NCBI RefSeq assembly: GCF_010093065.1
Contig: NZ_CP048113.1
Span: 1,674,001 to 1,738,000, forward strand
Origin: Chitinophaga agri
GTDB lineage: Bacteria; Bacteroidota; Bacteroidia; Chitinophagales; Chitinophagaceae
Direction: 5' to 3'
Length of the DNA stretch: 64,000 bases
A program made the translations under genes and the position numbers. Shown here piece by piece: positions 1 to 64,000 of this stretch (position 1 is its first letter; each line of letters begins with the position of its first letter). Under the pieces are notes generated by a model. The model ran no database searches, was not told the origin of the DNA, and was given only the letters and a program-made list of their open reading frames with translations.

Positions 1-63
1 GACAATAGTTTGATTACTTTTTAAATAAGAATGGAACCTTCTACAACTTCCATTCTTATTTAA

Positions 64-2010
64 TTACTTATTTCTTCCAAAGATATAAGTTGAATACCCG
101 ATCTGAATTTGTGCAAAATTATTCTGGTAATTGGCAATTTCTGAATTGAATCTTGCCCTGCCGAATACTTTTCCGTCCCCATTTTTATTCACATTGAAGG
201 ACATCAACAGCTCCAGAGTATTCAGCCATTTGTTCCGCTGTAGCATATATTTCTGTGGATCGTCTTTTGTAAATCCCAGGAGTTCCACGCCGGGGGCAAA
301 AGGCTTGATATAGATGGCACGATACGACAAGGATAAGTTAAACCGCTCTTCTGGCAGAAAGACTAGTTTCAGTTGCGGGGTTATCTGCAAGGTGTTAATT
401 GTATACTCCTTTACTAGGCCTGTTTTGGTGACTGTTGACCCTTCTAGTATTGTGAGAGAATCTGCGACAGGCGTAATGCCAAGCCGGCCACCGATATTCA
501 GATAAATATTGAATTTAAGATTGTGATTGGCGAGAAACAACACATTTAAGTCGAAACCAGCACTAAAGCTCTGGCGCTGATATAATCCGAGTGGTGTGGC
601 ATACCGATGAGAATTCTTCGCTAATGATGCCGTGTCATTATCGCCCGGATGCTGTCTGATCGAATCAAGATCGCCTAGGATGTAGTGTTTGTTATGTTCT
701 TCCAGCTTGGACAGTGTAATGCTGGGCAGGATATACTGGAAAATCCCCACACTTTTCACCACAGGGAATATCCACCTTCTTGTTTGCCATTGTGCAGTAT
801 TGATGTTAATTCTTTTTTCGACATCCGTCTGCACTAGGCCATTAGGTTTATCGTCCTGAAGGCCCACAAAATCACTATAAATGCGTGCTTCGAATAACTT
901 ATTGGTTTCTTCTTTATAAAGCGTAGCATATTGACCACCGAAAAGTGTCATTGAGGTATCTTTAGGACTATAGTCTCTTCTGTCTACTTCCAGTCTATTC
1001 TTATAATCCAGCAATTCACCCAAGATGATGTAGGTACGATTGCCCCCTTTTAATGCAGCCTGTGCTTGGGTCATGCGCTTTTTGTCAGGAAATGCTTTTG
1101 CGCCTCTCTCATATAAGCGGATTGACTTTAGCTTATTTTGATTTTCAACGGAGGTGAAGCCAATCCCGTATATGTTAATATAAGTTCTGGGCCGTCCGTT
1201 GATGAGGATGGTGGCTGAGATATTTTCTATATAACCGTTATTAAATTCGATATCAACATCCTGAACGCTGATGTCCTCTGAACTAACGATTTTTTCTTTT
1301 TTCGTAGCACTGTCAATATAAGAAATATAAAATTTTATCTGACTGGATATACTCAGCCTGCCAGCTTCCGGTGCGGCACTTGGTTGTTGTAAGGGCCTGA
1401 TGGCAATGAGCTGGAACCACAGATTATTACCTTCTTTAAGTATCAGGTCCTTTTCAGGATCAGTACAGGTAAACCCATTGATGCGCAGAAAATTCCGTTG
1501 GAATACAGCCATGAAAAAAGTGACATCTGTTCCTGAGTAATTATATTCTACCCTCTTTGTGGCATCTGCGATGTCAATAATAGTAATTTTAATGGAGTTA
1601 TCTGTGTCAAACGTGCCAGTATAAGTAAAACTGCCATTACCGATCGCAAGCGTTTTTGAATAGCTTTGAGGTAGTGACGCGAGTGAACGTCTCTGCAGAT
1701 CATTCCAGAGAATATTGGCTTCATTGTTCAGTTTCGCAGCATCTACTGATCCACAGGTAAGTGACGGGAGTTTATTGAATTCTGAAGAAAAAAGCCGTTT
1801 AAAGGTCTCTACATCGGTTCCAATATATGGAAATGTCCTTTGTCTGGCGGCATTGCTATTATCTGCTATATTAACCCGTATGGATTTGTCAGGTTGTGTG
1901 GTTGCTGTATACGTGAAAAACTCTCCGCACACAGTAAATGTCTTCGAAACCTGGGCCTGAGCTGAAAAGGAGAGAAGAAAGGAAATGAACAGGATAATAC
2001 AATATCTCAT
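64..2010 (-). CDS. Secreted protein of unknown function, possible C-terminal outer-membrane beta-barrel
   Basis: A 648-residue protein with a clear signal peptide (hydrophobic run ILFISFLLSFSAQAQ, cleavage after AQA). Residues about 20-200 contain two related blocks, each with a Cys (CGEFFTYTA, then LTCGS; later FTCTDPEK) and a conserved 'YxGTDVxxF' phrase, so the N-terminus looks like an internal duplication. The C-terminal third has alternating polar/hydrophobic strands and ends in IGYSTYIFGRNK, like an outer-membrane barrel strand. I recognise no named family. The small gene ending at 2040 lies 29 bases upstream on the same strand, so the two are probably co-transcribed. Exported location is well supported; the barrel is an inference. 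Confidence 0.7.
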   Translation of the reverse strand: MRYCIILFISFLLSFSAQAQVSKTFTVCGEFFTYTATTQPDKSIRVNIADNSNAARQRTFPYIGTDVETFKRLFSSEFNKLPSLTCGSVDAAKLNNEANILWNDLQRRSLASLPQSYSKTLAIGNGSFTYTGTFDTDNSIKITIIDIADATKRVEYNYSGTDVTFFMAVFQRNFLRINGFTCTDPEKDLILKEGNNLWFQLIAIRPLQQPSAAPEAGRLSISSQIKFYISYIDSATKKEKIVSSEDISVQDVDIEFNNGYIENISATILINGRPRTYINIYGIGFTSVENQNKLKSIRLYERGAKAFPDKKRMTQAQAALKGGNRTYIILGELLDYKNRLEVDRRDYSPKDTSMTLFGGQYATLYKEETNKLFEARIYSDFVGLQDDKPNGLVQTDVEKRININTAQWQTRRWIFPVVKSVGIFQYILPSITLSKLEEHNKHYILGDLDSIRQHPGDNDTASLAKNSHRYATPLGLYQRQSFSAGFDLNVLFLANHNLKFNIYLNIGGRLGITPVADSLTILEGSTVTKTGLVKEYTINTLQITPQLKLVFLPEERFNLSLSYRAIYIKPFAPGVELLGFTKDDPQKYMLQRNKWLNTLELLMSFNVNKNGDGKVFGRARFNSEIANYQNNFAQIQIGYSTYIFGRNK

Positions 2011-2039
2011 TGTAATGTTTTGGGATTAGTAAAAAGATT

Positions 2040-2279
2040 TTAGCATGGTTCGTCAGTATTCATCCATGCAGACTGGCCGTTGCCGATATCAAAACATCTT
2101 TGCGCCACACCGTTTTTACATCTTACATCTCCCGGTATACACTGGCCGAAAGCAGCAACTTCTTTGGGCAGCACATTTTTGATCTCATTTTTTTCTATTG
2201 GAGTAGCCGTAAATTCATGATCGTCTATGCTATATGTGATAGACACGATCTTAATTTTTTTTGTGTTGAATTTTGCCAT
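2040..2279 (-). CDS. Small protein with a four-cysteine C-terminal motif
   Basis: About 79 residues starting MAKFNTKKIKIVSITYS. A longer reading frame exists to 2453, but its first 58 residues look random, so I chose the ATG at 2279. No signal peptide is visible. The C-terminal 34 residues carry four Cys in the pattern C-x6-C-x7-C-x16-C (QCIPGDVRCKNG, QRCFDIGNG, DEPC). The pattern resembles the short 'C-PG-xx-RC-xx-Q-C ... C' modules common in bacterial surface proteins. It precedes the secreted 648-residue gene by 29 bases. Function is unknown; a substrate, partner or peptide precursor for the downstream protein is possible but unproven. Confidence 0.55.
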   Translation of the reverse strand: MAKFNTKKIKIVSITYSIDDHEFTATPIEKNEIKNVLPKEVAAFGQCIPGDVRCKNGVAQRCFDIGNGQSAWMNTDEPC

Positions 2280-3452
2280 GTTTTGTAGTTTTTGACAGAT
2301 AGTCATTATTTGTTTACCGTACAAAACAATCTGACAGCGTATTGAGGCACAAGTGTGATTGCCGGGGGTGATTGCTTTGTTTAGCATAGACAGTGACTTA
2401 AAAGCGTTCCAAATAGTAAAGTTGGTCGAAATATTATTAGCAGAAAATACCAACTACTTTGTATTTTTCTTCTTCCGTCCCCATTCTGCCTTGTTGATTT
2501 GAATTATCAATTATCTTAGAACAGACATTACGCCATTCTATACATGTAAAACAATATGTTTATATATTGCTATCCTCAAAATGAGATACTTTTCTGTTGA
2601 TCTATTCTATTTCTATGCAAACAGTCTTCGCAAAAAAAATCTCAAAAGACCTGAAACAGGTATCTCCTAATGGCAATACATACCAAGGTATGGTAAGTAA
2701 CGCTTTCATCACTGTTAAAAGGGCCAGCATTCTCCGGTATATGTTAGACCGGGGTTAGACAACATCTTTGACATAGGGGGACTTGCTATTAAAATAGCAA
2801 ATATGCCATGTTGTATTATAATAAATTACTAATACAATGTAAAACGCAAAATATATCAGGATTTTACATTGTATTTAAGTAATATTTACCAAAAAAAACT
2901 TATCAATATAGTATTGAAATTACTAGCAGTCCGCAACTGCGCCTGCTGAACTTTATACTTAATTTGTGAGAACCATTCTTTGTATACTTTGTCCATAAAA
3001 ACTACCTCGTGAAACTTCAGGATGAATTGATTGCAGGGATAGAGGAAAAAAGGTACTGGAACTTCAATCGGATGGGAACCTTCTGTTTAAATTAGACAAC
3101 TCACTTCAGATGGATTTCTTAATAGCTGTTGCAGCAGCATTGAATATCCACTTTTAGAATGGAGTTGTAAGACTCGCATGTGATAGTTACTTTCCCTTTT
3201 GCTATGTAAATACGTCAAGAGGGATTAACAGACACAGCCACTACATAGCCTAAGAAAAAAGTCCTAAAAGGCTTAAAATCAATCCCCTTCCCTTAATAAC
3301 AGTATACCAAACCTATCAATATCAAAAGAGCTTTTTTTATAGTTTGGCTGCAATTGTAAAAGAGCCAATGAATGCCCGGGGGCTTTCATATCTTGACATA
3401 CTTATAATCCTTAAGAAAGCTTATGCACTCAACTTATTCAAAATCAACACAA
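2280..3452. other. Gene-poor region
   Basis: AT-rich stretch with no convincing gene. A 47-codon reading frame at 2615-2758 (+), beginning MQTVFAKKISKDLKQ, could be a relic or a tiny gene. A further open stretch near 3090-3156 has no plausible start. I see no RNA gene or clear terminator before the repeat that begins near 3453. Confidence 0.4.
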
Positions 3453-3527
3453 GTTGGTTCGAAAACGTTCTGCTACTGGGCACTAAAGTGGAAAGGTCGG
3501 AGATATCTCCGACCTTTCCGCTTTTTA
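3453..3527 (+). repeat. Dispersed T-arm-like/terminator repeat, copy A
   Basis: Contains TTGGTTCGAAAACG, then CTGCTACTGGGCAC, then a near-perfect hairpin (GGAAAGGTCGGAGA ... TCTCCGACCTTTCC) followed by a T run. The same three-part unit recurs at 30335, 31695, 32496, 34772 and 40727. Its hairpin matches the terminator of the tRNA-Leu at 28386. This copy lies about 25 kb from the tRNA and immediately adjoins the intron-like relic. Confidence 0.75.
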
Positions 3528-3529
3528 GG

Positions 3530-4250
3530 TGCATGCTCACTTCTCTGGACAGTTCTTCTACTGCCTGGTGTTGGGATTTGCCCAGCCTGGATGTTAGTTA
3601 GCGCTTCTCCCGGATACATCCCTGCCCGGGCCGCTATGTGCGTCTCTACTATAACACTTCTTTCATGTCTCTGGTACATTTAGTGTTACTAAGATGGTAG
3701 TTCCGTAAACAGACATCGCCCTTCCTTACTAAGTGGCTTTGATAAAGCTAATTCCCACCCTTCTAACGGTACTATGAGGATGCCAAGACAGCCTTCGTCC
3801 TTTTCGTTACCTCCAATTTCTCCCGGTTCGGATATCTCCCCATATCATCTTTTCTTAGCGCTTAACAAGGTGACGACACAGAGCCTGTAAGCACGGTGGA
3901 TTATTCTTGTTCAGTCAATCCAATGAATCGACTTCCGTTTGGAGACGTTATGCACTCCTGTGTTCCTGTATCACCCAGGTCTGCCTTTGACATGTTCTTG
4001 GACCCCTGTCGAATCGTCCCACTTGTCTATTGCGCAGGTTTGATGTTGCCTTAGCTTAGAACGGCTAAAGCTTCAATATACAGAAGCGTTTCGAGGCTCA
4101 ATAGCACACTTTCAGCAGTCGCTGTCTACGCTTCGTGCCATCATCTCTGACAACTACGCAAGACGCGCTTCCGATGGTTCACCAAACCTTGTCTGACAGG
4201 ATTGGCTACCTGTAAGGTAATTTCGAGGTATTTCATAAAAAAATGCCCAC
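3530..4250 (-). pseudogene. Possible 5' part of a decayed group II intron
   Basis: This stretch is more GC-rich than its surroundings, contains no intact long gene and looks like structured RNA when read on the minus strand. It includes a 'CATAGTACC...GAAG' phrase (about 3758-3777) like that preceding the maturase gene in many bacterial group II introns. It is followed by an AGTAAGGAAGGG segment and an apparent ATG around 3700, but the following frame is soon broken. No reverse-transcriptase motif survives. The assignment rests on recollection of intron layout, so it is tentative. A second group II intron remnant, its 3' half, lies at 35.7-36.4 kb. Confidence 0.3.
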
Positions 4251-4280
4251 CCCACGGACCTAACACAGCACAATCGTAGA

Positions 4281-4338
4281 GGCTCCGCTACTGGCACATA
4301 AATAACAAATCCGCCCTAATAGCGGATCTGCTATTTTA
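4281..4338 (+). repeat. Partial copy G of the dispersed repeat
   Basis: Has CTCCGCTACTGGCACATAAA followed by a hairpin with arms ATCCGC/GCGGAT and a short T run. It resembles the right half of copies B and E (CTACTGGGCAC plus the ATCCGCT...AGCGGAT hairpin), but the upstream TTCGAA core is missing or degraded. Confidence 0.5.
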
Positions 4339-4543
4339 TATTAACTGGAGATCTCGGATACGTCTTTTATAATCAATATGAAAACGATGCGATCAATATA
4401 AAAATGAATATAAACCCTAATCTAACACTTAAAAAATCATCTGCTCAATGACGGAAACGCAAATCCCAAAAGTAAAACTCCGCTAATTTGACTAGTCTTG
4501 AATGTCCAGGGCGCATCCTGCACATTCAGGTAAAACGTTATCA

Positions 4544-5416
4544 CTAATGTTTTGCCATAGCCTGCTGGCTCTGACCTGCACAATGCCAGTTCACACTTAC
4601 GCTCAATGTATCGCTGGGATACCACAGCGTGGTATTATAGCTGGTCACATACCCATCGCTATTGATCTGCTGGTCAAAGAAGTACCTGTCATACTCCGGG
4701 TACTGATAGGCATTATTTGCCCTGATGAGTTTATGATGCGGATGCATGTCCAACAGCCCCATGTGCCGCAGTAGTTCCAGTTCTGTGAAGTGACCATACC
4801 AACTGTCGATAAAATATACGCCGTTGGTGATAGGCTTAGAATAATCATAGGTCAGCTCCAGCATCAGGGTGCTGTTATTATTACGTAGATATTGCTTCAC
4901 ATTCCCATGCTGGTCATACCTGATGGTATAGTCCCAGTTCTGTTCAGGATTAAAATAACTTACCAGCTGCCCTTTATTATTATAGGCATAGGTCTTATGC
5001 CAAGTGAACCCGCCTATCATAGGATCGGTGTAAAAGGTCTCTACCGGCTGTCCCTTGCTGTTCAGAATGACAGTAAAGGCGGTATCCTTGCTAGTGGAGT
5101 CCAGCAGAAAGGCTTTATTGCCCATGCGGCCGCCATTCATATAACTATGCGGATAAACCGGCGTTGGGCTGTCAGCAAGAATGAATATAGAATAATAGAA
5201 CTCCTGCCAGCTATATGTTTTAAAGAACTGGTACTGGCGGCCAAACACGAACTGGCCTGGTTGATTGTAATACCATATTGACAAACTCTGGGCATCGCAA
5301 TTACAGGGTTTATTACCGGGACCAGGCCACGGGAGATCGTCTTTATGACAGGCAGCCAGCAATGAAATGAAGATGCATACAAACAGTATGCGGCACAAGT
5401 AAATTGATCTTTGCAT
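4544..5416 (-). CDS. Putative lipoprotein, unknown function
   Basis: 290 residues beginning MQRSIYLCRILFVCIFISLLAACHKDD. The hydrophobic leader ends in the lipobox LAAC, so it should be lipidated at Cys23 and anchored to the outer membrane or periplasmic face. The mature part is rich in Tyr and short polar turns (DYTIRYDQHGNVKQYL, ETFYTDPMIGGF), suggestive of RHS/YD-like or beta-sheet structure. I do not recognise a named domain. It stands alone: no neighbour lies within 400 bases on the same strand. Confidence 0.7.
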   Translation of the reverse strand: MQRSIYLCRILFVCIFISLLAACHKDDLPWPGPGNKPCNCDAQSLSIWYYNQPGQFVFGRQYQFFKTYSWQEFYYSIFILADSPTPVYPHSYMNGGRMGNKAFLLDSTSKDTAFTVILNSKGQPVETFYTDPMIGGFTWHKTYAYNNKGQLVSYFNPEQNWDYTIRYDQHGNVKQYLRNNNSTLMLELTYDYSKPITNGVYFIDSWYGHFTELELLRHMGLLDMHPHHKLIRANNAYQYPEYDRYFFDQQINSDGYVTSYNTTLWYPSDTLSVSVNWHCAGQSQQAMAKH

Positions 5417-6306
5417 GATAGGGGTTTTATGTAATTGATTAAATAAGAAAGGATGCGAATGGGTTGTCCGTTAATAAGCAGATTCTACATCGGCATGCGA
5501 TGCCAACAATCACCATTATTCTTAACAAATAATGGCTCACCCTAAAAAAGGAAAAGCCAGGTAGCTTATCAAATAAGGGCTGTCACTATTGTACAGACAT
5601 TGAAAACTAGTTCTTTATTCAGATCGCTGCAATTGATATTACCTGGAATTGACTAAGTAACGGGTAAAACCGTGGACATCACACCTTAAGAAGGCGTCAA
5701 GATTAACAAGACCCAATCGCTATTCCCTTCAGGACTTTTCTATAGAGTTAACTGTGCACGAATATAGGACACAATCTTCAATTATCTATGCTTCTTACAA
5801 GGTATATGAACATCCCGGTCGAAAAATCGAGCGTAGCAAGCTGCCCGTTCCTAACCATAAAGGATTTTTGCCGAAGAATTACATAGCTCTTTTATATAGG
5901 CCTACACTGATGTCGCGCAATGTAGTGACCTGGGTACCCGTCTGCTAGCGGAGTTTAAGCAGCATATCCTACCATGAAAATCCTTTTCCCTCAGGAATAA
6001 TTATCTGTTACCCCTCTCAGCAAAATTCACTATTTCTATAATTCCCTCTTATTCAAATCGCACCATGGCTTTTGTTCCAATGTATTCAGTATTGACTGAT
6101 ACTAACCGGATGACGTACCCATTCATGGAATCCTCAGGACACATTAACCACTTGAATTGGAAAGGAACATTAAGAACGTCATTACATTATTATATTTTCG
6201 CGTAAGATGCTACAGTAACAGCATAGATCAGATTAAAATTCTTAGTTTTTTTACAAGTGAATATCTTATGAGTAGGACAATATTTGACAAATATCATGAT
6301 AGCACA
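5417..6306. other. Long intergenic stretch
   Basis: About 890 bases upstream of the lipoprotein gene (minus strand) and of the broken lipoprotein gene (plus strand). Short reading frames exist (for example 5754-5948), but their composition looks non-coding. I see no RNA gene, insertion-sequence end or repeat copy. Confidence 0.4.
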
Positions 6307-6870
6307 ATGTTATTTGTTTATATTTTATCATATACCTTATGTTCCTGCAACTTTCAAAGACACAGTGTCCCCAAGGAAAATATGCCGAACACATTATTGA
6401 ATAAATATACTAGGTCAGTCAGTAAGGGAGAAGATAGCAGTACTCAGATATTACAACTTATTGCGGAACGAAAGGAAATTCCAATTTCACAGTTAAACCG
6501 ATATTTCAGCTTTGATTCATTATATCTCAAACGGGCTCCTTATGTAACCTGATTTGGCGTATATAAAATTAATGATAGTGTGTCGGTGGCTTACATCGAT
6601 TGTTTTGGAGGTCACTGTGGAGACAGATTTATTATTACGGTTAACACGAGAACATTGAATGAGATAAGCAAAATGCAGATCGCTAGTTTTTGTGATGCAG
6701 ATTATATAATGAAAGATACTTTAATTGCAGATTTTTATGAGACAGATTCGACATTTGAGACTAAAACATCTTACCACCTCAGAGTTGGAAGAGAAATTGA
6801 TACTGTTGTTAGCCGTCTTTGGAAGATAGACCAACGGGGTATCATTTCATTAGCGAAAAGAAATCGCTAA
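6307..6870 (+). pseudogene. Lipoprotein gene interrupted by one in-frame TGA
   Basis: The ATG at 6307 starts a lipoprotein-like leader, MLFVYILSYTLCSCNF. The frame runs to a TGA at 6550-6552 after RAPYVT, then continues in the same frame as FGVYKINDSVSVAYIDCFGG to a TAA at 6868-6870. The frame is therefore uninterrupted apart from one stop; a TGG-to-TGA change would explain it (YVTWFGVY). The combined product would be about 187 residues. Possible explanations are a recent nonsense mutation, a sequencing error, or readthrough. I know no family for it. An upstream in-frame ATG at 6268 is less likely because it precedes the leader. Confidence 0.6.
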
Positions 6871-7090
6871 TAGATTTAGAGTAGGGTGATCATTGTTAAT
6901 GTGTAATAGCTATTACATGTTCTTGTAGTTATGAAATACTGTTACACATTTTTTTCCAGCAGGAGTATACCATGCGAAGTTAATGGGCGCCGCAGCATCT
7001 TTTACAGGGTTTTCACAGATAATCTGTTAACTAAGTCATACAACTAGTGTTCATCGATTCAAATGTTCTATCGTCGACCAAATTCGGGAC

Positions 7091-7810
7091 TCAGGCACCC
7101 ATATCCAGGGTTTTAAGTACCTGCTGCCTAAAAAGTTTTCCGATCGGCACAAGACCGCCTGCAATTTGGATTTCCTCCACGGAAAATGATTCTATCTTAT
7201 CGATAGCCACAATAAAGGAGCGATGCACTCGCAGGAAGGCTGCTGCTGGTAACATGGCCTCGAGGGCTACCAGCGCATACTTGGTGATTACCGGTCCCTT
7301 AACCGTATGAATCTTTACATAGTCTTTGAGGCTCTCCACATAGAGAATATCATTCAGAAAAACCTTTACCATTTTTCTGTCCGCACGGAAATACAGAAAT
7401 CCGTGGTTGGTTGCTAACGCTGGCTCACTGGTCAACGGTACCTCTTTTTCTGGTAATGCCTTCATGACAGATTTTAAAAAGCGTTCGAACCGGATCGGTT
7501 TTACGAGGTAGTCAACTACGGATAGCTCAAACGCCTCCACAGCGTACTGGTCATAAGCCGTCGTGAGCACAATTTTAGGTGGATGTTGCAACGTCCTGAT
7601 CAGCTCCATACCACTCATCTGCGGTAACTGTATATCAAGGAAGAGCAGATCAATCTGCTGTTCACGCAGTACCGTAATAACCTGCAAAGCATTACTGCAT
7701 TCTCCTGCCATTTCTAAAAATGGGATCTGTTCGATATACCGGCGAATGACCTCCCTGGCTGGAGGCTCGTCATCTATCACCAGGCATTTAAATTTCTTTT
7801 GCGGCTCCAT
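7091..7810 (-). CDS. LytTR-family response regulator
   Basis: 239 residues from the ATG at 7810 (a 5' extension to 7834 is possible but reads poorly). Residues 8-120 form a receiver domain: acidic pair Asp13-Asp14, phospho-acceptor Asp59 in LLFLDIQLP, Thr in VLTTAYDQYA, and Lys in VDYLVKPI. Residues about 140-235 form a LytTR DNA-binding domain with the typical FLYFRADRKMVKV and FLRVHRSFIVAIDKI segments. The start overlaps the end of the histidine kinase gene by 23 bases, so the pair is translationally coupled and should act as one two-component system. The target genes cannot be read from the window. Confidence 0.93.
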   Translation of the reverse strand: MEPQKKFKCLVIDDEPPAREVIRRYIEQIPFLEMAGECSNALQVITVLREQQIDLLFLDIQLPQMSGMELIRTLQHPPKIVLTTAYDQYAVEAFELSVVDYLVKPIRFERFLKSVMKALPEKEVPLTSEPALATNHGFLYFRADRKMVKVFLNDILYVESLKDYVKIHTVKGPVITKYALVALEAMLPAAAFLRVHRSFIVAIDKIESFSVEEIQIAGGLVPIGKLFRQQVLKTLDMGA

Positions 7811-8954
7811 AAGCAAACGGCTTTTCACTGGCATAACTGGCTATATCCAGTGTCATCTTTAAATTAACAATGTACATTTCTTCGAGGTCGTCTATCTGCA
7901 GATCATGTGTTCCAGGATACAACAGCTGTAAACGCTGCCGGACATTCATAATACCAATGCCAGCTGCGGGAGTGTGAGCGCTGGCACATTTGCCGTTGAT
8001 CAGTTTCATGCTTAGTTCCAGACCCGTTATATTGATATGCATGCTGATCCATGGTTGTTCTACCATTTTACTTGCACCATGTTTAAATGCATTCTCAAGG
8101 AAGGGTAACAGGATCAATGGCGCTATGAACAAATGCCCACCCTGTTGAGGTAATTGCAGGGATATGTCAAGCTGATGATCATAACGAACTGTTTCGAGTT
8201 CAAGATAATCACGGGTCATTTTCAGCTCTTTGTCCAATGGCACTATTGGTTTATCGCAATCATATAACATATACCGTAAAAGTTCCGAAAGCCCCATGAT
8301 CATGCCAGATGCTTTCGCAGAAACGTCTTGCGTAAGAGAGTATACATTATTAAGTGTATTGAAAAGAAAGTGCGGATGCAACTGCGCTTTCAGCATCTGT
8401 AGTTCTATTTTTGTTCTTTCCTTTTCCAATATCAGCGCGGCCTGTTGTTTCTCAAAAAAACATTTTAACAATTTAACAGCCGCTGCTACTCCTCCAATGG
8501 TAATACTACCACGGAGTCCAGCCAACATGGCCACGCCAATCTGGACATAAAAAGGAGGATGCGCTTCTTTAGCCAATACCGGAGACAAGCGATCGGCTAC
8601 CAGGTGCCTGAATGCATCAACTACGGTTACTGACAAAAAAGCCGCAAACGTAGCGGTGAGCAGCACCAGCACAAGCGAACCTATTATCGCCATCACATAG
8701 CGCCCTGGCAATACCAGTTTCGGAATAACAAGGTACATCAGCGAATAGGCCAGGAATATGCTCGGAAGAAGAAATAGAAAAGCTTCCGGAAAAGTAATGA
8801 CAATACGCCGCCAGAACGTTTGTTGTTGTAAAATCGCCGACGGAGTAAAAGAGTATAGCAGTAACTGAAATAAAAACCAAAGGACCCAGAAACACAGATG
8901 CCGGGCATAACGCCATTTGCGCTCATGGGAGAAGAAAAAAGGCAGTTGCAGCAT
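7788..8954 (-). CDS. LytS-like sensor histidine kinase (His_kinase family)
   Basis: 388 residues. Several hydrophobic segments in residues 15-165 give about four or five membrane spans and no large sensor domain, so the input is probably at or within the membrane. The H-box QLHPHFLFNTLNN is centred on His193, followed by an HATPase_c domain with the N-box LLPFLENAFKHG and a GIGIMNVRQRLQ lid. This architecture matches the HPHF-type kinases that work with LytTR regulators. The regulator gene overlaps its 3' end. It should autophosphorylate His193 and transfer phosphate to the adjacent regulator. Confidence 0.92.
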   Translation of the reverse strand: MLQLPFFFSHERKWRYARHLCFWVLWFLFQLLLYSFTPSAILQQQTFWRRIVITFPEAFLFLLPSIFLAYSLMYLVIPKLVLPGRYVMAIIGSLVLVLLTATFAAFLSVTVVDAFRHLVADRLSPVLAKEAHPPFYVQIGVAMLAGLRGSITIGGVAAAVKLLKCFFEKQQAALILEKERTKIELQMLKAQLHPHFLFNTLNNVYSLTQDVSAKASGMIMGLSELLRYMLYDCDKPIVPLDKELKMTRDYLELETVRYDHQLDISLQLPQQGGHLFIAPLILLPFLENAFKHGASKMVEQPWISMHINITGLELSMKLINGKCASAHTPAAGIGIMNVRQRLQLLYPGTHDLQIDDLEEMYIVNLKMTLDIASYASEKPFAYGAAKEI

Positions 8955-9146
8955 CCGCTTGAGGTTTATACTAATATACGAAATGCCGTAACATTTCAGG
9001 ATCTTGTTCGACCAAGCTCACCTCGTGGTGTCACAAAATCATTTTATCGTCGATGAACGGATTCAACCGCACCTTTGCTGTAGCTCGTCTATTTTTACTT
9101 TTATAGGTAGCAGAACGGCTTACTTTTGGGGAAAATACGCATTCTC

Positions 9147-9665
9147 ATGAAAAAAATAGTGACCGCCTCCATCGCCATTCTCTCCTGCTACAGCCTGTAT
9201 GCACAAACAGACACTACCAGCTTCCCAGAGGAACGACAGGCAGTCCGGCAGTTGATGCATGAAAGCAAGCCCGGCACCCGTATAGATTGTAACGATTTCA
9301 TCGCGGTAGGTCCTAAGGGAGATATCTCCTTTTCCTTCAGCGAATGGAAAGCCGCACAAATAAAACAGAAAGTAGTATTCAAATCTGTAGTATCCCTACC
9401 GGGCCATGAGTTTATACGTATCTACGATGGAAATACGGCGGTCGTCAATTTCCTGGCAAATGTACATCTGGTAGTTGATGGCCAGGATGTCCGCATTAAA
9501 GTACGCCGGCTCGAAGTTTATCATAAAAGTACGGCTGGCTGGTGCCGTGTAGCCGGGCAGGGAACGATCGTGGATGAAATGCTGTTTCCGGTTGAAAGAG
9601 ACAAACAGGAGGTGACTCATTACCCTAACTTAACAAAGCAGCCTACGGAATATACGGCCCCTTAG
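9147..9665 (+). CDS. Secreted NTF2/SnoaL-like protein
   Basis: 172 residues from the ATG at 9147 (the upstream ATG at 9126 only adds residues ahead of the leader). Signal peptide MKKIVTASIAILSCYSLYAQ. The mature protein has the pattern of DUF4440/SnoaL-like folds: an early helix (EERQAVRQLMHES), then strands with IRIYDGNTAVVNFLANV, IKVRRLEVYHKSTAGWCRVAGQ. It diverges from the LytS/LytTR pair and could be one of its targets, but nothing in the sequence proves this. Catalytic function is unknown; many such proteins bind small ligands. Confidence 0.65.
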   Translation: MKKIVTASIAILSCYSLYAQTDTTSFPEERQAVRQLMHESKPGTRIDCNDFIAVGPKGDISFSFSEWKAAQIKQKVVFKSVVSLPGHEFIRIYDGNTAVVNFLANVHLVVDGQDVRIKVRRLEVYHKSTAGWCRVAGQGTIVDEMLFPVERDKQEVTHYPNLTKQPTEYTAP

Positions 9666-9908
9666 TCTCGCCCCACCCCCACTTAGGCATTGGGATATTT
9701 ACATCCTCATTGCTTACATGCTCCTGTGAATTTATTACCGCTATCCGAGTACCCCACTCTATGTAAGCCACGAAAGCAGAGCGGAACTCAGGATAGCTAG
9801 CCTTTTTTCCATATTTTTAATTGTTATTTCCGGTAAAACTAGCCTGTTAAATTATGTGAGTCAATAACTTACCTAAAAGTAGGGTGGATTGTTAACTAAT
9901 AGAAAGCT

Positions 9909-10274
9909 ATGATACAATTAAATGATAAGACATATACCTGTCCTGTAGATGTTACATTGGGCTCCATAGGTGGTAAATGGAAACTGCTTATTCTATCGCA
10001 TCTTCATACTTTTAAGAAAAGAAGTTACGCAGAGATAAGAGACAACCTGACGGGAGTGTCAGAGAAAATGCTTAGCCAGCAATATAAAAGAATTAGAACG
10101 TGATAACCTCATCACGAAAAATATATTGTCATCAAAACCTTACAGGTAGAATACTTATTATCCGATGATGGTAATTCACTTGGACCTTTGTATGAATTTG
10201 TGAGCAATTGGGGAATTAGCTATTTAAAGAAACGCGGTATTGATTATTTGCAGGACCAGCACCTGTATAAATAA
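9909..10274 (+). pseudogene. HxlR-family regulator broken by two frameshifts
   Basis: The intact first part reads CPVDVTLGSIGGKWKLLILS, the hallmark of HxlR winged-helix regulators, to LSGVSEKMLSQQ-like sequence. A frame change near 10085 is needed to continue as KELERDNLITKNILSSKPYR. A second change near 10148 restores EYLLSDDGNSLGPLYEFVSN and WGISYLKKRGIDY up to the TAA at 10272-10274. All conserved parts of the roughly 120-residue family are therefore present, but in three frames. It is most likely a recently inactivated gene. Confidence 0.75.
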
Positions 10275-10346
10275 CCTGATACCTATTGATAAATAATCAC
10301 TTGAATGCCATAGCTGGCTATACGTAACAAACCTAACACCTATATA

Positions 10347-10877
10347 ATGACGATACTGCCAAACCAATCAATTTGGAAAACCATCAATATTGGTATCAAT
10401 CAGGAACTTGTAGCGGACATGAAAAATCTTGATCCCTGCAATACAGACGGCAGGTTTATAGAACCAGTCTCACAGGGAAGATACGGGCTGGATCCCGATG
10501 CATTGTATATTATACAACAAGACTCCTTTGCGACCAGCAACTCACTGCAAACCATCCAATTGACAATGATCACCCTTCGGTCACTCGGCTTACCGGATGG
10601 TACCTGTTATGAAGATATTTTTAAAGCTGCACAGCATGCCGGATTAAGGCTTTGTCCAGCCGAAGTGGGTCTTCAGCTGCGCCTGCAATATATGGATCAG
10701 CCTTATGGCGAAACATTGGTGATCGGCATGCAACCCCTGCATGACTGTTACCAACTGCCATCTGTTTTTACAGTTCATCACTGGGACTGGGGAATAGGAT
10801 TGGGCGCCTGTTGCTGCGGTGAAAGCAATGTGGAAGATGAATGGCATGCAGACAGTGACTGGGTTTTCATGATATAA
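10347..10877 (+). CDS. Conserved-looking hypothetical protein
   Basis: 176 residues, no signal peptide or membrane segment. The sequence is well ordered and Cys-rich near the end (GACCCGESNVEDEWHADSDW). Central segment LRLQYMDQPYGETLVIGMQP. I do not recognise the family. A hairpin terminator follows at 10896, so it is a single-gene unit lying behind the broken HxlR gene. Confidence 0.6.
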   Translation: MTILPNQSIWKTINIGINQELVADMKNLDPCNTDGRFIEPVSQGRYGLDPDALYIIQQDSFATSNSLQTIQLTMITLRSLGLPDGTCYEDIFKAAQHAGLRLCPAEVGLQLRLQYMDQPYGETLVIGMQPLHDCYQLPSVFTVHHWDWGIGLGACCCGESNVEDEWHADSDWVFMI

Positions 10878-10895
10878 TCACCCTGAAATAGCAAA

Positions 10896-10918
10896 CGCCG
10901 GAGATATGATCTCCGGCG
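10896..10918 (+). terminator. Hairpin terminator
   Basis: Arms CGCCGGAG and CTCCGGCG around a short loop, 18 bases after the stop of the 176-residue gene. The T run is weak. Confidence 0.6.
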
Positions 10919-11068
10919 CTCCTGCTTTGTCTTTCCTGATCATCACCCGGGTTAGGGCCTGCTATATGCATATTCTAACACTCATTATATGCTATATTCC
11001 ACCCATTTGACAAAACTTCTCAACTCATTGACCGACACTTCAAAAACTGTTTTGTCATCTGATGGCAG

Positions 11069-11644
11069 TTAAATCCGTTCATCAATCGCTGTTCGTATGG
11101 CCTCAGTAATGTCGCCGATTGTACCCAGACCATCAATATTTACAACGTCAAATTTCTGCTGCATGTATTCAACCGCAGGACCTGTTTGTGTTTCAAATAT
11201 TTCAATGCGTTTCAAATGAATTTCCGGATCCTGGTCATCTTTCCTGTCGGACTCTTTTGCCCTTTTGGTGGCTCTTACCAGTAACTCTTCCTTGGGAACA
11301 ACTATATTAATCACACAGCTTACGTTGAGGTGCTTCTCTGCCAGTACTTCCAAAATTGTATCGACTTGTGAGACTGTTCTTGGATAACCATCAAGAATAA
11401 TTCCCTTTTCACCTAAATTTTCATCGATGATCTGAGCAATAAGGCCCTGCATAATTTCATCAGGCACCAGATTCCCATTTTCTTCATAGCTCTTCACAAT
11501 TTCACCAAAGGCAGTCATCTCGGTCTTTTCCCGGCGTACCCTGTCTCCTGTAGAAATATGTTTAAAGCCTGAAATTGTCTCAAGTACTGCACATTGTGTA
11601 CCTTTTCCGCAATAAGGAGGACCCGTAATGATTAATATTTCCAT
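11069..11644 (-). CDS. Adenylate kinase-like nucleoside monophosphate kinase
   Basis: 191 residues. P-loop GPPYCGKGTQ at residues 8-17, NMP-binding helix ISTGDRVRRE, the LDGYPRT signature, and a short LID region without zinc-binding Cys. It transfers a phosphate from ATP to a nucleoside monophosphate, classically AMP. Bacteroidota usually have a separate housekeeping adk of about the same size. The Tyr in the P-loop and the divergent LID suggest an accessory paralogue, so I give no gene symbol. The cytosolic neighbour on the same strand is a DUF4406 nucleotide-type protein. Confidence 0.8.
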   Translation of the reverse strand: MEILIITGPPYCGKGTQCAVLETISGFKHISTGDRVRREKTEMTAFGEIVKSYEENGNLVPDEIMQGLIAQIIDENLGEKGIILDGYPRTVSQVDTILEVLAEKHLNVSCVINIVVPKEELLVRATKRAKESDRKDDQDPEIHLKRIEIFETQTGPAVEYMQQKFDVVNIDGLGTIGDITEAIRTAIDERI

Positions 11645-11785
11645 TCCAAATATAATTTTCCAGAGTTGTTGGCGTGAATCAGAGCAAGCTCATTTAGCAG
11701 TGCATCCATTATCTCATATAAGACGGTTTCCTACAAAATGAGGGACTAACTAACTGCGGAAAGGTAGATGAAAATTTCAAATAAA

Positions 11786-12160
11786 TCAGAGATTTTCATC
11801 CGGAATATCCGTCACGTTGTAATAAATCTTCAATCCCATCTCCTTAGCTTTTCTTACATCTTCATCTGCCCCCCTGGAGGCACCTTCAATTCTAAGCACA
11901 GCATCACATTTTTCCAGCATGCGGTGTGCAACAGGATACTGGATCTCTGTCCATATCTCATCACCCGTTTGCTGAGAGCCGGCAAGACGGATCAATGGCA
12001 ATGCCATCCATTCTCCGATGAATGGAATATGTCCTTTCCTAAATATGGGTAATGCAAATGACTCCAGCTTTCTGAGATTCTCCTTCATTAATTCCGGATT
12101 GTCATTAGTCCCGCTCCGATAGGGACCAGCAATTAAGATGAGCATGTTTCTTTTTTTCAC
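11786..12160 (-). CDS. DUF4406 / nucleoside 2-deoxyribosyltransferase-like protein
   Basis: 124 residues. It begins with LILIAGPYRSGTNDN, the glycine-rich entry loop typical of DUF4406 and the nucleoside 2-deoxyribosyltransferase fold. It ends with KCDAVLRIEGASRGADEDV and RKAKEMGLKIYYNV, the segment that usually closes the nucleotide pocket. Substrate is unknown. It lies upstream of the adenylate-kinase-like gene (gap about 140 bases), which suggests linked nucleotide metabolism, but separate transcription is equally possible. Confidence 0.7.
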   Translation of the reverse strand: MKKRNMLILIAGPYRSGTNDNPELMKENLRKLESFALPIFRKGHIPFIGEWMALPLIRLAGSQQTGDEIWTEIQYPVAHRMLEKCDAVLRIEGASRGADEDVRKAKEMGLKIYYNVTDIPDENL

Positions 12161-12204
12161 AAAAGAAATCAGAATTCTGGAATCCGGACTTAAGGTAGAT
12201 TAAG

Positions 12205-12792
12205 TTATTTCCCCGGAAGCTGTCTTTTACGGATCAAACTCAAAAACTCAGGGGTGATACCCAGATAGGAGGCGATTTGCTTTTGTGAGACATTGCTGAC
12301 AACCTGTGGGTATTTTTTGATAAACCGCATATAACGTTCCTCCGCATTGAGTGTCAGGTTCTCTATGCTGCGTAATTGCTCCCGCGTGTAAGCGTTTTGC
12401 ATCAGAATGCGAAAAAAACGCTCAAACCTGGGAATAACAGTAAACAACTGGTCAAAATCGGACTTACTCAAAATTAAAACAGCGCTGTCTTCAATGGCTT
12501 CTATAAAGGTCATGCTTGGCTTTTCATTCAGGAAGCAATACATGTCTGTTAACCACCAATCTGCCATCGCAAACATAATAGTCGATTCCTTCCCCTTTCC
12601 ATCGAGACAGTAGGACCTTAGAACACCTGTATTTATGTAAATCAGCTTGTTACAGAGCTGACCTTCTGTGATGATAGTTGTCTTGTTTGGTATCTCTTTA
12701 TATACCAATAGGGAAATAAAATACTCCTCTTCTTCCCTGGAAAGCGAAATATGCTTTCCTATACTTTTCAAAATTGCGCTATGTATTTCCAT
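12205..12792 (-). CDS. Crp/Fnr-family transcriptional regulator
   Basis: 195 residues from the ATG at 12792; the longer frame to 12858 adds a non-conserved extension. An N-terminal cyclic-nucleotide-binding barrel (residues about 20-125, with TIITEGQLCNKLIYINTGVL) leads to a C-terminal winged helix (SQKQIASYLGITPEFLSLIRK). The barrel lacks the conserved RxxS phosphate-binding cassette, as is common in Bacteroidota members of this family, so cAMP binding is doubtful. A related regulator is encoded at 49840. Confidence 0.85.
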   Translation of the reverse strand: MEIHSAILKSIGKHISLSREEEEYFISLLVYKEIPNKTTIITEGQLCNKLIYINTGVLRSYCLDGKGKESTIMFAMADWWLTDMYCFLNEKPSMTFIEAIEDSAVLILSKSDFDQLFTVIPRFERFFRILMQNAYTREQLRSIENLTLNAEERYMRFIKKYPQVVSNVSQKQIASYLGITPEFLSLIRKRQLPGK

Positions 12793-13139
12793 GAAATCGT
12801 TACGCTCATCAGATTTTAGAAGGTAATTAGATTGATCGTAGCCGCTAAGTAACAGCAATTTACTTATAATCGGTATGATGTTTTCCGAAAATACTGCCGT
12901 TGCCGGACGGACGGAAAAAATCGGGAGGCAAGATCTCCGGTACTGGTGTTTCAGTTTTATTGCAGCTAAACATCATTTTCCAATCTGTCAACTATTCGCC
13001 TGCCCGGATAACTTTTGCGCAGATCAATCTACCACCTGAACATTTCCCCCTTTATCCAAACTTGTTTCATACTCACCTTTCAACCAGCCAATATCTGAAG
13101 CGACTTTGAAAGAACATCAGCACCCATTACCTTTGCCCC
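12793..13139. promoter_or_regulatory. Divergent intergenic region between the Crp-type regulator and methyltransferase genes
   Basis: About 350 bases that must hold both promoters. I see no clear inverted repeat, RNA or terminator; the boundaries are set only by the two start codons. Confidence 0.3.
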
Positions 13140-13751
13140 ATGCAATCAAACATTCAACGACTCTTCGGCAATATAGACATCTACCTCTTCGACCAACTCC
13201 TCAAAGGCACCTACGATAAATGTGAAAAAATCCTCGACGCTGGCTGCGGCGGCGGACGTAACCTCATCTACTTCCTGCAGAATGGTCATGATGTCTATGG
13301 CATCGACCCTAATCCTGATGCGATTTCAGCCGTTCAGCAGTTATCCGCAACATTTGCTCCTGCTAACCCTACCGAAAACTTTGTGATCGCTGCCGCCGAA
13401 AACATTCCCTTTGACGACAACTACTTCGACCTGGTTATCAGCAGTGCAGTACTACACTTCGCTCAAAGCCCGGAACATTTCCATGATATGCTCCACTCTA
13501 TGTGGCGCGTACTGAAACCGGGCGGGTATCTGTTCGCCAGACTTGCCACTGATATCGGAATAGAATCCCTCGTACAGGATCTGGGTAATGGCCGTTATCT
13601 CCTGCCCGACGGGAGCGAACGTTTCTTAGTCAATGAGGAGTTATTGCTTCAATATACCGGCAGCCTCAATGCCAGGCTACATGAGCCTATTAAAACAACA
13701 AATGTGCAAAATCTAAGATGTATGACCACCTGGTGTTTGCAGAAAATCTGA
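13140..13751 (+). CDS. Class I SAM-dependent methyltransferase
   Basis: 203 residues, single Methyltransf_11-type domain. Motif I is ILDAGCGGGRN (residues 31-41). The acidic residue at the end of strand 2 is in VYGIDPNPDA, motif IV-like is DLVISSAVLHF, and the post-motif WRVLKPGGYLFARL is present. The substrate is not indicated: neither neighbour is a biosynthetic gene. It converges on the symporter gene, with a shared terminator between them. Confidence 0.85.
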   Translation: MQSNIQRLFGNIDIYLFDQLLKGTYDKCEKILDAGCGGGRNLIYFLQNGHDVYGIDPNPDAISAVQQLSATFAPANPTENFVIAAAENIPFDDNYFDLVISSAVLHFAQSPEHFHDMLHSMWRVLKPGGYLFARLATDIGIESLVQDLGNGRYLLPDGSERFLVNEELLLQYTGSLNARLHEPIKTTNVQNLRCMTTWCLQKI

Positions 13752-13854
13752 GTTGATCACTGTTTCCACTTATAGCTACACCATTAGCCGGTTGAATCTG
13801 CCACGGATCATACCACAACTGATGCGTTTCATACCTCAAAGCCGATTCTGTCAT

Positions 13855-13891
13855 TTGAATTAGGAACAGCGTATATCCTGTTCTAATTCAA
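13855..13891. terminator. Bidirectional terminator
   Basis: Inverted repeat TTGAATTAGGAACAG ... CCTGTTCTAATTCAA with a six-base loop and one bulge. It lies between the convergent methyltransferase and symporter genes, AT-rich on both flanks. Confidence 0.6.
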
Positions 13892-13905
13892 CGTGCGGTC
13901 TATCT

Positions 13906-15531
13906 TCATGCCATCTTCAATAAAGGCCATGAACAGCCTGCAATCACCAAGCCTGTCACCAATGCTACACTCCCGCCATCCGCCGCCCATCCGAGTACTG
14001 CAATTCCTCCTCCCACTACTGCAATCGCAGCACCTATGACCTTCATTGCAAACCTGTTCTGCTTCCCGGCATCCTGGGTATGTTTTTCGGCACCTCGTGT
14101 TGCGAATGGTTGTAAGAATACGGCTGCCACCTCCTGTTGCGTGATCATATAATACACCTCCCACAGCAACAAGACCGCGATCGGTATTCCCACTCCCAAC
14201 GCCGTTTCCCACACACGTTCCAGCTTATCGCCAAATATCTTCAGTCCCAGACTGATCACCAGCCCACACAGGGACGCTGTAACAACTGATATGGCCGTCT
14301 GTCGGCGGGAATATAACGTCCAGATAACTGGTGCAAACAAGGCCCCTCCCGCTATCGCCGCCGTGCTTAATACCATTTCCACAATCCCCCCGATCAATGG
14401 TACCAGCATAGCAATGCCGATCGTTACCGCACCAAAAAGCACAGTGAAAAAACGCGCAGCATATACCAATGACCTTTCAGATGCATTGCGGCTAAACACT
14501 TTTTTATATACATCATGGGCAAATACAACCGCCATGATATTGATCGTCGTATTGGCTTTACTGGCACTGGCCGAGATCATCCCCGACAGGACCAACCCGA
14601 TCAATCCGGCAGGTAACACCCGCTGACAAAGCATCATATAAGCCCCTTCCGGTTGCAGCCCGGTAAGTGAGGGATCAATGACCCGGTACAACATCGGAGG
14701 CAGCATCCATATAAATGGACTCACCAGGTACAATACGGTGAACAACCAGGCAACCTTCTTCGCATTCCGCTCATCAGACACACTTGTATATCGCTGTACA
14801 TATGCCCAGTTACCGCCTATATATACTGTCTGGTAAGCCAGAAAAGCCAGGAAGAAACCAACCGAATATTCTTCATTAAAAAAACTAAAAAATCCATCCG
14901 GTGCCTTATCCACGAATGCATGCACGCCGCCGGCCTCCTTCAACGCCATTGGGATCACGATCATTACGGCAGCTGTCAGTATAACAAACTGCACAACGTC
15001 TGTCACCAATACCGCCCATAAGCCTCCTGCCGAAGTATATAATACGATCACACCTCCAATGATCAATATACAGGTGTTCAGGGAAAGTGGTGTCGCCACA
15101 CTCACCATCTTACCTACGGGATACAATACAGACGCAGTGGTGAACAACCCGTGCAGCATGATCAGCAACGTATAAAATTTCTGTGTACGGACCCCTAACC
15201 GCTTCCCGATATATTCAGCAGCAGTAACCGCGCCCGTACGCTTCCACCTGGCGGCAATGAACAGTGCCACCAGCACGCCGCCGAATACCATCGTCAGCTG
15301 TATACCGTTTGCAACAAATCCATTCTTATAGGCTATAGAACCCCAGACCACAAACGTACCGGCTGAGAAATAACTAATGAACAGGGAGATGCTATTGATC
15401 CACCATGGCGTAGCACCACCTGCTTCAAAGAACGCAGATGAATTACGGCTTCCAATACGCGTGAACATCATACCTATGCCAAGTATCAAAAAGGCAAAAA
15501 CTGCCATAACAATAAGATCGAGTTGCGCCAT
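13906..15531 (-). CDS. Sodium:solute symporter (SSS family)
   Basis: 541 residues with about 13-14 hydrophobic helices and the SSS signature region (GGLWAVLVTDVVQFVILTA; SASASKANTTINIMAVVFAHD). It should import a small solute with Na+. It is the last gene of the utilisation operon, 18 bases after the toroid gene. It probably takes up the mono- or oligosaccharide released in the periplasm by the upstream enzymes. SSS transporters are common inner-membrane partners in such loci. Confidence 0.9.
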   Translation of the reverse strand: MAQLDLIVMAVFAFLILGIGMMFTRIGSRNSSAFFEAGGATPWWINSISLFISYFSAGTFVVWGSIAYKNGFVANGIQLTMVFGGVLVALFIAARWKRTGAVTAAEYIGKRLGVRTQKFYTLLIMLHGLFTTASVLYPVGKMVSVATPLSLNTCILIIGGVIVLYTSAGGLWAVLVTDVVQFVILTAAVMIVIPMALKEAGGVHAFVDKAPDGFFSFFNEEYSVGFFLAFLAYQTVYIGGNWAYVQRYTSVSDERNAKKVAWLFTVLYLVSPFIWMLPPMLYRVIDPSLTGLQPEGAYMMLCQRVLPAGLIGLVLSGMISASASKANTTINIMAVVFAHDVYKKVFSRNASERSLVYAARFFTVLFGAVTIGIAMLVPLIGGIVEMVLSTAAIAGGALFAPVIWTLYSRRQTAISVVTASLCGLVISLGLKIFGDKLERVWETALGVGIPIAVLLLWEVYYMITQQEVAAVFLQPFATRGAEKHTQDAGKQNRFAMKVIGAAIAVVGGGIAVLGWAADGGSVALVTGLVIAGCSWPLLKMA

Positions 15532-15549
15532 CCGAATAATTTAAATTGA

Positions 15550-18072
15550 TTATTGTATCATCCATACTTTCATACCGTAGCCATCCAGCATGACATCTGT
15601 GCTGTTCACCCTGGCTCCGGTGCTTATATCAGTGACAGTACCTGCCTGTTTAAAGCTGAGGTGACCACTTACCGGTGTGCCGGTATCATTCAGCAGTATC
15701 ACAAAACGGCGCTTTCCATCGGTCCCTTCCGCAAGGACGTATTCAATATCAGGATGACTGCAGGTGACAAATCCTTCCTGGTGCCAGAGATTTGCGTCCT
15801 GGCCATATATCCTTCCCGGGGCAAACCCATACGATTCATGTGGCCCCACCTTTGGTGTCACAAAGCCTCTTGGAAATACCACCTTTCCATTCGAACGTAA
15901 CTCCGCTTCTGCCAGGAGATAATCAGTGATCCAGCCGATCTGCCACCAGGCATGATGCGGATAGGGACCGGCTCCCTTATTCATCGCGTTCCAGTAGTAG
16001 GTGGCAACGCCGGTAGTCGTGTCTACAAATGCGTCTCTGCCGATAGCCGCAGCACGGGCCATATCAATGAACAGGCTATCACCGGTCAACCGGAACATGC
16101 GCACAAACATACCTGCATGACTGCATAGCATAATAGGTCCTGCACCATTCGCAGAACCAATAATACCTCCATGTTCAAAGCTCAGACCTGCCTGTGAGAT
16201 CTGCCAGTCCTTTCGTTCAACCCCCTTAACAGTTTTTATGCTGTTATCGGGTACCGGATGCGTGTAAATTGACGTCAGGTACAGCTGTGCCGTGCGGATC
16301 GCAGCAGTTTTGTATCGCTCATCATGTGTGATGTCATAGAGGTCCAGCAGCGCCTGTGCTGTCTGCGCGGTAGCAAAGTCTGGGGCATACCTCGCATCAC
16401 CGCATACGCCTATGAAATGTCCTTTGTCGACACCGTTGTCTATCAGCCAGTCTGCGCCCCGTCTGGCAGCCTGTAAATATTTCTGGTCTTTCAGTATCCT
16501 GTAAGCCACCAGTAATCCATAGAATGTCGGGCGCAGATCTTTAATATCAGTAAACAGTGGCTGCTGGGTATGACGATCGTACGCCACCTCCCAGCTCCCA
16601 TCTGCCTTCTGCCAGTCCATCAGCAGGTCCGCGCCCAGTGACAGCCGGCCCTTAAGTGTGTCATTATCCGGTTCAAATAATAGTATGTTACCTATATCAA
16701 GCATGACGTAGTAGGTCAGGCTGACAGGCTCCACAAAATCACCCCATTCCTCTGTAAATACTTTAGACCGGGAAAGATAATATTGTCCTGTAGCCGCGCC
16801 CCTGAAAAATCCCGGAGCGGTTTGTTGCTGAGCGAGTTTAAAATTAAGTGCGTAAGGCAGCACACTGTCTTTCAGATAAGGATCGCCACTGGTGGTGGCC
16901 AGCATCCACATGGCCCCATAATCAGCATTTTTGATAGCATCCCGGTTGGCACCCACGACCCCACCGAGATAGGATTGCCCACCTATATTCCATCCGTTGT
17001 ACTGCATAATGTTCCATAACGAGGTACGCCGGTCCCGCAGGTAGTGATGCATCTGCTCCATTCTGCTACTCAGTGACCGGGTGTTCTTTCGCAATGAAAG
17101 GCCCTTTCTAAATCCATATATGTCGTTAATCGCATGCGTCAATACATTACTCCATTCTCCCTGAACAAGGCTAAAACGGCACCTGTAATTGATGTTATCG
17201 CCCGGTTGTTTTAAGGAGTGGGGTTCTCCCAACACCGGGTAGTACAAAGTGGGTGATAACTGGGAGCGCCTGTTCCTGTGTGAAAGGCCCAGTAGCCACT
17301 GCTGGTGGGTATTGTGATCATGCTGCCACGGGTCTCTTCCCAGTCCGGGATCCGGGATCACGGCCAGCGAAATGTTTCCCTTCGTTGTAATGACAGGGCA
17401 TAGCGAGCTGGCGCACCGTTCCCTGTACAATACCGGCATCACCGGTACTCCCTGTCCATAGGCGTAACTAAGCACCATATTCTCCTGGAGCGCATTCCCC
17501 TGAAAATAACCGGGCATTACCGCCCACGCCATATCCTGGTCGTCTATACTAACCAGTGTGGGACTCGCCAGTGAAAAATACCCGGTCTTTTTACACTGCA
17601 ACTGCAATTCCACGCGGATATCGCCGGTATATACACTATCGAGGTACCAGATAGCCGTCAAGTCTGCCATAGCCGAAGACCAGGTGAATGCAACCTTAGC
17701 GGGTGATAACTGCCTGGCGCCTGCCGGATAAAAATGAACTGCCTGTCCGGCTGTATTCAACGCTACCGGTGTAGTGGCCTGTTTCCAGGCATTGATCTGA
17801 TATTTATAGGCAGTGTCAGGCCAGGGCTGTCCATTGATCCGCCGAAAACGGATACCACTGGTGTCAGGTGGCTTTTCTGCCGAATACAGCAATGTATATT
17901 CACCGGAGGGACGGGCTACTGACTGATCCGCATACCGGCAATCACTTATCTTCCACCCGTCTTTCGTTTGCTGCCACCGGATCTGCAACCGGTCAGATCT
18001 TAAGGATACTTCCTGCGCCAGCAGCGGCATGTAAAGCAACAGGCATATTGTGAAGAGGTTAATTATTTTCAT
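15550..18072 (-). CDS. Secreted (alpha/alpha)-toroid protein, putative carbohydrate-active enzyme
   Basis: 840 residues from the ATG at 18072, which overlaps the end of the oxidoreductase gene by 14 bases (ATGAAAATAATTAA) and gives a clean signal peptide MKIINLFTICLLLYMPLLAQ. The N-terminal 330 residues look beta-rich. Residues about 350-730 show repeated helical hairpins with aromatic/acidic loops (ADWLIDNGVDKGHF, AQALLDLYDITHDERYKTA), as in (alpha/alpha)6-barrel glycosidases and lyases. A small beta domain closes the protein. Relatives are often loosely annotated as glycerophosphodiester phosphodiesterase in this phylum, without good support. I infer a periplasmic or surface glycan-cleaving role from the locus; the family is unassigned. 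Confidence 0.7.
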   Translation of the reverse strand: MKIINLFTICLLLYMPLLAQEVSLRSDRLQIRWQQTKDGWKISDCRYADQSVARPSGEYTLLYSAEKPPDTSGIRFRRINGQPWPDTAYKYQINAWKQATTPVALNTAGQAVHFYPAGARQLSPAKVAFTWSSAMADLTAIWYLDSVYTGDIRVELQLQCKKTGYFSLASPTLVSIDDQDMAWAVMPGYFQGNALQENMVLSYAYGQGVPVMPVLYRERCASSLCPVITTKGNISLAVIPDPGLGRDPWQHDHNTHQQWLLGLSHRNRRSQLSPTLYYPVLGEPHSLKQPGDNINYRCRFSLVQGEWSNVLTHAINDIYGFRKGLSLRKNTRSLSSRMEQMHHYLRDRRTSLWNIMQYNGWNIGGQSYLGGVVGANRDAIKNADYGAMWMLATTSGDPYLKDSVLPYALNFKLAQQQTAPGFFRGAATGQYYLSRSKVFTEEWGDFVEPVSLTYYVMLDIGNILLFEPDNDTLKGRLSLGADLLMDWQKADGSWEVAYDRHTQQPLFTDIKDLRPTFYGLLVAYRILKDQKYLQAARRGADWLIDNGVDKGHFIGVCGDARYAPDFATAQTAQALLDLYDITHDERYKTAAIRTAQLYLTSIYTHPVPDNSIKTVKGVERKDWQISQAGLSFEHGGIIGSANGAGPIMLCSHAGMFVRMFRLTGDSLFIDMARAAAIGRDAFVDTTTGVATYYWNAMNKGAGPYPHHAWWQIGWITDYLLAEAELRSNGKVVFPRGFVTPKVGPHESYGFAPGRIYGQDANLWHQEGFVTCSHPDIEYVLAEGTDGKRRFVILLNDTGTPVSGHLSFKQAGTVTDISTGARVNSTDVMLDGYGMKVWMIQ

Positions 18073-20341
18073 ACACGCGAATTTCAAAGACCGCCGCCGG
18101 TGTATGGGCTGACGGATGGGTAAAGCGGAATGTAAGACTGGTGGTACTTACAGCCTCGTGGAACGCAATGCTGTTTCTTGTCTGGTAATTTCCTTTTTTC
18201 TCAAATACTTTGTTACCCTTATCATCATAGATGGCATAGTCCCGTACACAGAATACCATCACATGCTCGGGATGTGACATCAACACAGATTCCATCGGGT
18301 GATCGAAATCCGTATCAAAAGATAAGATAAGCTTTTTAATATGCTTTATTGTTTTCCAGCTCAGCGTCAATGCGGGGGAAGGATCATCAGGATCAGCCAC
18401 CCAGGCATTGGGCTGCGTGGTGGGACGGGCTATACCATTCCGGATATTGGCAGGACCGAACACCTGCAGCGGTTCTTTCAACCGGAATGCCAGGTTCTGT
18501 CCGGCCGGACGACGCTGTGCCACCCAGAACTCGAAGCTGTCAATCCCGATATTGTCAGGTGCTGACTGTTTGCCATAGTTGGACACAGCAGGATTGATCG
18601 TGTTAAAAACAGAAAGTATCCCTGTGATGCGCTGGGCCGATCTGCTGATACTGACCAATGGATTTTTATGCAGGATGATAAATACATACTGCGCCTGGTC
18701 AATTTCAACCTCCGGCTCCAGCTGAATACAGTTCCTGCCAGGCTGGATCGTACAGTCATATGTGGCCAGTGTTACATCTGGCGTATAGCTACCGTTACGC
18801 GAACAGATCCTTATCTCGATCTGCAACACAGCAGGCACCTCACTGTAGGCATGCAGACTGAATGCTGGTATCACACCGGGCTGTAATGGCAGCAGCTGCG
18901 CCACGGCAATATCCAATGGTGCGGGTGCCGTATCTGCTGTCAATACAGACAGGAACAGTTCACTACTGGCTACTATCGTTGCATCCTGTACCAGATCGGT
19001 TGTATCATTAGCAATGATGCCAGGTATAAACTGTCCGCTTCTCATCAGCCATTGTTGCAGTGCAGGCAGATGGCCATCCCTGTATAATGCCGCAGGTGCG
19101 CAACCCAGCTGCGTGCAAAGCACCGCGGCCATACCTGCTGCCTGTGCAACATAGGCACTGGTAGCCATCACACGGGAAGAACCGAAGGCCACATGTGATA
19201 CGCTGATGATACGCCCTGCCAGGAACAAATTGGAGATATTGCCGGCATACAAACAGCGATAGGGTATCTGATAGATACCTTTACTATGCCACTGCGTGCA
19301 ACCCGGCTGATCAGCATACACACCATCAGAAGGATGCAGGTCAAGACTCCATCCTCCAAAGGCCACGGCATCTTCATGTACACGTTGTTCGATCACATCC
19401 TGTTGTCTCAGGATGTAGTCTCCTTCAAACCGGCGACTCTCCCGCTTTCCGGGGATCATACCCACCCATTCCAATGTGAGTGTTTCTGCCTCCGGGAACT
19501 CACCGGAGTTCTTGATATGGTTCCAGACACCATATACAATTTTCCAAAGCTCCCATTTAATTTTCTCTGTATCATACACGGTATCCATACGGCCGCCGTA
19601 TTCAATCCACCACAGTTTACATCCATAGTCCTGCGCATTGAAATGGCGGAACCGGGGAATCGCAGTAATATCCGTCAGCGCAAATGCAGGGGGCACAAAT
19701 TTCACCGGCCTGCCCGTATCCTTTGAATAGAAATAGAGTGAATGTCCCAACAGTTCCCCATAGCTTTCCGGCGGCGCAAACAGCTCATTGAATTCTTCCA
19801 TGGGCTCCGCCCCCATCCTGAATGCAGCACCCGACAAAAAGCCGACCACACCATCACCGGAAGCATCACAAAAGAGCGGCGCCTTTAATTTATACTCCGT
19901 CTGATTCTGACTGCAAAAGGCTTTAAGCGCAGTAATCGTATTGCCGCTTTTCTCCACCTCATATACCGCGGTATTGAGTAGTAGGGTTATATTAGGTTCG
20001 GCCACTACCTTATCCAGCAAAATAGCATCGAGGATAACAGGATTGCCCTCCGGGTTCCTGTACATATTCTCTACCAGTATCTCGTCTATTACGCCTCCTT
20101 CTCTTGCCCATCTGTTATTATTACCCATATGCGAGGTGGCCCCCAGTATCCATAAACGCACCTCGCTGCTGGCATTACCACCCAGCACACTCCTATCCTG
20201 TACCAATACCACTTCCAATCCTTCTCTGGCTGCGGTTATTGCACAACAGATACCTGACATTCCTCCTCCCGTTACGATCAATCCTGCCTCCAGTGTTACC
20301 AGTGGACAAGAACGTTTCTCTGTACTTGCTGATCTTATCAT
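18059..20341 (-). CDS. FAD-dependent oxidoreductase (FAD_oxidored type)
   Basis: 760 residues without signal peptide. The Rossmann motif LIVTGGGMSGICCA (residues about 21-34) is followed by the FAD-binding VLVQDRSVLGGNASSEVRLW. Later motifs are LFCDASGDGVVGFLSGA and the C-terminal NLFLAGRIISVSHVAFGSSR, typical of PF12831 proteins found in many Bacteroidota utilisation loci. The extra 250 C-terminal residues look like a beta-sandwich. It likely oxidises a sugar or sugar acid released from the substrate, but the acceptor and substrate are not indicated. Its start abuts the GH2 stop codon with no gap. Confidence 0.8.
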   Translation of the reverse strand: MIRSASTEKRSCPLVTLEAGLIVTGGGMSGICCAITAAREGLEVVLVQDRSVLGGNASSEVRLWILGATSHMGNNNRWAREGGVIDEILVENMYRNPEGNPVILDAILLDKVVAEPNITLLLNTAVYEVEKSGNTITALKAFCSQNQTEYKLKAPLFCDASGDGVVGFLSGAAFRMGAEPMEEFNELFAPPESYGELLGHSLYFYSKDTGRPVKFVPPAFALTDITAIPRFRHFNAQDYGCKLWWIEYGGRMDTVYDTEKIKWELWKIVYGVWNHIKNSGEFPEAETLTLEWVGMIPGKRESRRFEGDYILRQQDVIEQRVHEDAVAFGGWSLDLHPSDGVYADQPGCTQWHSKGIYQIPYRCLYAGNISNLFLAGRIISVSHVAFGSSRVMATSAYVAQAAGMAAVLCTQLGCAPAALYRDGHLPALQQWLMRSGQFIPGIIANDTTDLVQDATIVASSELFLSVLTADTAPAPLDIAVAQLLPLQPGVIPAFSLHAYSEVPAVLQIEIRICSRNGSYTPDVTLATYDCTIQPGRNCIQLEPEVEIDQAQYVFIILHKNPLVSISRSAQRITGILSVFNTINPAVSNYGKQSAPDNIGIDSFEFWVAQRRPAGQNLAFRLKEPLQVFGPANIRNGIARPTTQPNAWVADPDDPSPALTLSWKTIKHIKKLILSFDTDFDHPMESVLMSHPEHVMVFCVRDYAIYDDKGNKVFEKKGNYQTRNSIAFHEAVSTTSLTFRFTHPSAHTPAAVFEIRVYENN

Positions 20342-22315
20342 TTATTTAAGGGTTTTTTGCATAATGACAAAGCCGCCCGGTTTGATCAGGGCTATTTCTG
20401 CAGTGGCGCCCGCCAATGGTATATCGAGCTGCATACGCTCGCCGGGACGTAACGTCTGTAGCGGATATTCGATACCATTACATTTTAACCTGTAACCTTT
20501 CAGTGTGTACGCCGGGAAATCATTCCGGGCGGTGATACTGATATTCGCCCGTCCGGCATTGCTATTTAGGAGTTCGATGGTGACCGGCGCAAACTCTTCC
20601 TGCCATACCCTGTACATCTCACGTGGTGATCTGTCAGGTGCAACGAGTCCCCAGGGCCGGTAACCATTTTTGTTGGTGCCGGGAAAACGGCTGAAATAAT
20701 CATTAAAGGTCCAGATGGAAGCACCGATCACATAGTCGCATTGCCTGAAATCCTGCATCGCTTTCCTGAGGTAGGCAACGCGCTCTTCCTCTGTCTTCAC
20801 GCCATCCGTGCGGAGACCGAATTCACTCACGTAAACTGGTTTATCAGGATAAAGCGAATGGATATGTTGCAGTAACCGTAAATGATCACCATAGATGTTC
20901 GCGCTGACAAAGTCAACGTATTGGGATGCTTCATCTTCCGGCTTCTTTATAAAATCACGAAAGACGATCATGCTGGCGAAGGTGATGAGACGTGAATCAT
21001 CCAGCGACTTTACAAAAGCACTCATGTCGCGCACCCAGCTTTTTCCCTCTTCAGATTGCGACTGAAATTCGTTCCCCACGCTATAGGCGATCACACTGGG
21101 ATGGTTCCAGTCATGTTCGATCATCTCACGTAGTTGCGACTGAAACTTGCGGCGCATAGCCGTATCGCTCATCTGGCGCGGCGTCATTTGCCAGTTTCCA
21201 GCTTCTTCAATAATCAGCATACCATGTTCATCGGCCCAGTCCAAAAGCGCAGCTGACACGGGGTAGTGACTGATACGCGACAATTCCATACTGCCACTCT
21301 TGATCATGGTCAGGTCTTTTTCCAATACCATGTCCGGATCCATCGAGCCATAACCAGGAAAGTCAAGCGGTCTGTTACAGCCGCCCATTTTCACTGGCTC
21401 ACCATTTACAAGCAGTTTCGTTCCTTTCACCTCTACTTTACGAATGCCGAATTTCGTGGCGGCGGTATCGTTTCCGCATGTCACCACAGCCTTGTATAAA
21501 GTGGGGGCATCCGGATGCCACAACGTGACCTCTTTTGCAGGAATAGTACCAGTCAGCTCCACAACAGTCGCCTCTCCAGATGGGATCGTTATAGCCTGTG
21601 AAGTCAGGCGAAGCGTACTTTGAGAGATGGCGGCACTGACCTTCGTCGTGACGGAGGTAGCGCCCCTGTTTTGAATAAAGGTCTTTATACGGATAGCGGC
21701 ATTCCCTTTCGTCAGATCGGGCGTTGCCAGGACCTTCGTGTTACTGATGTACGTGGCCGGCCGGGTGATCAGGCTGACCTTTCTTGTAATACCACCATAG
21801 TTGATCCAGGGATAGCCCTGTGCCTGATTGGCCTGAGCAAAAGGCATGGCGGTCTTTGCGCCGGGGATGGTGGTGGTATCCCATGAGTTATCTACCTGCA
21901 CCACCAGGGTATTTTTGCTCTTCAGTTGTGCAGTAATATCAAACTCAAACGGTGTATAACCACCCTCATGTGTGCCCAGCAGCACACCATTCAGCCACAC
22001 TTTTGACTTATAGAAAACTGCGTCAAAGTGCAGGTACACCTGATCATTGCCAGTAGCAATCCCTTCGAATTGTTTAAAATACCAGGCAGTGCCCGTGTAA
22101 AAGAAATACCGCGGGTCGGTAGAAAAGCAATGTGGCACTGTCACTTTATCGAAGTTGGCCGACGGAAAGCTGCTCTCCTGCCAGCCCTGCATTTCACCGA
22201 CTTTTACCGGGTCGGTTGCAAACACCCATTCACTGTTCAGACTATAATCCGTTTGTCGTTGTCCAAAGAGAAAAAATGGTATGCATATCAGTAAACAAAT
22301 AAATCGTCCTGTCAT
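20342..22315 (-). CDS. Glycoside hydrolase family 2 protein
   Basis: 657 residues, signal peptide MTGRFICLLICIPFFLFGQ. Domain order is the usual GH2 one: jelly-roll sugar-binding domain (VYLHFDAVFYKSKVWLNG, about residues 95-112), Ig-like domain (about 185-290), then a TIM barrel. The acid/base Glu lies in YSVGNEFQ (about residue 413) and the nucleophile Glu in PVYVSEFG (about 498). Activity could be beta-galactosidase, beta-glucuronidase or beta-mannosidase; the sequence does not decide. It acts outside the inner membrane and lies 12 bases after SusD. Confidence 0.9.
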   Translation of the reverse strand: MTGRFICLLICIPFFLFGQRQTDYSLNSEWVFATDPVKVGEMQGWQESSFPSANFDKVTVPHCFSTDPRYFFYTGTAWYFKQFEGIATGNDQVYLHFDAVFYKSKVWLNGVLLGTHEGGYTPFEFDITAQLKSKNTLVVQVDNSWDTTTIPGAKTAMPFAQANQAQGYPWINYGGITRKVSLITRPATYISNTKVLATPDLTKGNAAIRIKTFIQNRGATSVTTKVSAAISQSTLRLTSQAITIPSGEATVVELTGTIPAKEVTLWHPDAPTLYKAVVTCGNDTAATKFGIRKVEVKGTKLLVNGEPVKMGGCNRPLDFPGYGSMDPDMVLEKDLTMIKSGSMELSRISHYPVSAALLDWADEHGMLIIEEAGNWQMTPRQMSDTAMRRKFQSQLREMIEHDWNHPSVIAYSVGNEFQSQSEEGKSWVRDMSAFVKSLDDSRLITFASMIVFRDFIKKPEDEASQYVDFVSANIYGDHLRLLQHIHSLYPDKPVYVSEFGLRTDGVKTEEERVAYLRKAMQDFRQCDYVIGASIWTFNDYFSRFPGTNKNGYRPWGLVAPDRSPREMYRVWQEEFAPVTIELLNSNAGRANISITARNDFPAYTLKGYRLKCNGIEYPLQTLRPGERMQLDIPLAGATAEIALIKPGGFVIMQKTLK

Positions 22316-22327
22316 AAGTATTTTAGT

Positions 22328-23815
22328 TTATTTCCAGTCAGGGTTTTGTTCCAGTTTAGGATTGGCATTGATCTCATCGAGCGGGATAGGGAAAAAGCGG
22401 TGTTTGGTCTGTGGCGTTCTCGTAGGGAAAACATTATTGACGGCTTTCGGGATCACCTGCATAAATGTATTGGTACGGGTCAGATCGTACCAGCGATCAC
22501 CTTCACCAAACAGCTCCCAGCTACGTTCCTGCAACACGGCAGCAATAAACTCGTTTTTACCCAGTCCTTCCGTTAAGTCGGATAATCCGGCCCTGCGTCT
22601 CACCGTGTTAATGTAACCGTAGGCATCTTCGGTAACACCATTTTGCTGTGCAGCTGCTTCTGCGGCGACAAGATAAATATCTGCCAGCCGCAGGATCGGA
22701 ATATTGACAGCACCACTGGCACCAACGGAATTGGGATCCATGAATTTCTTCAACAGTACACCTTTCGTAGTGATCGGTGTTATGTCTTTCTGTAACACTA
22801 CTTGTCCCAGTTTGTTGACATAGTTGGTGTCCAGCAGTTTTCGCCGCTGGTCATCAGGATGGAATGAATCGAAGAAGGACTGGTAGGCAAATGCGGATCC
22901 GAAAGAAGTAACAGCATATTGAGGGCCGTCACTATTTTTAGGTCCGTAAAGACTGATGATCTGTGTTGAGAAGCCTGGAGACGTCGTTTCACATTCAAAT
23001 GCCCACATATTCTCCTGTCTCGCAGCATCTTCCTTTGCGACGTTATATACATCCAGCACATCCGTCATCAGACTATACCTGCCCGAACCCAATACCAGTT
23101 TCGCCTTATCCAATGCGGTGGACCAGTCCTGGGCATACAGCGCTGCTTTCGCATACAGCGCCATGGCCACTTCTTTCGATGGCCGTCCTTTCTGAACATT
23201 AACGCTGTAAACGGGAAGCCTGGTCACTGCCTGGTCGAGGTCAAGGTAGATCTGTTTGAAGACAGCTGCCTGCGCGGTTTTACCTACAATGGCTGTATCG
23301 AGATTGATACTGGGTGTTATTTTCACAACAATATCGCCGAAGTTTTTGGTGAGCGTCCACAGGTAGAAAGCACGCATATAAAAGGCTTCGCCCAATATAA
23401 CATTTCTCCGCACGGTGTCCATGTTTGTCTGCGGCACACGATATAGCACCCAGTTGGCCTTTTCAATACCTGCATAACACGATTGCCAGATCTGCTGTGG
23501 TGATTCGGCCTGCCGGCTAAAGCTCTTCTGTGTCGTGTAGTTTGGATCATAGCTGAACAGGGTGTAAGTATCTCTGCCAACAACCGGGCGCGGATAGATC
23601 TGGTCAGCGCTAAAATCTGAGGCCGCGGTGCCGGCGGTATTGTACAGGCTCACCATGGGACCGTATACTGCTGTGAGGGCAGCTTCCGCATCTGATGCCG
23701 TCTTGTAAAAGTTGTCCGTAAAAATAGAAGAGTAAGGTGTTTCTTCCAGCTTGTTACAGGCGACATGCACCAGCAACAGGGATATTACACTGATGAAGTA
23801 TTGTCTGTTTTTCAT
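22328..23815 (-). CDS. SusD/RagB-family glycan-binding lipoprotein
   Basis: 495 residues with lipoprotein leader ending LVHVAC (Cys20). Typical SusD features: N-terminal EETPYSSIFTDNFYKTASDA, TPR-like helices (ASDAEAALTAVYGPM; GEAFYMRAFYLWTLTKNFGD) and the C-terminal QERSWELFGEGDRWYDLTR block ending in FPIPLDEINANP. It sits on the cell surface as the lid of the SusC transporter, binding the oligosaccharide. It lies 12 bases downstream of susC in the same operon. Confidence 0.95.
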   Translation of the reverse strand: MKNRQYFISVISLLLVHVACNKLEETPYSSIFTDNFYKTASDAEAALTAVYGPMVSLYNTAGTAASDFSADQIYPRPVVGRDTYTLFSYDPNYTTQKSFSRQAESPQQIWQSCYAGIEKANWVLYRVPQTNMDTVRRNVILGEAFYMRAFYLWTLTKNFGDIVVKITPSINLDTAIVGKTAQAAVFKQIYLDLDQAVTRLPVYSVNVQKGRPSKEVAMALYAKAALYAQDWSTALDKAKLVLGSGRYSLMTDVLDVYNVAKEDAARQENMWAFECETTSPGFSTQIISLYGPKNSDGPQYAVTSFGSAFAYQSFFDSFHPDDQRRKLLDTNYVNKLGQVVLQKDITPITTKGVLLKKFMDPNSVGASGAVNIPILRLADIYLVAAEAAAQQNGVTEDAYGYINTVRRRAGLSDLTEGLGKNEFIAAVLQERSWELFGEGDRWYDLTRTNTFMQVIPKAVNNVFPTRTPQTKHRFFPIPLDEINANPKLEQNPDWK

Positions 23816-23827
23816 ATTGCTTATTTT

Positions 23828-26800
23828 TTAAAGTCCCACCTGTAATCCAACGAGGAATGATCTGGCCATCGGATATACCAGGTTGTCGATACCGATGAGT
23901 GTATTAGAACCGCCGAAGGAGTTCACTTCGGGATCATAACCGCTGTAATTGGTGATAGTGAACAGGTTATTGCTACTGATGTAGATCCTGGCGCCGGTGA
24001 TGTACTTAATAGCAGGCAATTTATATCCCAGTGTGATATTTTTCATCCTGATATAAGAGCCATCTTCCACGAAGCGGTCGGACACAGGCAGTCTGCCACC
24101 CTGGAAGCCACTGGCGTATTCGTTGTTTGGATTATCGGGCGACCATCTGTCCGCCATTCCGGCGAGTACATTTCTTCCACCCAAACCATTTTCAAATGTA
24201 TAACGGCTTAAGTTGAAGATCTTGTTACCCTGCACACCGGACATAAAAACGGACAGGTCGAAATTGCGGTAGCTGATATTTGAAGAGATCCCAAAAATGA
24301 AAGACGGATTTGCATTGCCGGTGATGATCTGGTCACTCCCGGTGATCTGACCATCTTTATTCAGATCAGCCACCTTCACTCCGCCGGTCCTGCTACCACT
24401 GCCGGGTAAAACGGTTTCACCCGTCTGGTAGATCCCATTGAACACATAGGTTTTGAAGATGCCCAGAGGCTGGCCTACGCGCAGTACGCTGTAGGGATTC
24501 AATACATATTCATTCACGCCGCCTTCCAGACTTAAAAGTTCGTTCCTGTTGACGGACATGTTCGCGTTCAGGCTCCACTGCCACCTGCCTGTGAGTATTC
24601 TCGCATTAGCGGCGATTTCAAGGCCTTTATTGCGGATACTGGCAAAGTTGCCCGTAATAGACGTATAACCCGAAGAAAGGGGCAGATTCTTGACAAATAA
24701 CAGGTCTTTGGTCTTCTTATGATAAAGGTCGGCGGTGATGGTGAGCCGGTCTTCGAAAAAACCGACGTCCGCACCGATATTCGCCTGTGTGGATTTCTCC
24801 CATCGCAGGTCCGCGTTCGGGATACCCGTGGGACTGATACCGACCGTGTAGATATGGTTAAACTGGTAATTGCTGCCGGAACCTTCCAGCGCCAGTGACT
24901 GATAGGGAGAGATGGCACCCGCGTTACCCGTACGGCCGTAGCTGGCCCTCAGCTTCAGATCGCTGAACAGGTGGCTTCCTTTAAGAAAAGGTTCTTCAAT
25001 GACACGCCATGCGCCAGCAACCGCGGGGAAGAAGCCCCATTTGTGGTTCTCCCCAAATTTGGAGGCCCCATCATATCGGGCGGTAATGTCCAGGAAATAT
25101 TTATTGGCGTAGCCATAATTGATACGTCCCATATAGGAGTTCAACGACTCTTTTGAGCGGTAGCTGCTCACGGTCCGGTTCACCGCCAGCTGTACAGCTT
25201 CATTCTCCGTCGCGTCATTGGGGAAACCGTTTGCATTGATATAATTGTCGTTGTACATATTGCTCTGGATAGCATATACGCCGGTAAATTTGAGTGAGTG
25301 GTCACCGACATTCTGATTATAGGTGATCACACTCTCATGCAGCCAGTTTGTGACATTGACATTTCCCTTTGACGCGGTACCTGAATTGGCATTGACCTCT
25401 GCTTTGCCCAGGATGTACAGCGGAGAATAGTAATCGTTCAGGGTATTACCAATATCCGCATTAAAGGACGCACGATAGGTCAGTTCGCTGAGGATCTTTG
25501 CCTCGCCATATACATTTGCCAGCGTACGCCGGATGGTATTGCGGTTGACGATCTGGGACAGTCCCACCGGATTGGCTATCTCGCGGTAGCGGCTATTGAA
25601 CTGATCGGCAAACGGGTAGACGGCACCGTCCTCTTTATAAGGAACGAGCGTAGGTGGTGCTCCCAGTGTCGCACCGACAATACTCTGCGTCACCAGCGGA
25701 CCATCGATGGAATTAATTCCCGTGGGAATGTTATTATTGACGGTGATGCTGGTCTGCACACTGGTCCCCACCTTGAAATGCTGACTGATGGTATGGTCCA
25801 GTGTCGTCCTTAGCGAATAGCGTTTGAAATCCGAAGAAATAATAATACCTTCCTGATTGAAGTAATTGCCCGACAGCGAGAACTGCGTTTTATCTGATCC
25901 TCCGCTGACAGACGCCTGGTAGTTCTGCAGGTAAGCCTGGCGGTATACTACGTCCTGCCAGTTGGTACCCTCACCCAGGGATGGCGCATCAGGATAGACC
26001 GGCGAGTTATAGATATCATTTTCCAGTTTTGCAAATTGTGCGGCATTGAGCATGGATAGTTGGCGGGTAATATTCTGTACACCCCTGTACATATCCAGTT
26101 GTACACGTGTGGCACCACTCCTTCCACGTTTGGTGGTGATCAGTACGACCCCGTTGGCACCTCTTGCACCATAGATCGCCGTGGAAGATGCGTCTTTCAG
26201 TATTTCCACTGATTCAATATCATTGGGATTAATGGTAGATAAGGGACTTACGTCGCCTACGCCGCCGCTATTCGATATCTGGATACCATCAATGATATAA
26301 AGCGGTTCAGAAGACCCATTGATGGAATTGGTGCCGCGTATGCGCACACTGATATTGCCACCAGGCGCAGCACTGTTCTGCGTGATCTGCACACCAGGTA
26401 CTCTCGCAGCAAGGCCCTGTGCCACATTTGTAACAGGTGTCTGTGTGATATCCGCACCTCTTACGGATGCGATGGAACCTGTGGATGCTATTTTCTTCTG
26501 GGAACCGTAGCCCACCACGACCACGTCACCCAGCTTACTGACATCGGGCCTGAGCGTAACGATGATCGCGGACTGTCCACGGATCCCCACCGTAGCAGGT
26601 TCATACCCCTGAAACGAGATCAGCAGGGATGCGTTATCGGGTACTTCCCTGAGCGTAAACTGGCCTGCGTTGTTGGTGACGGTGCCCCTGGAAGTACCTT
26701 TTACGGCAATGGTGGCACCGGGTAATACGTGTCCTTTTTCATCCATTACCTTACCTGAGATAATGGGCACCAGTGATTGTGCATTGGTAAAAAGCGGGAC

Positions 26801-26845
26801 AAGGATAAATAGCAGGACCTTAAACAAGGGGCTTGTTTTTTTCAT
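23828..26845 (-). CDS. SusC/RagA-family TonB-dependent transporter
   Basis: 1005 residues. Signal peptide, then a CarboxypepD_reg-like domain (GKVMDEKGHVLPGATIAVKG, about residues 29-100). Next is a plug with the SusC signature region (VRIRGTNSINGSSEPLYIIDG) and DASSTAIYGARGANGVVLIT, then a 22-strand barrel with GVKVADLNKDGQITGSDQ near the C-terminus. No extra FecR-interacting signalling domain is visible, so regulation is probably through the divergent LacI-type protein. It imports the oligosaccharide across the outer membrane and is the first gene of the operon. Confidence 0.96.
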   Translation of the reverse strand: MKKTSPLFKVLLFILVPLFTNAQSLVPIISGKVMDEKGHVLPGATIAVKGTSRGTVTNNAGQFTLREVPDNASLLISFQGYEPATVGIRGQSAIIVTLRPDVSKLGDVVVVGYGSQKKIASTGSIASVRGADITQTPVTNVAQGLAARVPGVQITQNSAAPGGNISVRIRGTNSINGSSEPLYIIDGIQISNSGGVGDVSPLSTINPNDIESVEILKDASSTAIYGARGANGVVLITTKRGRSGATRVQLDMYRGVQNITRQLSMLNAAQFAKLENDIYNSPVYPDAPSLGEGTNWQDVVYRQAYLQNYQASVSGGSDKTQFSLSGNYFNQEGIIISSDFKRYSLRTTLDHTISQHFKVGTSVQTSITVNNNIPTGINSIDGPLVTQSIVGATLGAPPTLVPYKEDGAVYPFADQFNSRYREIANPVGLSQIVNRNTIRRTLANVYGEAKILSELTYRASFNADIGNTLNDYYSPLYILGKAEVNANSGTASKGNVNVTNWLHESVITYNQNVGDHSLKFTGVYAIQSNMYNDNYINANGFPNDATENEAVQLAVNRTVSSYRSKESLNSYMGRINYGYANKYFLDITARYDGASKFGENHKWGFFPAVAGAWRVIEEPFLKGSHLFSDLKLRASYGRTGNAGAISPYQSLALEGSGSNYQFNHIYTVGISPTGIPNADLRWEKSTQANIGADVGFFEDRLTITADLYHKKTKDLLFVKNLPLSSGYTSITGNFASIRNKGLEIAANARILTGRWQWSLNANMSVNRNELLSLEGGVNEYVLNPYSVLRVGQPLGIFKTYVFNGIYQTGETVLPGSGSRTGGVKVADLNKDGQITGSDQIITGNANPSFIFGISSNISYRNFDLSVFMSGVQGNKIFNLSRYTFENGLGGRNVLAGMADRWSPDNPNNEYASGFQGGRLPVSDRFVEDGSYIRMKNITLGYKLPAIKYITGARIYISSNNLFTITNYSGYDPEVNSFGGSNTLIGIDNLVYPMARSFLVGLQVGL

Positions 26846-26926
26846 AACGAAAGCATTTGTAGCAGTGAATCATAAGTGGTACACAATGTTATCGAAGAAT
26901 TTCAAACAACGGAAGATGTGGGGAAA

Positions 26927-26950
26927 CGGAATCTACCGCAAACGATTCCG
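26927..26950. promoter_or_regulatory. Candidate operator between susC and the LacI-type regulator
   Basis: Inverted repeat CGGAATC-N10-GATTCCG centred on a GC dinucleotide. It lies 82 bases upstream of the SusC start and 31 bases upstream of the regulator start. Position and symmetry fit a LacI-family operator that could control both directions. This is inference from sequence only. Confidence 0.45.
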
Positions 26951-26980
26951 ATAGTCGATTTTCATTTTAAAATTGCCTGA

Positions 26981-28156
26981 ATGATAAAATGTATCCGGTG
27001 CTGCCATGTGCATGCCATCACAAAGTCCGGCATTGTAAGGGGGAAACAACGTTATTACTGTAAGGATTGCAATATCTATTTCACGTTGCCGGATGTATCT
27101 GCAGCCGATATGCGGCAGCACAAAAAACACATGACCACCATTGTAGATATCGCCAAAGCGCTGAACATCTCGAAATCAACCGTATCCAGAGCCCTGCATG
27201 AACACAGTGATATTAATCCGCAAACAAGAACGGCTGTACAGGAAATGGCCAGGCGACTTGATTATCAGCCGAATCTGCTGGCAAAAAGTCTTGTAAAGAG
27301 TAAAAGTAATACCATCGGTATTATTGTCCCTGAGTTCCTCACCTACTTCTTTCCGACCATCATCATGGGCGCACAACAGGTAGCCGCACAGGCGGGCTAT
27401 AATGTCATCATCTGCCAGTCGCAGGAATCCTATCAGACAGAAGTAGCAAATGCAAATGTGCTACTGGCCAACCGCGTCGATGGCGTATTAATTTCCATGA
27501 CGAAAGAAACCAGGAAATTTGATCACTTCAAGGCGTTTGAAAAACACGGCATCCCTGTTGTTTTCTTCAATCGCGTATGTGATGAAATGCATACGTCAAA
27601 AGTGCTGGTAAATGATTATGAAGGTGCGCTCAAAGCTACTGAACACCTGATCAAAAATGGTTACCGTAATATTGCGCATATCGCAGGCCCTCCGGCATTA
27701 CTGATTACGCGTAATCGTTTATCGGGTTATCGTGATGCCCTGGAGAAATACAAACTGCCTTTTCAAAAAGAACTGATTGTGCATTGCGACCTGTCAAAAA
27801 AGGATGCTATCCGTTCTGCAAAGCAACTATTAAGCATGAAGAACCGGCCGGACGCAGTGTTCTGTGTAAATGATCCCGTGGCCATTCAACTGATGTTGGT
27901 GGCCAAGAAACTGAAGATCACAATCCCTTCGGAGCTCGGTATCGTCGGGTTTAGTAATGAGCCCAGCGGAGAGGTCATAGATCCTGCCCTGACGACGGTA
28001 GAACAGCCGGTTGCAGATATCGGCAGGTCAGCAGCGGATATATTGCTCAAAGCCATCAGGCAGGCCGAAGATTATGTACCCGAAATGAAATCGTTGCAGA
28101 CAACATTGATAGTGAGGGCTTCTTCGGGAGGTATTGGCAGGCGTAATAAGCGTTAA
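26981..28156 (+). CDS. LacI-family regulator with an N-terminal zinc-ribbon-like extension
   Basis: 391 residues if the first ATG is used. Residues 4-34 read as a zinc ribbon: Cys4-x2-Cys7, then GIVRGKQRYYCKDCNIYF with Cys27-x2-Cys30, the pattern of InsA-type transposase N-termini. From residue 51 (ATG at 27131) a normal LacI protein follows: HTH TTIVDIAKALNISKSTVSRAL, hinge, periplasmic-binding-like sensor (TIGIIVPEFLTYFFPTII; RVDGVLISMTK; VNDPVAIQLMLV). The internal ATG would give a standard 341-residue LacI regulator, so the true start decides whether the fusion is real. Frame and Cys spacing are intact, which favours the longer form. It should repress or activate the divergent susC operon. 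Confidence 0.85.
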   Translation: MIKCIRCCHVHAITKSGIVRGKQRYYCKDCNIYFTLPDVSAADMRQHKKHMTTIVDIAKALNISKSTVSRALHEHSDINPQTRTAVQEMARRLDYQPNLLAKSLVKSKSNTIGIIVPEFLTYFFPTIIMGAQQVAAQAGYNVIICQSQESYQTEVANANVLLANRVDGVLISMTKETRKFDHFKAFEKHGIPVVFFNRVCDEMHTSKVLVNDYEGALKATEHLIKNGYRNIAHIAGPPALLITRNRLSGYRDALEKYKLPFQKELIVHCDLSKKDAIRSAKQLLSMKNRPDAVFCVNDPVAIQLMLVAKKLKITIPSELGIVGFSNEPSGEVIDPALTTVEQPVADIGRSAADILLKAIRQAEDYVPEMKSLQTTLIVRASSGGIGRRNKR

Positions 28157-28385
28157 ATAAGGCCTGTTGCCTGGGTAATAAAGCTGGGCGATCCTACTAA
28201 TACCGATAATAATTAAATGCGCGGCTGCTGCAGCGGGTATCTGTCGATGCTTATGCATAGTGAAGGTGGAAAGGAGGAAATGAGGTGTGTACGGTGGTGG
28301 GAGTACGTAAATGTTGATGGGAAATTTCGTTGATTGTGAAAAAAGAGATATTTTAACGGGAGATTGAATGGTGTGGATAGTGATT

Positions 28386-28467
28386 GCCCAGATGGCGAAA
28401 CTGGTAGACGCATTGCGCTTAGAACGCAACGCCGCGAGGTGTGCAGGTTCGAATCCTGTTCTGGGCA
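28386..28467 (+). tRNA. tRNA-Leu (anticodon UAG)
   Basis: Complete cloverleaf. Acceptor arms GCCCAGA/TCTGGGC, D-stem GCG/CGC, anticodon stem TTGCG/CGCAA around loop CTTAGAA (UAG at 28420-28422). The long variable arm CGCC-GCGA-GGTG is typical of class II tRNAs, and the T arm is GCAGG-TTCGAAT-CCTGT. Discriminator A; CCA is not encoded. A strong terminator follows directly. The 3' end and terminator resemble the dispersed repeats that punctuate the next 12 kb. Confidence 0.95.
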
Positions 28468-28473
28468 CAAAAG

Positions 28474-28545
28474 CGGAAAGGTCGGAGAGGTCTCCGACCT
28501 TTTGCTTTTTAAGATTGTCAAGGTCAGCTCTTGGCCTGATTCCCC
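28474..28545 (+). terminator. tRNA terminator plus conserved tail
   Basis: Hairpin GGAAAGGTCGGAGA-GG-TCTCCGACCTTT followed by a T-rich run ending at 28512. The tail AAGATTGTCAAGGTC and the following bases to about 28545 recur after repeat copy D (32569-32600). They recur in altered form after copy F and at 36920. The shared tail shows that the repeats carry sequence from downstream of this terminator, not just a generic hairpin. Confidence 0.8.
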
Positions 28546-28695
28546 CCAAAGATATCATTTTCACTCTCTAATACTATTCATCCATATAATTCATTGCATC
28601 ATCCATAATTCTCTGTATTCGATACATTTTTAAAACATATCCGGATCTTACATTTGCATTGGTAGTTTAGTCATATCCATTTAACAGCACAACTA

Positions 28696-29202
28696 ATGAA
28701 AACAATCGAATTCACAAATCCATGACCATACGACTTATTGTCTTTGATGGATAGATCCCAACCAACGCATATTGAAGGACACATAATCGCGAAGATTATA
28801 TATGCTGCTGTCAACGCTGTTGATGATTCCGTTCGGAGTGGACGGCTGCCAGCCAGACGCTCACCGGCGATACCTGGAAATAAAGCTGTCGGTATTATTG
28901 TCAAAGATAATGATGAGCTATCTACCGGAACCAGCGTAATCGTATCCTGCTTTACAGTTGATGGTCAGATTCAGGGAATATATGTTGATGGTGTATGGCA
29001 GGAATATCTTGTAGTAAAGCCGGAAGAACTGATCCCAATCTCAGAACATATATCGGATGAACAGGTGGCCGCGTTTCCTGTGAGCTTCTTTTCAGCACAG
29101 GCTTGCTTAAACAAGGCGGATTTTCAGCCAGGGAAAAGTATTCTTTCATTAGCAGTAGGCGGCGGTGTTGGTAACGCAGGCATTCAACGAGCCAAAAAAT
29201 AA
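28696..29202 (+). pseudogene. Decayed zinc-type alcohol dehydrogenase / quinone oxidoreductase
   Basis: Starts MKTIEFTNP at 28696, then an in-frame TGA at 28723-28725. The open frame then covers the GroES-like domain (EGHIIAKIIYAAVNAVDDSV, NKAVGIIVKDNDELSTGTSV) and the start of the Rossmann domain (SILSLAVGGGVGNAGIQRA), ending at a stop at 29202. A piece like the later VGG-containing segment follows after the stop. An intact family member has about 310-330 residues, so at least half of the NAD(P)-binding domain is missing. It lies just beyond the tRNA-Leu. Confidence 0.7.
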
Positions 29203-29801
29203 TTGATAGCGTGGGTGGCAACCTAACCGGGGACGCGTACACTCGTTAAGTCGTAACGGTACCAATGGAGAATTGGACACATCTTTAATGGCAGATTTAA
29301 AAATGTCTTCACTCATGACCCAGCGGGGAAGAGACGGCTACTGATTAGCTTGGTGTATTGAAACAAATTCCTCACTATCCATTTTAATAGCGTATCTTAC
29401 ATGTATTCAATAGCAATAGTAAACGCTCCAACTTCTCCGACACACTAATTTCAATTCTTACTACTGCCTTCCTTGATCTTTAATTAACGTAAAAACTAGT
29501 CTTTACATCGAAAGGCTGCGCATATTTCTTTCGATTATGGCAATATCATGCCTTTATGGTACCCACTTCCCTCGTAAACCATGAAACTCTCGCTATTACA
29601 GATATTGCAAAGGAGGAAAATATCGGACAGATTACGGACAAAGCTCCTTTAACTATTTGGTACATGCACTTACAGAGAGTGGTCATGTTCATGCACTCCA
29701 CGGAGATTTTCCAGGTATCTATATTATAACGATTAAAAGGATACAGGAGGGAGAAGAATTCTTAGAACTTTAATTTTTCATTTCTAAAAAAATATCAAAC
29801 A
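29203..29801. other. Intergenic region with gene debris
   Basis: About 600 bases with no intact gene. A short stretch near 29575-29615 (+) translates as ETLAITDIAKEENIG, which resembles the helix-turn-helix of Rrf2 regulators, but it is broken immediately after. No tRNA-like repeat is present here. Confidence 0.35.
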
Positions 29802-30269
29802 ATGAAACATTCAAAAGCTTTTCTAATCGCCAGCTTACTGATTTTTTATGCCTCATCAGTTTTTTCACAAAAGTATAAAACCGCTTCAGATACTGTTAAG
29901 CTGAACGAAGAATATGTATCGGTAAGCAATGATATTGCCGAACTTACGTCTAAACTTACCATTGCTAAAAATAACATGCCTGGTTATCAAACCAAAGCGG
30001 GAGATGCAAATTCTGATGCGCAAAGCAGTGCTAATGCAAGTAGTAAACAGGCATCGAGGGCTACAAATGGTGATATAGGCGATGCGAAAAACGCAAAAAA
30101 GAAAGCAAACAAAGCTTACAGCAATGCCCAGGATGCCAGGGATGCAGGCAATAAGGTAAAAAGGCAGGATAAAAAAATAGCCGACCTTAATTCTCAATTA
30201 GAGAAAAAACAAGCGCGGCTTAGGGAATTAGATGATATGAAATTGGCCATAGTGAATAAATCTCTGTAG
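29802..30269 (+). CDS. Secreted coiled-coil protein, unknown function
   Basis: 155 residues. Signal peptide MKHSKAFLIASLLIFYASSVFSQ. The mature part is Lys/Ala/Asn-rich with heptad-like stretches (EEYVSVSNDIAELTSKLTIA; KKIADLNSQLEKKQARLREL), giving two coiled coils separated by a low-complexity Ala/Ser/Asn linker. No enzymatic motif. It is the first intact gene after the tRNA-Leu, and repeat copy B begins 65 bases after its stop. Confidence 0.65.
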   Translation: MKHSKAFLIASLLIFYASSVFSQKYKTASDTVKLNEEYVSVSNDIAELTSKLTIAKNNMPGYQTKAGDANSDAQSSANASSKQASRATNGDIGDAKNAKKKANKAYSNAQDARDAGNKVKRQDKKIADLNSQLEKKQARLRELDDMKLAIVNKSL

Positions 30270-30334
30270 AAAGATACTGATTTTTAAAACTACGATCAAC
30301 GTCACTGACACAACCTACTAAGAATCAGACTGAC

Positions 30335-30404
30335 CTGGTTCGAAAATGATTCGCTACTGGGCACAAAAAACAGAAATCCGCTCTAGTAGCGGATTTTTTT
30401 TGTG
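30335..30404 (+). repeat. Dispersed repeat, copy B
   Basis: CTGGTTCGAAAATGATTCG, then CTACTGGGCACAAAA, then a hairpin ATCCGCT-CTAGT-AGCGGAT ending in a long T run. The hairpin is of the same subtype as copies E and G. It separates the coiled-coil gene from the 215-residue cassette gene. Confidence 0.8.
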
Positions 30405-30552
30405 CATATTCCCCTTAACATAATTCCTTCTTATTCAACCTATAATAGGTTCGATTCCTGAAATTGTGTTACACCAAACAATCCATTCACCTACAAATAT
30501 CTATTATGTACAAATGCGGATTTAGACTAACTTAGTCGAAGTATTATCCTAT

Positions 30553-31200
30553 ATGAATTATATTGAAGAAATAAGGGCCGGTCTTAAAGAAACTTTTGAT
30601 CAAAGAATAAAAGAAATCGATGCTGAAACTTTTATCTCTCCTTCTGGCAATTTCAGATTAGAAGCAAACGAATTATACGATCAGAAATATGCCATAACAA
30701 GGGCTCAGATTTATCAGCAATCAACCAATGAAAAAATATTTGACTTCTTGGTTAACGAAGACAGAATCCTTTACTCTTGGCTGAAGAAAAACAACACAGA
30801 GTACATGGTCTGCGCAGAAGATCTGTTTGGAGGACAAACCGTCATTGATCTGACTAATAAAAAAATGGCAAGCTATTCTCCCAAAACCGAAGGTTATATC
30901 TGGACGAATTTTCATTTGTCACCTAACGGAAAAATATTAGCCACAATGGGTTGTATTTGGGCCGGACCATTTTCTATGAAGATATTTGACTTTACGAATC
31001 CAATGACGCTACCATTGCCTGAAATAAAGGAGATTGCCTTGATTGGTAACGACGAGGAGATCATTAGATGGATTGACAATGACACGCTTCAGATGAAAGG
31101 GTTTCAAAGAGAGTATGAATATGAATATGACGATAAAGGTCGGATGAGCGTCAAATCAGTAAAAGAAACTCCCACAGAACGCATTGTCAGTATACGTTAA
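30553..31200 (+). CDS. Cassette gene of unknown function (intact copy)
   Basis: 215 residues, no signal peptide, probably cytosolic. It starts MNYIEEIRAGLKETFDQRI and has a middle portion rich in Trp and beta-strand-like segments (YIWTNFHLSPNGKILATMG, PFSMKIFDFTNP), reminiscent of a small propeller-like or WD-type blade. No family recognised. The upstream 150 bases and the gene itself are duplicated at 34845-35639, where the copy has decayed. Its neighbour downstream is an Imm1-like gene, so an immunity role is plausible by context only. Confidence 0.65.
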   Translation: MNYIEEIRAGLKETFDQRIKEIDAETFISPSGNFRLEANELYDQKYAITRAQIYQQSTNEKIFDFLVNEDRILYSWLKKNNTEYMVCAEDLFGGQTVIDLTNKKMASYSPKTEGYIWTNFHLSPNGKILATMGCIWAGPFSMKIFDFTNPMTLPLPEIKEIALIGNDEEIIRWIDNDTLQMKGFQREYEYEYDDKGRMSVKSVKETPTERIVSIR

Positions 31201-31248
31201 AATAGTCACATCTCGGGCCATTTTTTTAAGTCTTATCGGTTTATACAT

Positions 31249-31638
31249 ATGAAACTTAGTGTTGATAGCTGGATCGAAAATCGTAATTATAGCAATGACA
31301 AAGATATCAAGGAAAGCGATGAAGCCGTTACTGCCCTCCAGACTCTAAACGGGAAAAACGTAACACAGTTAATCGTAGGTGACATTAATGGATTTATGCT
31401 AATAGGCGGTGGCCCTGAACTATTTGTCGTAACCCAAGTGGTTGGAGAGGATAAAGTATTCTTCAACCTGATTAACCCGGGGTGTGTTTCAGATGAAGAA
31501 GAAATTACCCTCGTAACCGGTGGGCAGGCAGGCGGCTTTCCTAAAAAAAAATGTGTGCCGCTGGCACTTGCAGAACAGGCATTGACATACTACGTTAAAC
31601 ATGGCGATCGCTCACCGTCACTGAAATGGGAAGAATAA
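31249..31638 (+). CDS. Imm1-like (DddI-type) immunity protein
   Basis: 129 residues. The pattern fits the Imm1 family (PF14430), known from DddI, which neutralises the DNA cytosine deaminase toxin DddA. There is a central strand pair VGDINGFMLIGGGPELFVV, then a TGGQAGGFPKK loop. The C-terminal helix and tail ALAEQALTYYVKHG...LKWEE is like the DddI ending. It begins 48 bases after the 215-residue gene and is followed by repeat copy C. No toxin gene is adjacent, so it appears to be an orphan immunity gene protecting against toxins of other bacteria. Confidence 0.65.
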   Translation: MKLSVDSWIENRNYSNDKDIKESDEAVTALQTLNGKNVTQLIVGDINGFMLIGGGPELFVVTQVVGEDKVFFNLINPGCVSDEEEITLVTGGQAGGFPKKKCVPLALAEQALTYYVKHGDRSPSLKWEE

Positions 31639-31694
31639 TAACTGATGTCATTTATTAAAATCTATTCGCGCAACTTATTTATTATCAATATAAT

Positions 31695-31755
31695 TTGGTT
31701 CGAAAGTGTTTCACTACCGGACAAAAAAGGCAAGAGCCGCTCTACGAGCTTGTCG
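31695..31755 (+). repeat. Dispersed repeat, copy C (degenerate)
   Basis: TTTGGTTCGAAAGTGTTTCA, then CTACCGGACAAAAAA, and a weak hairpin with arms CAAG/CTTG. The 25 bases upstream (CAACTTATTTATTATCAATA...) also match copies A and D, so the repeat extends left of the TTCGAA core. Confidence 0.7.
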
Positions 31756-31810
31756 TTATTGACATAACAAAGGTGAAACATAAACGAGCCAAAAAATTGC
31801 AAGATTTATA

Positions 31811-32454
31811 CTGGCAAAAAAGTCTGTTTATACTTTTAAGAACTATCTGGGTTATGATGGAAAAAAGTTCGATGAAGAAAAAGCATTAGCAGTGCTGGAT
31901 GAAATTGGCGTAAATGCAACAAATGACTTAGGAGAAACGCCTCTTATTGTTGCTGCTTACTTAAATCGGATTAACGTTTTAAAGAAGATAATTGGTGGAG
32001 TCGATAATGTTGACTACAAAGTAGCCGGCACATTTACCGAATCAGCATTACTAGAAGCCTGTGCACATAGAAGGCTGGACAGCATTAAACTATTAGTAGA
32101 TGCTGGGGCAAGATTGGAACAAGTCGATAGGTTCGGACTAACGCCGCTTGCAAAGATCTTTACCAATATTTTTTCAGATCCCCTTCCATGTGCAACATAT
32201 TTGATATCCAAAGGGGCGAAGATCACGGCTAAGGTAATGGAATTAGGTATGAGTTGGAACCAAGAAAAGATGAGCAGGTATTTGACGAAGAAGTGACTCG
32301 GAAATTACTTGAAGATCTCAATAAAATATCAAAAGGGAGTAGCCCCTATCTGGAGCACGACGTTTATGATAGGATCATTGAAGGAATTATTGAATGGTAC
32401 CTAAAGCACCCAAAACAGATCTCACATACGAAAAATGATAAGTTATACTGCTAA
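31811..32454 (+). pseudogene. Ankyrin-repeat protein gene, start lost and frameshifted
   Basis: Frame one gives two to three ankyrin repeats (NDLGETPLIVAAYLNRINVL, SALLEACAHRRLDSIKLLVD, DRFGLTPLAKIF) and ends at 32296. The frame is open upstream to a CTG at 31811, where AKKSVYTFKNYL begins; no ATG is available, and a mutated start is likely. Near 32260 a frame change continues as FDEEVTRKLLEDLNKISKG to 32454. Ankyrin-repeat proteins of this size are frequent in toxin-immunity loci. An ATG at 31892 gives a shorter 134-residue product. It is flanked by repeat copies C and D. Confidence 0.55.
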
Positions 32455-32495
32455 CATGCCTTTTAGTCGTTTAACTTCTCAATTATCAATATCAT

Positions 32496-32600
32496 TTGGT
32501 TCGAAAATGATTCGCTACTGTGCACAAAAGCGGAAAGGTCGGAATATTTCCGACCTTTTGCTTTTTAAGATTGTCAAGGTCTGCGCTGGGCCTGCTTATC
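32496..32600 (+). repeat. Dispersed repeat, copy D with tRNA-like tail
   Basis: ATCATTTGGTTCGAAAATGAT is a 7-base inverted repeat around GGTTCGA. Then follow CTACTGTGCACAAAAGCGG, a GGTCGGAA/TTCCGACC hairpin with T run, and the tail TTTTTAAGATTGTCAAGGTC. Hairpin and tail match the tRNA-Leu terminator region at 28467-28530 nearly base for base. Confidence 0.8.
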
Positions 32601-32658
32601 AGATCCAAGATGAATTTTGTAAAAAGGCTGTTCTAATAACTAACAATGAGCCAATATA

Positions 32659-33010
32659 TTAGCAGCTAAAATTGATAAAATATACTTTTCCCCTCTTCAA
32701 ATTTATCATAAAATTCTTCTGCAACTCCTCCACTTCTTTTTCGTTGTCGATATTAAGATAAGTAGCTGCTCTTAACACATCCTCCTTCTTTATATAAAAT
32801 TTGAATTGAGGGAAGTCTGCGTAGAAATTGCCTGTCATGACATATTTAATTGCTCTAAATATGCCAGCCCAGCTTCGGATAATCCATAATAGAATATATA
32901 ATCTCTATACGGATAGATTTTCTCGATTATTTCGTCATAAGGAATATTCAGGTTGAAATACTGCAAGGTTATCTGTATTACAAAATTAAGTAGTTTAAAA
33001 CGACCAGTTC
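32659..33010 (-). pseudogene. Remnants of one or two small genes
   Basis: On the minus strand an open stretch without start ends in YYGLSEAGLAYLEQLNMS at about 32835. A 59-residue frame starting MTGNFYADFPQFKFYIKKED overlaps it and runs from 32838 to 32659. Both look protein-like, but the first lacks a start codon after an upstream stop. They may be pieces of a single immunity-type gene or a short real gene plus a relic. No family recognised. Confidence 0.3.
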
Positions 33011-33029
33011 AACTGAAAGTAGAGATATT

Positions 33030-33470
33030 CTACTTGGCAATTTGATCAACCTTAGCAGAAGATGCCACAGCAGCGGTTTTCTTCTTCTTTGATGCTCTCT
33101 TGATTGACCATTCAAAAAATTCCGATAGTGCCTGATTGAGACCCAACCCGGTTTCTGTTAGACTGTATTCAACCATTGGGGGAACTACCGGGTAAACCTT
33201 TCGCTGGATCAACTCCGCCTCTTCCAACTTTTTGAGAGTTTGCACCAACATTTTTGGTGAAACAGGATTGACCTCTCTTAGCAGATTGCTGGTTCGCTTT
33301 GGCCCCTGCATTAAAGATAGTAATACAGGAAGAGTCCATTTGTCAGCGAGCAACATCAGTGCCTCATGGAGGACACAATCCTCATCAACCACGATCCTCT
33401 CATAACCAAGATTTGTGATTTGACTTAATATTGACATTTTTTTTTCTTCGCCTGATGGTTCCTGCTCCAT
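33030..33470 (-). CDS. HxlR-family winged-helix regulator
   Basis: 146 residues. The core is CVLHEALMLLADKWTLPVLLS, then LLREVNPVSPKMLVQTLKKLEE (recognition helix) and the wing KVYPVVPPMVEYSLTETG. The Cys in the N-terminal helix is the residue that senses electrophiles or oxidants in characterised members. A Lys/Ala-rich tail follows. It diverges from the metallo-beta-lactamase-fold gene with about 90 bases between starts and probably regulates it. The start could also be the ATG twelve codons downstream (MSILSQ). Confidence 0.88.
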   Translation of the reverse strand: MEQEPSGEEKKMSILSQITNLGYERIVVDEDCVLHEALMLLADKWTLPVLLSLMQGPKRTSNLLREVNPVSPKMLVQTLKKLEEAELIQRKVYPVVPPMVEYSLTETGLGLNQALSEFFEWSIKRASKKKKTAAVASSAKVDQIAK

Positions 33471-33559
33471 ATTTCACCATTTGGTAAGTAATACACTAAA
33501 AAGTGCCTTATTTCAAATCTACGGCATTCCTAATAGCTTTACCAAAAATACAAGAAATC

Positions 33560-34420
33560 ATGACAGTTATTAAACAAACTCCATTGTTGCCAGGCACATT
33601 ACAATGGACTATCGGGAACAGAAAGGTGACGGTACTCTCAGACAGTCATTTTAATGCGGGAGAAGAATTTTTTACAAACTTACCAGAAGAAGGTGTTCGA
33701 TCAACCTTAATTGAAGCTTTCAGACCAGAAAGCCTAATTCTTACAACCAGTATTTTCTTGATCGAATCAGAAGAACATGAGCCTGTATTGATCGATACCG
33801 GTATGGGCACTAAAATGGCTCCGCTCCTAACCGGAAAATTAATGGAGGCATTGGCCTTTATCGGAAAAAAACCAGAAGATATCGGTATCATATTGATAAC
33901 TCACTTACATGGTGACCACTTCTATGGTCTACTTGATCCGCAAAAAAAGAAAGCATTTCCTAATGCCCAAGTCTGGTTATCTAAAACTGAATACGATTAT
34001 TGGTTCAATAACCCTCAATTAAGTGAGCAGGAAAAATCCAATACTGATGATGCCCGTGAGGCATTGGCACCATATGAGATGCTGGTTGATGATGGCAAAG
34101 AAATCGTACCGGGAATTACTTCAGTACCACTGCCGGGACACACGATGGGGCAAACGGGTTTTCTTCTAACCACTTCTGAGGAAAAACTACTATTCTGTGC
34201 AGACATATTGAATCTGCCTGCTATTCAGGTGATATATCCTGAGGTCGGCTTTGCTACCGACGCTGACCATGACCTGGCTGTAAAAACACGAAGGGATACG
34301 TTGAGCAAAGCCGCAGAAGAACGGTTGTTATTGGCCGGTCCCCATTTTGAATTTCCATGTCTGACCTACGTCAAAGTACAAGGTTTTGGTTTTCAATTGG
34401 TTCCTAAGCAATATATATAA
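33560..34420 (+). CDS. MBL-fold metallo-hydrolase
   Basis: 286 residues from the ATG at 33560 (MTVIKQTPLLPG); the in-frame ATG at 33503 adds a poor extension. Zinc motif THLHGDHFYGL (HxHxDH), later His in LPGHTMGQTGF, Asp in LFCADILNL and a final His in AGPHFEF. The family includes lactonases and other hydrolases (Lactamase_B, PF00753). A signal peptide is absent, so the product is cytosolic. The divergent HxlR regulator suggests induction by the toxic or signalling substrate. A terminator hairpin follows at 34444. Confidence 0.88.
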   Translation: MTVIKQTPLLPGTLQWTIGNRKVTVLSDSHFNAGEEFFTNLPEEGVRSTLIEAFRPESLILTTSIFLIESEEHEPVLIDTGMGTKMAPLLTGKLMEALAFIGKKPEDIGIILITHLHGDHFYGLLDPQKKKAFPNAQVWLSKTEYDYWFNNPQLSEQEKSNTDDAREALAPYEMLVDDGKEIVPGITSVPLPGHTMGQTGFLLTTSEEKLLFCADILNLPAIQVIYPEVGFATDADHDLAVKTRRDTLSKAAEERLLLAGPHFEFPCLTYVKVQGFGFQLVPKQYI

Positions 34421-34443
34421 CCTTTATAACCGTTTTCTTTTAC

Positions 34444-34475
34444 GGGGCTTATCGTAAGTTTGAGAGGCCCCTTTT
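34444..34475 (+). terminator. Hairpin terminator after the metallo-hydrolase gene
   Basis: GGGGC ... GCCCC arms with a long loop, followed by TTTT. Confidence 0.5.
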
Positions 34476-34485
34476 CAATTTTATA

Positions 34486-34824
34486 TTGTTATACCAGCCC
34501 TACAGGGTGCAAATTGAGCTATATTTAGCACTGACAAATTCTATAAAGAAGAAAGGAAATCCAGATAAAACCTGTCTCAGGAAATATTTTAGTAATCCAA
34601 CTATAACCTTTTCTAAGCAGAGACCAAACTTCGATTCCTTAAAGTTCATCAGTAGCCTTATAGCAATTTATACGGGCAAAACCTGCGCACTGGTTAATAT
34701 AGAACAAAAGTACACTCTTGATAAAAAAATAGAAGAATTAATTAACTTAATAACTGATGGTATTCCGGATAATTGGTTGGAGAAACTACCGCTACTGGGC
34801 ACTAAAACAGAAAATCCGCTCTAG
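34486..34824 (+). CDS. Doubtful small reading frame running into repeat copy E
   Basis: 112 residues, Lys/Asn/Ile-rich, soluble; middle section KFISSLIAIYTGKTCALVNI. The last 19 codons lie inside repeat copy E (PLLGTKTENPL is the repeat translated), so the natural end of the gene has probably been replaced. It may be the truncated remnant of a cassette gene. No family recognised. Confidence 0.25.
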   Translation: MLYQPYRVQIELYLALTNSIKKKGNPDKTCLRKYFSNPTITFSKQRPNFDSLKFISSLIAIYTGKTCALVNIEQKYTLDKKIEELINLITDGIPDNWLEKLPLLGTKTENPL

Positions 34825-34845
34825 TAGCGGATTTTCTGTTTTAGG
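34772..34845 (+). repeat. Dispersed repeat, copy E
   Basis: TTGGTTGGAGAAACTACCG is a damaged core. It is followed by CTACTGGGCACTAAAACAG and the hairpin AAAATCCGCT-CTAGT-AGCGGATTTT. The hairpin and the following 150 bases match copy B and the region upstream of the 215-residue gene. Confidence 0.8.
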
Positions 34846-34995
34846 CATAATTCCCTCTTTCCATAACCAGCTCTTATTCAACATATAACAGGTTCTATTC
34901 CTGAAATGTTATTATATCAAAAAACTCGTTCACATACAAATATAACTCATACGCAAATACGGATTTAGACTAACTTAGCCGAAGTATTATCCTCT

Positions 34996-35639
34996 ATGAA
35001 TTATATTGAAGAAATAAGAGCTGGTCTTAAAGAAACTTTTGATCAAAGAATAAAGGAGGCCGATGGTGAAACGTTTATCTCTCCATCAGGGAATTTCAGA
35101 TTAGAAGCGAACGTTGTACGATCAGAAATATGCCATAACAAGAGCTCAGATTTACCAGCAATCAACCAATGAAAAAATATTTGACTTCTTGGTCAACGAA
35201 GACAAGATCCTTTACTCTTGACTAGAAACAAACAACACAGAATACATGGTCTGCGCAGAAGATTTGTTTGGAGGACAAACCGTCATCGACCTGACTAATA
35301 AAAAGATGGCAAGCTATTCTTCCAAGACGGACGGTTACATCTGGACGAATTCCCATTTGTCACCTAACGGAAACCTATTAGCCACAATAAGGCGTATTTG
35401 GGGCGGGCCATACTTTATGAAAATATTTGACTTTACGAATCCCATGATACTGCCATTGCCGGAAGTAAAGGAAATTGACCTTTGGACAATGACGAAAGAT
35501 TATTCGCTGGATTGATAATGAAACGCTGCAGATGAAAGGGTTTCAACGAGAATACCAACGTGAATATGACGATAACGGCGGGATGAGAGTCAAACCAGTA
35601 AGGGAAACTCCTATCGAACGCACTGTCAGTATACGCTAA
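34996..35639 (+). pseudogene. Decayed duplicate of the 215-residue cassette gene
   Basis: Aligns with 30553-31200 from start (MNYIEEIRAGLKETFDQRI) to stop (SIR) and is 4 bases shorter. Two 2-base deletions account exactly for the length difference: near 35113 (GAATTATAC to GTTGTAC) and near 35480-35510. A TGG-to-TGA change (35219-35221) truncates the frame as well. The upstream 150 bases are also duplicated, so the unit copied was repeat plus promoter plus gene. Confidence 0.88.
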
Positions 35640-35764
35640 GATGTTTACATCATTGTAATCGTCAGCTTTGTCTGTAAAATAGTTAAAACGCGGAAAGTAA
35701 TTTACTTATAATCAAGCATATGCGGTTCCGGGTAGAGCAGATCGTTACCTCCCCGCTCCCCCAC

Positions 35765-35799
35765 AGATCCGTGCGAGCAGCTTTCCTGCACACGGTTCC
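35765..35799 (-). ncRNA. Group II intron domain V-like hairpin
   Basis: On the minus strand GAACCGTGTGCAGGAAAGC is followed by TGCTCGCACGGATCT, a hairpin of domain V size with the usual bulge and GAAA-like loop. It lies just downstream of the reverse-transcriptase stop codon, where domain V belongs. Domain VI-like sequence and the probable 3' end follow to about 35710. Confidence 0.65.
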
Positions 35800-35804
35800 T
35801 ATGT

Positions 35805-36430
35805 TTATGATTTCGATGATTGATAACTGTGATATACCTTCGGTCTTGTAAGGGGTATCCATTCCATCGTTAGCTTTGCTATTTTAGCCCATGTCCAGAC
35901 ACGCTTACCTCCTCGATGGTTTAGCCATTTATGGAGCAAGCGTTTAGTCCGGTTATAGTACGTATGCAGCTTCCTGATATTGAATGTTATACCACAGTAG
36001 GCATAGTGGCCACGTAGTTTCTGGTTCAGTGATGCTATAAGTTCTGCTATGGGTAGCTTGTGTCTATAGAACTTGATCCAGTCACTAAGTCGCTTCAATG
36101 CCGCATTCAGTTTCTTACTGCTTGTTTTACGCTTAAGGATACGTTTTCCATTTCGGCTTTTACTTATGTAGTAAGTAAAACCTAAGAAGTCGAACGTTGT
36201 ACGGGGATGCCCTTCTCCATCATCGTCCAGGTCTATTAATCTGGTCTTGTCTGGATGTAGGGTCATCCCGTACTTACTTAACCGTTTGAGTAAAACCTCC
36301 ATCACTCGTAATGGATCTTCCTTGTTGGTAAATCCCAACAAAAAGTCATCTGCAAAACGAATCATAAAGCTGTCATCCTTCAGTAATCGCTGGATTTGCT
36401 CTTTGAACCAGATATCCAGTATACTACCTG
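35805..36430 (-). pseudogene. Group II intron reverse transcriptase/maturase, C-terminal half
   Basis: Coding sequence resumes near 36430 as ILDIWFKEQIQRLL and continues through FMIRFADDFLLGF, the RT active-site box (FADD in place of the usual YADD). Next come RT6-7 (TLHPDKTRLIDLDD; TFDFLGFTYYISK) and the thumb/maturase X region (LIASLNQKLRGHYAYCGI) to a stop at 35805. RT domains 0-4 and the whole 5' part of the intron are missing. The N-terminal boundary joins directly to a transposase fragment, so the element is dead. Confidence 0.85.
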
Positions 36431-36811
36431 GGTGAAAATAGGTTGTAACGTTTTCTGAAGACGCTTGCCGCGGAAGCGGTTAATAGTATTATGGTCAGGG
36501 GTGCTCATTCCACTTAACCACATATAATGTATATGCTGATTAACGGCATCTTCTATTTTACGACTACTGTATATATTATTAATGTAGGAATAAACCAGGA
36601 CCTTTAATAACATTCCAGGATGGTAGCTACTTGTCCCTCCTGGCTTGTACTGTTGCAGCAGCGTTGTAATATCCACCTTATCCAGCATCTCATTCACGGT
36701 TCTGACTGGATGATTGGCTGGAATCAGATCATTTAGATCTGGTGGTAATAGCATACCCTGATGTTGGTGATTGCTTTTAAATACAACTGATAATGTCTTG
36801 GCTCTTGCCAT
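36425..36811 (-). pseudogene. IS1182-type transposase, N-terminal fragment
   Basis: Starts MARAKTLSVVFKSNHQHQG and contains the IS1182/IS5-type N-terminal transposase domain: LIPANHPVRTVNEMLDKVD, SSYHPGMLLKVLVYSYINN, SSRKIEDAVNQHIHYMWLSG and DHNTINRFRGKRL. The catalytic DDE part is absent: after QPIFTQ the sequence switches to group II intron. An intact protein would be about 450-500 residues. Confidence 0.85.
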
Positions 36812-37058
36812 ACTCCTTATAACACAACAAGCATCATATGGTTAGCAAAAAGGCACCTTTTATTAAAAAAACTCCATAAAAATAAGAAGCTGTCCCAATT
36901 ACTTTTGAGACAGCCCCGTTTTAAGATGTCAAGGTCCACTTATTAATCCTATCTGTATACAGCATTAAAGATATGTTGGATTGATACTCAGTCATTTTGG
37001 CCGACAGCATCGCCCGCAGTAAGACGTAGCCTTGCGTCATTACCTTTAATGATCATCA
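36812..37058. mobile_element. Insertion-sequence upstream end and repeat tail
   Basis: Holds the leader side of the IS. The inverted repeat GCTGTCCCAATT...GAGACAGC at 36889-36914 is probably the IS terminus. Immediately outside it lies GTTTTAAGATGTCAAGGTCC (36918-36937), which matches the tail of the tRNA terminator and repeat copy D. On the other side of the composite, near 35686, AAAACGCGGAAAG resembles the start of the same terminator. The IS/intron composite therefore probably sits inside another repeat copy. Confidence 0.5.
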
Positions 37059-37667
37059 TTAGCTGGGAACCATTGATGGTAAAAGAATGTTGCAAACTGC
37101 ATTGACCTTAAATGAAGTATCCTTTAACTGGTAAGCGAGATCAATGGTGTACATGTTTAGTGCTGCCTTAGAGGACTGATATAAGGCCGCTTTATGCGAA
37201 TAGTACTTCCAGGTCGGATCACTGTGTAAAGTCAGCGAGCTGCCGCTAGACGAGACATTGACAATTCGTGGCTCAGTTGATTTTTTCAACAGGTCAATAA
37301 AAAACTGTGTTACACGAATTACGCCGTAAAGATTGGTATCAAACACTTTCTTGTACTGTTCAATGCCTGCCTCTAATGAAGACTGCGGAAAGCCACCGTT
37401 GATGCCCGCATTATTAACGAGCACATCCAACATATCCGTTTTGCTGCCAATCGTCTCACGCGCATTCTGAACAGACTGCTCATCGGTTACATCCAACATA
37501 ATGGCCTCTACCTGGTCCAGACCAACGGCTTTCAGCTTTTCTACAGCTGCCTTTCCATTTTCTAAATTCCGGCTGCCAAGATATACGTAGTAGCCATGTT
37601 GCAACAACGCGCGTGCGGTTTCAAAGCCGATGTCTTTGTTCGCACCGGTAATTAATGCCTTTTTCAT
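37059..37667 (-). CDS. Short-chain dehydrogenase/reductase, C-terminally truncated
   Basis: 202 residues from the ATG at 37667, one base after the stop of the upstream NmrA-like gene. Rossmann motif LITGANKDIGFETA (the usual TGxxxGIG has Asp-Ile-Gly), DVLVNNAGI, catalytic Ser in VNVSSSGSS, and Tyr-x3-Lys in YQSSKAALN. The family normally has about 240 residues ending with a PG-x-VxT segment. Here VNAVC is followed by an unrelated NILLPSMVPS and a stop, so the last 40 residues are lost. The IS/intron composite begins about 150 bases further. It may be inactive. Confidence 0.8.
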   Translation of the reverse strand: MKKALITGANKDIGFETARALLQHGYYVYLGSRNLENGKAAVEKLKAVGLDQVEAIMLDVTDEQSVQNARETIGSKTDMLDVLVNNAGINGGFPQSSLEAGIEQYKKVFDTNLYGVIRVTQFFIDLLKKSTEPRIVNVSSSGSSLTLHSDPTWKYYSHKAALYQSSKAALNMYTIDLAYQLKDTSFKVNAVCNILLPSMVPS

Positions 37668-37668
37668 G

Positions 37669-38580
37669 CTATTTAATTTGCTGATGATAGACCTGCGCAA
37701 ATTCTTTAGCAAAGTCCGTAAACTTCGTTTTCCCTGGCACAGGTTTGTAGCGATATAAGTCTTCGTATAATGAACCGCTTGCTTGTGCTGCCTGCATGGC
37801 AATAAATCCGCTCGCGATCCATTCGTTCATGCCCGCAGCTAACATGCCACTCAGCATTTGATCCGGAGGAATTACATTCCATTTAAGTTCCGGCTTACCG
37901 ATGGCTTCCCCAAGTATCCGGGCAATTTCGTTTGGAGATATTTCATCGCTTACCGCATAATGTACAGTCCTACTGTCAAAAGGCTTCTCCATCTCCTCAG
38001 CGATCAGTGCTGCAATATCTTCTGCCGCTACCCAGGGCTCCTTTTTATCGCCTCCGTAAGTAGAAACAATAGAATGTTGATTCCTGATCGAATCAAGGTT
38101 CCTGTACAAATTGGTGTAGAATCCTACGGGCCTGATGTATTTAATACAAACGTCTTCGGGCAATTTATCTAAGATGCCTTCCACTTTATTGTGCAGGTAA
38201 AGGCTGCCGGTGCCCCGATCTGTATGAGCTCCAATGCTGCTTAGGTGTACCACTCGCTTAACGCGGGATTGCTCGACTGCTATTTTATAATTATTACCAA
38301 TCTTATCAAATGCAGCTACGAAGTCCACACTTTTGTCATAAATACTGCCTATGCCTTCCCAGGCTTCCATCAGGTAGACAATATCAGCTCCGGCAAAGGT
38401 CCTGGTGAGGAAATCGAGATCGAAAAAAGATCCCACTGCTGCTCTGGCGCCTAATGCCTCAATGGCTGATTGCCGCTCACTTTTGCTGGTGATGACCGTT
38501 ACACTATGTCCCCTTTCCACAAGCCGGGTGGCTAAGGGTTTTCCAATATGGCCCAAGGAGCCCGTGATAATGATATTCAT
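37669..38580 (-). CDS. NmrA/SDR-type NAD(P)-binding protein
   Basis: 303 residues from the ATG at 38580; the frame to 38613 adds eleven poor residues. NAD(P) motif IIITGSLGHIGKPLA at residues 2-16 (GxxGxxG), then AVEQSRVKRVVHLSSIGAH and VCIKYIRPVGFYTNL, as in NmrA-like and NAD(P)H:quinone oxidoreductase-like atypical SDRs. It lacks the classical Tyr-x3-Lys dyad, so it may be a redox sensor or an isoflavone-reductase-like enzyme. It is transcribed ahead of the truncated SDR in a two-gene operon. Confidence 0.82.
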   Translation of the reverse strand: MNIIITGSLGHIGKPLATRLVERGHSVTVITSKSERQSAIEALGARAAVGSFFDLDFLTRTFAGADIVYLMEAWEGIGSIYDKSVDFVAAFDKIGNNYKIAVEQSRVKRVVHLSSIGAHTDRGTGSLYLHNKVEGILDKLPEDVCIKYIRPVGFYTNLYRNLDSIRNQHSIVSTYGGDKKEPWVAAEDIAALIAEEMEKPFDSRTVHYAVSDEISPNEIARILGEAIGKPELKWNVIPPDQMLSGMLAAGMNEWIASGFIAMQAAQASGSLYEDLYRYKPVPGKTKFTDFAKEFAQVYHQQIK

Positions 38581-39073
38581 AATCAACTTGTTGTTATGAT
38601 TGCAAAATTGCATAGTTCCAGCCTTCCTGAATTAACCTAATTGAGCTTTTTCATAACCGAAATGAGGGTCTATTATCCAAATCGGGCAATTCGTATGTGA
38701 GTGTGAGTGCCATGGGGCAATTTCCTGGAAGGAAAGATACCAAAGAGGAATGGCAAGCACCTTTCTGATGACGCCATCTTAACAAAACTGTGAAATGGTA
38801 TAGGTCTGACGAGTGCTGATGTCAAAGAAGCCATTACCAGATCTGCTTTTCAACATATGATAGAAGTAGGTGGGTTGGGCAGCTGTTATTGCGCCGGGAG
38901 CACTGTGCACACAACAGACTATAGCCTGTCATGTAATGCTCACTCACCAAAATTTATTTTTGGTGATCTGCAACTACGGCGGAGAAAATTCTTACAGATA
39001 TATTAATTGTTTTTATATTTTGCAAGCACATAGTTTTGTATAAAAATACCCTATAATTACACCCGAGACATTT
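38581..39073. other. Intergenic region
   Basis: About 490 bases between divergent genes. No intact gene, no repeat core and no clear hairpin. It must contain the promoters of the NmrA-like gene and of the SUKH gene. Confidence 0.35.
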
Positions 39074-40612
39074 ATGACAAACCAAGAAAAAATAAAGCTC
39101 CTAAGACGGAAATACATATCCGCCAATGTTAACCTGGATAATATTTACAACGCGATCAGAGCGAAACAAAACGTTCCGCTGGAGTTAATAGAGGAAACTG
39201 TTGCGGATGTAGATACAATGGGGGCGCTATTCCCCATGCAGTTTGAAGACAAGTATGGAGCAACGGGGGAACCGGCAGTGTATATCAATATGCGCGATCC
39301 GGAAGATGAGCCAACGCAGATGAGCGGTGCAAACCGCGTATTAGCGGACTCCTTTGCGCGTACCACTATTGAAGACATTAAGTTCAATGCGCTGAACATA
39401 GTATTGGCCTACGAACAGGATAAAGCCATAGTGGAAAAATATAAGCCGCTTTTTCTGCAACAGGCTGCCTGGTGTTTTAACCATTTGTCGGAAAAACCAA
39501 CTTTAAGCGAATGGGAACAAGACAAGCTGGTGCTGTATGCTAATCAACTGGCATATTACACCTATTTTGGCGAGCAGCAAACCGATAAGCTACACCAGGC
39601 CCTGGAAGTTTTGCAGGTGGCGTACGGCTACGCTGACTGGCACCGGCACGGCTATATAAAACATACCTATGTGGATGTCCTGCTAAAGCTCGGCAGTATC
39701 GAGGAGGCATATGCTGTTATAACAGAAGGGCTCGAATATAATGAGAAATTTGAGCTTTTTCAGGAGTATAAGAATGATGAACAGTTTATAAAGTGGCTGC
39801 AGGAGTCAGACAACGAAAAAGCAGTCGCCATGAGGCGCCGGCAGCAGGCAAAGCAGGAGTTGCTGGACGCGATTATTGCAGAAGAAAAGCATATCCGGCA
39901 TTCGTTTAAGAATCCCCTACATCCGCTGGTTGTACAACATGCCGAAAATTTGATCGCGATAAAGCAATATATATTATCCCTTCGCCAGCGCGCATTAGCG
40001 AAGACGAGTCTCAATAAACTGGAGGAATACAAGAAGAACTATATCCTGTCTACGGCCACAGTGCAGGAGCTGGATGAATTTGAAGCCACATATAGTGTGT
40101 CATTACCTGATGAATATAAAGCCTATCTGCTGGAGATAGGTACCGGTGGGGTCTACTTTATGGAAGGCGATGTGCCCGGCATTCAGGAATTAGGAGAAGA
40201 AGAGATCAGCAGACTGAAAAAGCCTTTCCCAATAACGAGCGATAAAATACATGAGGTACAGAATTATTATGGTGTCAAAGCCTGGGTATATTCCGATAGT
40301 AACAGCTGGATAGAAAATGGCGTTTTGCCGGAAGGTACAGATATGCAAGCCTTGTTTGGCCTACCTGAAGAATCCAGACTAAATGACGGATGTATCTCCC
40401 TCGGCTACTCCAGTGGAAGGAACGAATTAGTATTGATAGCGAATGGAGAATTTGCCAATGAGGTGTGGTCAGACCGCCTGGGATACGGAGCAGCGATGCG
40501 TGGCTGTTTTGGTGCTGCCTCTGCCGAGCGACTTACATTGCTACCGTTCATCGCAGCCAGCTTGCGTGTAAAGGTAGAGAAGCAGGAAGACGACAACGGC
40601 GATTGGTTGTAA
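39074..40612 (+). CDS. SUKH (SMI1/KNR4) domain protein with a long helical N-terminus
   Basis: 512 residues, cytosolic. Residues 1-320 are helical with TPR-like pairs (QALEVLQVAYGYADW, HTYVDVLLKLGSIEEAYAVI) and a charged coiled segment (AMRRRQQAKQELLDAIIAEE). Residues about 330-490 are a SUKH domain: VQELDEFEATYSVSLPDEYK, AYLLEIGTGGVYF, then a beta-rich part with LGYSSGRNELVLIANGEF. SUKH proteins are the commonest immunity proteins of nuclease-type polymorphic toxins, though some have other roles. The N-terminal extension is longer than usual for an immunity protein. Repeat copy F follows 115 bases after the stop. Confidence 0.75.
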   Translation: MTNQEKIKLLRRKYISANVNLDNIYNAIRAKQNVPLELIEETVADVDTMGALFPMQFEDKYGATGEPAVYINMRDPEDEPTQMSGANRVLADSFARTTIEDIKFNALNIVLAYEQDKAIVEKYKPLFLQQAAWCFNHLSEKPTLSEWEQDKLVLYANQLAYYTYFGEQQTDKLHQALEVLQVAYGYADWHRHGYIKHTYVDVLLKLGSIEEAYAVITEGLEYNEKFELFQEYKNDEQFIKWLQESDNEKAVAMRRRQQAKQELLDAIIAEEKHIRHSFKNPLHPLVVQHAENLIAIKQYILSLRQRALAKTSLNKLEEYKKNYILSTATVQELDEFEATYSVSLPDEYKAYLLEIGTGGVYFMEGDVPGIQELGEEEISRLKKPFPITSDKIHEVQNYYGVKAWVYSDSNSWIENGVLPEGTDMQALFGLPEESRLNDGCISLGYSSGRNELVLIANGEFANEVWSDRLGYGAAMRGCFGAASAERLTLLPFIAASLRVKVEKQEDDNGDWL

Positions 40613-40726
40613 AAGCGAACCATACCGATGCAACATGCAGCCAATGATCATTCAATGCCAGGAAATAATCTCATCGATTTCTGTGAACGGCGTAAGCAAC
40701 GTAAGTTTTCTTAATGATCAGCACCA

Positions 40727-40830
40727 ATTGATTCGAACACACTTCACTACCAAGCAAAAAAGCGGAAAGGTCGGAGAACTACTCCGACCTTTCCGCTTTT
40801 TCAATACTATCACGGTCCTTCTTGACCTGC
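40727..40830 (+). repeat. Dispersed repeat, copy F with tail
   Basis: ATTGATTCGAACACACTTCA, then CTACCAAGCAAAAAAGCGG. The hairpin is GGAAAGGTCGGAG ... CTCCGACCTTTCC with a T run; the tail ATCACGGTCC...GACCTGCTTAT is alignable with copy D's tail. It is the last copy found in the window, 12.3 kb from the tRNA-Leu. Confidence 0.75.
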
Positions 40831-41134
40831 TTATAACTTTGTAAGGGAACACCAACGACTTTAGTTAACGCTTTCTGAAATGTTTATACTCAATTGTCAA
40901 ATCGTCCGGGAATTGGAACTCCACTTAACAACCCAGACATTGATGTATGTATCGCCAGACAGTTATCCGCCTTCATATTCGACACCTATATTAATGCATA
41001 TACGCACAACGCAAAACTTTGGTTTTCTCCGGCGGCATTTTAAAAATATAGCTTCCTGATTCATCATTTCTGAAAACTATTTACTGCAACAACGCGTACA
41101 TAAAAGCATAACATTTCAAATTAAAAACTGAATC
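40831..41134. other. Intergenic region upstream of the fasciclin gene
   Basis: About 300 bases with no open frame of note. It must contain the fasciclin promoter. Confidence 0.3.
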
Positions 41135-41689
41135 ATGAAAAAAATTGCAGTACTTGCTATAATAGCATTTTCAACGATCATTACAGCTACCTCCCAGGCA
41201 CAGGAAAAGACTGTCACAGTTGGAGGTGCGCCTATGTATCCTTCCAAAAACATCATTGAAAATGCCGTAAATTCTAAAGAACATACTACACTTGTTGCAG
41301 CAGTAAAAGCAGCTGATCTTGTTGAGACACTTCAGGGCAATGGCCCATTCACCGTTTTTGCACCTACTAACAAAGCATTTGATAAACTCCCTGCAGGTAC
41401 TGTACAGACACTGCTTAAACCGGAAAACAAGTCGATGCTTCAGGGTGTACTTACCTACCATGTAATAGCAGGAAAGCTCGATAGTAAAACAATTGCTGAA
41501 AAGATTAAGCAGGGTAATGGCAAAGCAGAACTAACAACCGTGCAAGGAGGAAAGATCTGGGCCTGGATGCAAGGTAATAAGCTTGTTTTAAAAGATGAGA
41601 AAGGTGGCATGTCAATGGTTACTATTAAAGATGTTTATCAAAGCAATGGCGTTATACATGTGATCGACCATGTACTGATGCACAAATAA
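41135..41689 (+). CDS. Secreted fasciclin (FAS1) domain protein
   Basis: 184 residues. Signal peptide MKKIAVLAIIAFSTIITATSQAQ, then one FAS1 domain. The H1 motif is GPFTVFAPTNKAFDKLPAG (about residues 74-92), the YH motif LTYHVIAGKLDS, and the H2 region GVIHVIDHVLM. Single-domain secreted fasciclins are thought to mediate adhesion or surface association. Single gene, converging on the thioredoxin-like gene with a large hairpin between. Confidence 0.93.
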   Translation: MKKIAVLAIIAFSTIITATSQAQEKTVTVGGAPMYPSKNIIENAVNSKEHTTLVAAVKAADLVETLQGNGPFTVFAPTNKAFDKLPAGTVQTLLKPENKSMLQGVLTYHVIAGKLDSKTIAEKIKQGNGKAELTTVQGGKIWAWMQGNKLVLKDEKGGMSMVTIKDVYQSNGVIHVIDHVLMHK

Positions 41690-41776
41690 ACGGCACTAAA
41701 GTAACACACAAAGACGTTAGACGGTTTTTCTTATACGTTTATTACACACATCGGAAAATACGCAAACAGGTTTAGA

Positions 41777-41850
41777 TGATTGTAATTTAGGCATTTAAAA
41801 GAGCTATGTTTAAAAAGTTATAACCCTTTTAAATGACTGAATTACAATCA
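41777..41850. terminator. Large AT-rich inverted repeat, probable bidirectional terminator
   Basis: Two nested arm pairs: TGATTGTAATT/AATTACAATCA and CATTTAAAAG/CTTTTAAATG, separated by four-base mismatches, around a 20-base loop. It lies between convergent genes. Size and symmetry also fit a small palindromic element. Confidence 0.6.
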
Positions 41851-41858
41851 TTAAATTA

Positions 41859-42437
41859 CTAGACGTACTTGTTATTTCCGTTGGCCAGTAAAGTCGCTAT
41901 TTCCTGCTGTATGTCCATACCCTTATTGACATTATACCATTGTTGCAATGCTGTCTTTATCAACTCGTAGGGTACTTTATCCGCTAGCAGCTGCCGGTAC
42001 AATAGCTGGCAATCGTGAGGTCTGGGTCCCCATATCATCACCTCTGCTCCCGATCCATCCGTGCATATCACTTTAGGGATTGACTTGCTACCATTAGTGA
42101 GATAGTTATTAATTCTAAATGGCTCACTGTCTCTTAACTCATAGGAAACGGTTATAAGCGGATTCGTATCGCTGACCATCTTTATAAACGGAATACTATG
42201 GGCGGCATCTCCGCACCAGGGCTCTGTAATGACAATCCAATGCTGAGGTATTTTAATCTTTTGGACAACGGCCAGCAACTCATCAGACAAATGTCCTCTT
42301 TTCAGCCAGCGGTTCGTCCGGCTCCAATTTAATCTGGTATATTCTACATATTCAGCGGAATCATAAGGAGCCAGCTGATTATCCGGATCTGTATGAATGA
42401 TGCTTTCAAACAAGGTACAGTATTCTTCGAACGTCAT
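41859..42437 (-). CDS. Thioredoxin-fold protein with a single active-site Cys
   Basis: 192 residues. The segment HWIVITEPWCGDAAHSIPFI (about residues 70-89) is a thioredoxin-type active-site strand and helix, but the second Cys of CxxC is replaced (WCGDAA). A cis-Pro region follows (KSIPKVICTD). Monothiol activity, bacilliredoxin-like, or a non-catalytic role is possible. Known Bacteroidota members are annotated only as thioredoxin family. Cytosolic, single gene. Confidence 0.8.
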   Translation of the reverse strand: MTFEEYCTLFESIIHTDPDNQLAPYDSAEYVEYTRLNWSRTNRWLKRGHLSDELLAVVQKIKIPQHWIVITEPWCGDAAHSIPFIKMVSDTNPLITVSYELRDSEPFRINNYLTNGSKSIPKVICTDGSGAEVMIWGPRPHDCQLLYRQLLADKVPYELIKTALQQWYNVNKGMDIQQEIATLLANGNNKYV

Positions 42438-42656
42438 CTTATCGGCATTTTATACGAAGGTAAATTCCCTGGTATAAGGAATGTTGTACTTTTGAGTAAA
42501 AAATAGGTAAATTTTACCAAACTGCGATCGTTCCACCAGCCTTATGATGGAGCATTGAACCTGATAATACTAAACAGGACATTAAATCAAAGCTCCTTTA
42601 GCATCGAAGGAATAGACAGATCGGGGTTTACTGGTAGTAACGAGCATTAATGGTAT

Positions 42657-43175
42657 TTATCGCCTGTTCACTTCTATGGCCGTCCGCAGGCCGGTTTTAC
42701 TTTCCAGCAGATTAACAAATGCAGCGAGCCCTATCAGGTGGTGATTTATTTTCAGCTGCTGACCGTGCATATCCGTCAGTGTTAGCAGTCCAGCATTGTA
42801 GCTGTACTTTGCCCTGACGATCTTATCCCAGGTAGAAGTGGTAACATTCCGCAGTGGACTAGTCACTTCAATATAGGTCTTATCAAAGATTACCTTATGA
42901 TTACGATAATATAAAATACAGCGTGCTGCCATAAACCCAAATGAGAAAAAAAGAAACCCAAAAGCGAGCCACTCACCTGTATTAGCAGGCATTTCAAAGA
43001 AAAGAACCACTACAGGAATAAAAGCTATGCAGGCACAGATCCACCCTAAGATATTGTACGCCGTCTGCATACGAAGGGTATAGATCCCTCCAAAATCGAC
43101 CTCGGGACGTCGGCCTGTCCCTTTATTGATCATCGCTTCTGCCACCACAGTTATTGCATGTTCAATTCCACTCAT
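42657..43175 (-). CDS. Small membrane protein, PH-like domain probable
   Basis: 172 residues. Two or three hydrophobic segments (AYNILGWICACIAFIPVVVLFF; WLAFGFLFFSFGFMAA), then a soluble C-terminal part (KVIFDKTYIEVTSPLRNVTTS; AKYSYNAGLLTLTDMHGQQL) like bacterial PH/DUF3093-type domains. No catalytic motif. Function unknown. It lies 50 bases downstream of the VOC gene and may share its transcript. Confidence 0.6.
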   Translation of the reverse strand: MSGIEHAITVVAEAMINKGTGRRPEVDFGGIYTLRMQTAYNILGWICACIAFIPVVVLFFEMPANTGEWLAFGFLFFSFGFMAARCILYYRNHKVIFDKTYIEVTSPLRNVTTSTWDKIVRAKYSYNAGLLTLTDMHGQQLKINHHLIGLAAFVNLLESKTGLRTAIEVNRR

Positions 43176-43225
43176 TGATATAGGTTTGGCAATAAAAATA
43201 GATAAAAAAGTAAGAGCAGCAAATG

Positions 43226-43621
43226 TTACTTATCGGCCAATAGCTCAATCACGTTTCCTTCCGGATCTGAAAATACGGCCTCATAATACCCGTCACCGGA
43301 AACTCTTGGCTCACCTGTAATCCTGAAATGATCCGTTCTTAATCTTTCCAGCAGATCGTTTACTTCCTGCCGGCTACCTACCGTAATAGCAAAATGGGCT
43401 AATCCTTTATTTCTACCCTGTTGGGATAAAACAGCGTCGATATCAGGTTGATGCATTAGTTCAATTCTGGCGCCTCCCTCATTAAAAGAAATAAAGTAAG
43501 AAGTAAACTTTCTTACAGGATTATGATAACGCTCATTACATGTAGTGTTGAAATAGGTCAGGTAGAAATTCTTCATTAATTCGAGGTTATCTACCCAGAT
43601 AGCAAGATGATCAATTTTCAT
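43226..43621 (-). CDS. VOC-family (glyoxalase/dioxygenase-fold) protein
   Basis: 131 residues with two beta-alpha-beta-beta-beta repeats: MKIDHLAIWVDNLELMKNFY, then LAHFAITVGSRQEVNDLLER and YYEAVFSDPEGNVIELL. Candidate metal ligands are His5, His in LAHFAI and Glu in NVIELL. The substrate is unknown. It lies 14 bases downstream of the DeoR-type regulator on the same strand, so the two are probably co-transcribed. Confidence 0.85.
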   Translation of the reverse strand: MKIDHLAIWVDNLELMKNFYLTYFNTTCNERYHNPVRKFTSYFISFNEGGARIELMHQPDIDAVLSQQGRNKGLAHFAITVGSRQEVNDLLERLRTDHFRITGEPRVSGDGYYEAVFSDPEGNVIELLADK

Positions 43622-43635
43622 AAATATTGATTGTA

Positions 43636-44385
43636 TTAAATTATCCTGCTCCCCTGGTTTCTAAAAGGGTCGAGGGCGGGATGATTACTTTCCAGGTCGG
43701 TAACTATTGCCTCCAGTTCCTTCATTTCACAAACATGAAAACTTTCATTTTGCTGAAGGACAGCACTATTGGCGATGGCAAACGTCTGCCTGGATCTGCT
43801 CAGCATGGCTCTTTTAACGTCCGCGTCATCCTGGAAGGTCGCGGTGACACCAAACTTGTCACTAATCGCACAAATTCCCATTAGATACAGATCTGCTACA
43901 TAATTCCTGACCTCCAGGCAAGTGGTTATACCTGTGCAGGTAGCAGTTTCAGTATCATATTTTCCTCCAAGAACGATCACTTCAACATTTTTATGCTGGG
44001 TAAGTAACTGTATAGCGGGAATATTATGTGTGATAATTCTTACCGCTATATCCGAAGGCAACCTGTTAGCTATGACACACATCGTCGACCCGCCGTCCAT
44101 AAAAAGGGTCATACCTGGTTTTATAAAGGACAATGTCTTCGTTGCGATGATATTTTTCTCTTCCTGGAGGAATAAAGCACGATCCTGAAAACTTACCGGC
44201 GCTGGGGAGGGTAACATTGCACCTCTTCTTACTTTAGAAACGAGCCCATTTTGGTATAAACTATCAATATCTCGTCTAACTGTATCCTCCGATACTTTAA
44301 GCACCTCAGCCAGATCCCCGTAAGTTACCTGCTCCTTTTGGGCTAACTCATTTAAGATAATCTGAAACCGCTGCTCTTTAATCAT
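43636..44385 (-). CDS. DeoR-family transcriptional regulator
   Basis: 249 residues from the ATG at 44385; the frame to 44478 adds a non-conserved Cys-rich stretch. HTH_DeoR: VTYGDLAEVLKVSEDTVRRD, IDSLYQNGLVSKVRRGAM. DeoR sensor: LSFIKPGMTLFMDGGSTM and AVRIITHNIPAIQLL, with the later catalytic-like ADLYLMGICAISDKFGVT and KRAMLSRSRQTFAIANSA. It senses a phosphorylated sugar in characterised relatives. It is divergent from a DUF1080 gene, and TTGCAA-type inverted repeats lie in the shared upstream region. Confidence 0.92.
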   Translation of the reverse strand: MIKEQRFQIILNELAQKEQVTYGDLAEVLKVSEDTVRRDIDSLYQNGLVSKVRRGAMLPSPAPVSFQDRALFLQEEKNIIATKTLSFIKPGMTLFMDGGSTMCVIANRLPSDIAVRIITHNIPAIQLLTQHKNVEVIVLGGKYDTETATCTGITTCLEVRNYVADLYLMGICAISDKFGVTATFQDDADVKRAMLSRSRQTFAIANSAVLQQNESFHVCEMKELEAIVTDLESNHPALDPFRNQGSRII

Positions 44386-44441
44386 TTGTATTAAGATGTT
44401 ATTGACTATACAGATACGCCAGGGAGATACCCCTGAACAAC

Positions 44442-44459
44442 ATTGCAAAAATATGCAAT
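44442..44459. promoter_or_regulatory. Candidate DeoR operator, left site
   Basis: ATTGCAAAAATATGCAAT, an 18-base inverted repeat with ATTGCA/TGCAAT arms, 57 bases upstream of the DeoR start. It continues into a second TGCA-TTTT-GCA motif. Confidence 0.4.
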
Positions 44460-44613
44460 TTTGCACAACTCGCATCACATCCTAACTAAACAAAGAACTA
44501 TTTTAGGATAAGACATAAATAAATCTGAAACGAAAATCCGATACAAGTATTTATATTTCAAACTATAATACATCCTGAGAGGCGATATATCCAAAATGAC
44601 AAAAGAAAAAATT

Positions 44614-44631
44614 ATTGCAAAAGTTGCAAAA
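44614..44631. promoter_or_regulatory. Candidate DeoR operator, right site
   Basis: Direct repeat TTGCAAAAGTTGCAAAA, using the same TTGCAA element as the left site, about 180 bases upstream of the DUF1080 start. Shared motifs on both sides of a divergent promoter region suggest a common regulator. Confidence 0.35.
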
Positions 44632-44808
44632 TAGATTCATTTCGTATATTATTGCAGTCGTTATTTATTGCCAGACGTACGAATGTCTCACACACGGGTC
44701 AAAGTAATTGTGATGAGACAATGAAACACATGCCCCGGCAAGTAAAGCGTTTCCCATCCTTTCCACACTGGCAAACAGTTATACAGGTCTCTTATAAAAT
44801 ACATGCCG

Positions 44809-45519
44809 ATGAACAGAAAACATTATCTTTTTGCATTGATGTCAGTAGTCTTTACCGCCTGCGCTGGTACACAGGCAGACAACACGCTTTCCGGCAAAGA
44901 GACTGCCGATGGCTGGCAATTGCTTTTTGATGGGAAGACAACACACGGTTGGCATCTCTATAACCGGGGAGATAAACCCAGTCAATGGGAAGTAAAAGAT
45001 GGCGCGTTAGTTTGCAGCCCCGGACCGGGTAAAGAGCTTGGCGACCTTGTCACAGACAGTTCCTACAGCAATTATGACCTGACATTTGACTGGAAGATAT
45101 CCGTAGACGGGAACAGCGGTGTATTTGTGAATGTAACAGAGCGCGCTGATATCCCTACAGCATGGGCCTCCGGACCAGAGTACCAGCTACTCGAACAGTC
45201 CCATCATGATTACGTGATTGAGAATAAACGTCCTGGTTGTTTATATGGCTTTTCGCCACAGCTCAACAAGGCTACTCCCAAACCTGCAGGCGAGTGGAAT
45301 CAATCAGAAATCAAACAGGAAAATGGTAAAGTGTCATTTTATCTGAATGGCGTACTCACTGCCGAACAGGATTTTAACACCCAGCAGTGGAAAGATGCGG
45401 TCGCTAATTCAGGATTTAAAGTATTCCCTGAATTTGGCAAACAGACCAGTGGAAAGATCGCATTGCAGGACTGGAATAAAGGGATTGCATTTAAGAACAT
45501 AAAACTGAGAAAGCTTTAG
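44809..45519 (+). CDS. DUF1080 (3-keto-disaccharide hydrolase-like) lipoprotein
   Basis: 236 residues from the ATG at 44809 (another lies at 44803). Lipoprotein leader ends VVFTAC. The DUF1080 concanavalin-like beta-sandwich begins GWQLLFDGKTTHGWHLYN and continues WEVKDGALVCSPG, YDLTFDWKISVDGNSGVFV and GPEYQLLEQSHH. It ends GIAFKNIKLRKL. PF06439 proteins include enzymes acting on 3-keto-glycosides. Its regulator is probably the divergent DeoR protein. A terminator follows at 45559. Confidence 0.92.
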   Translation: MNRKHYLFALMSVVFTACAGTQADNTLSGKETADGWQLLFDGKTTHGWHLYNRGDKPSQWEVKDGALVCSPGPGKELGDLVTDSSYSNYDLTFDWKISVDGNSGVFVNVTERADIPTAWASGPEYQLLEQSHHDYVIENKRPGCLYGFSPQLNKATPKPAGEWNQSEIKQENGKVSFYLNGVLTAEQDFNTQQWKDAVANSGFKVFPEFGKQTSGKIALQDWNKGIAFKNIKLRKL

Positions 45520-45558
45520 CCACAACAATATGCTTCACGCAAAGCCATAACAGAAAAT

Positions 45559-45580
45559 GCCGGAGATCCTGTCTCCGGCA
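45559..45580. terminator. Hairpin terminator
   Basis: TGCCGGAGA and TCTCCGGCA arms around a short loop, between the convergent DUF1080 and MarR genes. Confidence 0.6.
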
Positions 45581-45606
45581 TATCTAACGAAGTATCAGCC
45601 ATATGC

Positions 45607-46065
45607 TTATTCGCTGTTTGTATCAATCAGACTCACCATATTTTTATTGAATGCCGGCAGTCTGTTACTTAAGGAAGCAAAAAATTCCACATCAGCTCTT
45701 TCTATCTCAATCAATGCTTTTTGCAAAACGACACCTCCCTCCTTCGTTAGCCGAATCGTTTTCGCCCTTGTATCCGTTTCGTGCTCCGCCCGCGTTATAA
45801 ACCCTTTCTCTTCCAAGGTTCGTAATACTTTCGATACCATCATCCTGTCCGCATTACTTTGATTGGCGATGTCGCTCTGCGTAACGGCATTACTCTTTTT
45901 CGAAAGCCAACCCAATGCTGCCAGCAATGCAAATTGTGTCTGCGTTAAGTCCAAAGGATCTAACACCTTTTTTTGCTTACGTTGCCACAGCATGGTTACC
46001 TGTCCGAGCAAATAGCCAGGGCTATCATTAGGACTTTTAAAATGAAATTCGATCTCTTTAGGCAT
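45607..46065 (-). CDS. MarR-family transcriptional regulator
   Basis: 152 residues. Winged helix: LTQTQFALLAALGWLSKKSN, then SDIANQSNADRMMVSKVLRTL (recognition helix) and wing FITRAEHETDTRAKTIRLT. It acts as a dimeric DNA-binding repressor in the family. The likely target is uncertain; the nearest co-oriented upstream gene is the VOC gene at 46180. Confidence 0.92.
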   Translation of the reverse strand: MPKEIEFHFKSPNDSPGYLLGQVTMLWQRKQKKVLDPLDLTQTQFALLAALGWLSKKSNAVTQSDIANQSNADRMMVSKVLRTLEEKGFITRAEHETDTRAKTIRLTKEGGVVLQKALIEIERADVEFFASLSNRLPAFNKNMVSLIDTNSE

Positions 46066-46179
46066 ATTGACGTTGAAGCATTTTTGACAAATTTAAATCA
46101 AAATATTGCCGCATCTGTTTTCATGCGATCTTCGAGGTAATATCTCCTGCAATCCGGACCTGCGTGCGCTACCCTGCAG

Positions 46180-46539
46180 TTACTTTTCCTGGAGAAAAGT
46201 GAGTTTATACCCATCCAGATCCTTCACATGAAATGCCCTGCCAAATGGCGTCTCAATAATCGGCCCTATATTACTTACGCCATTTTTAATATACAGCGCT
46301 CTCATTTCGTCCACATTTTCATTAACTGCAAACCACAATGCCACTCCAATGCCCAGCTCCCTGTCTTCCAGTGGCTCAAGCGGCGTTCGGATGGCAAAAC
46401 TGGCCTGCCCTTTATTATATGTAAAGATACAGGCCTGTGGATTAGTGTCTCCGATTTCAAATCCTAATATGCTGGTGTAGAACTCCTTTGAAGCTTCCAG
46501 ATCCTTCACCTGCAGTGATGCAAAAGTCAATTGTTTCAT
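46180..46539 (-). CDS. VOC-family protein
   Basis: 119 residues: MKQLTFASLQVKDLEASKEF, GIGVALWFAVNENVDEM and FGRAFHVKDLDGYKLTFLQ give the paired VOC repeats. The second-strand Glu that normally binds metal is replaced (KLTFL), so it may bind a ligand without catalysis, like the antibiotic-binding members. It shares its upstream region with a broken AraC-type fragment. Confidence 0.85.
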   Translation of the reverse strand: MKQLTFASLQVKDLEASKEFYTSILGFEIGDTNPQACIFTYNKGQASFAIRTPLEPLEDRELGIGVALWFAVNENVDEMRALYIKNGVSNIGPIIETPFGRAFHVKDLDGYKLTFLQEK

Positions 46540-46601
46540 CGTATCATGTATATTGTTGTCGCAAATATAGTATACACGACAACAATATACAAACTATTTT
46601 T

Positions 46602-46772
46602 ATGGACCAACTACCTGCATACATAACAGACAAACCGAAAAGTCTGCTGCTGACGACCCGTTTTTCTATCAGTGAGATTGCGTACCAGATGAGATTCGAG
46701 ATCCCTGCAAATTTCACAACCGTTTCAAGAGTAAGGAGGAAATCCCCCGCTGGAATGCAGCAATCAACATGA
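46602..46772 (+). pseudogene. Remnant of an AraC-family regulator (last HTH)
   Basis: A 56-codon frame containing LLTTRFSISEIAYQMRFEIP and ANFTTVSRVRRKSPAGMQQS, which is the second helix-turn-helix of an AraC protein with minor damage. The sensor domain and first HTH are missing. It lies divergent from the VOC gene and may once have regulated it. Confidence 0.55.
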
Positions 46773-46797
46773 ATTGCTCCCGGCGAGGTGATATGTA

Positions 46798-47130
46798 TCA
46801 GCCCGTGATCCTAAGAGCACTGATCAACCCTTCTGTCAGTTCGAGATGATAGTACAGCACCAGAGGGCTACCAGGAAATGATCCTGACACTTGTGCCGTT
46901 AGCATGGATGTAATGCCATTCTCCTCATATGCTATTGGCTGCATTATGGCCTGATATTTTTCATTTGCTTCGGCTATCCATTGCTGAATTTCCTTTCTTC
47001 CCGTATACACACGACCTTCATCATGCACCAATGCAGTCTCGGAAAAGCAGTCTGCATAGGCCATACTATCAAACCTGCCCTGCGCATGTACTAAATCAGC
47101 TATCACTTTTGGTAATCTCATTGTATTCAT
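46798..47130 (-). CDS. SnoaL-like (NTF2-fold) protein
   Basis: 110 residues: MNTMRLPKVIADLVHAQGRF, MAYADCFSETALVHDEG and GRKEIQQWIAEANEKYQAIM follow the SnoaL_2 pattern. The fold forms a small hydrophobic pocket; activity is unknown. It is directly downstream of the SDR gene (about 13 bases), so the two probably form an operon controlled by the divergent HxlR gene. Confidence 0.8.
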   Translation of the reverse strand: MNTMRLPKVIADLVHAQGRFDSMAYADCFSETALVHDEGRVYTGRKEIQQWIAEANEKYQAIMQPIAYEENGITSMLTAQVSGSFPGSPLVLYYHLELTEGLISALRITG

Positions 47131-47143
47131 ATTTTAGCAATTA

Positions 47144-47938
47144 TCAAATAGTAGGAATTGTTCCACCGTCAATGACATATTCCGTTCCCGTCAGGTAGCC
47201 TGCCCGCGGCGACACCAAAAAACCAACCAATTCAGCTACCTCCGCTGGTTGCGCAGGTCTTCCATAAGGAATTCCACCTAATGCATCCATAATGCTTTGC
47301 GTGGCCGCCTGTTCCGTTGTGCCTGAACTCTCCGCAATGCGTGCTACCATACGGTTGGAAGCGGTTGTCATAATCCAGCCTGGTGATACTGTCAACACTC
47401 TTACACCTTTAGGTGATACTTCATTTGACAAGCCCTTACTGTAATTAATAAGCCCTGCCTTTGCGGCCGCATAGGGCAGCGTAGAATCGTACAAAGGCAG
47501 TTTCCCCTGAATAGATGCAATATGAATGATCACACCACTTTTCTGTTCCAGCATCTGCGGTAGAAATGCTCTGTCTAATCGCACAGGCGCCAGTAAATTT
47601 GTTTGAAGCGTTTGTTCCCAGTCATCATCACTTAACACAGCAAATCCGCCCCCAGGTGTTTCCGAACCTCCAAGATTATTAACCAGTATATCCAGTCTGC
47701 CGAACAACGACAGGATCTCCTGTGCCACCTTCCCGGCTCCTGCCGATGTGCTAAGATCGGCAGCGATAAAATGGAGCTGATCATTTGCCTGTGCCGGTGC
47801 GTTTCGCGCTGTGATAATAACGGTAGCACCTGCGTCGAGCAGTCGTTCGGCAATAGCTTTGCCTGCGCCCTTAGTACCACCTGTCACTAATGCGATCTTG
47901 CCTGATAATTCGTTATTGAACTGCATTCTGTTTTGCAT
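47144..47938 (-). CDS. Short-chain dehydrogenase/reductase
   Basis: 264 residues from the ATG at 47938 (47956 or 47926 also possible). TGxxxGxG as VTGGTKGAGKAIA, NNLGG in place of NNAG, catalytic Ser in IHIASIQGK, Tyr-x3-Lys in YAAAKAGLI, and C-terminal GYLTGTEYVIDGGTIPT. It is a complete classical SDR that reduces or oxidises a small carbonyl or alcohol with NAD(P). It diverges from an HxlR regulator with about 120 bases between starts, the usual arrangement for HxlR control. Confidence 0.92.
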   Translation of the reverse strand: MQNRMQFNNELSGKIALVTGGTKGAGKAIAERLLDAGATVIITARNAPAQANDQLHFIAADLSTSAGAGKVAQEILSLFGRLDILVNNLGGSETPGGGFAVLSDDDWEQTLQTNLLAPVRLDRAFLPQMLEQKSGVIIHIASIQGKLPLYDSTLPYAAAKAGLINYSKGLSNEVSPKGVRVLTVSPGWIMTTASNRMVARIAESSGTTEQAATQSIMDALGGIPYGRPAQPAEVAELVGFLVSPRAGYLTGTEYVIDGGTIPTI

Positions 47939-48059
47939 ATCTGAACTTTTGTACAAATTTGGAACATAGTTTCACTTCATACAAGTACGGAAATACGATT
48001 CAGATAGGGAGAAATTTATCCCTATTGATGGTCCGGAACATTGAGCTATTTTTGCTGTT

Positions 48060-48422
48060 ATGTACGAGAGAAAAACTTTACCGAACCTGCATTGCGGACT
48101 CGACCTGATCGGGGAGATCTTATATGGGAAATGGAAGATAAGATTGCTATGGTTTATAAACGAAGGATACCGGCGGCCCAGTGAATTACAACGTAAAATC
48201 CCGGATGCTTCAAGGAGGGTGCTGAATATGCAACTGAATGAGCTGGAGCAGCACGAACTGGTGTCTAAGATAATCCATCCCGTCGTTCCTCCGAAGGTTG
48301 AATACCACCTTACCGACTTTGGGATGACCTTAATTCCTGTTATCTCCGCTTTGGGCCATTGGGGTGATGAACACGAAGAACGCCTGAGAGCTTTGATTAT
48401 AAAATCTCATGGCAAGACCTGA
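48060..48422 (+). CDS. HxlR-family winged-helix regulator
   Basis: 120 residues. HCGLDLIGEILYGKWKIRLL contains the conserved Cys and the GKWK motif, LQRKIPDASRRVLNMQLNEL the recognition helix and KIIHPVVPPKVEYHLTDFG the wing. It probably controls the divergent SDR/SnoaL pair in response to an electrophile or oxidant. It is the third HxlR gene in the window (with 33030 and the broken 9909). Confidence 0.92.
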   Translation: MYERKTLPNLHCGLDLIGEILYGKWKIRLLWFINEGYRRPSELQRKIPDASRRVLNMQLNELEQHELVSKIIHPVVPPKVEYHLTDFGMTLIPVISALGHWGDEHEERLRALIIKSHGKT

Positions 48423-48426
48423 GCAT

Positions 48427-49617
48427 CTATAAAATATTCCCATACCGGTCCGTAATGCGGATAATATAGACGGGCCTTGCATTGCTGTCAGCTGATAGTG
48501 ATGTCTTATAAATGCTAGCTGTCTCCTCCCGGTAACGCCTCAATTCCTTTGTAAATATTTCGGGAAACTGCGGCCATTTATTCCAGACACTATCCGACTT
48601 AATATTGAATTGATCAGCGAGCCGTTGTTGTAACTGCTGCCGTTCATGAGATACTACCCGCTCCACGTACGACTGCATTTGCGGATTTATTTTCGTATAG
48701 ATCCGAAGACCGTCCCGGTAAAGATCATATGCTGAACCGTCTGCTTTTTTATGCTCCCTACACCATGATTCAAGTGCTTCACGCAGGGTGTTCCGGAAAT
48801 AGGGAACAATCCCGCCATCATCATCGATATTACGATACCGGAGGATAATAGGTTTGCTGCTGGCTTCGATGGCTGTTTCCGGGGAGACATAATTGTATGT
48901 TTGCATCATGTAAATTACGACATCACGACGGCGTTTGGCCATTTCAAGACTGCGGCATGGGTTGTAAAGGTAACCCCCTCTTAACATACCAATAAGCACG
49001 GCAGATTCTTCCAGAGATAGATCACCGGGCTTTTTATTAAAGAACATGTGCGCTGCATTCTCAATACCCATTACCTGATCGCCAAATAGACGATTACTAA
49101 GGTAAAGCGCAATAATTTCCTGTTTGGTAAAATGGCGTTCCAGTTTTACGGTGAGCAACCACGTCTGCATGTTCTGAAAGTTGCTTTTAGCATCATTAAA
49201 GGGCTTAGATACATCGCTGTTATTGCCTAATAATCTGCTAGCCAGCTGCTGCGTGAGCGACCGTGAACCATGCCTTTTACCTATCCACTGCTGAACAAAA
49301 GGAATATGCCATATATCTCGCGTAATGATACCGTTATGATCATAAAAGTCCGGGTCCTCTGTCGCGATCAACCCATTTATAACATGCTTCCCAATAGCCT
49401 CATAATTAGTATAGGAACGGTCTCTCTGATAATATTTGCCTACTACGGCACCATCCTCCCCAATTATTTCAGAGGCCAGCACAGACTCCGGATTCTCCAG
49501 TGTTTCAATTGATATCATATTGCCGATCACCCGGAAATTGATCAAGAGCAATAGAAGGACAAAAACGCCCATTCCGCCCAATACTGTGATCCATAATATT
49601 TTAACTGATAGTCTCAT
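48427..49617 (-). CDS. GT51 peptidoglycan glycosyltransferase lacking a transpeptidase domain
   Basis: 396 residues from the ATG at 49617. One N-terminal membrane helix (ILWITVLGGMGVFVLLLLLI), then the GT51 domain: catalytic Glu in ATEDPDFYDHNG, GSRSLTQQLASRLLGN, KLERHFTKQEIIALYLSNRL and EESAVLIGMLRGGYLYNPC. Class A penicillin-binding proteins continue for another 350-450 residues with a transpeptidase. Here the protein stops in the linker (YIIRITDRYGNIL), so it would polymerise glycan but not cross-link. The lack of later homologous sequence downstream suggests a monofunctional or truncated form. Confidence 0.85.
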   Translation of the reverse strand: MRLSVKILWITVLGGMGVFVLLLLLINFRVIGNMISIETLENPESVLASEIIGEDGAVVGKYYQRDRSYTNYEAIGKHVINGLIATEDPDFYDHNGIITRDIWHIPFVQQWIGKRHGSRSLTQQLASRLLGNNSDVSKPFNDAKSNFQNMQTWLLTVKLERHFTKQEIIALYLSNRLFGDQVMGIENAAHMFFNKKPGDLSLEESAVLIGMLRGGYLYNPCRSLEMAKRRRDVVIYMMQTYNYVSPETAIEASSKPIILRYRNIDDDGGIVPYFRNTLREALESWCREHKKADGSAYDLYRDGLRIYTKINPQMQSYVERVVSHERQQLQQRLADQFNIKSDSVWNKWPQFPEIFTKELRRYREETASIYKTSLSADSNARPVYIIRITDRYGNIL

Positions 49618-49839
49618 AGCTGATAATTCGTATAGGTACAATGCCCACAATATATATTAATTCTTAATGTGATTTATTGCACTTTTACGACAGATTCTTT
49701 ATTATATGCAATACTCCCCGGAAATGTTGCCATTATCCTCACCCGGCTATTATCCTGCCGCTTTTCTTCCTAATTTCAGCGCGCAGTATTATTATTGATC
49801 GCAAAGAGTATACAGCCGATCGCCTAAAACAACTTACTC

Positions 49840-50430
49840 ATGTCAGATTATAACAGCTTTAAGGAGCATCTGCTCAAACGCATGTCTTTTACGGAAGAAG
49901 AATTAAATGAGTTTTGCAGTAGCTTCAAACCGGTAAAAATAAAGAAAAGACAGTTCATCGAACAACCCGGCTTTCTCGCCAAACACAGATATTATGTGGT
50001 GAAAGGTGCTTTCAGAGCCTATGTTATTGGCGATGAAGGACAGGAACATACGATACAGTTTGCGATCGATGACTGGTGGATCTCCGACTACAATGGCTAT
50101 ATATTTCAGCAGCCTGCTACCATGTTCATCGTAGCACTGGAAGATAGCCTGATACTCCAGATTGACTATGAAGCAGAACAACGGCTCAAGAAGAGCAGAT
50201 ATGCTTTCGAAACTTTCTTCCGGATACTCGCAGAAAATACCGCGGCCTACATGGCGCGCAGGGTCATTACTAACCTGACAAAATCTGCTGAGCAACGATA
50301 TGAGATCTTCCTCGAAAGATATCCCAATATCGTACAGAAAGTACCACAGTATGCCCTTGCATCGTTCCTCGGAATGACCACTGAATACCTCTCAAAGCTT
50401 CGCCATAAACGGATTGCGAAAAAAAGTTAA
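49840..50430 (+). CDS. Crp/Fnr-family transcriptional regulator
   Basis: 196 residues. Cyclic-nucleotide-binding-like barrel (KKRQFIEQPGFLAKHRYYVV; GQEHTIQFAIDDWWISDYNG) and a C-terminal HTH (VPQYALASFLGMTTEYLSKLR). The 'W-x-D' segment after the barrel is characteristic of the Bacteroidota subfamily that usually controls a neighbouring detoxification gene. An MFS transporter and a flavin monooxygenase follow 130 bases downstream on the same strand and are the likely targets. Confidence 0.88.
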   Translation: MSDYNSFKEHLLKRMSFTEEELNEFCSSFKPVKIKKRQFIEQPGFLAKHRYYVVKGAFRAYVIGDEGQEHTIQFAIDDWWISDYNGYIFQQPATMFIVALEDSLILQIDYEAEQRLKKSRYAFETFFRILAENTAAYMARRVITNLTKSAEQRYEIFLERYPNIVQKVPQYALASFLGMTTEYLSKLRHKRIAKKS

Positions 50431-50562
50431 TCCAGTTCAACTTTTTTTCTTAAACCAGTTAGCCCTATTTTCCTGTCTCAGTTCATTGGAAAGGGCCCGT
50501 AGAGATGCCACCTTTGTATTGTCTTAGAGACAACAAAACAGGAAGCAATTAAATATACTAAA

Positions 50563-51732
50563 ATGGCATCTCTAACAAAAACACAGGTATTCATCATGGC
50601 GGCAACTGCTGGTATCAGCGTAGCCAATGTATATTACAGTCAACCTATATTAAATGCAATTGCGCATTCTTTTGAGATCAGCACGGAAAAAGCAGGTATC
50701 ATTTCCGTACTTGCACAGATCGGTTATGGCATAGGTCTCTTTTTTCTGACACCTATCGGTGATATGATAGAACGCAAGAAACTGATCCTCTATCTGCAGA
50801 TCGGATTATTCGCCTCCTTACTCATCATGGCTTTCGCACCGACACTTCCCTTATTATATGTAGGTAGCCTGCTGATAGGTATCTTCTCCGTAGTCGCGCA
50901 GGTGATACTTCCTATGGCAGCAAGCCTCGTAAAAGAAAACAGGGGCAGGATAGTCGGACAGATCTTCACAGGTATTCTTGTGGGTATACTCGTCGCGAGG
51001 GTCTTCAGCGGATTTATCACCAACTGGCTGGGCTGGCAATATGTATACCTGCTGTCTGCCGTTATGGTGTTCTTCACAGCCATCCTGATGCAGGCGGACT
51101 TCCCTCCAATGCATGAACGCTTTAATGGCACGTATACGGGACTGCTCAAATCAACGATAGAACAACTGAGAAGATTTCCGGCGTTACGTCGTGCGGCACT
51201 CACCGGTATGCTTGCATTTGGTACTTTAAGCGCCTTCTGGGTAACCCTGACATTTTATCTGAGTGAAGCGCCTTTTAATTACTCTGCCTCCCTTATCGGT
51301 ATGTTTGGCCTGTTGGCCGCTGCCGGCGCACTGCTTGCACCGTTGTTCGGTAAACTGGCAGACAAAGGCACCCATTCCAGGTCATTGATATTCTCAACGG
51401 CACTGACACTGATCAGCATAGTAATACTGAAACTTTTCCCGGGTTCAATTGCCGGTATATGGCTGACCGTTGTATTGCTGGACATCGGCGTACAGGCTAC
51501 ACAGGTGACTAACATCGCCATCATCTATTCACTGGATCATCTGGCGAACAGCAGGATTAACATGGTATATATGACCAGTTATTTTGTTGGTGGTGCGCTC
51601 GGTACCTATTTCTCGATCGTACTCTGGAATGCCGGTGGCTGGAGCTGGTCTACCACCTTCATGACACTGCTGGGCGCCCTGGCAATCATCAATGTTGTTA
51701 CCAGTCAACATACACAAAAACAATTGAACTGA
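50563..51732 (+). CDS. MFS transporter, drug/metabolite type
   Basis: 389 residues with 12 hydrophobic helices. The N-terminus GISVANVYYSQPILNAIAHS is characteristic of a DHA-type subgroup; the loop 2-3 motif appears as PIGDMIERKKL. It exports a small molecule by proton antiport in the inner membrane. Its stop is two bases ahead of the monooxygenase start, so the pair is one operon: export plus chemical modification of the same compound is a reasonable inference. Confidence 0.9.
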   Translation: MASLTKTQVFIMAATAGISVANVYYSQPILNAIAHSFEISTEKAGIISVLAQIGYGIGLFFLTPIGDMIERKKLILYLQIGLFASLLIMAFAPTLPLLYVGSLLIGIFSVVAQVILPMAASLVKENRGRIVGQIFTGILVGILVARVFSGFITNWLGWQYVYLLSAVMVFFTAILMQADFPPMHERFNGTYTGLLKSTIEQLRRFPALRRAALTGMLAFGTLSAFWVTLTFYLSEAPFNYSASLIGMFGLLAAAGALLAPLFGKLADKGTHSRSLIFSTALTLISIVILKLFPGSIAGIWLTVVLLDIGVQATQVTNIAIIYSLDHLANSRINMVYMTSYFVGGALGTYFSIVLWNAGGWSWSTTFMTLLGALAIINVVTSQHTQKQLN

Positions 51733-51734
51733 TC

Positions 51735-52859
51735 ATGAAAATTATAGTAATAGGTGGCTCTATAGGGGGCCTCACTACCGGCATAGCCCTTATGCAACAG
51801 GGTTTCGATGTAGAGATATATGAACGCTCTTCAGCAGGTATGAAAGACAGGGGGGCCGGACTGGTCATCCAGCCGGAAATGATGGATTACCTGATGGAAC
51901 ATAACATTGCCCCCAAAGCATCTTTTGGTGTTCCTGCCAGACAACGGCAGATACTGGATGAAAGTGGAGAGCCTGTGCTCCGGTACCAGAATGACACAGC
52001 GTTTACATCCTGGAATTATATCTGGCGACAGCTAAAGGACTATTTCCCTTCTGACAGATATCACTTCGGATACGAACTGGAACATATTTCACAGGGAATA
52101 CATTCCGTCACTGCCACCTTTAAGAACGGACATGCAGTGACAGCAGAACTGCTGATCGGCGCAGATGGCTATAATTCCCTTGTCAGAAAACAATTCCTTC
52201 CCGGCATTCACCCTCATTACGCCGGCTATGTAGCCTACAGAGGACTGATCCCGGAAAATGAAATGACAAGGGAAGATGCCGCTTTCTTCTCTGACAAATT
52301 CTCACTCTATCCTTACGAGAACTCCCATATCCTGTCTTATATGGTGCCAGGCCCTAACGGCGAATTGACCAGGGGCGACAGATTGTATAACTGGGTCTGG
52401 TACCTGAATAAGACGCAGGAGAAATTAGATCGGCTGCTCGTCGATAAGAATGGATACAAAAGGCAGTACAGTATTCCTGCCGGATTTATGAATAAAGAAA
52501 GCATTGCACAACTGCACCTGCTGGCCAATGAACAACTACCCGCCATACTGCGCGATCGTGTCCATCAGACCACACATCCTTTTCTACAGGTGATCTTCGA
52601 TCTGGCTGTTCCGAAAATGTACCAGGGACGCGTGGTGATACTCGGTGATGCGGCCTTTGTGGTAAGACCACACACTGCCTCCGGCACGGCCAAAGCCTAC
52701 CGGGATGCCATCGTACTCGCCAATAGCCTGGCGGACAATGACGATCTTGAAAATGCACTTGCTTACTGGAACGGACAGCAGACCAGATACGCCATGGCTA
52801 TCGTCAATCACGGGAAACAACTTGCTGCCAGAAGTAAACTGGGACTTGAAACAGTTTAA
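51735..52859 (+). CDS. FAD-dependent aromatic monooxygenase
   Basis: 374 residues. FAD motif VIGGSIGGLTTGIAL (residues 4-18), DG motif LLIGADGYNSLVRKQF, and GD motif VVILGDAAFVVRPHTASG. The GDAAFVVRPHTASGTAKA form is close to that of 2,6-dihydroxypyridine-type hydroxylases. A flavin hydroxylase of a heteroaromatic compound is likely; the substrate is not indicated. Co-transcribed with the MFS gene, followed by a terminator. Confidence 0.9.
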   Translation: MKIIVIGGSIGGLTTGIALMQQGFDVEIYERSSAGMKDRGAGLVIQPEMMDYLMEHNIAPKASFGVPARQRQILDESGEPVLRYQNDTAFTSWNYIWRQLKDYFPSDRYHFGYELEHISQGIHSVTATFKNGHAVTAELLIGADGYNSLVRKQFLPGIHPHYAGYVAYRGLIPENEMTREDAAFFSDKFSLYPYENSHILSYMVPGPNGELTRGDRLYNWVWYLNKTQEKLDRLLVDKNGYKRQYSIPAGFMNKESIAQLHLLANEQLPAILRDRVHQTTHPFLQVIFDLAVPKMYQGRVVILGDAAFVVRPHTASGTAKAYRDAIVLANSLADNDDLENALAYWNGQQTRYAMAIVNHGKQLAARSKLGLETV

Positions 52860-52899
52860 TCATTAACTGACTTTTACCTGCAACACCCCTCATAAAAAA

Positions 52900-52928
52900 A
52901 AGCCCATGGATTAAATTCCATGGGCTTT
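52900..52928. terminator. Bidirectional hairpin terminator
   Basis: AAGCCCATGGA-TTAAAT-TCCATGGGCTT with A and T runs on its flanks. It serves the monooxygenase operon and the convergent beta-helix gene. Confidence 0.85.
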
Positions 52929-52951
52929 CCCAAATAAACAATATAATAAGA

Positions 52952-54349
52952 TTATGACTTCCTGTAACCCGCAGTTCCCATCTGAGAACCTGTCAGTGGC
53001 AGGTAGTAATTATTGATATCCACTTTTGAAGACTGTACTGTCGGGAACTTCTTATTCACCAGTGTACTGGTACCTTCTTTAAAGGTAGCGCCTACCTCCG
53101 CATAGATATAGTTTCTGATGCTAATGGTTGTCACACCGTTAATAGGTCTGATGAATGCGTTGCTGTTAATGATCTGCGCACCAGTCATGCCTGTGCTGCC
53201 ATTGAGACGAAGATTGTTACCTCTTGTCCAGGCCACTGTGTTATTGGTAAACTGCACGATCGCATTTGCAGTACCTCTCAGACTCACACCTTCACCTTCT
53301 CCATTAGTAAACAGGTTATTACGAATAATGTGGGTAGCACCACCTGCACCGGAACCATAGAACTGCAGCAGTTCACCCCATCCGTGATGCACATAGTTGT
53401 CGTGCACATTTGTATTGGTTGTTCTGCCACCGATCAGGATACCGCCGTTGTGCGAGCTATTTTTCTGCAATGCCCAGTTCTTCACTTCGTTGTTATATAC
53501 TTCCAGCTGGTCGATCGCCGCTGTCTGAATACCATCGAGACCTATGTCCTGAACAGTGTTGTTATAGATCTTCACGTCACGCCAGATAACAGGCTGTACA
53601 TACTGATGGCTGGAAGACATTGCAGATACCGAACCATAGTAAGGCGCATTCGCCGTCAGGTCCCAGTAAGTAGCGGTATGGCCGATGTACATTGCTTCGT
53701 TAGTGGTATTCTTGATCAGCAGATCATGGATCTTCAGATTAGACATGGTAGTGTTAGGATAAGCAGTACTGGCATCTCCCTTTACAGGATCAGTCTTGGC
53801 CACGATACCATTACCACCATTCTGAATGGTCAGATTGGAGATCTCCATGTTGTCGGTCTTGTTACCCAGCTGCAGATCATAGTAAGAGGCTTTCGAGCCT
53901 GTTGTAGAACCGCTGATCACAACACTGGATTTTCCTGACTGTCCGCCGAAGTTCATATAATGACAGTTCCAGAATACAATCGCTACACCATACGCTCCAC
54001 CGTTCCAGGCAGGGTTACCAATAGTTACCGTTGTTCCGCTGAGGTTACGTACTACTATAGGAGCAGACGCGCTTCCACTCATGTTGGAAAACTGGACCAC
54101 CTTAAACGTACCCTTTAGATTAAGAATATCACCCGGTTTGTAATAACCGTTTGAGTTGTCAACAGCCAGACGGCCCGTTGCATCGGCAACTAATGTAAAT
54201 TCCCTTCCGGTGGCGGATGCTGTTACAGCGAGATTATCTTCCGCATTCAGTTTCTCTTCGAAAATAGCTTCTTTCTTACAGCTAGCGGACATTGCAAGCA
54301 TAGCGGCGCAGATCATCGCCTGCGCGAAGTAGGTTCGGTTCTTCTTCAT
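52952..54349 (-). CDS. Right-handed parallel beta-helix lipoprotein
   Basis: 465 residues from the ATG at 54349; the frame to 54391 adds 14 unlikely residues. Lipobox AMSASC (Cys at about 24). The mature part has the ladder-like repeats of a parallel beta-helix (MEISNLTIQNGGNGIVAK; DVKIYNNTVQDIGLDGIQTA; LEVYNNEVKNWALQKNSSH; HIIRNNLFTNGEGEGVSLRG), each about 22-25 residues. Such folds occur in pectate lyase-like and carbohydrate-binding proteins. No catalytic Asp/Arg cluster can be assigned from sequence alone. Confidence 0.82.
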   Translation of the reverse strand: MKKNRTYFAQAMICAAMLAMSASCKKEAIFEEKLNAEDNLAVTASATGREFTLVADATGRLAVDNSNGYYKPGDILNLKGTFKVVQFSNMSGSASAPIVVRNLSGTTVTIGNPAWNGGAYGVAIVFWNCHYMNFGGQSGKSSVVISGSTTGSKASYYDLQLGNKTDNMEISNLTIQNGGNGIVAKTDPVKGDASTAYPNTTMSNLKIHDLLIKNTTNEAMYIGHTATYWDLTANAPYYGSVSAMSSSHQYVQPVIWRDVKIYNNTVQDIGLDGIQTAAIDQLEVYNNEVKNWALQKNSSHNGGILIGGRTTNTNVHDNYVHHGWGELLQFYGSGAGGATHIIRNNLFTNGEGEGVSLRGTANAIVQFTNNTVAWTRGNNLRLNGSTGMTGAQIINSNAFIRPINGVTTISIRNYIYAEVGATFKEGTSTLVNKKFPTVQSSKVDINNYYLPLTGSQMGTAGYRKS

Positions 54350-54801
54350 GTTGTAGTTAAATGATATGGTTAAAATTTTCTTGCGCGGCAAATATAGCCT
54401 ACGCGATGGTGATTCACTAATAAAAAAATTACTAACTAGGATATGATTGAATAAAAACTTTATGCTTGTGTAATGCTTTTCTGTTTGTTCGTGTTACCTG
54501 CCCCTCATTCGACGTGTATGAAATACGCTAAATCGGTGCCGGAAATCACCCCCTGCATTAAACATTGAAACACAGCAACATAGAAGAATACAGCCGATCT
54601 CACCTATTCCATTTAACGGAAAATCCTTCCATCAGACGGAACTATACAAGCGTCCGCTATATAGGTGCGTTACATAATATAGCTGTCGTACCTCATTCAA
54701 GTATCAGATAGATATTCTTTTTTTTGCAAAGTGGAAGAAAAAGAAAAAAGGCGCTGCTATTTGCAACACCTTTTCTTCATATTATCGCTAATGATCCTTT
54801 T
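54350..54801. other. Intergenic region
   Basis: About 450 bases upstream of the beta-helix gene. AT-rich with no open frame. Short A/G-rich runs near 54720-54755 could be a weak terminator for the ABM gene. Confidence 0.35.
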
Positions 54802-55095
54802 CTACTGGAATAAAATATCCGCCTTGATGATAACAGGCGGCTCCTGTAATAACTCGCCCGCGATCTTCACGAATTCCTGTATATAAGGTTGCTGATTGTG
54901 TGCATCCAGGGCCTCCTGGCTTTCCCATATTTCATAGAAGAAGAATACGTTCCTGTCGTCCGTACTGTTATGCAGATCATACAACTGACAGTCCTCCTCT
55001 TTTCTGGTCTGTTCCACCATATTCAACAATACAGATAATACGGTGTCTCTATGTTCGGGCCTTGCTTTTACGATGGCTGTTAAATATACTTTCAT
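54802..55095 (-). CDS. Antibiotic biosynthesis monooxygenase (ABM) fold protein
   Basis: 97 residues, MKVYLTAIVKARPEHRDTVL, QLYDLHNSTDDRNVFFFYEI and WESQEALDAHNQQPYIQEF. This is the dimeric ferredoxin-like ABM/YgiN type, which includes cofactor-free quinol oxygenases. The His in QQP follows the usual pattern AHxxxPHF loosely. Substrate unknown. Single gene, divergent from the first TPR kinase. Confidence 0.9.
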   Translation of the reverse strand: MKVYLTAIVKARPEHRDTVLSVLLNMVEQTRKEEDCQLYDLHNSTDDRNVFFFYEIWESQEALDAHNQQPYIQEFVKIAGELLQEPPVIIKADILFQ

Positions 55096-55327
55096 ACCAG
55101 GTGATTTTACTGCTTAATGTTATATCAGCAGGCGCAGTTATTACCCGCTGTTTTGCTACTCAAAAGTAACCCAGCTATTCCAATAGGACAACTAAAATAA
55201 CTCATATACTGCTATCAGAATTATAATACTGCCTATATTATCCTACCCCGGAATTTATCATGATCTGCTTTTTTGTCGTAACTTCCGGCCATTTCGTATT
55301 TTGCTCCCCACAAACCAACATCCCGCC

Positions 55328-57766
55328 ATGATAAGACGCACGATAATATGCTGGCTATTGCTATTGGCCCATTTTCCGATACACGCGCAAACACTGCACA
55401 ATCCCGTGCCTCCATCTTACAGTGACGATATGAAAAGATTTCTGGTCCAGTCGACAGGCAATTTCCTTTATGGCGTAAGTCAGGGACGAATTGATAAAGA
55501 CAGTGCTATGATCTATTCCTGTGACATATACCAGCTTAGCAAATTAACACCTTACAATGAAGACTATAAGACTGGAAAGGATTATCCTGGTCAGGCACTG
55601 ATTGACGCAGGTAAGGTCGAACAGGCTACCCAACTGCTGAATAGTATAAAGGGCACACCCAGACTACAGCTGCTCGCGGAACTAGGCAATTATTATCTAC
55701 ACCGGGCAGGTGCTGATAAAGATGATCTTGCAGCTGCCAGCAAATATGCGAATCTCCTACTACAGGAAAGTACAAACGCCACCGATCCTTTCTGGCAGGT
55801 GCAGGCATACTGGTTACTGGGGAATACCGGCGCTCAGGCAAGAGACCTCGAAAAAAGCCAGGGATATTTCGTACAGGCGGTGGCACTGTGCCGGAAAACA
55901 GGCAATGAGCCATTACTTGGCCGCACCCTGCTATACCAGGCAGACGCATTACCTCCGGGCGCTCCACAAAAGGAGAATATCTTCCGGGAGGTAACCGCAA
56001 TTGCCAAAAAACACCATTTACCCATCCTGGAGCATAGAACGTTATCAATATCCTCACTTGAGCATCTGCAGAGCAACCCTGCCCTGGTCGAAAAAGAAGT
56101 ACAACGTTTAATGGAAATTCAGAAAGAAATCGGATTCCTGCACAACCAGTTTGGTAACTATACACTTTCCTTCTTACACCTTGTAAAGGCAGACGCTATC
56201 GGCACACTCAAATACACTGAGATGGTGATGAATGATATGGTGGCCACAAAAGATACTGCGTTCTCCGCCATATATTGTATGAGGCAGGCAAATCTGAAAT
56301 CAAACACTAAGAATTATGACGAAGCACTATACTGGTGCGATCGGGCACTCAGCGTTCCGCTGACAAAAGAAACGCAGCTCGTATGGTACAGAGCCTTTAT
56401 ATACAGAGTATCTGTGCTCAGGTGGATGGATCGACCTGCTGCAGCTGTTCAGTATGCAGACAGTTTCAGCCGTATTCATCCGCCCCTGGACGATCTGGAT
56501 AAAATGTTACTCACAGCAGAGACAGCTGCGTCGTATGAGGAGTTAGGTAATGAGAAGATGGCGCTGGAAAACTACCTGCAGTTCCTGGACCTCGCGCAAC
56601 ACTTTCCCCCTCATTTTACTTATGGAGAAACAATGCAGGGCTATAGTATGGTAGCAAACTTCTACCTGAAGAAGAAAGCATTTGGAGCTGCAAAACAATA
56701 TGCATCACTCATACTCGCGCACCCGCTGGTAAAATCGTCTCCCGCAGATCTGGCACGCGCTTACACGATATTGTTTAAAGTGGATTCAGCAACAGGCAAT
56801 TATGCTTCAGCTATCAGCAACCTTCAGCAATATCAGCTATACACGGATTCTGTCTATAGCTTAAACCAAAGAAAAGCAATGGATGCACTGACGGTAAGAT
56901 ATGAAACCCAGAAAAAAGACCAGGACATCCGTATACTTAAACAGGATAGCCAGTTGCAAAAAGCACAGCTGTCACGCTCTTCCATGATAGGTAGGATCAC
57001 CCTCGGTGGGATCGCTTTACTGCTCATCATCGTAGGACTATTATATAACCAGTACCGCATCAAACGAAAATCCAGCCTGGATGCACTTGCCAGGAACACC
57101 GTACTGCAACAGCTCCTGGACGAAAAAGAATGGCTGCTCAGGGAAGTACACCACCGTGTAAAAAATAACCTGCAGACAATAGTAAGCCTGCTCGAATCAC
57201 AATCCGCCTACCTCGAAAATGACGCCCTCCTCGCTATACAGGAAAGCCAGAACAGGATACACGCCATGTCACTCATTCACCAGAAACTATATCATGATGA
57301 AAATGTCTCTTCTGTTAATATGGGCAACTATCTGCCTGAGCTGATACAATACCTCCGGCAGAGCTATAACGTTAGGAACAATGTCTGCTTTAACGTGCAG
57401 GTAGACGAAATAGAGCTGGACGTATCTCAGGCTATCCCGCTAGGCCTGATCGTTAATGAAGCTATTACCAACGCCATCAAATACGCGTTCCCACGAGGTG
57501 CCACCGGTCAGTCTATCAGTGTCGCCCTGTTAGCGGAAGATACCAGGGCGCAACTCTATGTTGCTGATAATGGTATTGGCATCAAACCGGCAGTATTGGC
57601 GGCCAGGGCCCACGGACTGGGATTAAAATTGATCCGCGGACTGGCAAAAGACATAGAAGCTGAGTTAAACATCAATGGAGATAACGGAACAACAATTACA
57701 ATATCTTTTGAAATCAGTCAGCCGCTGGGCAATGTGGCCCGGGAAAAAACGGCTATTCTGGGCTAA
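55328..57766 (+). CDS. TPR-containing HisKA_2 histidine kinase, paralogue 1
   Basis: 812 residues from the ATG at 55328 (signal-like MIRRTIICWLLLLAHFPIHAQ). Residues 25-530 are helical TPR-type pairs in the periplasm. One membrane helix (ITLGGIALLLIIVGLLYNQY, about 556-576) leads to a HisKA_2 domain with H-box LREVHHRVKNNLQTIV (His608/His609). HATPase_c follows, with N-box NEAITNAIKYAFP and ADNGIGIKP. No receiver or output domain is attached, and no response regulator gene is adjacent. The next gene is a close paralogue with the same architecture, 46 bases downstream. Confidence 0.92.
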   Translation: MIRRTIICWLLLLAHFPIHAQTLHNPVPPSYSDDMKRFLVQSTGNFLYGVSQGRIDKDSAMIYSCDIYQLSKLTPYNEDYKTGKDYPGQALIDAGKVEQATQLLNSIKGTPRLQLLAELGNYYLHRAGADKDDLAAASKYANLLLQESTNATDPFWQVQAYWLLGNTGAQARDLEKSQGYFVQAVALCRKTGNEPLLGRTLLYQADALPPGAPQKENIFREVTAIAKKHHLPILEHRTLSISSLEHLQSNPALVEKEVQRLMEIQKEIGFLHNQFGNYTLSFLHLVKADAIGTLKYTEMVMNDMVATKDTAFSAIYCMRQANLKSNTKNYDEALYWCDRALSVPLTKETQLVWYRAFIYRVSVLRWMDRPAAAVQYADSFSRIHPPLDDLDKMLLTAETAASYEELGNEKMALENYLQFLDLAQHFPPHFTYGETMQGYSMVANFYLKKKAFGAAKQYASLILAHPLVKSSPADLARAYTILFKVDSATGNYASAISNLQQYQLYTDSVYSLNQRKAMDALTVRYETQKKDQDIRILKQDSQLQKAQLSRSSMIGRITLGGIALLLIIVGLLYNQYRIKRKSSLDALARNTVLQQLLDEKEWLLREVHHRVKNNLQTIVSLLESQSAYLENDALLAIQESQNRIHAMSLIHQKLYHDENVSSVNMGNYLPELIQYLRQSYNVRNNVCFNVQVDEIELDVSQAIPLGLIVNEAITNAIKYAFPRGATGQSISVALLAEDTRAQLYVADNGIGIKPAVLAARAHGLGLKLIRGLAKDIEAELNINGDNGTTITISFEISQPLGNVAREKTAILG

Positions 57767-57811
57767 TAAACCGCCCATCTAGTGGCGCTGCTATAATGGA
57801 TCCAAAATACT

Positions 57812-60256
57812 ATGAGGCGACTAATTCCCCTGTTCATATGCTGCCTGTTACTGCTTCCCGGCTCCTCGCTACGGGCACAGATGCTGAACAATCCGGTGCC
57901 GGCATCCTATAATAGTGACATGCAGCGCTTCCTTGTTCTATCTTCCGGCAATTTTCTATATGGCGTGAGTCAGGGACAGATAGACAAAGATAGCGCGATG
58001 TTATTTGCTGCTGCCGTTTACCAGCTCAGCAGACTGACACCCTACAATGAAGGGTATAAGACCGGCAGGGACTATGCTGGTCAGGCACTGATCGACTCGG
58101 GCAAAATAACCGCGGCTGTACAGTTACTGGATCATTTGCAGGGCAGTCAAAAATTGCAGCTGCTGGCAGAGCTAAGCAACTATTATCTGCACCGCCCGGG
58201 AGCTGCAAAAGATGACATGACAGCCGCCGGCAAATATGCCTCCCGCTTACACAGGGAAAGCAATATAACCAACACCTTCTGGCAATTACAAAGCTACTGG
58301 CTGCTGGCAGGAATTGCTGTGCAGGAAATGAATATTGACAAAAGCCAGGCCTACTACACGCAGGCAGCTGAGCTATGCAGGAGTCATAAAGATCCCTTCT
58401 TACTTTGTTCATCACTCATATTACAGGCAGATGCACTCCCTGTCCACCATCCCCAAAAAGAGCACCTGCTGAATGAAGCACTCGCATTATCGCATAAACA
58501 TCAGCTACTTATACCTGAATACAGGATCCTACTTTTATCATCCCTGGAGCATTTACAGCACAACCCTGATATAGCTGAAAAGGAAGTACTTCGGGCATTG
58601 GCGATAGAAGAGCAGATCGGCTATCTGCATCATCAATACTGCTACTATGTACTCTCCTATATCACACTTATCAAAGCTGATGCAGTAGCAACTTTGCAGC
58701 ATAATGAACGTGTACTCAACTATATGGCGGCTACAAGAGACACCGCATTTGCACCACTGTATTACCTCCGCATCGCCACTATCAGGAATGATATGGATAA
58801 CTATAAAGAGGCCCTGTATTGGAATGACCGCGCATTGAATGTCTCTTTATCCAAAGAGACACAAATAGTGTGGTATAAAGCTGCTGTCAATAAACTGGCC
58901 ACTTTAGCCGCGATGGGAAGACCTGCTGACGGACTACGGTTCATCGATAGTTTCAGCAGGACACATCCCCCTGTCAGTGATATGGACAAGATGATATTGT
59001 CATCTGAAATGGCGATTACGTACGAGTTACTGGGCAATGACGAACTGGCATTTAAATACTACCTGCGGTACCTCGAACAGGCTAAACGCTTCCCTCCGCA
59101 GTTCAGCTATTCAGAAACACTGCTGGCATATGTAATGTTAGGCAACTTCTACTTTAAAAAAGGGAATTATGCACTGGCAAGAAAATACGCGAACCTGATT
59201 TTCAGTCACCCACATGGTAAAACCGCACCAACAAATCTTGGCTTTGCCCACAAACTGTTGTTTAAGGTGGACTCAGCTACGGGCAACTATCCCGCTGCTA
59301 TCGCTCACCTTATAGAAGCGCAGGCTTATGCTGACTCAACGTTCAGTCATAATCAGCAACAGGCATTAGATGAACTCTCTATAAAATATGAAACACAGAA
59401 AAAAGACCAGGATATCCGGCTGCTCAAACAGGATAGCCAGTTGCAAAAAGAACAGCTATCACGGTCTGCTATGACTGCCAGGATCACACTCGGCGGCATT
59501 GCCTTACTGCTGATCATCGTTGGATTATTATACAACCAATACCGCATAAAAAGAAAAGCCAGTCTGGATGCGATCGCGCGGAGCACCATCTTACAGCAAC
59601 TGGTAGAAGAAAAAGAATGGCTGCTCAGAGAAGTACATCACCGTGTCAAGAATAACCTGCAGACAATCGTCAGTTTGCTGGAATCCCAATCTACCTACCT
59701 GCAGAACGATGCCCTCCTGGCTATACAGGAAAGTCAGAACAGGATACATGCCATGTCACTCATTCATCAGAAACTGTATCATGATGAGAATGTCTCTTCT
59801 GTCAGTATGAACACCTATCTGCCAGAATTGATACAATACCTCCGGCAAAGCTATAATGTAAAGAATGACGTCTCTTTCCAGGTGCAGGTAGATGCAGTGG
59901 CACTCGACGTATCGCAGGCAATCCCACTTGGCCTCATCGTGAATGAAGCTGTCACAAATGCTATTAAATATGCCTTCCCTCAACCGGGGGCAGGCCATGC
60001 CATCAGTATTCTTTTTGCTGCAAACGGCGATCATGCACAACTGCGTATTGCAGATAATGGGATTGGCATCAAACCAGAAAAACTAAGGGAAAAGATCCGC
60101 GGACTGGGATTAAAACTGATCCGGGGATTAGCCAAAGATATGGATGCAGCGCCCGAGATCAGCGGGGAACACGGTACTGCTATTACAATATCATTTGCAA
60201 TAACGCGCCCGCTTAACAGCACAAATGTGGAATCTGCTGTCGCAAACAGCGTTTGA
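57812..60256 (+). CDS. TPR-containing HisKA_2 histidine kinase, paralogue 2
   Basis: 814 residues with signal peptide MRRLIPLFICCLLLLPGSSLRAQ. Domain order is as in the first copy: TPR-type periplasmic half, membrane helix at about 558-578, H-box EVHHRVKNNLQ (His609/610) and HATPase_c. The kinase half is almost identical to paralogue 1, while the sensor half has diverged more (for example NNPVPASYNSDMQRFLVLSS versus HNPVPPSYSDDMKRFLVQST). This suggests a tandem duplication with sensory diversification. It is probably co-transcribed with paralogue 1 and followed by a hairpin terminator. Confidence 0.92.
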   Translation: MRRLIPLFICCLLLLPGSSLRAQMLNNPVPASYNSDMQRFLVLSSGNFLYGVSQGQIDKDSAMLFAAAVYQLSRLTPYNEGYKTGRDYAGQALIDSGKITAAVQLLDHLQGSQKLQLLAELSNYYLHRPGAAKDDMTAAGKYASRLHRESNITNTFWQLQSYWLLAGIAVQEMNIDKSQAYYTQAAELCRSHKDPFLLCSSLILQADALPVHHPQKEHLLNEALALSHKHQLLIPEYRILLLSSLEHLQHNPDIAEKEVLRALAIEEQIGYLHHQYCYYVLSYITLIKADAVATLQHNERVLNYMAATRDTAFAPLYYLRIATIRNDMDNYKEALYWNDRALNVSLSKETQIVWYKAAVNKLATLAAMGRPADGLRFIDSFSRTHPPVSDMDKMILSSEMAITYELLGNDELAFKYYLRYLEQAKRFPPQFSYSETLLAYVMLGNFYFKKGNYALARKYANLIFSHPHGKTAPTNLGFAHKLLFKVDSATGNYPAAIAHLIEAQAYADSTFSHNQQQALDELSIKYETQKKDQDIRLLKQDSQLQKEQLSRSAMTARITLGGIALLLIIVGLLYNQYRIKRKASLDAIARSTILQQLVEEKEWLLREVHHRVKNNLQTIVSLLESQSTYLQNDALLAIQESQNRIHAMSLIHQKLYHDENVSSVSMNTYLPELIQYLRQSYNVKNDVSFQVQVDAVALDVSQAIPLGLIVNEAVTNAIKYAFPQPGAGHAISILFAANGDHAQLRIADNGIGIKPEKLREKIRGLGLKLIRGLAKDMDAAPEISGEHGTAITISFAITRPLNSTNVESAVANSV

Positions 60257-60265
60257 ATACACAGT

Positions 60266-60306
60266 AAAAAAGGGCTGCTCCATTTACAGAAGGAGCTGCC
60301 TTTTTT
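60266..60306 (+). terminator. Hairpin terminator after the kinase pair
   Basis: AAAAAAGGGCTGCTCC ... GGAGCTGCCTTTTTT, arms with one mismatch and A/T runs on both sides, 10 bases after the stop. Confidence 0.65.
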
Positions 60307-60499
60307 GCCGGCTGACAAAACACCGGCACGTCTTCTGGCAACAACTCACACACATTCATCCCAGTGATCAGGATAGTTGTGTGTGGCTATGAAGGTAACT
60401 TTTAACTAACTGTTTACCTTTCTGTAACCATGAACTATAACGAATTTAAATATTGCGGTAAAAATGTGGCCCCCGGGGCACTACCTGCTGTTGTGATGA

Positions 60500-60703
60500 C
60501 TATACTTCATTGGTATCATCAATCTCTGTGTGGTTACGGCGGATAAACTCTCTTACTCTCACAGGATCATCTCCTACTATCTCAACAGCCTTCTGTAGCT
60601 CAGCAGCTGTTACACCCAGTTCTTCTGCCAGTCCATTGATCGTAAAGTGCTGATGGTGGCCGCCTGCCTGTCCTTCATCTCCCTGAAACGCATGTTTTTC
60701 CAT
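60500..60703 (-). CDS. DUF3606 small protein
   Basis: 67 residues. FTINGLAEELGVTAAELQKA, then VGDDPVRVREFIRRN matches the DUF3606 pattern of a short three-helix protein. Cytosolic, unknown function, usually a single gene as here. Confidence 0.75.
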   Translation of the reverse strand: MEKHAFQGDEGQAGGHHQHFTINGLAEELGVTAAELQKAVEIVGDDPVRVREFIRRNHTEIDDTNEV

Positions 60704-60878
60704 AATATTTCTTTACATTGCTAAGAGCATAAAACATGCCACGGGTTGCTACATCCAAATAAAAGAAGGGCTGGTGCACAATTTTCCGGGAGTCAAACAA
60801 ATACTAAATAAATTAGCAAATACTTGATATAAATAACTAACTTTCCGGCCTGTTCAAAATTTTTAATGCGCCATCTAC

Positions 60879-61430
60879 ATGTCATATTGCACCGCTATAA
60901 CATTCATGTCAGCAGAAAAACTGGCAATTCATAAAGCGTATCATGATCATCAGTATGGTTTTCCTATCCATGATGACAATGAACTGTTCTGTCGTCTGAT
61001 CCTGGAGATCAACCAGGCGGGTCTTAGCTGGGAAACCATCCTGCGTAAGGAAGCCAGCTTCAGAGAAGCATATAGTAACTTTAATATCAAAAAAGTAGCC
61101 GCCTATACAGCAGCAGACAGAGAAAGACTGATGGCAGATCCTGGCATCATACGCAATCGTCTTAAGATCAATGCTGCTATTGAAAATGCGAAGACCATCC
61201 TCCAACTGCAAAAGGACTACGGCTCATTTGAAAAATGGCTGCTCGCCCATCATCCTAAAACAAAAGAAGAATGGGTGAAGTTGTTTAAAAAGACGTTTAA
61301 GTTTACCGGTGGTGAGATCGTGAATGAATTCCTGATGAGTATCGGGATGTTACCAGGGGCGCATGACGATAGCTGCGCAGTGTATAAGAAAGTGATCAAA
61401 TCAAAGCCCTTGTGGATGGGCAGTAAATAA
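60879..61430 (+). CDS. tag: DNA-3-methyladenine glycosylase I
   Basis: 183 residues. It excises 3-methyladenine from alkylated DNA. Zinc-type residues of the TagI family are present: Cys4 near the start (MSYCTAI), His in AYHDHQYGFP, and the paired His-x3-Cys in GAHDDSC near the C-terminus. The core has ELFCRLILEINQAGLSWETI and the base-pocket FRKT-like region with ADPGIIRNRLKINAAIENAK, as in Tag. Start chosen at the Met preceding the conserved Cys. Single gene with a terminator at 61435. Confidence 0.92.
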   Translation: MSYCTAITFMSAEKLAIHKAYHDHQYGFPIHDDNELFCRLILEINQAGLSWETILRKEASFREAYSNFNIKKVAAYTAADRERLMADPGIIRNRLKINAAIENAKTILQLQKDYGSFEKWLLAHHPKTKEEWVKLFKKTFKFTGGEIVNEFLMSIGMLPGAHDDSCAVYKKVIKSKPLWMGSK

Positions 61431-61434
61431 AAAA

Positions 61435-61464
61435 CAGTACCGGACGTGTCACCATCCGGTACTG
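61435..61464 (+). terminator. Hairpin terminator
   Basis: CAGTACCGGA and TCCGGTACTG arms, perfect, 4 bases after the tag stop codon. Confidence 0.75.
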
Positions 61465-61654
61465 CTGAAATAATCTATACTTTATTTCGATCAATATAAC
61501 AGAGATATATCAGCTAACAATGTTCACCTGTCTGGTGTCACTCATCCGACAGGATCGTCAGCAGTTCAGCTATACCTTTCCCTGTAAATTCATTCGGTAC
61601 ATTGTTATTAACGCTGTAAACACTGTTAGCAGCAGATAGGATAAAAAAGTCTCC

Positions 61655-62923
61655 TCAATGATCATTCAGCGGCAGTCCCCTCCGCTGAAACTCCTTCCAG
61701 TTCAGGTACTCATCTCCCTTTCTGTGTTCCTCCATGGTAATACAGTTATCTACCGGACAAACCAGTTTACACAAATTACATCCTACACATTCCTCCTCCT
61801 TGATGGTATAGGTATTATACGGATTACCGTAAGCCAGATTGATGGCCTGATGGGAACCATCTTCACAGCTGATGTAACACAGGCCGCAATGAATACACTT
61901 CTCCTGGTTAATATGCGCCACGATATGATAGTTGATATCCAGTTCATCCCAGCTCGTCAGCGTTGGAACTGACCGCCCTATAAAATCATCAATGGTGCGA
62001 AAGCCCTTCTCATCCATCCAGTTATTGAGTCCATCACAAAGGTCTTCTATAATACGGAATCCGTAACGCATGGCAGCCGTACATACCTGTACTGTAGTGG
62101 CCCCGAGCAGCATAAACTCAGCCGCATCTTTCCACGTGCTGACGCCACCAATACCCGATACCGGCACACGCGAGGTAACAGGGTCCTGACTGATCGTAGT
62201 CAGCATTTTCAGCGCAATAGGTTTTACCGCCGGACCGCAGTAGCCACCGAAGGTGGATTGCCCACCGACATTAGGGTTAGGTATAAATGTATCCAGGTCT
62301 ACCCCTGTTACAGACTGAATAGTATTGATCAGTGATAATGCATGTGTACCTGCCTGCACAGCGGCTCGTCCGGTAGGTACAACAGAGTGTACATTGGGTG
62401 TCAGTTTCGTAATGACCGGGATCGTTGCTGCTTCCATGACCCACGCTACTACGCTGCCAGCGATCTCAGGATCCTGCCCCACGGCCGCTCCCATTCCTCT
62501 TTCCGTCATGCCGTGCGGACAACCAAAATTCAGCTCCAGTCCATGTGCACCGGTATCCTCTACTTTCCTGATCAGTTCATGCCAGCTCTCCCTGTTATTA
62601 TCTGCCATCAATGAAACGATCATGGCCCGGTCAGGAAATAACCGCACACATTCCGCGATCTCTTTCAGGTTAATATCCAGCGGACGATCACTGATCAGTT
62701 CAATATTATTAAACCCCATTACGCGACTACCGTTGTAATCGACAGACGAATACCGGGAAGACACATTCTTTACCTGGCTGCCCAGTGTCTTCCATACCAC
62801 CCCTCCCCAACCTGCTTCAAAGGCACGCAGGACATTGAGTTTTTTATCCGTAGGGGGCGCACTCGCCAGCCAGTAGGGATTGGGCGATCTGATACCCAGA
62901 AAATTTGCCGAAATGTCTGCCAT
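61655..62923 (-). CDS. preA: NAD-dependent dihydropyrimidine dehydrogenase, catalytic subunit PreA
   Basis: 422 residues. Residues 1-320 form a flavin (FMN) TIM barrel like class 2 dihydroorotate dehydrogenases: LGIRSPNPYWLASAPPT, GAHGLELNFGCPHGMTERG with the active Cys, VITKLTPNVHSV and VSGIGGVSTWKDAAEF. The C-terminal 80 residues have two 4Fe-4S clusters (CIHCGLCYISC; CVGCNLCKLVCP). It reduces uracil or thymine with electrons from PreT. The stop of preT lies 9 bases upstream of its start. Confidence 0.95.
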   Translation of the reverse strand: MADISANFLGIRSPNPYWLASAPPTDKKLNVLRAFEAGWGGVVWKTLGSQVKNVSSRYSSVDYNGSRVMGFNNIELISDRPLDINLKEIAECVRLFPDRAMIVSLMADNNRESWHELIRKVEDTGAHGLELNFGCPHGMTERGMGAAVGQDPEIAGSVVAWVMEAATIPVITKLTPNVHSVVPTGRAAVQAGTHALSLINTIQSVTGVDLDTFIPNPNVGGQSTFGGYCGPAVKPIALKMLTTISQDPVTSRVPVSGIGGVSTWKDAAEFMLLGATTVQVCTAAMRYGFRIIEDLCDGLNNWMDEKGFRTIDDFIGRSVPTLTSWDELDINYHIVAHINQEKCIHCGLCYISCEDGSHQAINLAYGNPYNTYTIKEEECVGCNLCKLVCPVDNCITMEEHRKGDEYLNWKEFQRRGLPLNDH

Positions 62924-62932
62924 AAGAAAAGT

Positions 62933-64000
62933 TTAAAGGCTGTTACGGGCATTTCCCCCTTCCAGCAGATAAGCTAATATTACCTTCGCGCCATCCTTTC
63001 CTGCCTGAACGGCATCTACTACTTCCTTTCCGCCATTGACACAATCTCCCCCGGAGAAGACGCCGTTGATGCTCGTCACCCCATTATCCGTAACTGCGAT
63101 CTTTCCATTGTTATGCTGCAACTGACAGTCATGTATCAGTTGTTCAAAGGGCATTTGTCCGGTAGCCTTGATCACCATGTCTACGGGCAGCACGATCTTT
63201 TCATCTGTGATCACTGGTTGCCTGCGGCCGCCGGCATCTGCTTCCAGTTTCACTGCATGACATACCAGTTGCGTCACCCTGCCTTCTTCCCCCCGTATCT
63301 CCGCAGGCGCCGCCAGCCAGACGATCTTACATCCATCCAGCAGGGCAATATTCATCTCCGCTTCCGTACAGGGCATCTCCTGCTGCGTCCTTCTATATAC
63401 CAGCGTCACTTCTTTTGCACCCAGTCGTTTAGCCTGTGTAGCAGCATCGATAGCTGTCATCCCCATGCCGATCACTGCTACCTGGTCGCCAACAGGTACC
63501 GCCGGATAACCACTGTTACGGATATCGTAAATAAAGTTGATCGCATCTACCACGCCTTCCAGCTGTTCTCCCGGAATATAGAGCTGCCTTGCCATCCCTA
63601 CGCCAAAAGCCAGGTACACGGCATCATATGCCTGCTGCAGTTCAGTTAACGTTACATCCTGGCCCAATACCTTCCCATACTGAATATCGATCCCTCCCAA
63701 TGACGTAATGAAATCCACCTCATCACAACAGAACTCCGGTGTCACTTTGTACGCCGCAATCCCGTAGGTCATCAGTCCGCCGCCTTTTTCTTCCTTTTCA
63801 AAGATCGTCACATCCACTCCTTCCCTGGACAGCGCATGCGCGCAACTCAGTCCGGCGGGACCAGCTCCTACTATCGCCACTTTCTTCCCAATACCTGGTT
63901 TCCTTTCAAACAGCTGCCACTTCTGCGCTATCGCGCGCTCTGTGGCATACCGCTGTAAACGGGCAATAGGGATCGCTTCCTCTTCCATCAGATTATACAC
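62933..64000 (-). CDS. preT: Dihydropyrimidine dehydrogenase, electron-transfer subunit PreT (5' end outside the window)
   Basis: At least 355 residues; the gene continues beyond the right edge. FAD motif KVAIVGAGPAGLSCAHALSR and an NAD(P)-binding motif QVAVIGMGMTAIDAATQAKR belong to the GltD/PreT flavoprotein family. C-terminal SINGVFSGGDCVNGGKEVVD is the conserved FAD-site signature. It transfers electrons from NAD(P)H to PreA. The N-terminal Fe-S domain should lie outside the window. Reductive pyrimidine degradation is the expected pathway. Confidence 0.93.
   Translation of the reverse strand: MYNLMEEEAIPIARLQRYATERAIAQKWQLFERKPGIGKKVAIVGAGPAGLSCAHALSREGVDVTIFEKEEKGGGLMTYGIAAYKVTPEFCCDEVDFITSLGGIDIQYGKVLGQDVTLTELQQAYDAVYLAFGVGMARQLYIPGEQLEGVVDAINFIYDIRNSGYPAVPVGDQVAVIGMGMTAIDAATQAKRLGAKEVTLVYRRTQQEMPCTEAEMNIALLDGCKIVWLAAPAEIRGEEGRVTQLVCHAVKLEADAGGRRQPVITDEKIVLPVDMVIKATGQMPFEQLIHDCQLQHNNGKIAVTDNGVTSINGVFSGGDCVNGGKEVVDAVQAGKDGAKVILAYLLEGGNARNSL

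What the first reader, a model, noticed from the sequence alone, without database searches (positions are those of the whole stretch)
28386..40830. Orphan-immunity cassette array punctuated by a T-arm-like/terminator repeat
Seen: at least five copies of one unit (30335, 31695, 32496, 34772, 40727) separate small genes. Each copy has a TTGGTTCGAA core, then CTACTGGGCAC, then a terminator hairpin. The genes between them include an Imm1-like gene, an ankyrin-repeat pseudogene, a duplicated unknown gene and a SUKH gene. Known: Imm1, SUKH and ankyrin proteins are immunity families, and Bacteroidales carry orphan-immunity (acquired interbacterial defence) arrays. Inference: this is a cassette array that gains and loses immunity genes at the repeats. 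One copy lies 25 kb away at 3453, so the repeat is mobile on its own or very old.
Basis: partly seen in the sequence, partly recalled or inferred. Interest (0 to 1): 0.8.

Follow-up and report, generated by a model that had tools for sequence, protein, structure and literature searches.

The report
tRNA-Leu anchored gene-cassette arrays
Next to leucine tRNA genes, Chitinophaga bacteria collect small swappable DNA cassettes that are separated by a repeated insertion site for a phage-like integrase; cassettes move between species, but they carry all sorts of accessory genes rather than mainly immunity genes.

Summary
The repeats are real, but they are attachment (att) sites, not immunity-gene punctuation. 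Each is a ~54-nt site whose last 8 bases (CTGGGCAC) are the 3' end of tRNA-Leu, usually followed by a fresh terminator. The window array starts at tRNA-Leu(TAG), 28386-28468; the copy at 3453 belongs to a second array behind tRNA-Leu(CAA), left of the window. The site occurs in 37 of 79 Chitinophaga genomes. In the window's genome 15 of 15 hits lie downstream of, and on the strand of, one of six tRNA-Leu genes. A tyrosine integrase family sits directly behind tRNA-Leu at 25 of 28 loci checked. Homology between arrays of different species ends at att sites in both partners far above chance (17 right ends of 61; null mean 0.04). T2- and T3-ended intervals hold no full-length integrase (0 of 85); T1-ended ones do (9 of 32). 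So the arrays look like stacks of non-autonomous cassettes, probably moved in trans by tRNA-Leu elements, some with defence operons. Cargo is general: SUKH genes are not enriched (1 of 95). Precedents exist (tRNA-targeted additive islands, ssrA islands, CIMEs); this is a new, well-resolved variant.

The parts
28386..28468 (+). tRNA-Leu (anticodon TAG); its 3' end CTGGGCAC (28461-28468) is the primary attachment site and start of the array
   Evidence: ARAGORN; Rfam tRNA 59.7 bits
28469..28560 (+). left end (class T2) of cassette 1: hairpin AAAGGTCGGAG..CTCCGACCTTT plus GTCAAGGTC..GGCCTG; sits where the terminator of the tRNA is expected
   Evidence: sequence; class alignment
28469..30364 (+). 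cassette 1 (155-aa ORF at 29802-30269); shared with G095:C8 between two att repeats, 91-94% identity in two blocks, G095 copy 652 bp longer, right end coincident with the att, first 69 nt not aligned, flanks unrelated
30311..30364 (+). att repeat 1 (38.5 bits)
30365..31724 (+). cassette 2, T3 left end; 215-aa gene 30553-31200 and Imm1-like gene 31249-31638; its two halves match two neighbouring cassettes in G075 (probable fusion after loss of an att)
31671..31724 (+). att repeat 2 (34.1 bits, CTACCGGACAA variant)
31725..32525 (+). cassette 3; ankyrin-repeat gene 31892-32296, probably decayed, continuing as 32254-32454 in another frame
32472..32525 (+). att repeat 3 (41.6 bits)
32526..34802 (+). 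cassette 4, T2 left end; HxlR regulator 33030-33470(-) and metallo-beta-lactamase-fold hydrolase 33503-34420 (best NCBIfam model AidB lactonase, far below its cut-off)
34749..34802 (+). att repeat 4 (27.6 bits, diverged left half)
34803..40757 (+). cassette 5 (5.96 kb), T3 left end; decayed second copy of the 215-aa gene (~34997-35640), group II intron and transposase fragments, two reductase-like ORFs on the - strand (37059-38613; named by eye, not scanned singly), SUKH-1 gene 39074-40612
40704..40757 (+). att repeat 5 (23.9 bits, decayed core CTACCAAGCAA)
40758..40806 (+). T2-class terminator after the last recognised att
3430..3483 (+). att repeat of the neighbouring array anchored at tRNA-Leu(CAA), G000:C1:1669330-1669414 (left of the window)
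3484..3535 (+). T2-class terminator after that att

Best explanation
The region is a tRNA-Leu-anchored array of integrated gene cassettes. A tyrosine integrase (~364 aa, Phage_int_SAM_5 + PF00589) recombines CTGGGCAC at the 3' end of tRNA-Leu with the same octamer in the element's own att site. Each insertion restores the tRNA 3' end, brings a new terminator behind it and pushes older insertions downstream, so the repeats are the old junctions (element right arm + CTGGGCAC + next element's left end). Two tiers exist: T1-ended elements, some with the integrase and (in the two examined) defence operons, and T2/T3-ended cassettes in which no full integrase was found. T2/T3 cassettes share the right-hand att arm and are most likely moved in trans by T1-type integrases. 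Shown: anatomy, link to tRNA-Leu, integrase position, inter-species sharing of cassettes with att boundaries, lack of full integrase in T2/T3. Inferred: strand exchange inside CTGGGCAC, mobilisation in trans, circular intermediates. In the window's genome only a fragment of the integrase was found, so this array is probably static now. The confidence is for the att-bounded cassette array on tRNA-Leu; the trans step alone I put near 0.45.
For: tRNA-Leu at 28386-28468 ends GGTTCGAATCCTGTTCTGGGCAC; repeats end ...CGCTACTGGGCAC. In G000, 15 of 15 R1 hits at E<=1e-4 lie within 27 kb downstream of, and on the strand of, six tRNA-Leu genes. Of 71 repeats in fetched segments holding a tRNA-Leu, 67 do so. 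37 of 79 genus genomes carry the site; order-wide 3 of 248 genomes, 2 of 125 genera. Integrase relatives (45-100% identity): of 28 loci checked, of 30 fetched, 25 have tRNA-Leu directly upstream and the other 3 follow a repeat or CTGGGCAC. Full-length integrases >=75% identical occur in 9 of 37 genomes with repeats and 0 of 42 without (Fisher 6e-4; threshold chosen afterwards); any relative at E<=1e-20 in 26 of 37 and 16 of 42. Boundaries: 17 of 61 inter-genome HSPs have right ends within 60 bp of an att in both partners, null mean 0.04, maximum 1 in 500; left ends 6, null 0.06, maximum 2. Cassettes shared with unrelated flanks, e.g. 1.09 kb G075/G096 at 94-95%, 1.35 kb G082/G014 at 87-89%. 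Integrase-like sequence: T1 12 of 32 (9 full length), T3 0 of 56, T2 1 of 29 (fragment); Fisher 3e-7. All six tRNA-Leu genes of G000 with this 3' end carry T2/T3 ends.
Against: No excision or circle was observed. 36 of 61 HSPs have no right end and 46 of 61 no left end at an att in either partner, left ends fit less well than right ends, and HSPs are not all independent. Only 9 of 37 repeat-bearing genomes hold a close full-length integrase; G000, G095, G096, G014, G025 and others do not, so trans-mobilisation is inferred across genomes. T2/T3 left arms differ from T1, so another recombinase could move them. In six repeat-free genomes about 7 of 19 tRNA-Leu genes also carry T1-, T2- or T3-like hairpins by eye, so these ends alone do not prove an array. 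4 of 71 judged repeats are not behind a tRNA-Leu in the fetched stretch, and 121 of 192 could not be judged. T classes are regex calls; 43 of 160 intervals fall in none, and intervals may span missed sites.
Confidence: 0.8

Rival explanations
1. Plain tandem accretion and decay (CIME model): each cassette is the shrunken remains of a full tRNA-Leu integrative element that lost its integrase; nothing small moves by itself. (A variant of the best explanation: it differs only in the trans step.)
For: Integrase fragments sit in several intervals, including G000:C1:2608391. Tandem accretion with decay is the documented route for tRNA islands (PMC5704250, passages; PMC3146451, passages).
Against: T2 and T3 have their own conserved ~100-nt left ends and hold 0 full integrases in 85 intervals. 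Integrase-free 1-2 kb cassettes are shared between species with unrelated flanks.
Confidence: 0.35
2. Orphan-immunity (acquired interbacterial defence) array: repeats punctuate and shuffle immunity genes.
For: Imm1, SUKH-1 and ankyrin genes lie between the window repeats. 2 of 3 Imm1 hits in 16 genomes are inside arrays.
Against: 1 of 95 SUKH hits in arrays, 0.5 expected. Listed families of 150 scanned cassette proteins are mixed. The two Imm1 cassettes are homologous, hence one event class.
Confidence: 0.05
3. A conventional integron or super-integron (IntI, attC hairpins recombined as single strands).
For: Short cassettes of diverse cargo, one repeat per cassette, primary site at one end.
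Against: The associated integrase matches no NCBIfam model (that this library holds an IntI model is recalled) and has a Phage_int_SAM_5 domain. The primary site is a tRNA gene. ORFs lie on both strands (165 of 350 with the array). attC folding was not tested.
Confidence: 0.03
4. The repeat is a T-arm-like RNA or terminator element spread for regulatory reasons, with cassette structure incidental.
For: Terminator-like hairpins follow most sites (129 of 158); the site carries GGTTCGA as in tRNA T-arms.
Against: Homology between species breaks at the sites, and the integrase family is linked to the same tRNA.
Confidence: 0.03

Closest known systems
Dehalococcoides ssrA genomic islands (PMC3146451; passages read)
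   Same: Tandem islands downstream of one RNA gene, bounded by a direct repeat of its 3' end; 16 with an integration module and 15 without, which the authors call possible cis-mobilizable elements
   Different: Serine recombinase and tmRNA target; 20-bp direct repeat; here a tyrosine integrase, several tRNA-Leu genes per genome, and distinct end families for integrase-free cassettes
Additive flexible genomic islands at tRNA genes (Alteromonas, PMC4119200; Methylophilaceae fGI-2 with repeats of the last 20 nt of tRNA-Lys, PMC10872708; passages read)
   Same: A tRNA acts as insertion target for stacked variable gene cassettes; recurring tRNA 3'-end repeats
   Different: In the Methylophilaceae case the repeat is a plain tRNA copy; here it is a hybrid with a conserved non-tRNA arm. 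The passages read describe no two-tier end classes
CIMEs / tandem accretion of ICEs and IMEs (review PMC5704250; passages read)
   Same: Integrase-less units keeping att sites, stacked at a tRNA 3' end
   Different: CIMEs are described as decayed ICEs/IMEs; T2/T3 cassettes have their own conserved ends and appear in several species
Riemerella anatipestifer 10K genomic island (PMC6764341; passages read)
   Same: Bacteroidota integrase with an intN1_C-like domain, shown to integrate and excise an island at an att site
   Different: A single island of 12 ORFs; the passages read name no tRNA-Leu target and no cassette array
Tycheposons (as described in PMC10872708, passages; original paper recalled only)
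   Same: tRNA-associated cargo elements with a tyrosine recombinase
   Different: Described as 4-200 kb cargo-carrying transposons, not arrays of small integrase-free cassettes with att repeats
Integrons
   Same: Arrays of small cassettes, one recombination site each, integrase at or near the primary site
   Different: No IntI model match, primary site is a tRNA, genes on both strands

Membership tests
tRNA-targeted additive genomic island / tandem accretion at a tRNA 3' end | An intact tRNA at one end and repeats of its 3' end between units | tested here: met
   (the tRNA-identical part of the repeat is only ~8 bp)
tRNA-targeted additive genomic island / tandem accretion at a tRNA 3' end | Cognate site-specific recombinase linked to the tRNA | tested here: met
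   25 of 28 integrase loci directly behind tRNA-Leu; in the window genome a fragment only
tRNA-targeted additive genomic island / tandem accretion at a tRNA 3' end | Units vary between genomes | tested here: met
   (between species; strains of one species not available)
CIME (cis-mobilizable element) | att-bounded unit lacking integrase, derived by decay of an ICE/IME | tested here: inconclusive
   Full integrase absent from T2/T3, but conserved own ends argue against simple decay
CIME (cis-mobilizable element) | Observed mobilisation in cis with an adjacent ICE | not testable with these tools
   needs excision assays
Integron | IntI integrase | tested here: not met
   Array-associated integrase: no NCBIfam match (presence of an IntI model there is recalled), Phage_int_SAM_5 + PF00589 in Pfam
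Integron | attC single-strand hairpin sites | not tested
   No attC model was run
Orphan-immunity (AID-like) array | Enrichment of immunity genes among the units | tested here: not met
   SUKH 1 of 95 in arrays, 0.5 expected; cargo mixed; Imm1 2 of 3 but one cassette. Other immunity families were not searched one by one

The most novel reading that the evidence does not exclude
An integron-like capture system evolved from a phage-type tRNA integrase: families of non-autonomous small cassettes (T2, T3; median interval about 3 kb) with dedicated end sequences, mobilised in trans between species by tRNA-Leu elements that carry defence operons. Each incoming cassette also supplies the tRNA's transcription terminator, so every insertion re-engineers the tail of an essential tRNA gene.
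Probability: 0.45. Interest if true: 0.75.

Novelty: new variant of a known kind. Interest (0 to 1): 0.55.

Why it matters
It gives large-genome Chitinophaga a defined, testable route for acquiring single accessory genes outside integrons and transposons. It predicts where new genes will be found (behind tRNA-Leu), how they are bounded, and which integrase to assay. It also turns a puzzling 'T-arm plus terminator' repeat into a readable record of past insertions, and links small passenger cassettes to larger elements, two of which were seen to carry restriction-modification and Septu-type defence genes.

Tried and rejected
Protein-coding reading of the att left arm: in one frame it reads ..NLLIINxxWFENxPLLGT, but upstream open frames are short (median 9 codons) and the three-base periodicity of conservation is weak (515 of 10000 column permutations reach it); rejected.

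Orphan-immunity specificity: rejected for SUKH; for Imm1 the number is too small.

A tRNA-like folding of the repeat was not pursued: from GGTTCGA to CTGGGCAC the repeat is 5 nt longer than the tRNA.

The 113-aa ORF before the integrase (L136:7948-8289) matched no Pfam or NCBIfam model and overlaps the TGACA direct repeats of the T1 end, so it may not be a gene.

No PDB relative of the integrase by sequence at E<=0.001. The phage and plasmid collections hold only <60% relatives; the 16 records listed are 24.8-30.5% identical. Literature: the searches listed no paper whose title or abstract start describes such arrays in Chitinophaga; (Chitinophaga + integrase + tRNA-Leu) found no paper. Subscription papers are not held.

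Corrections to my notebook: entry 4 says 24 of 28 integrase loci; recounting one search gives 25 of 28, and the identity range of these loci is 45-100%, not 43-100%. Entry 4's '245 other-order genomes' should read: 248 genomes drawn from the order, 3 with hits. Entry 3's 'all downstream' holds for 67 of 71 judged repeats.
Full report
OBSERVATION. In 42 aligned copies the consensus is TAAnTTnTTnATAATCAAnAnnAATTGGTTCGAAAACnTTCCGCTACTGGGCAC. ARAGORN and Rfam place an intact tRNA-Leu(TAG) at 28386-28468; its last bases TTCTGGGCAC match the end of the repeats. It and several repeats are followed by the same type of terminator.

DISTRIBUTION. The window lies in a single-contig 7.97 Mb genome. A sequence-only model (R1, 42 copies) hits 37 of 79 genomes of the genus at E<=1e-3, up to 24 copies each. 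In an order-wide draw of 248 genomes 3 have hits: G000, one same-genus genome and one weak hit in another genus of the family. The 15 G000 hits all lie within 27 kb downstream of, and on the strand of, one of the six G000 tRNA-Leu genes that end in CTGGGCAC. In 53 assembled segments (1.53 Mb, chosen around earlier hits) a refined profile finds 192 copies at E<=0.05. Of 71 copies in segments that contain a tRNA-Leu, 67 are downstream on its strand and 4 are not (two each in G081 and G027); 121 could not be judged.

INTEGRASE. PF00589 hits in ten genomes include 368-codon frames in or at the head of arrays; none of the G000 hits is near its arrays. The one in G012 (L042:13633-14727) is Phage_int_SAM_5 + Phage_integrase. 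One search fetched 30 loci of relatives; I checked 28 (45-100% identity; the two left out are fragments). 25 of 28 have a tRNA-Leu directly upstream on the same strand; of the other three, two follow a repeat and one a CTGGGCAC without tRNA. Full-length relatives >=75% identical are in 9 of 37 repeat-bearing and 0 of 42 repeat-free genomes; any relative at E<=1e-20 is in 26 of 37 and 16 of 42. G000 keeps only a 55%-identical 108-residue piece in its 2.6-Mb array. More distant integrases (~60%, G074 and G087) have a different right att sharing AATCCAGTTCTGGGCAC with tRNA-Leu(CAG); in three other loci of more distant integrases no second CTGGGCAC site with a tRNA-like flank was seen in the fetched stretch (G093, G088, G101). 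Three Niastella loci and one of Flaviaesturariibacter also have the integrase behind tRNA-Leu.

CASSETTES MOVE. 160 intervals between neighbouring sites were taken, from 0.15 to 35 kb. All-against-all comparison of 49 oriented stretches (same strand, E<=1e-20), leaving out same-genome pairs, the near-identical G013/G086 pair and matches <500 bp or <75%, leaves 61 HSPs in 43 genome pairs. In 17 the right end lies within 60 bp of an att in both partners (null mean 0.04, maximum 1 of 500); for left ends 6 (null 0.06, maximum 2). 36 of 61 have no right end and 46 of 61 no left end at an att in either partner, and some HSPs show the same cassette in several genomes. Of 23 pairs that I chose for a flank check, 20 (two of them within one genome) show no flank homology and 3, all G013/G086, are syntenic. 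The window's first cassette is shared with G095, where it lies between two repeats; its first 69 nt do not align. The Imm1 half of cassette 2 and the 215-aa half match two neighbouring cassettes in G075.

ANATOMY OF THE ENDS. The right-hand arm (left part of each repeat) is common to the classes. After CTGGGCAC I distinguish three left-end classes (regex assignment). T1: TGTAAGTnATTGATTTACA hairpin plus TGACA direct repeats. T2: AAAGGTCGGAG hairpin, often plus GGCCTGCTTATC. T3: CCGCTC..GAGCGG hairpin plus, ~88 nt on, ATAATCA...GGTTCGATTCC, which resembles the right-hand arm; an 11-mer within 2 mismatches of GGTTCGA[AT]TCC occurs 30-200 nt after 45 of 206 sites, against 28 of 1030 random stretches. 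Integrase-like sequence is in 12 of 32 T1 (9 full length; these intervals are 5-35 kb and may span missed sites), 0 of 56 T3, 1 of 29 T2 and 2 of 43 unclassified intervals. I read the TGACA and ATAATCA repeats as integrase arm sites; that is inference.

TERMINATOR REPLACEMENT. All six CTGGGCAC-ending tRNA-Leu genes of G000 are followed by T2 (three) or T3 (three) ends. In six genomes without R1 hits, 19 such tRNA-Leu genes show, by eye, about 12 other terminators (five of one GACAAATCGG-like type) and about 7 T1-, T2- or T3-like hairpins, four of these in G005. So insertion appears to swap the tRNA's terminator, but the hairpin class alone does not prove an array.

CARGO. 350 ORFs >=100 aa in intervals <=8.1 kb fall in 257 clusters, 165 of 350 on the array strand. 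I scanned 150 of the 257 cluster representatives: no Pfam family reaches more than 5 members and no PADLOC family more than 2; among the 25 families shown are reductases, AraC regulators, esterases, transposases and reverse transcriptases. The two T1 elements examined, in G080 and G034, carry type I RM subunits and Septu PtuA/PtuB matches, the first also a TmtA-like protein. SUKH: 1 of 95 in mapped arrays against 0.5 expected; two more (G075:C1:4359835, G078:C13:332055) lie within about 3 kb of an outermost or lone repeat. Imm1: 2 of 3 in arrays, the same cassette.

VERDICT. It is a stack of att-bounded cassettes on tRNA-Leu; immunity genes are passengers. The kind is known (PMC3146451, PMC4119200, PMC10872708, PMC5704250; passages read; PMC6060240 passages, use the same additive-island terms). 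The two-tier organisation with integrase-free end families, many arrays per genome and inter-species exchange with matched boundaries is what I did not find described in the passages read. Mobilisation in trans remains to be shown.

Noticed in passing
window 3993-4205 (-) and 35726-35800 (-): Group II intron structures (Rfam), both inside or next to the arrays; the first lies ~0.5 kb after the att and terminator at 3483-3535.
   Followed up: no
G013:C1:4275084-4277557 and three further places in G013: A trio of tandem tyrosine recombinase genes (frames of about 428, 351, 358 codons) repeated at four loci, one of them a few kb from a cassette array; looks like a recombinase-in-trio element (name recalled).
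   Followed up: no
L136, L135, L129 (T1 elements in G080 and G034): A module on the opposite strand behind the integrase, similar in both elements (in G080: Cys-rich 228 aa, 122, 272, 130 aa, HEPN 304 aa, histidine-kinase-like 245 aa), mostly without Pfam match, followed by differing defence operons.
   Followed up: partly
G000:C1 tRNA-Leu genes at 1608604, 1653623, 2597499, 6968136: The genome holds four genes with the tRNA-Leu(CAG) 3' end, against two or three in the six repeat-free genomes with matches; array activity may be tied to tRNA-Leu duplication.
   Followed up: no
att left arm (consensus): The arm contains GGTTCGA, the tRNA T-loop sequence, but 5 nt further from CTGGGCAC than in the tRNA; many T3 ends repeat it on the other side. 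Why it mimics the T-arm is unexplained.
   Followed up: partly
G005:C3 tRNA-Leu genes (163408, 297965, 327357, 1171010): Four tRNA-Leu genes carry T1- or T2-like ends although the genome has no R1 hit and no integrase relative at E<=1e-20: possibly lost or diverged arrays.
   Followed up: no
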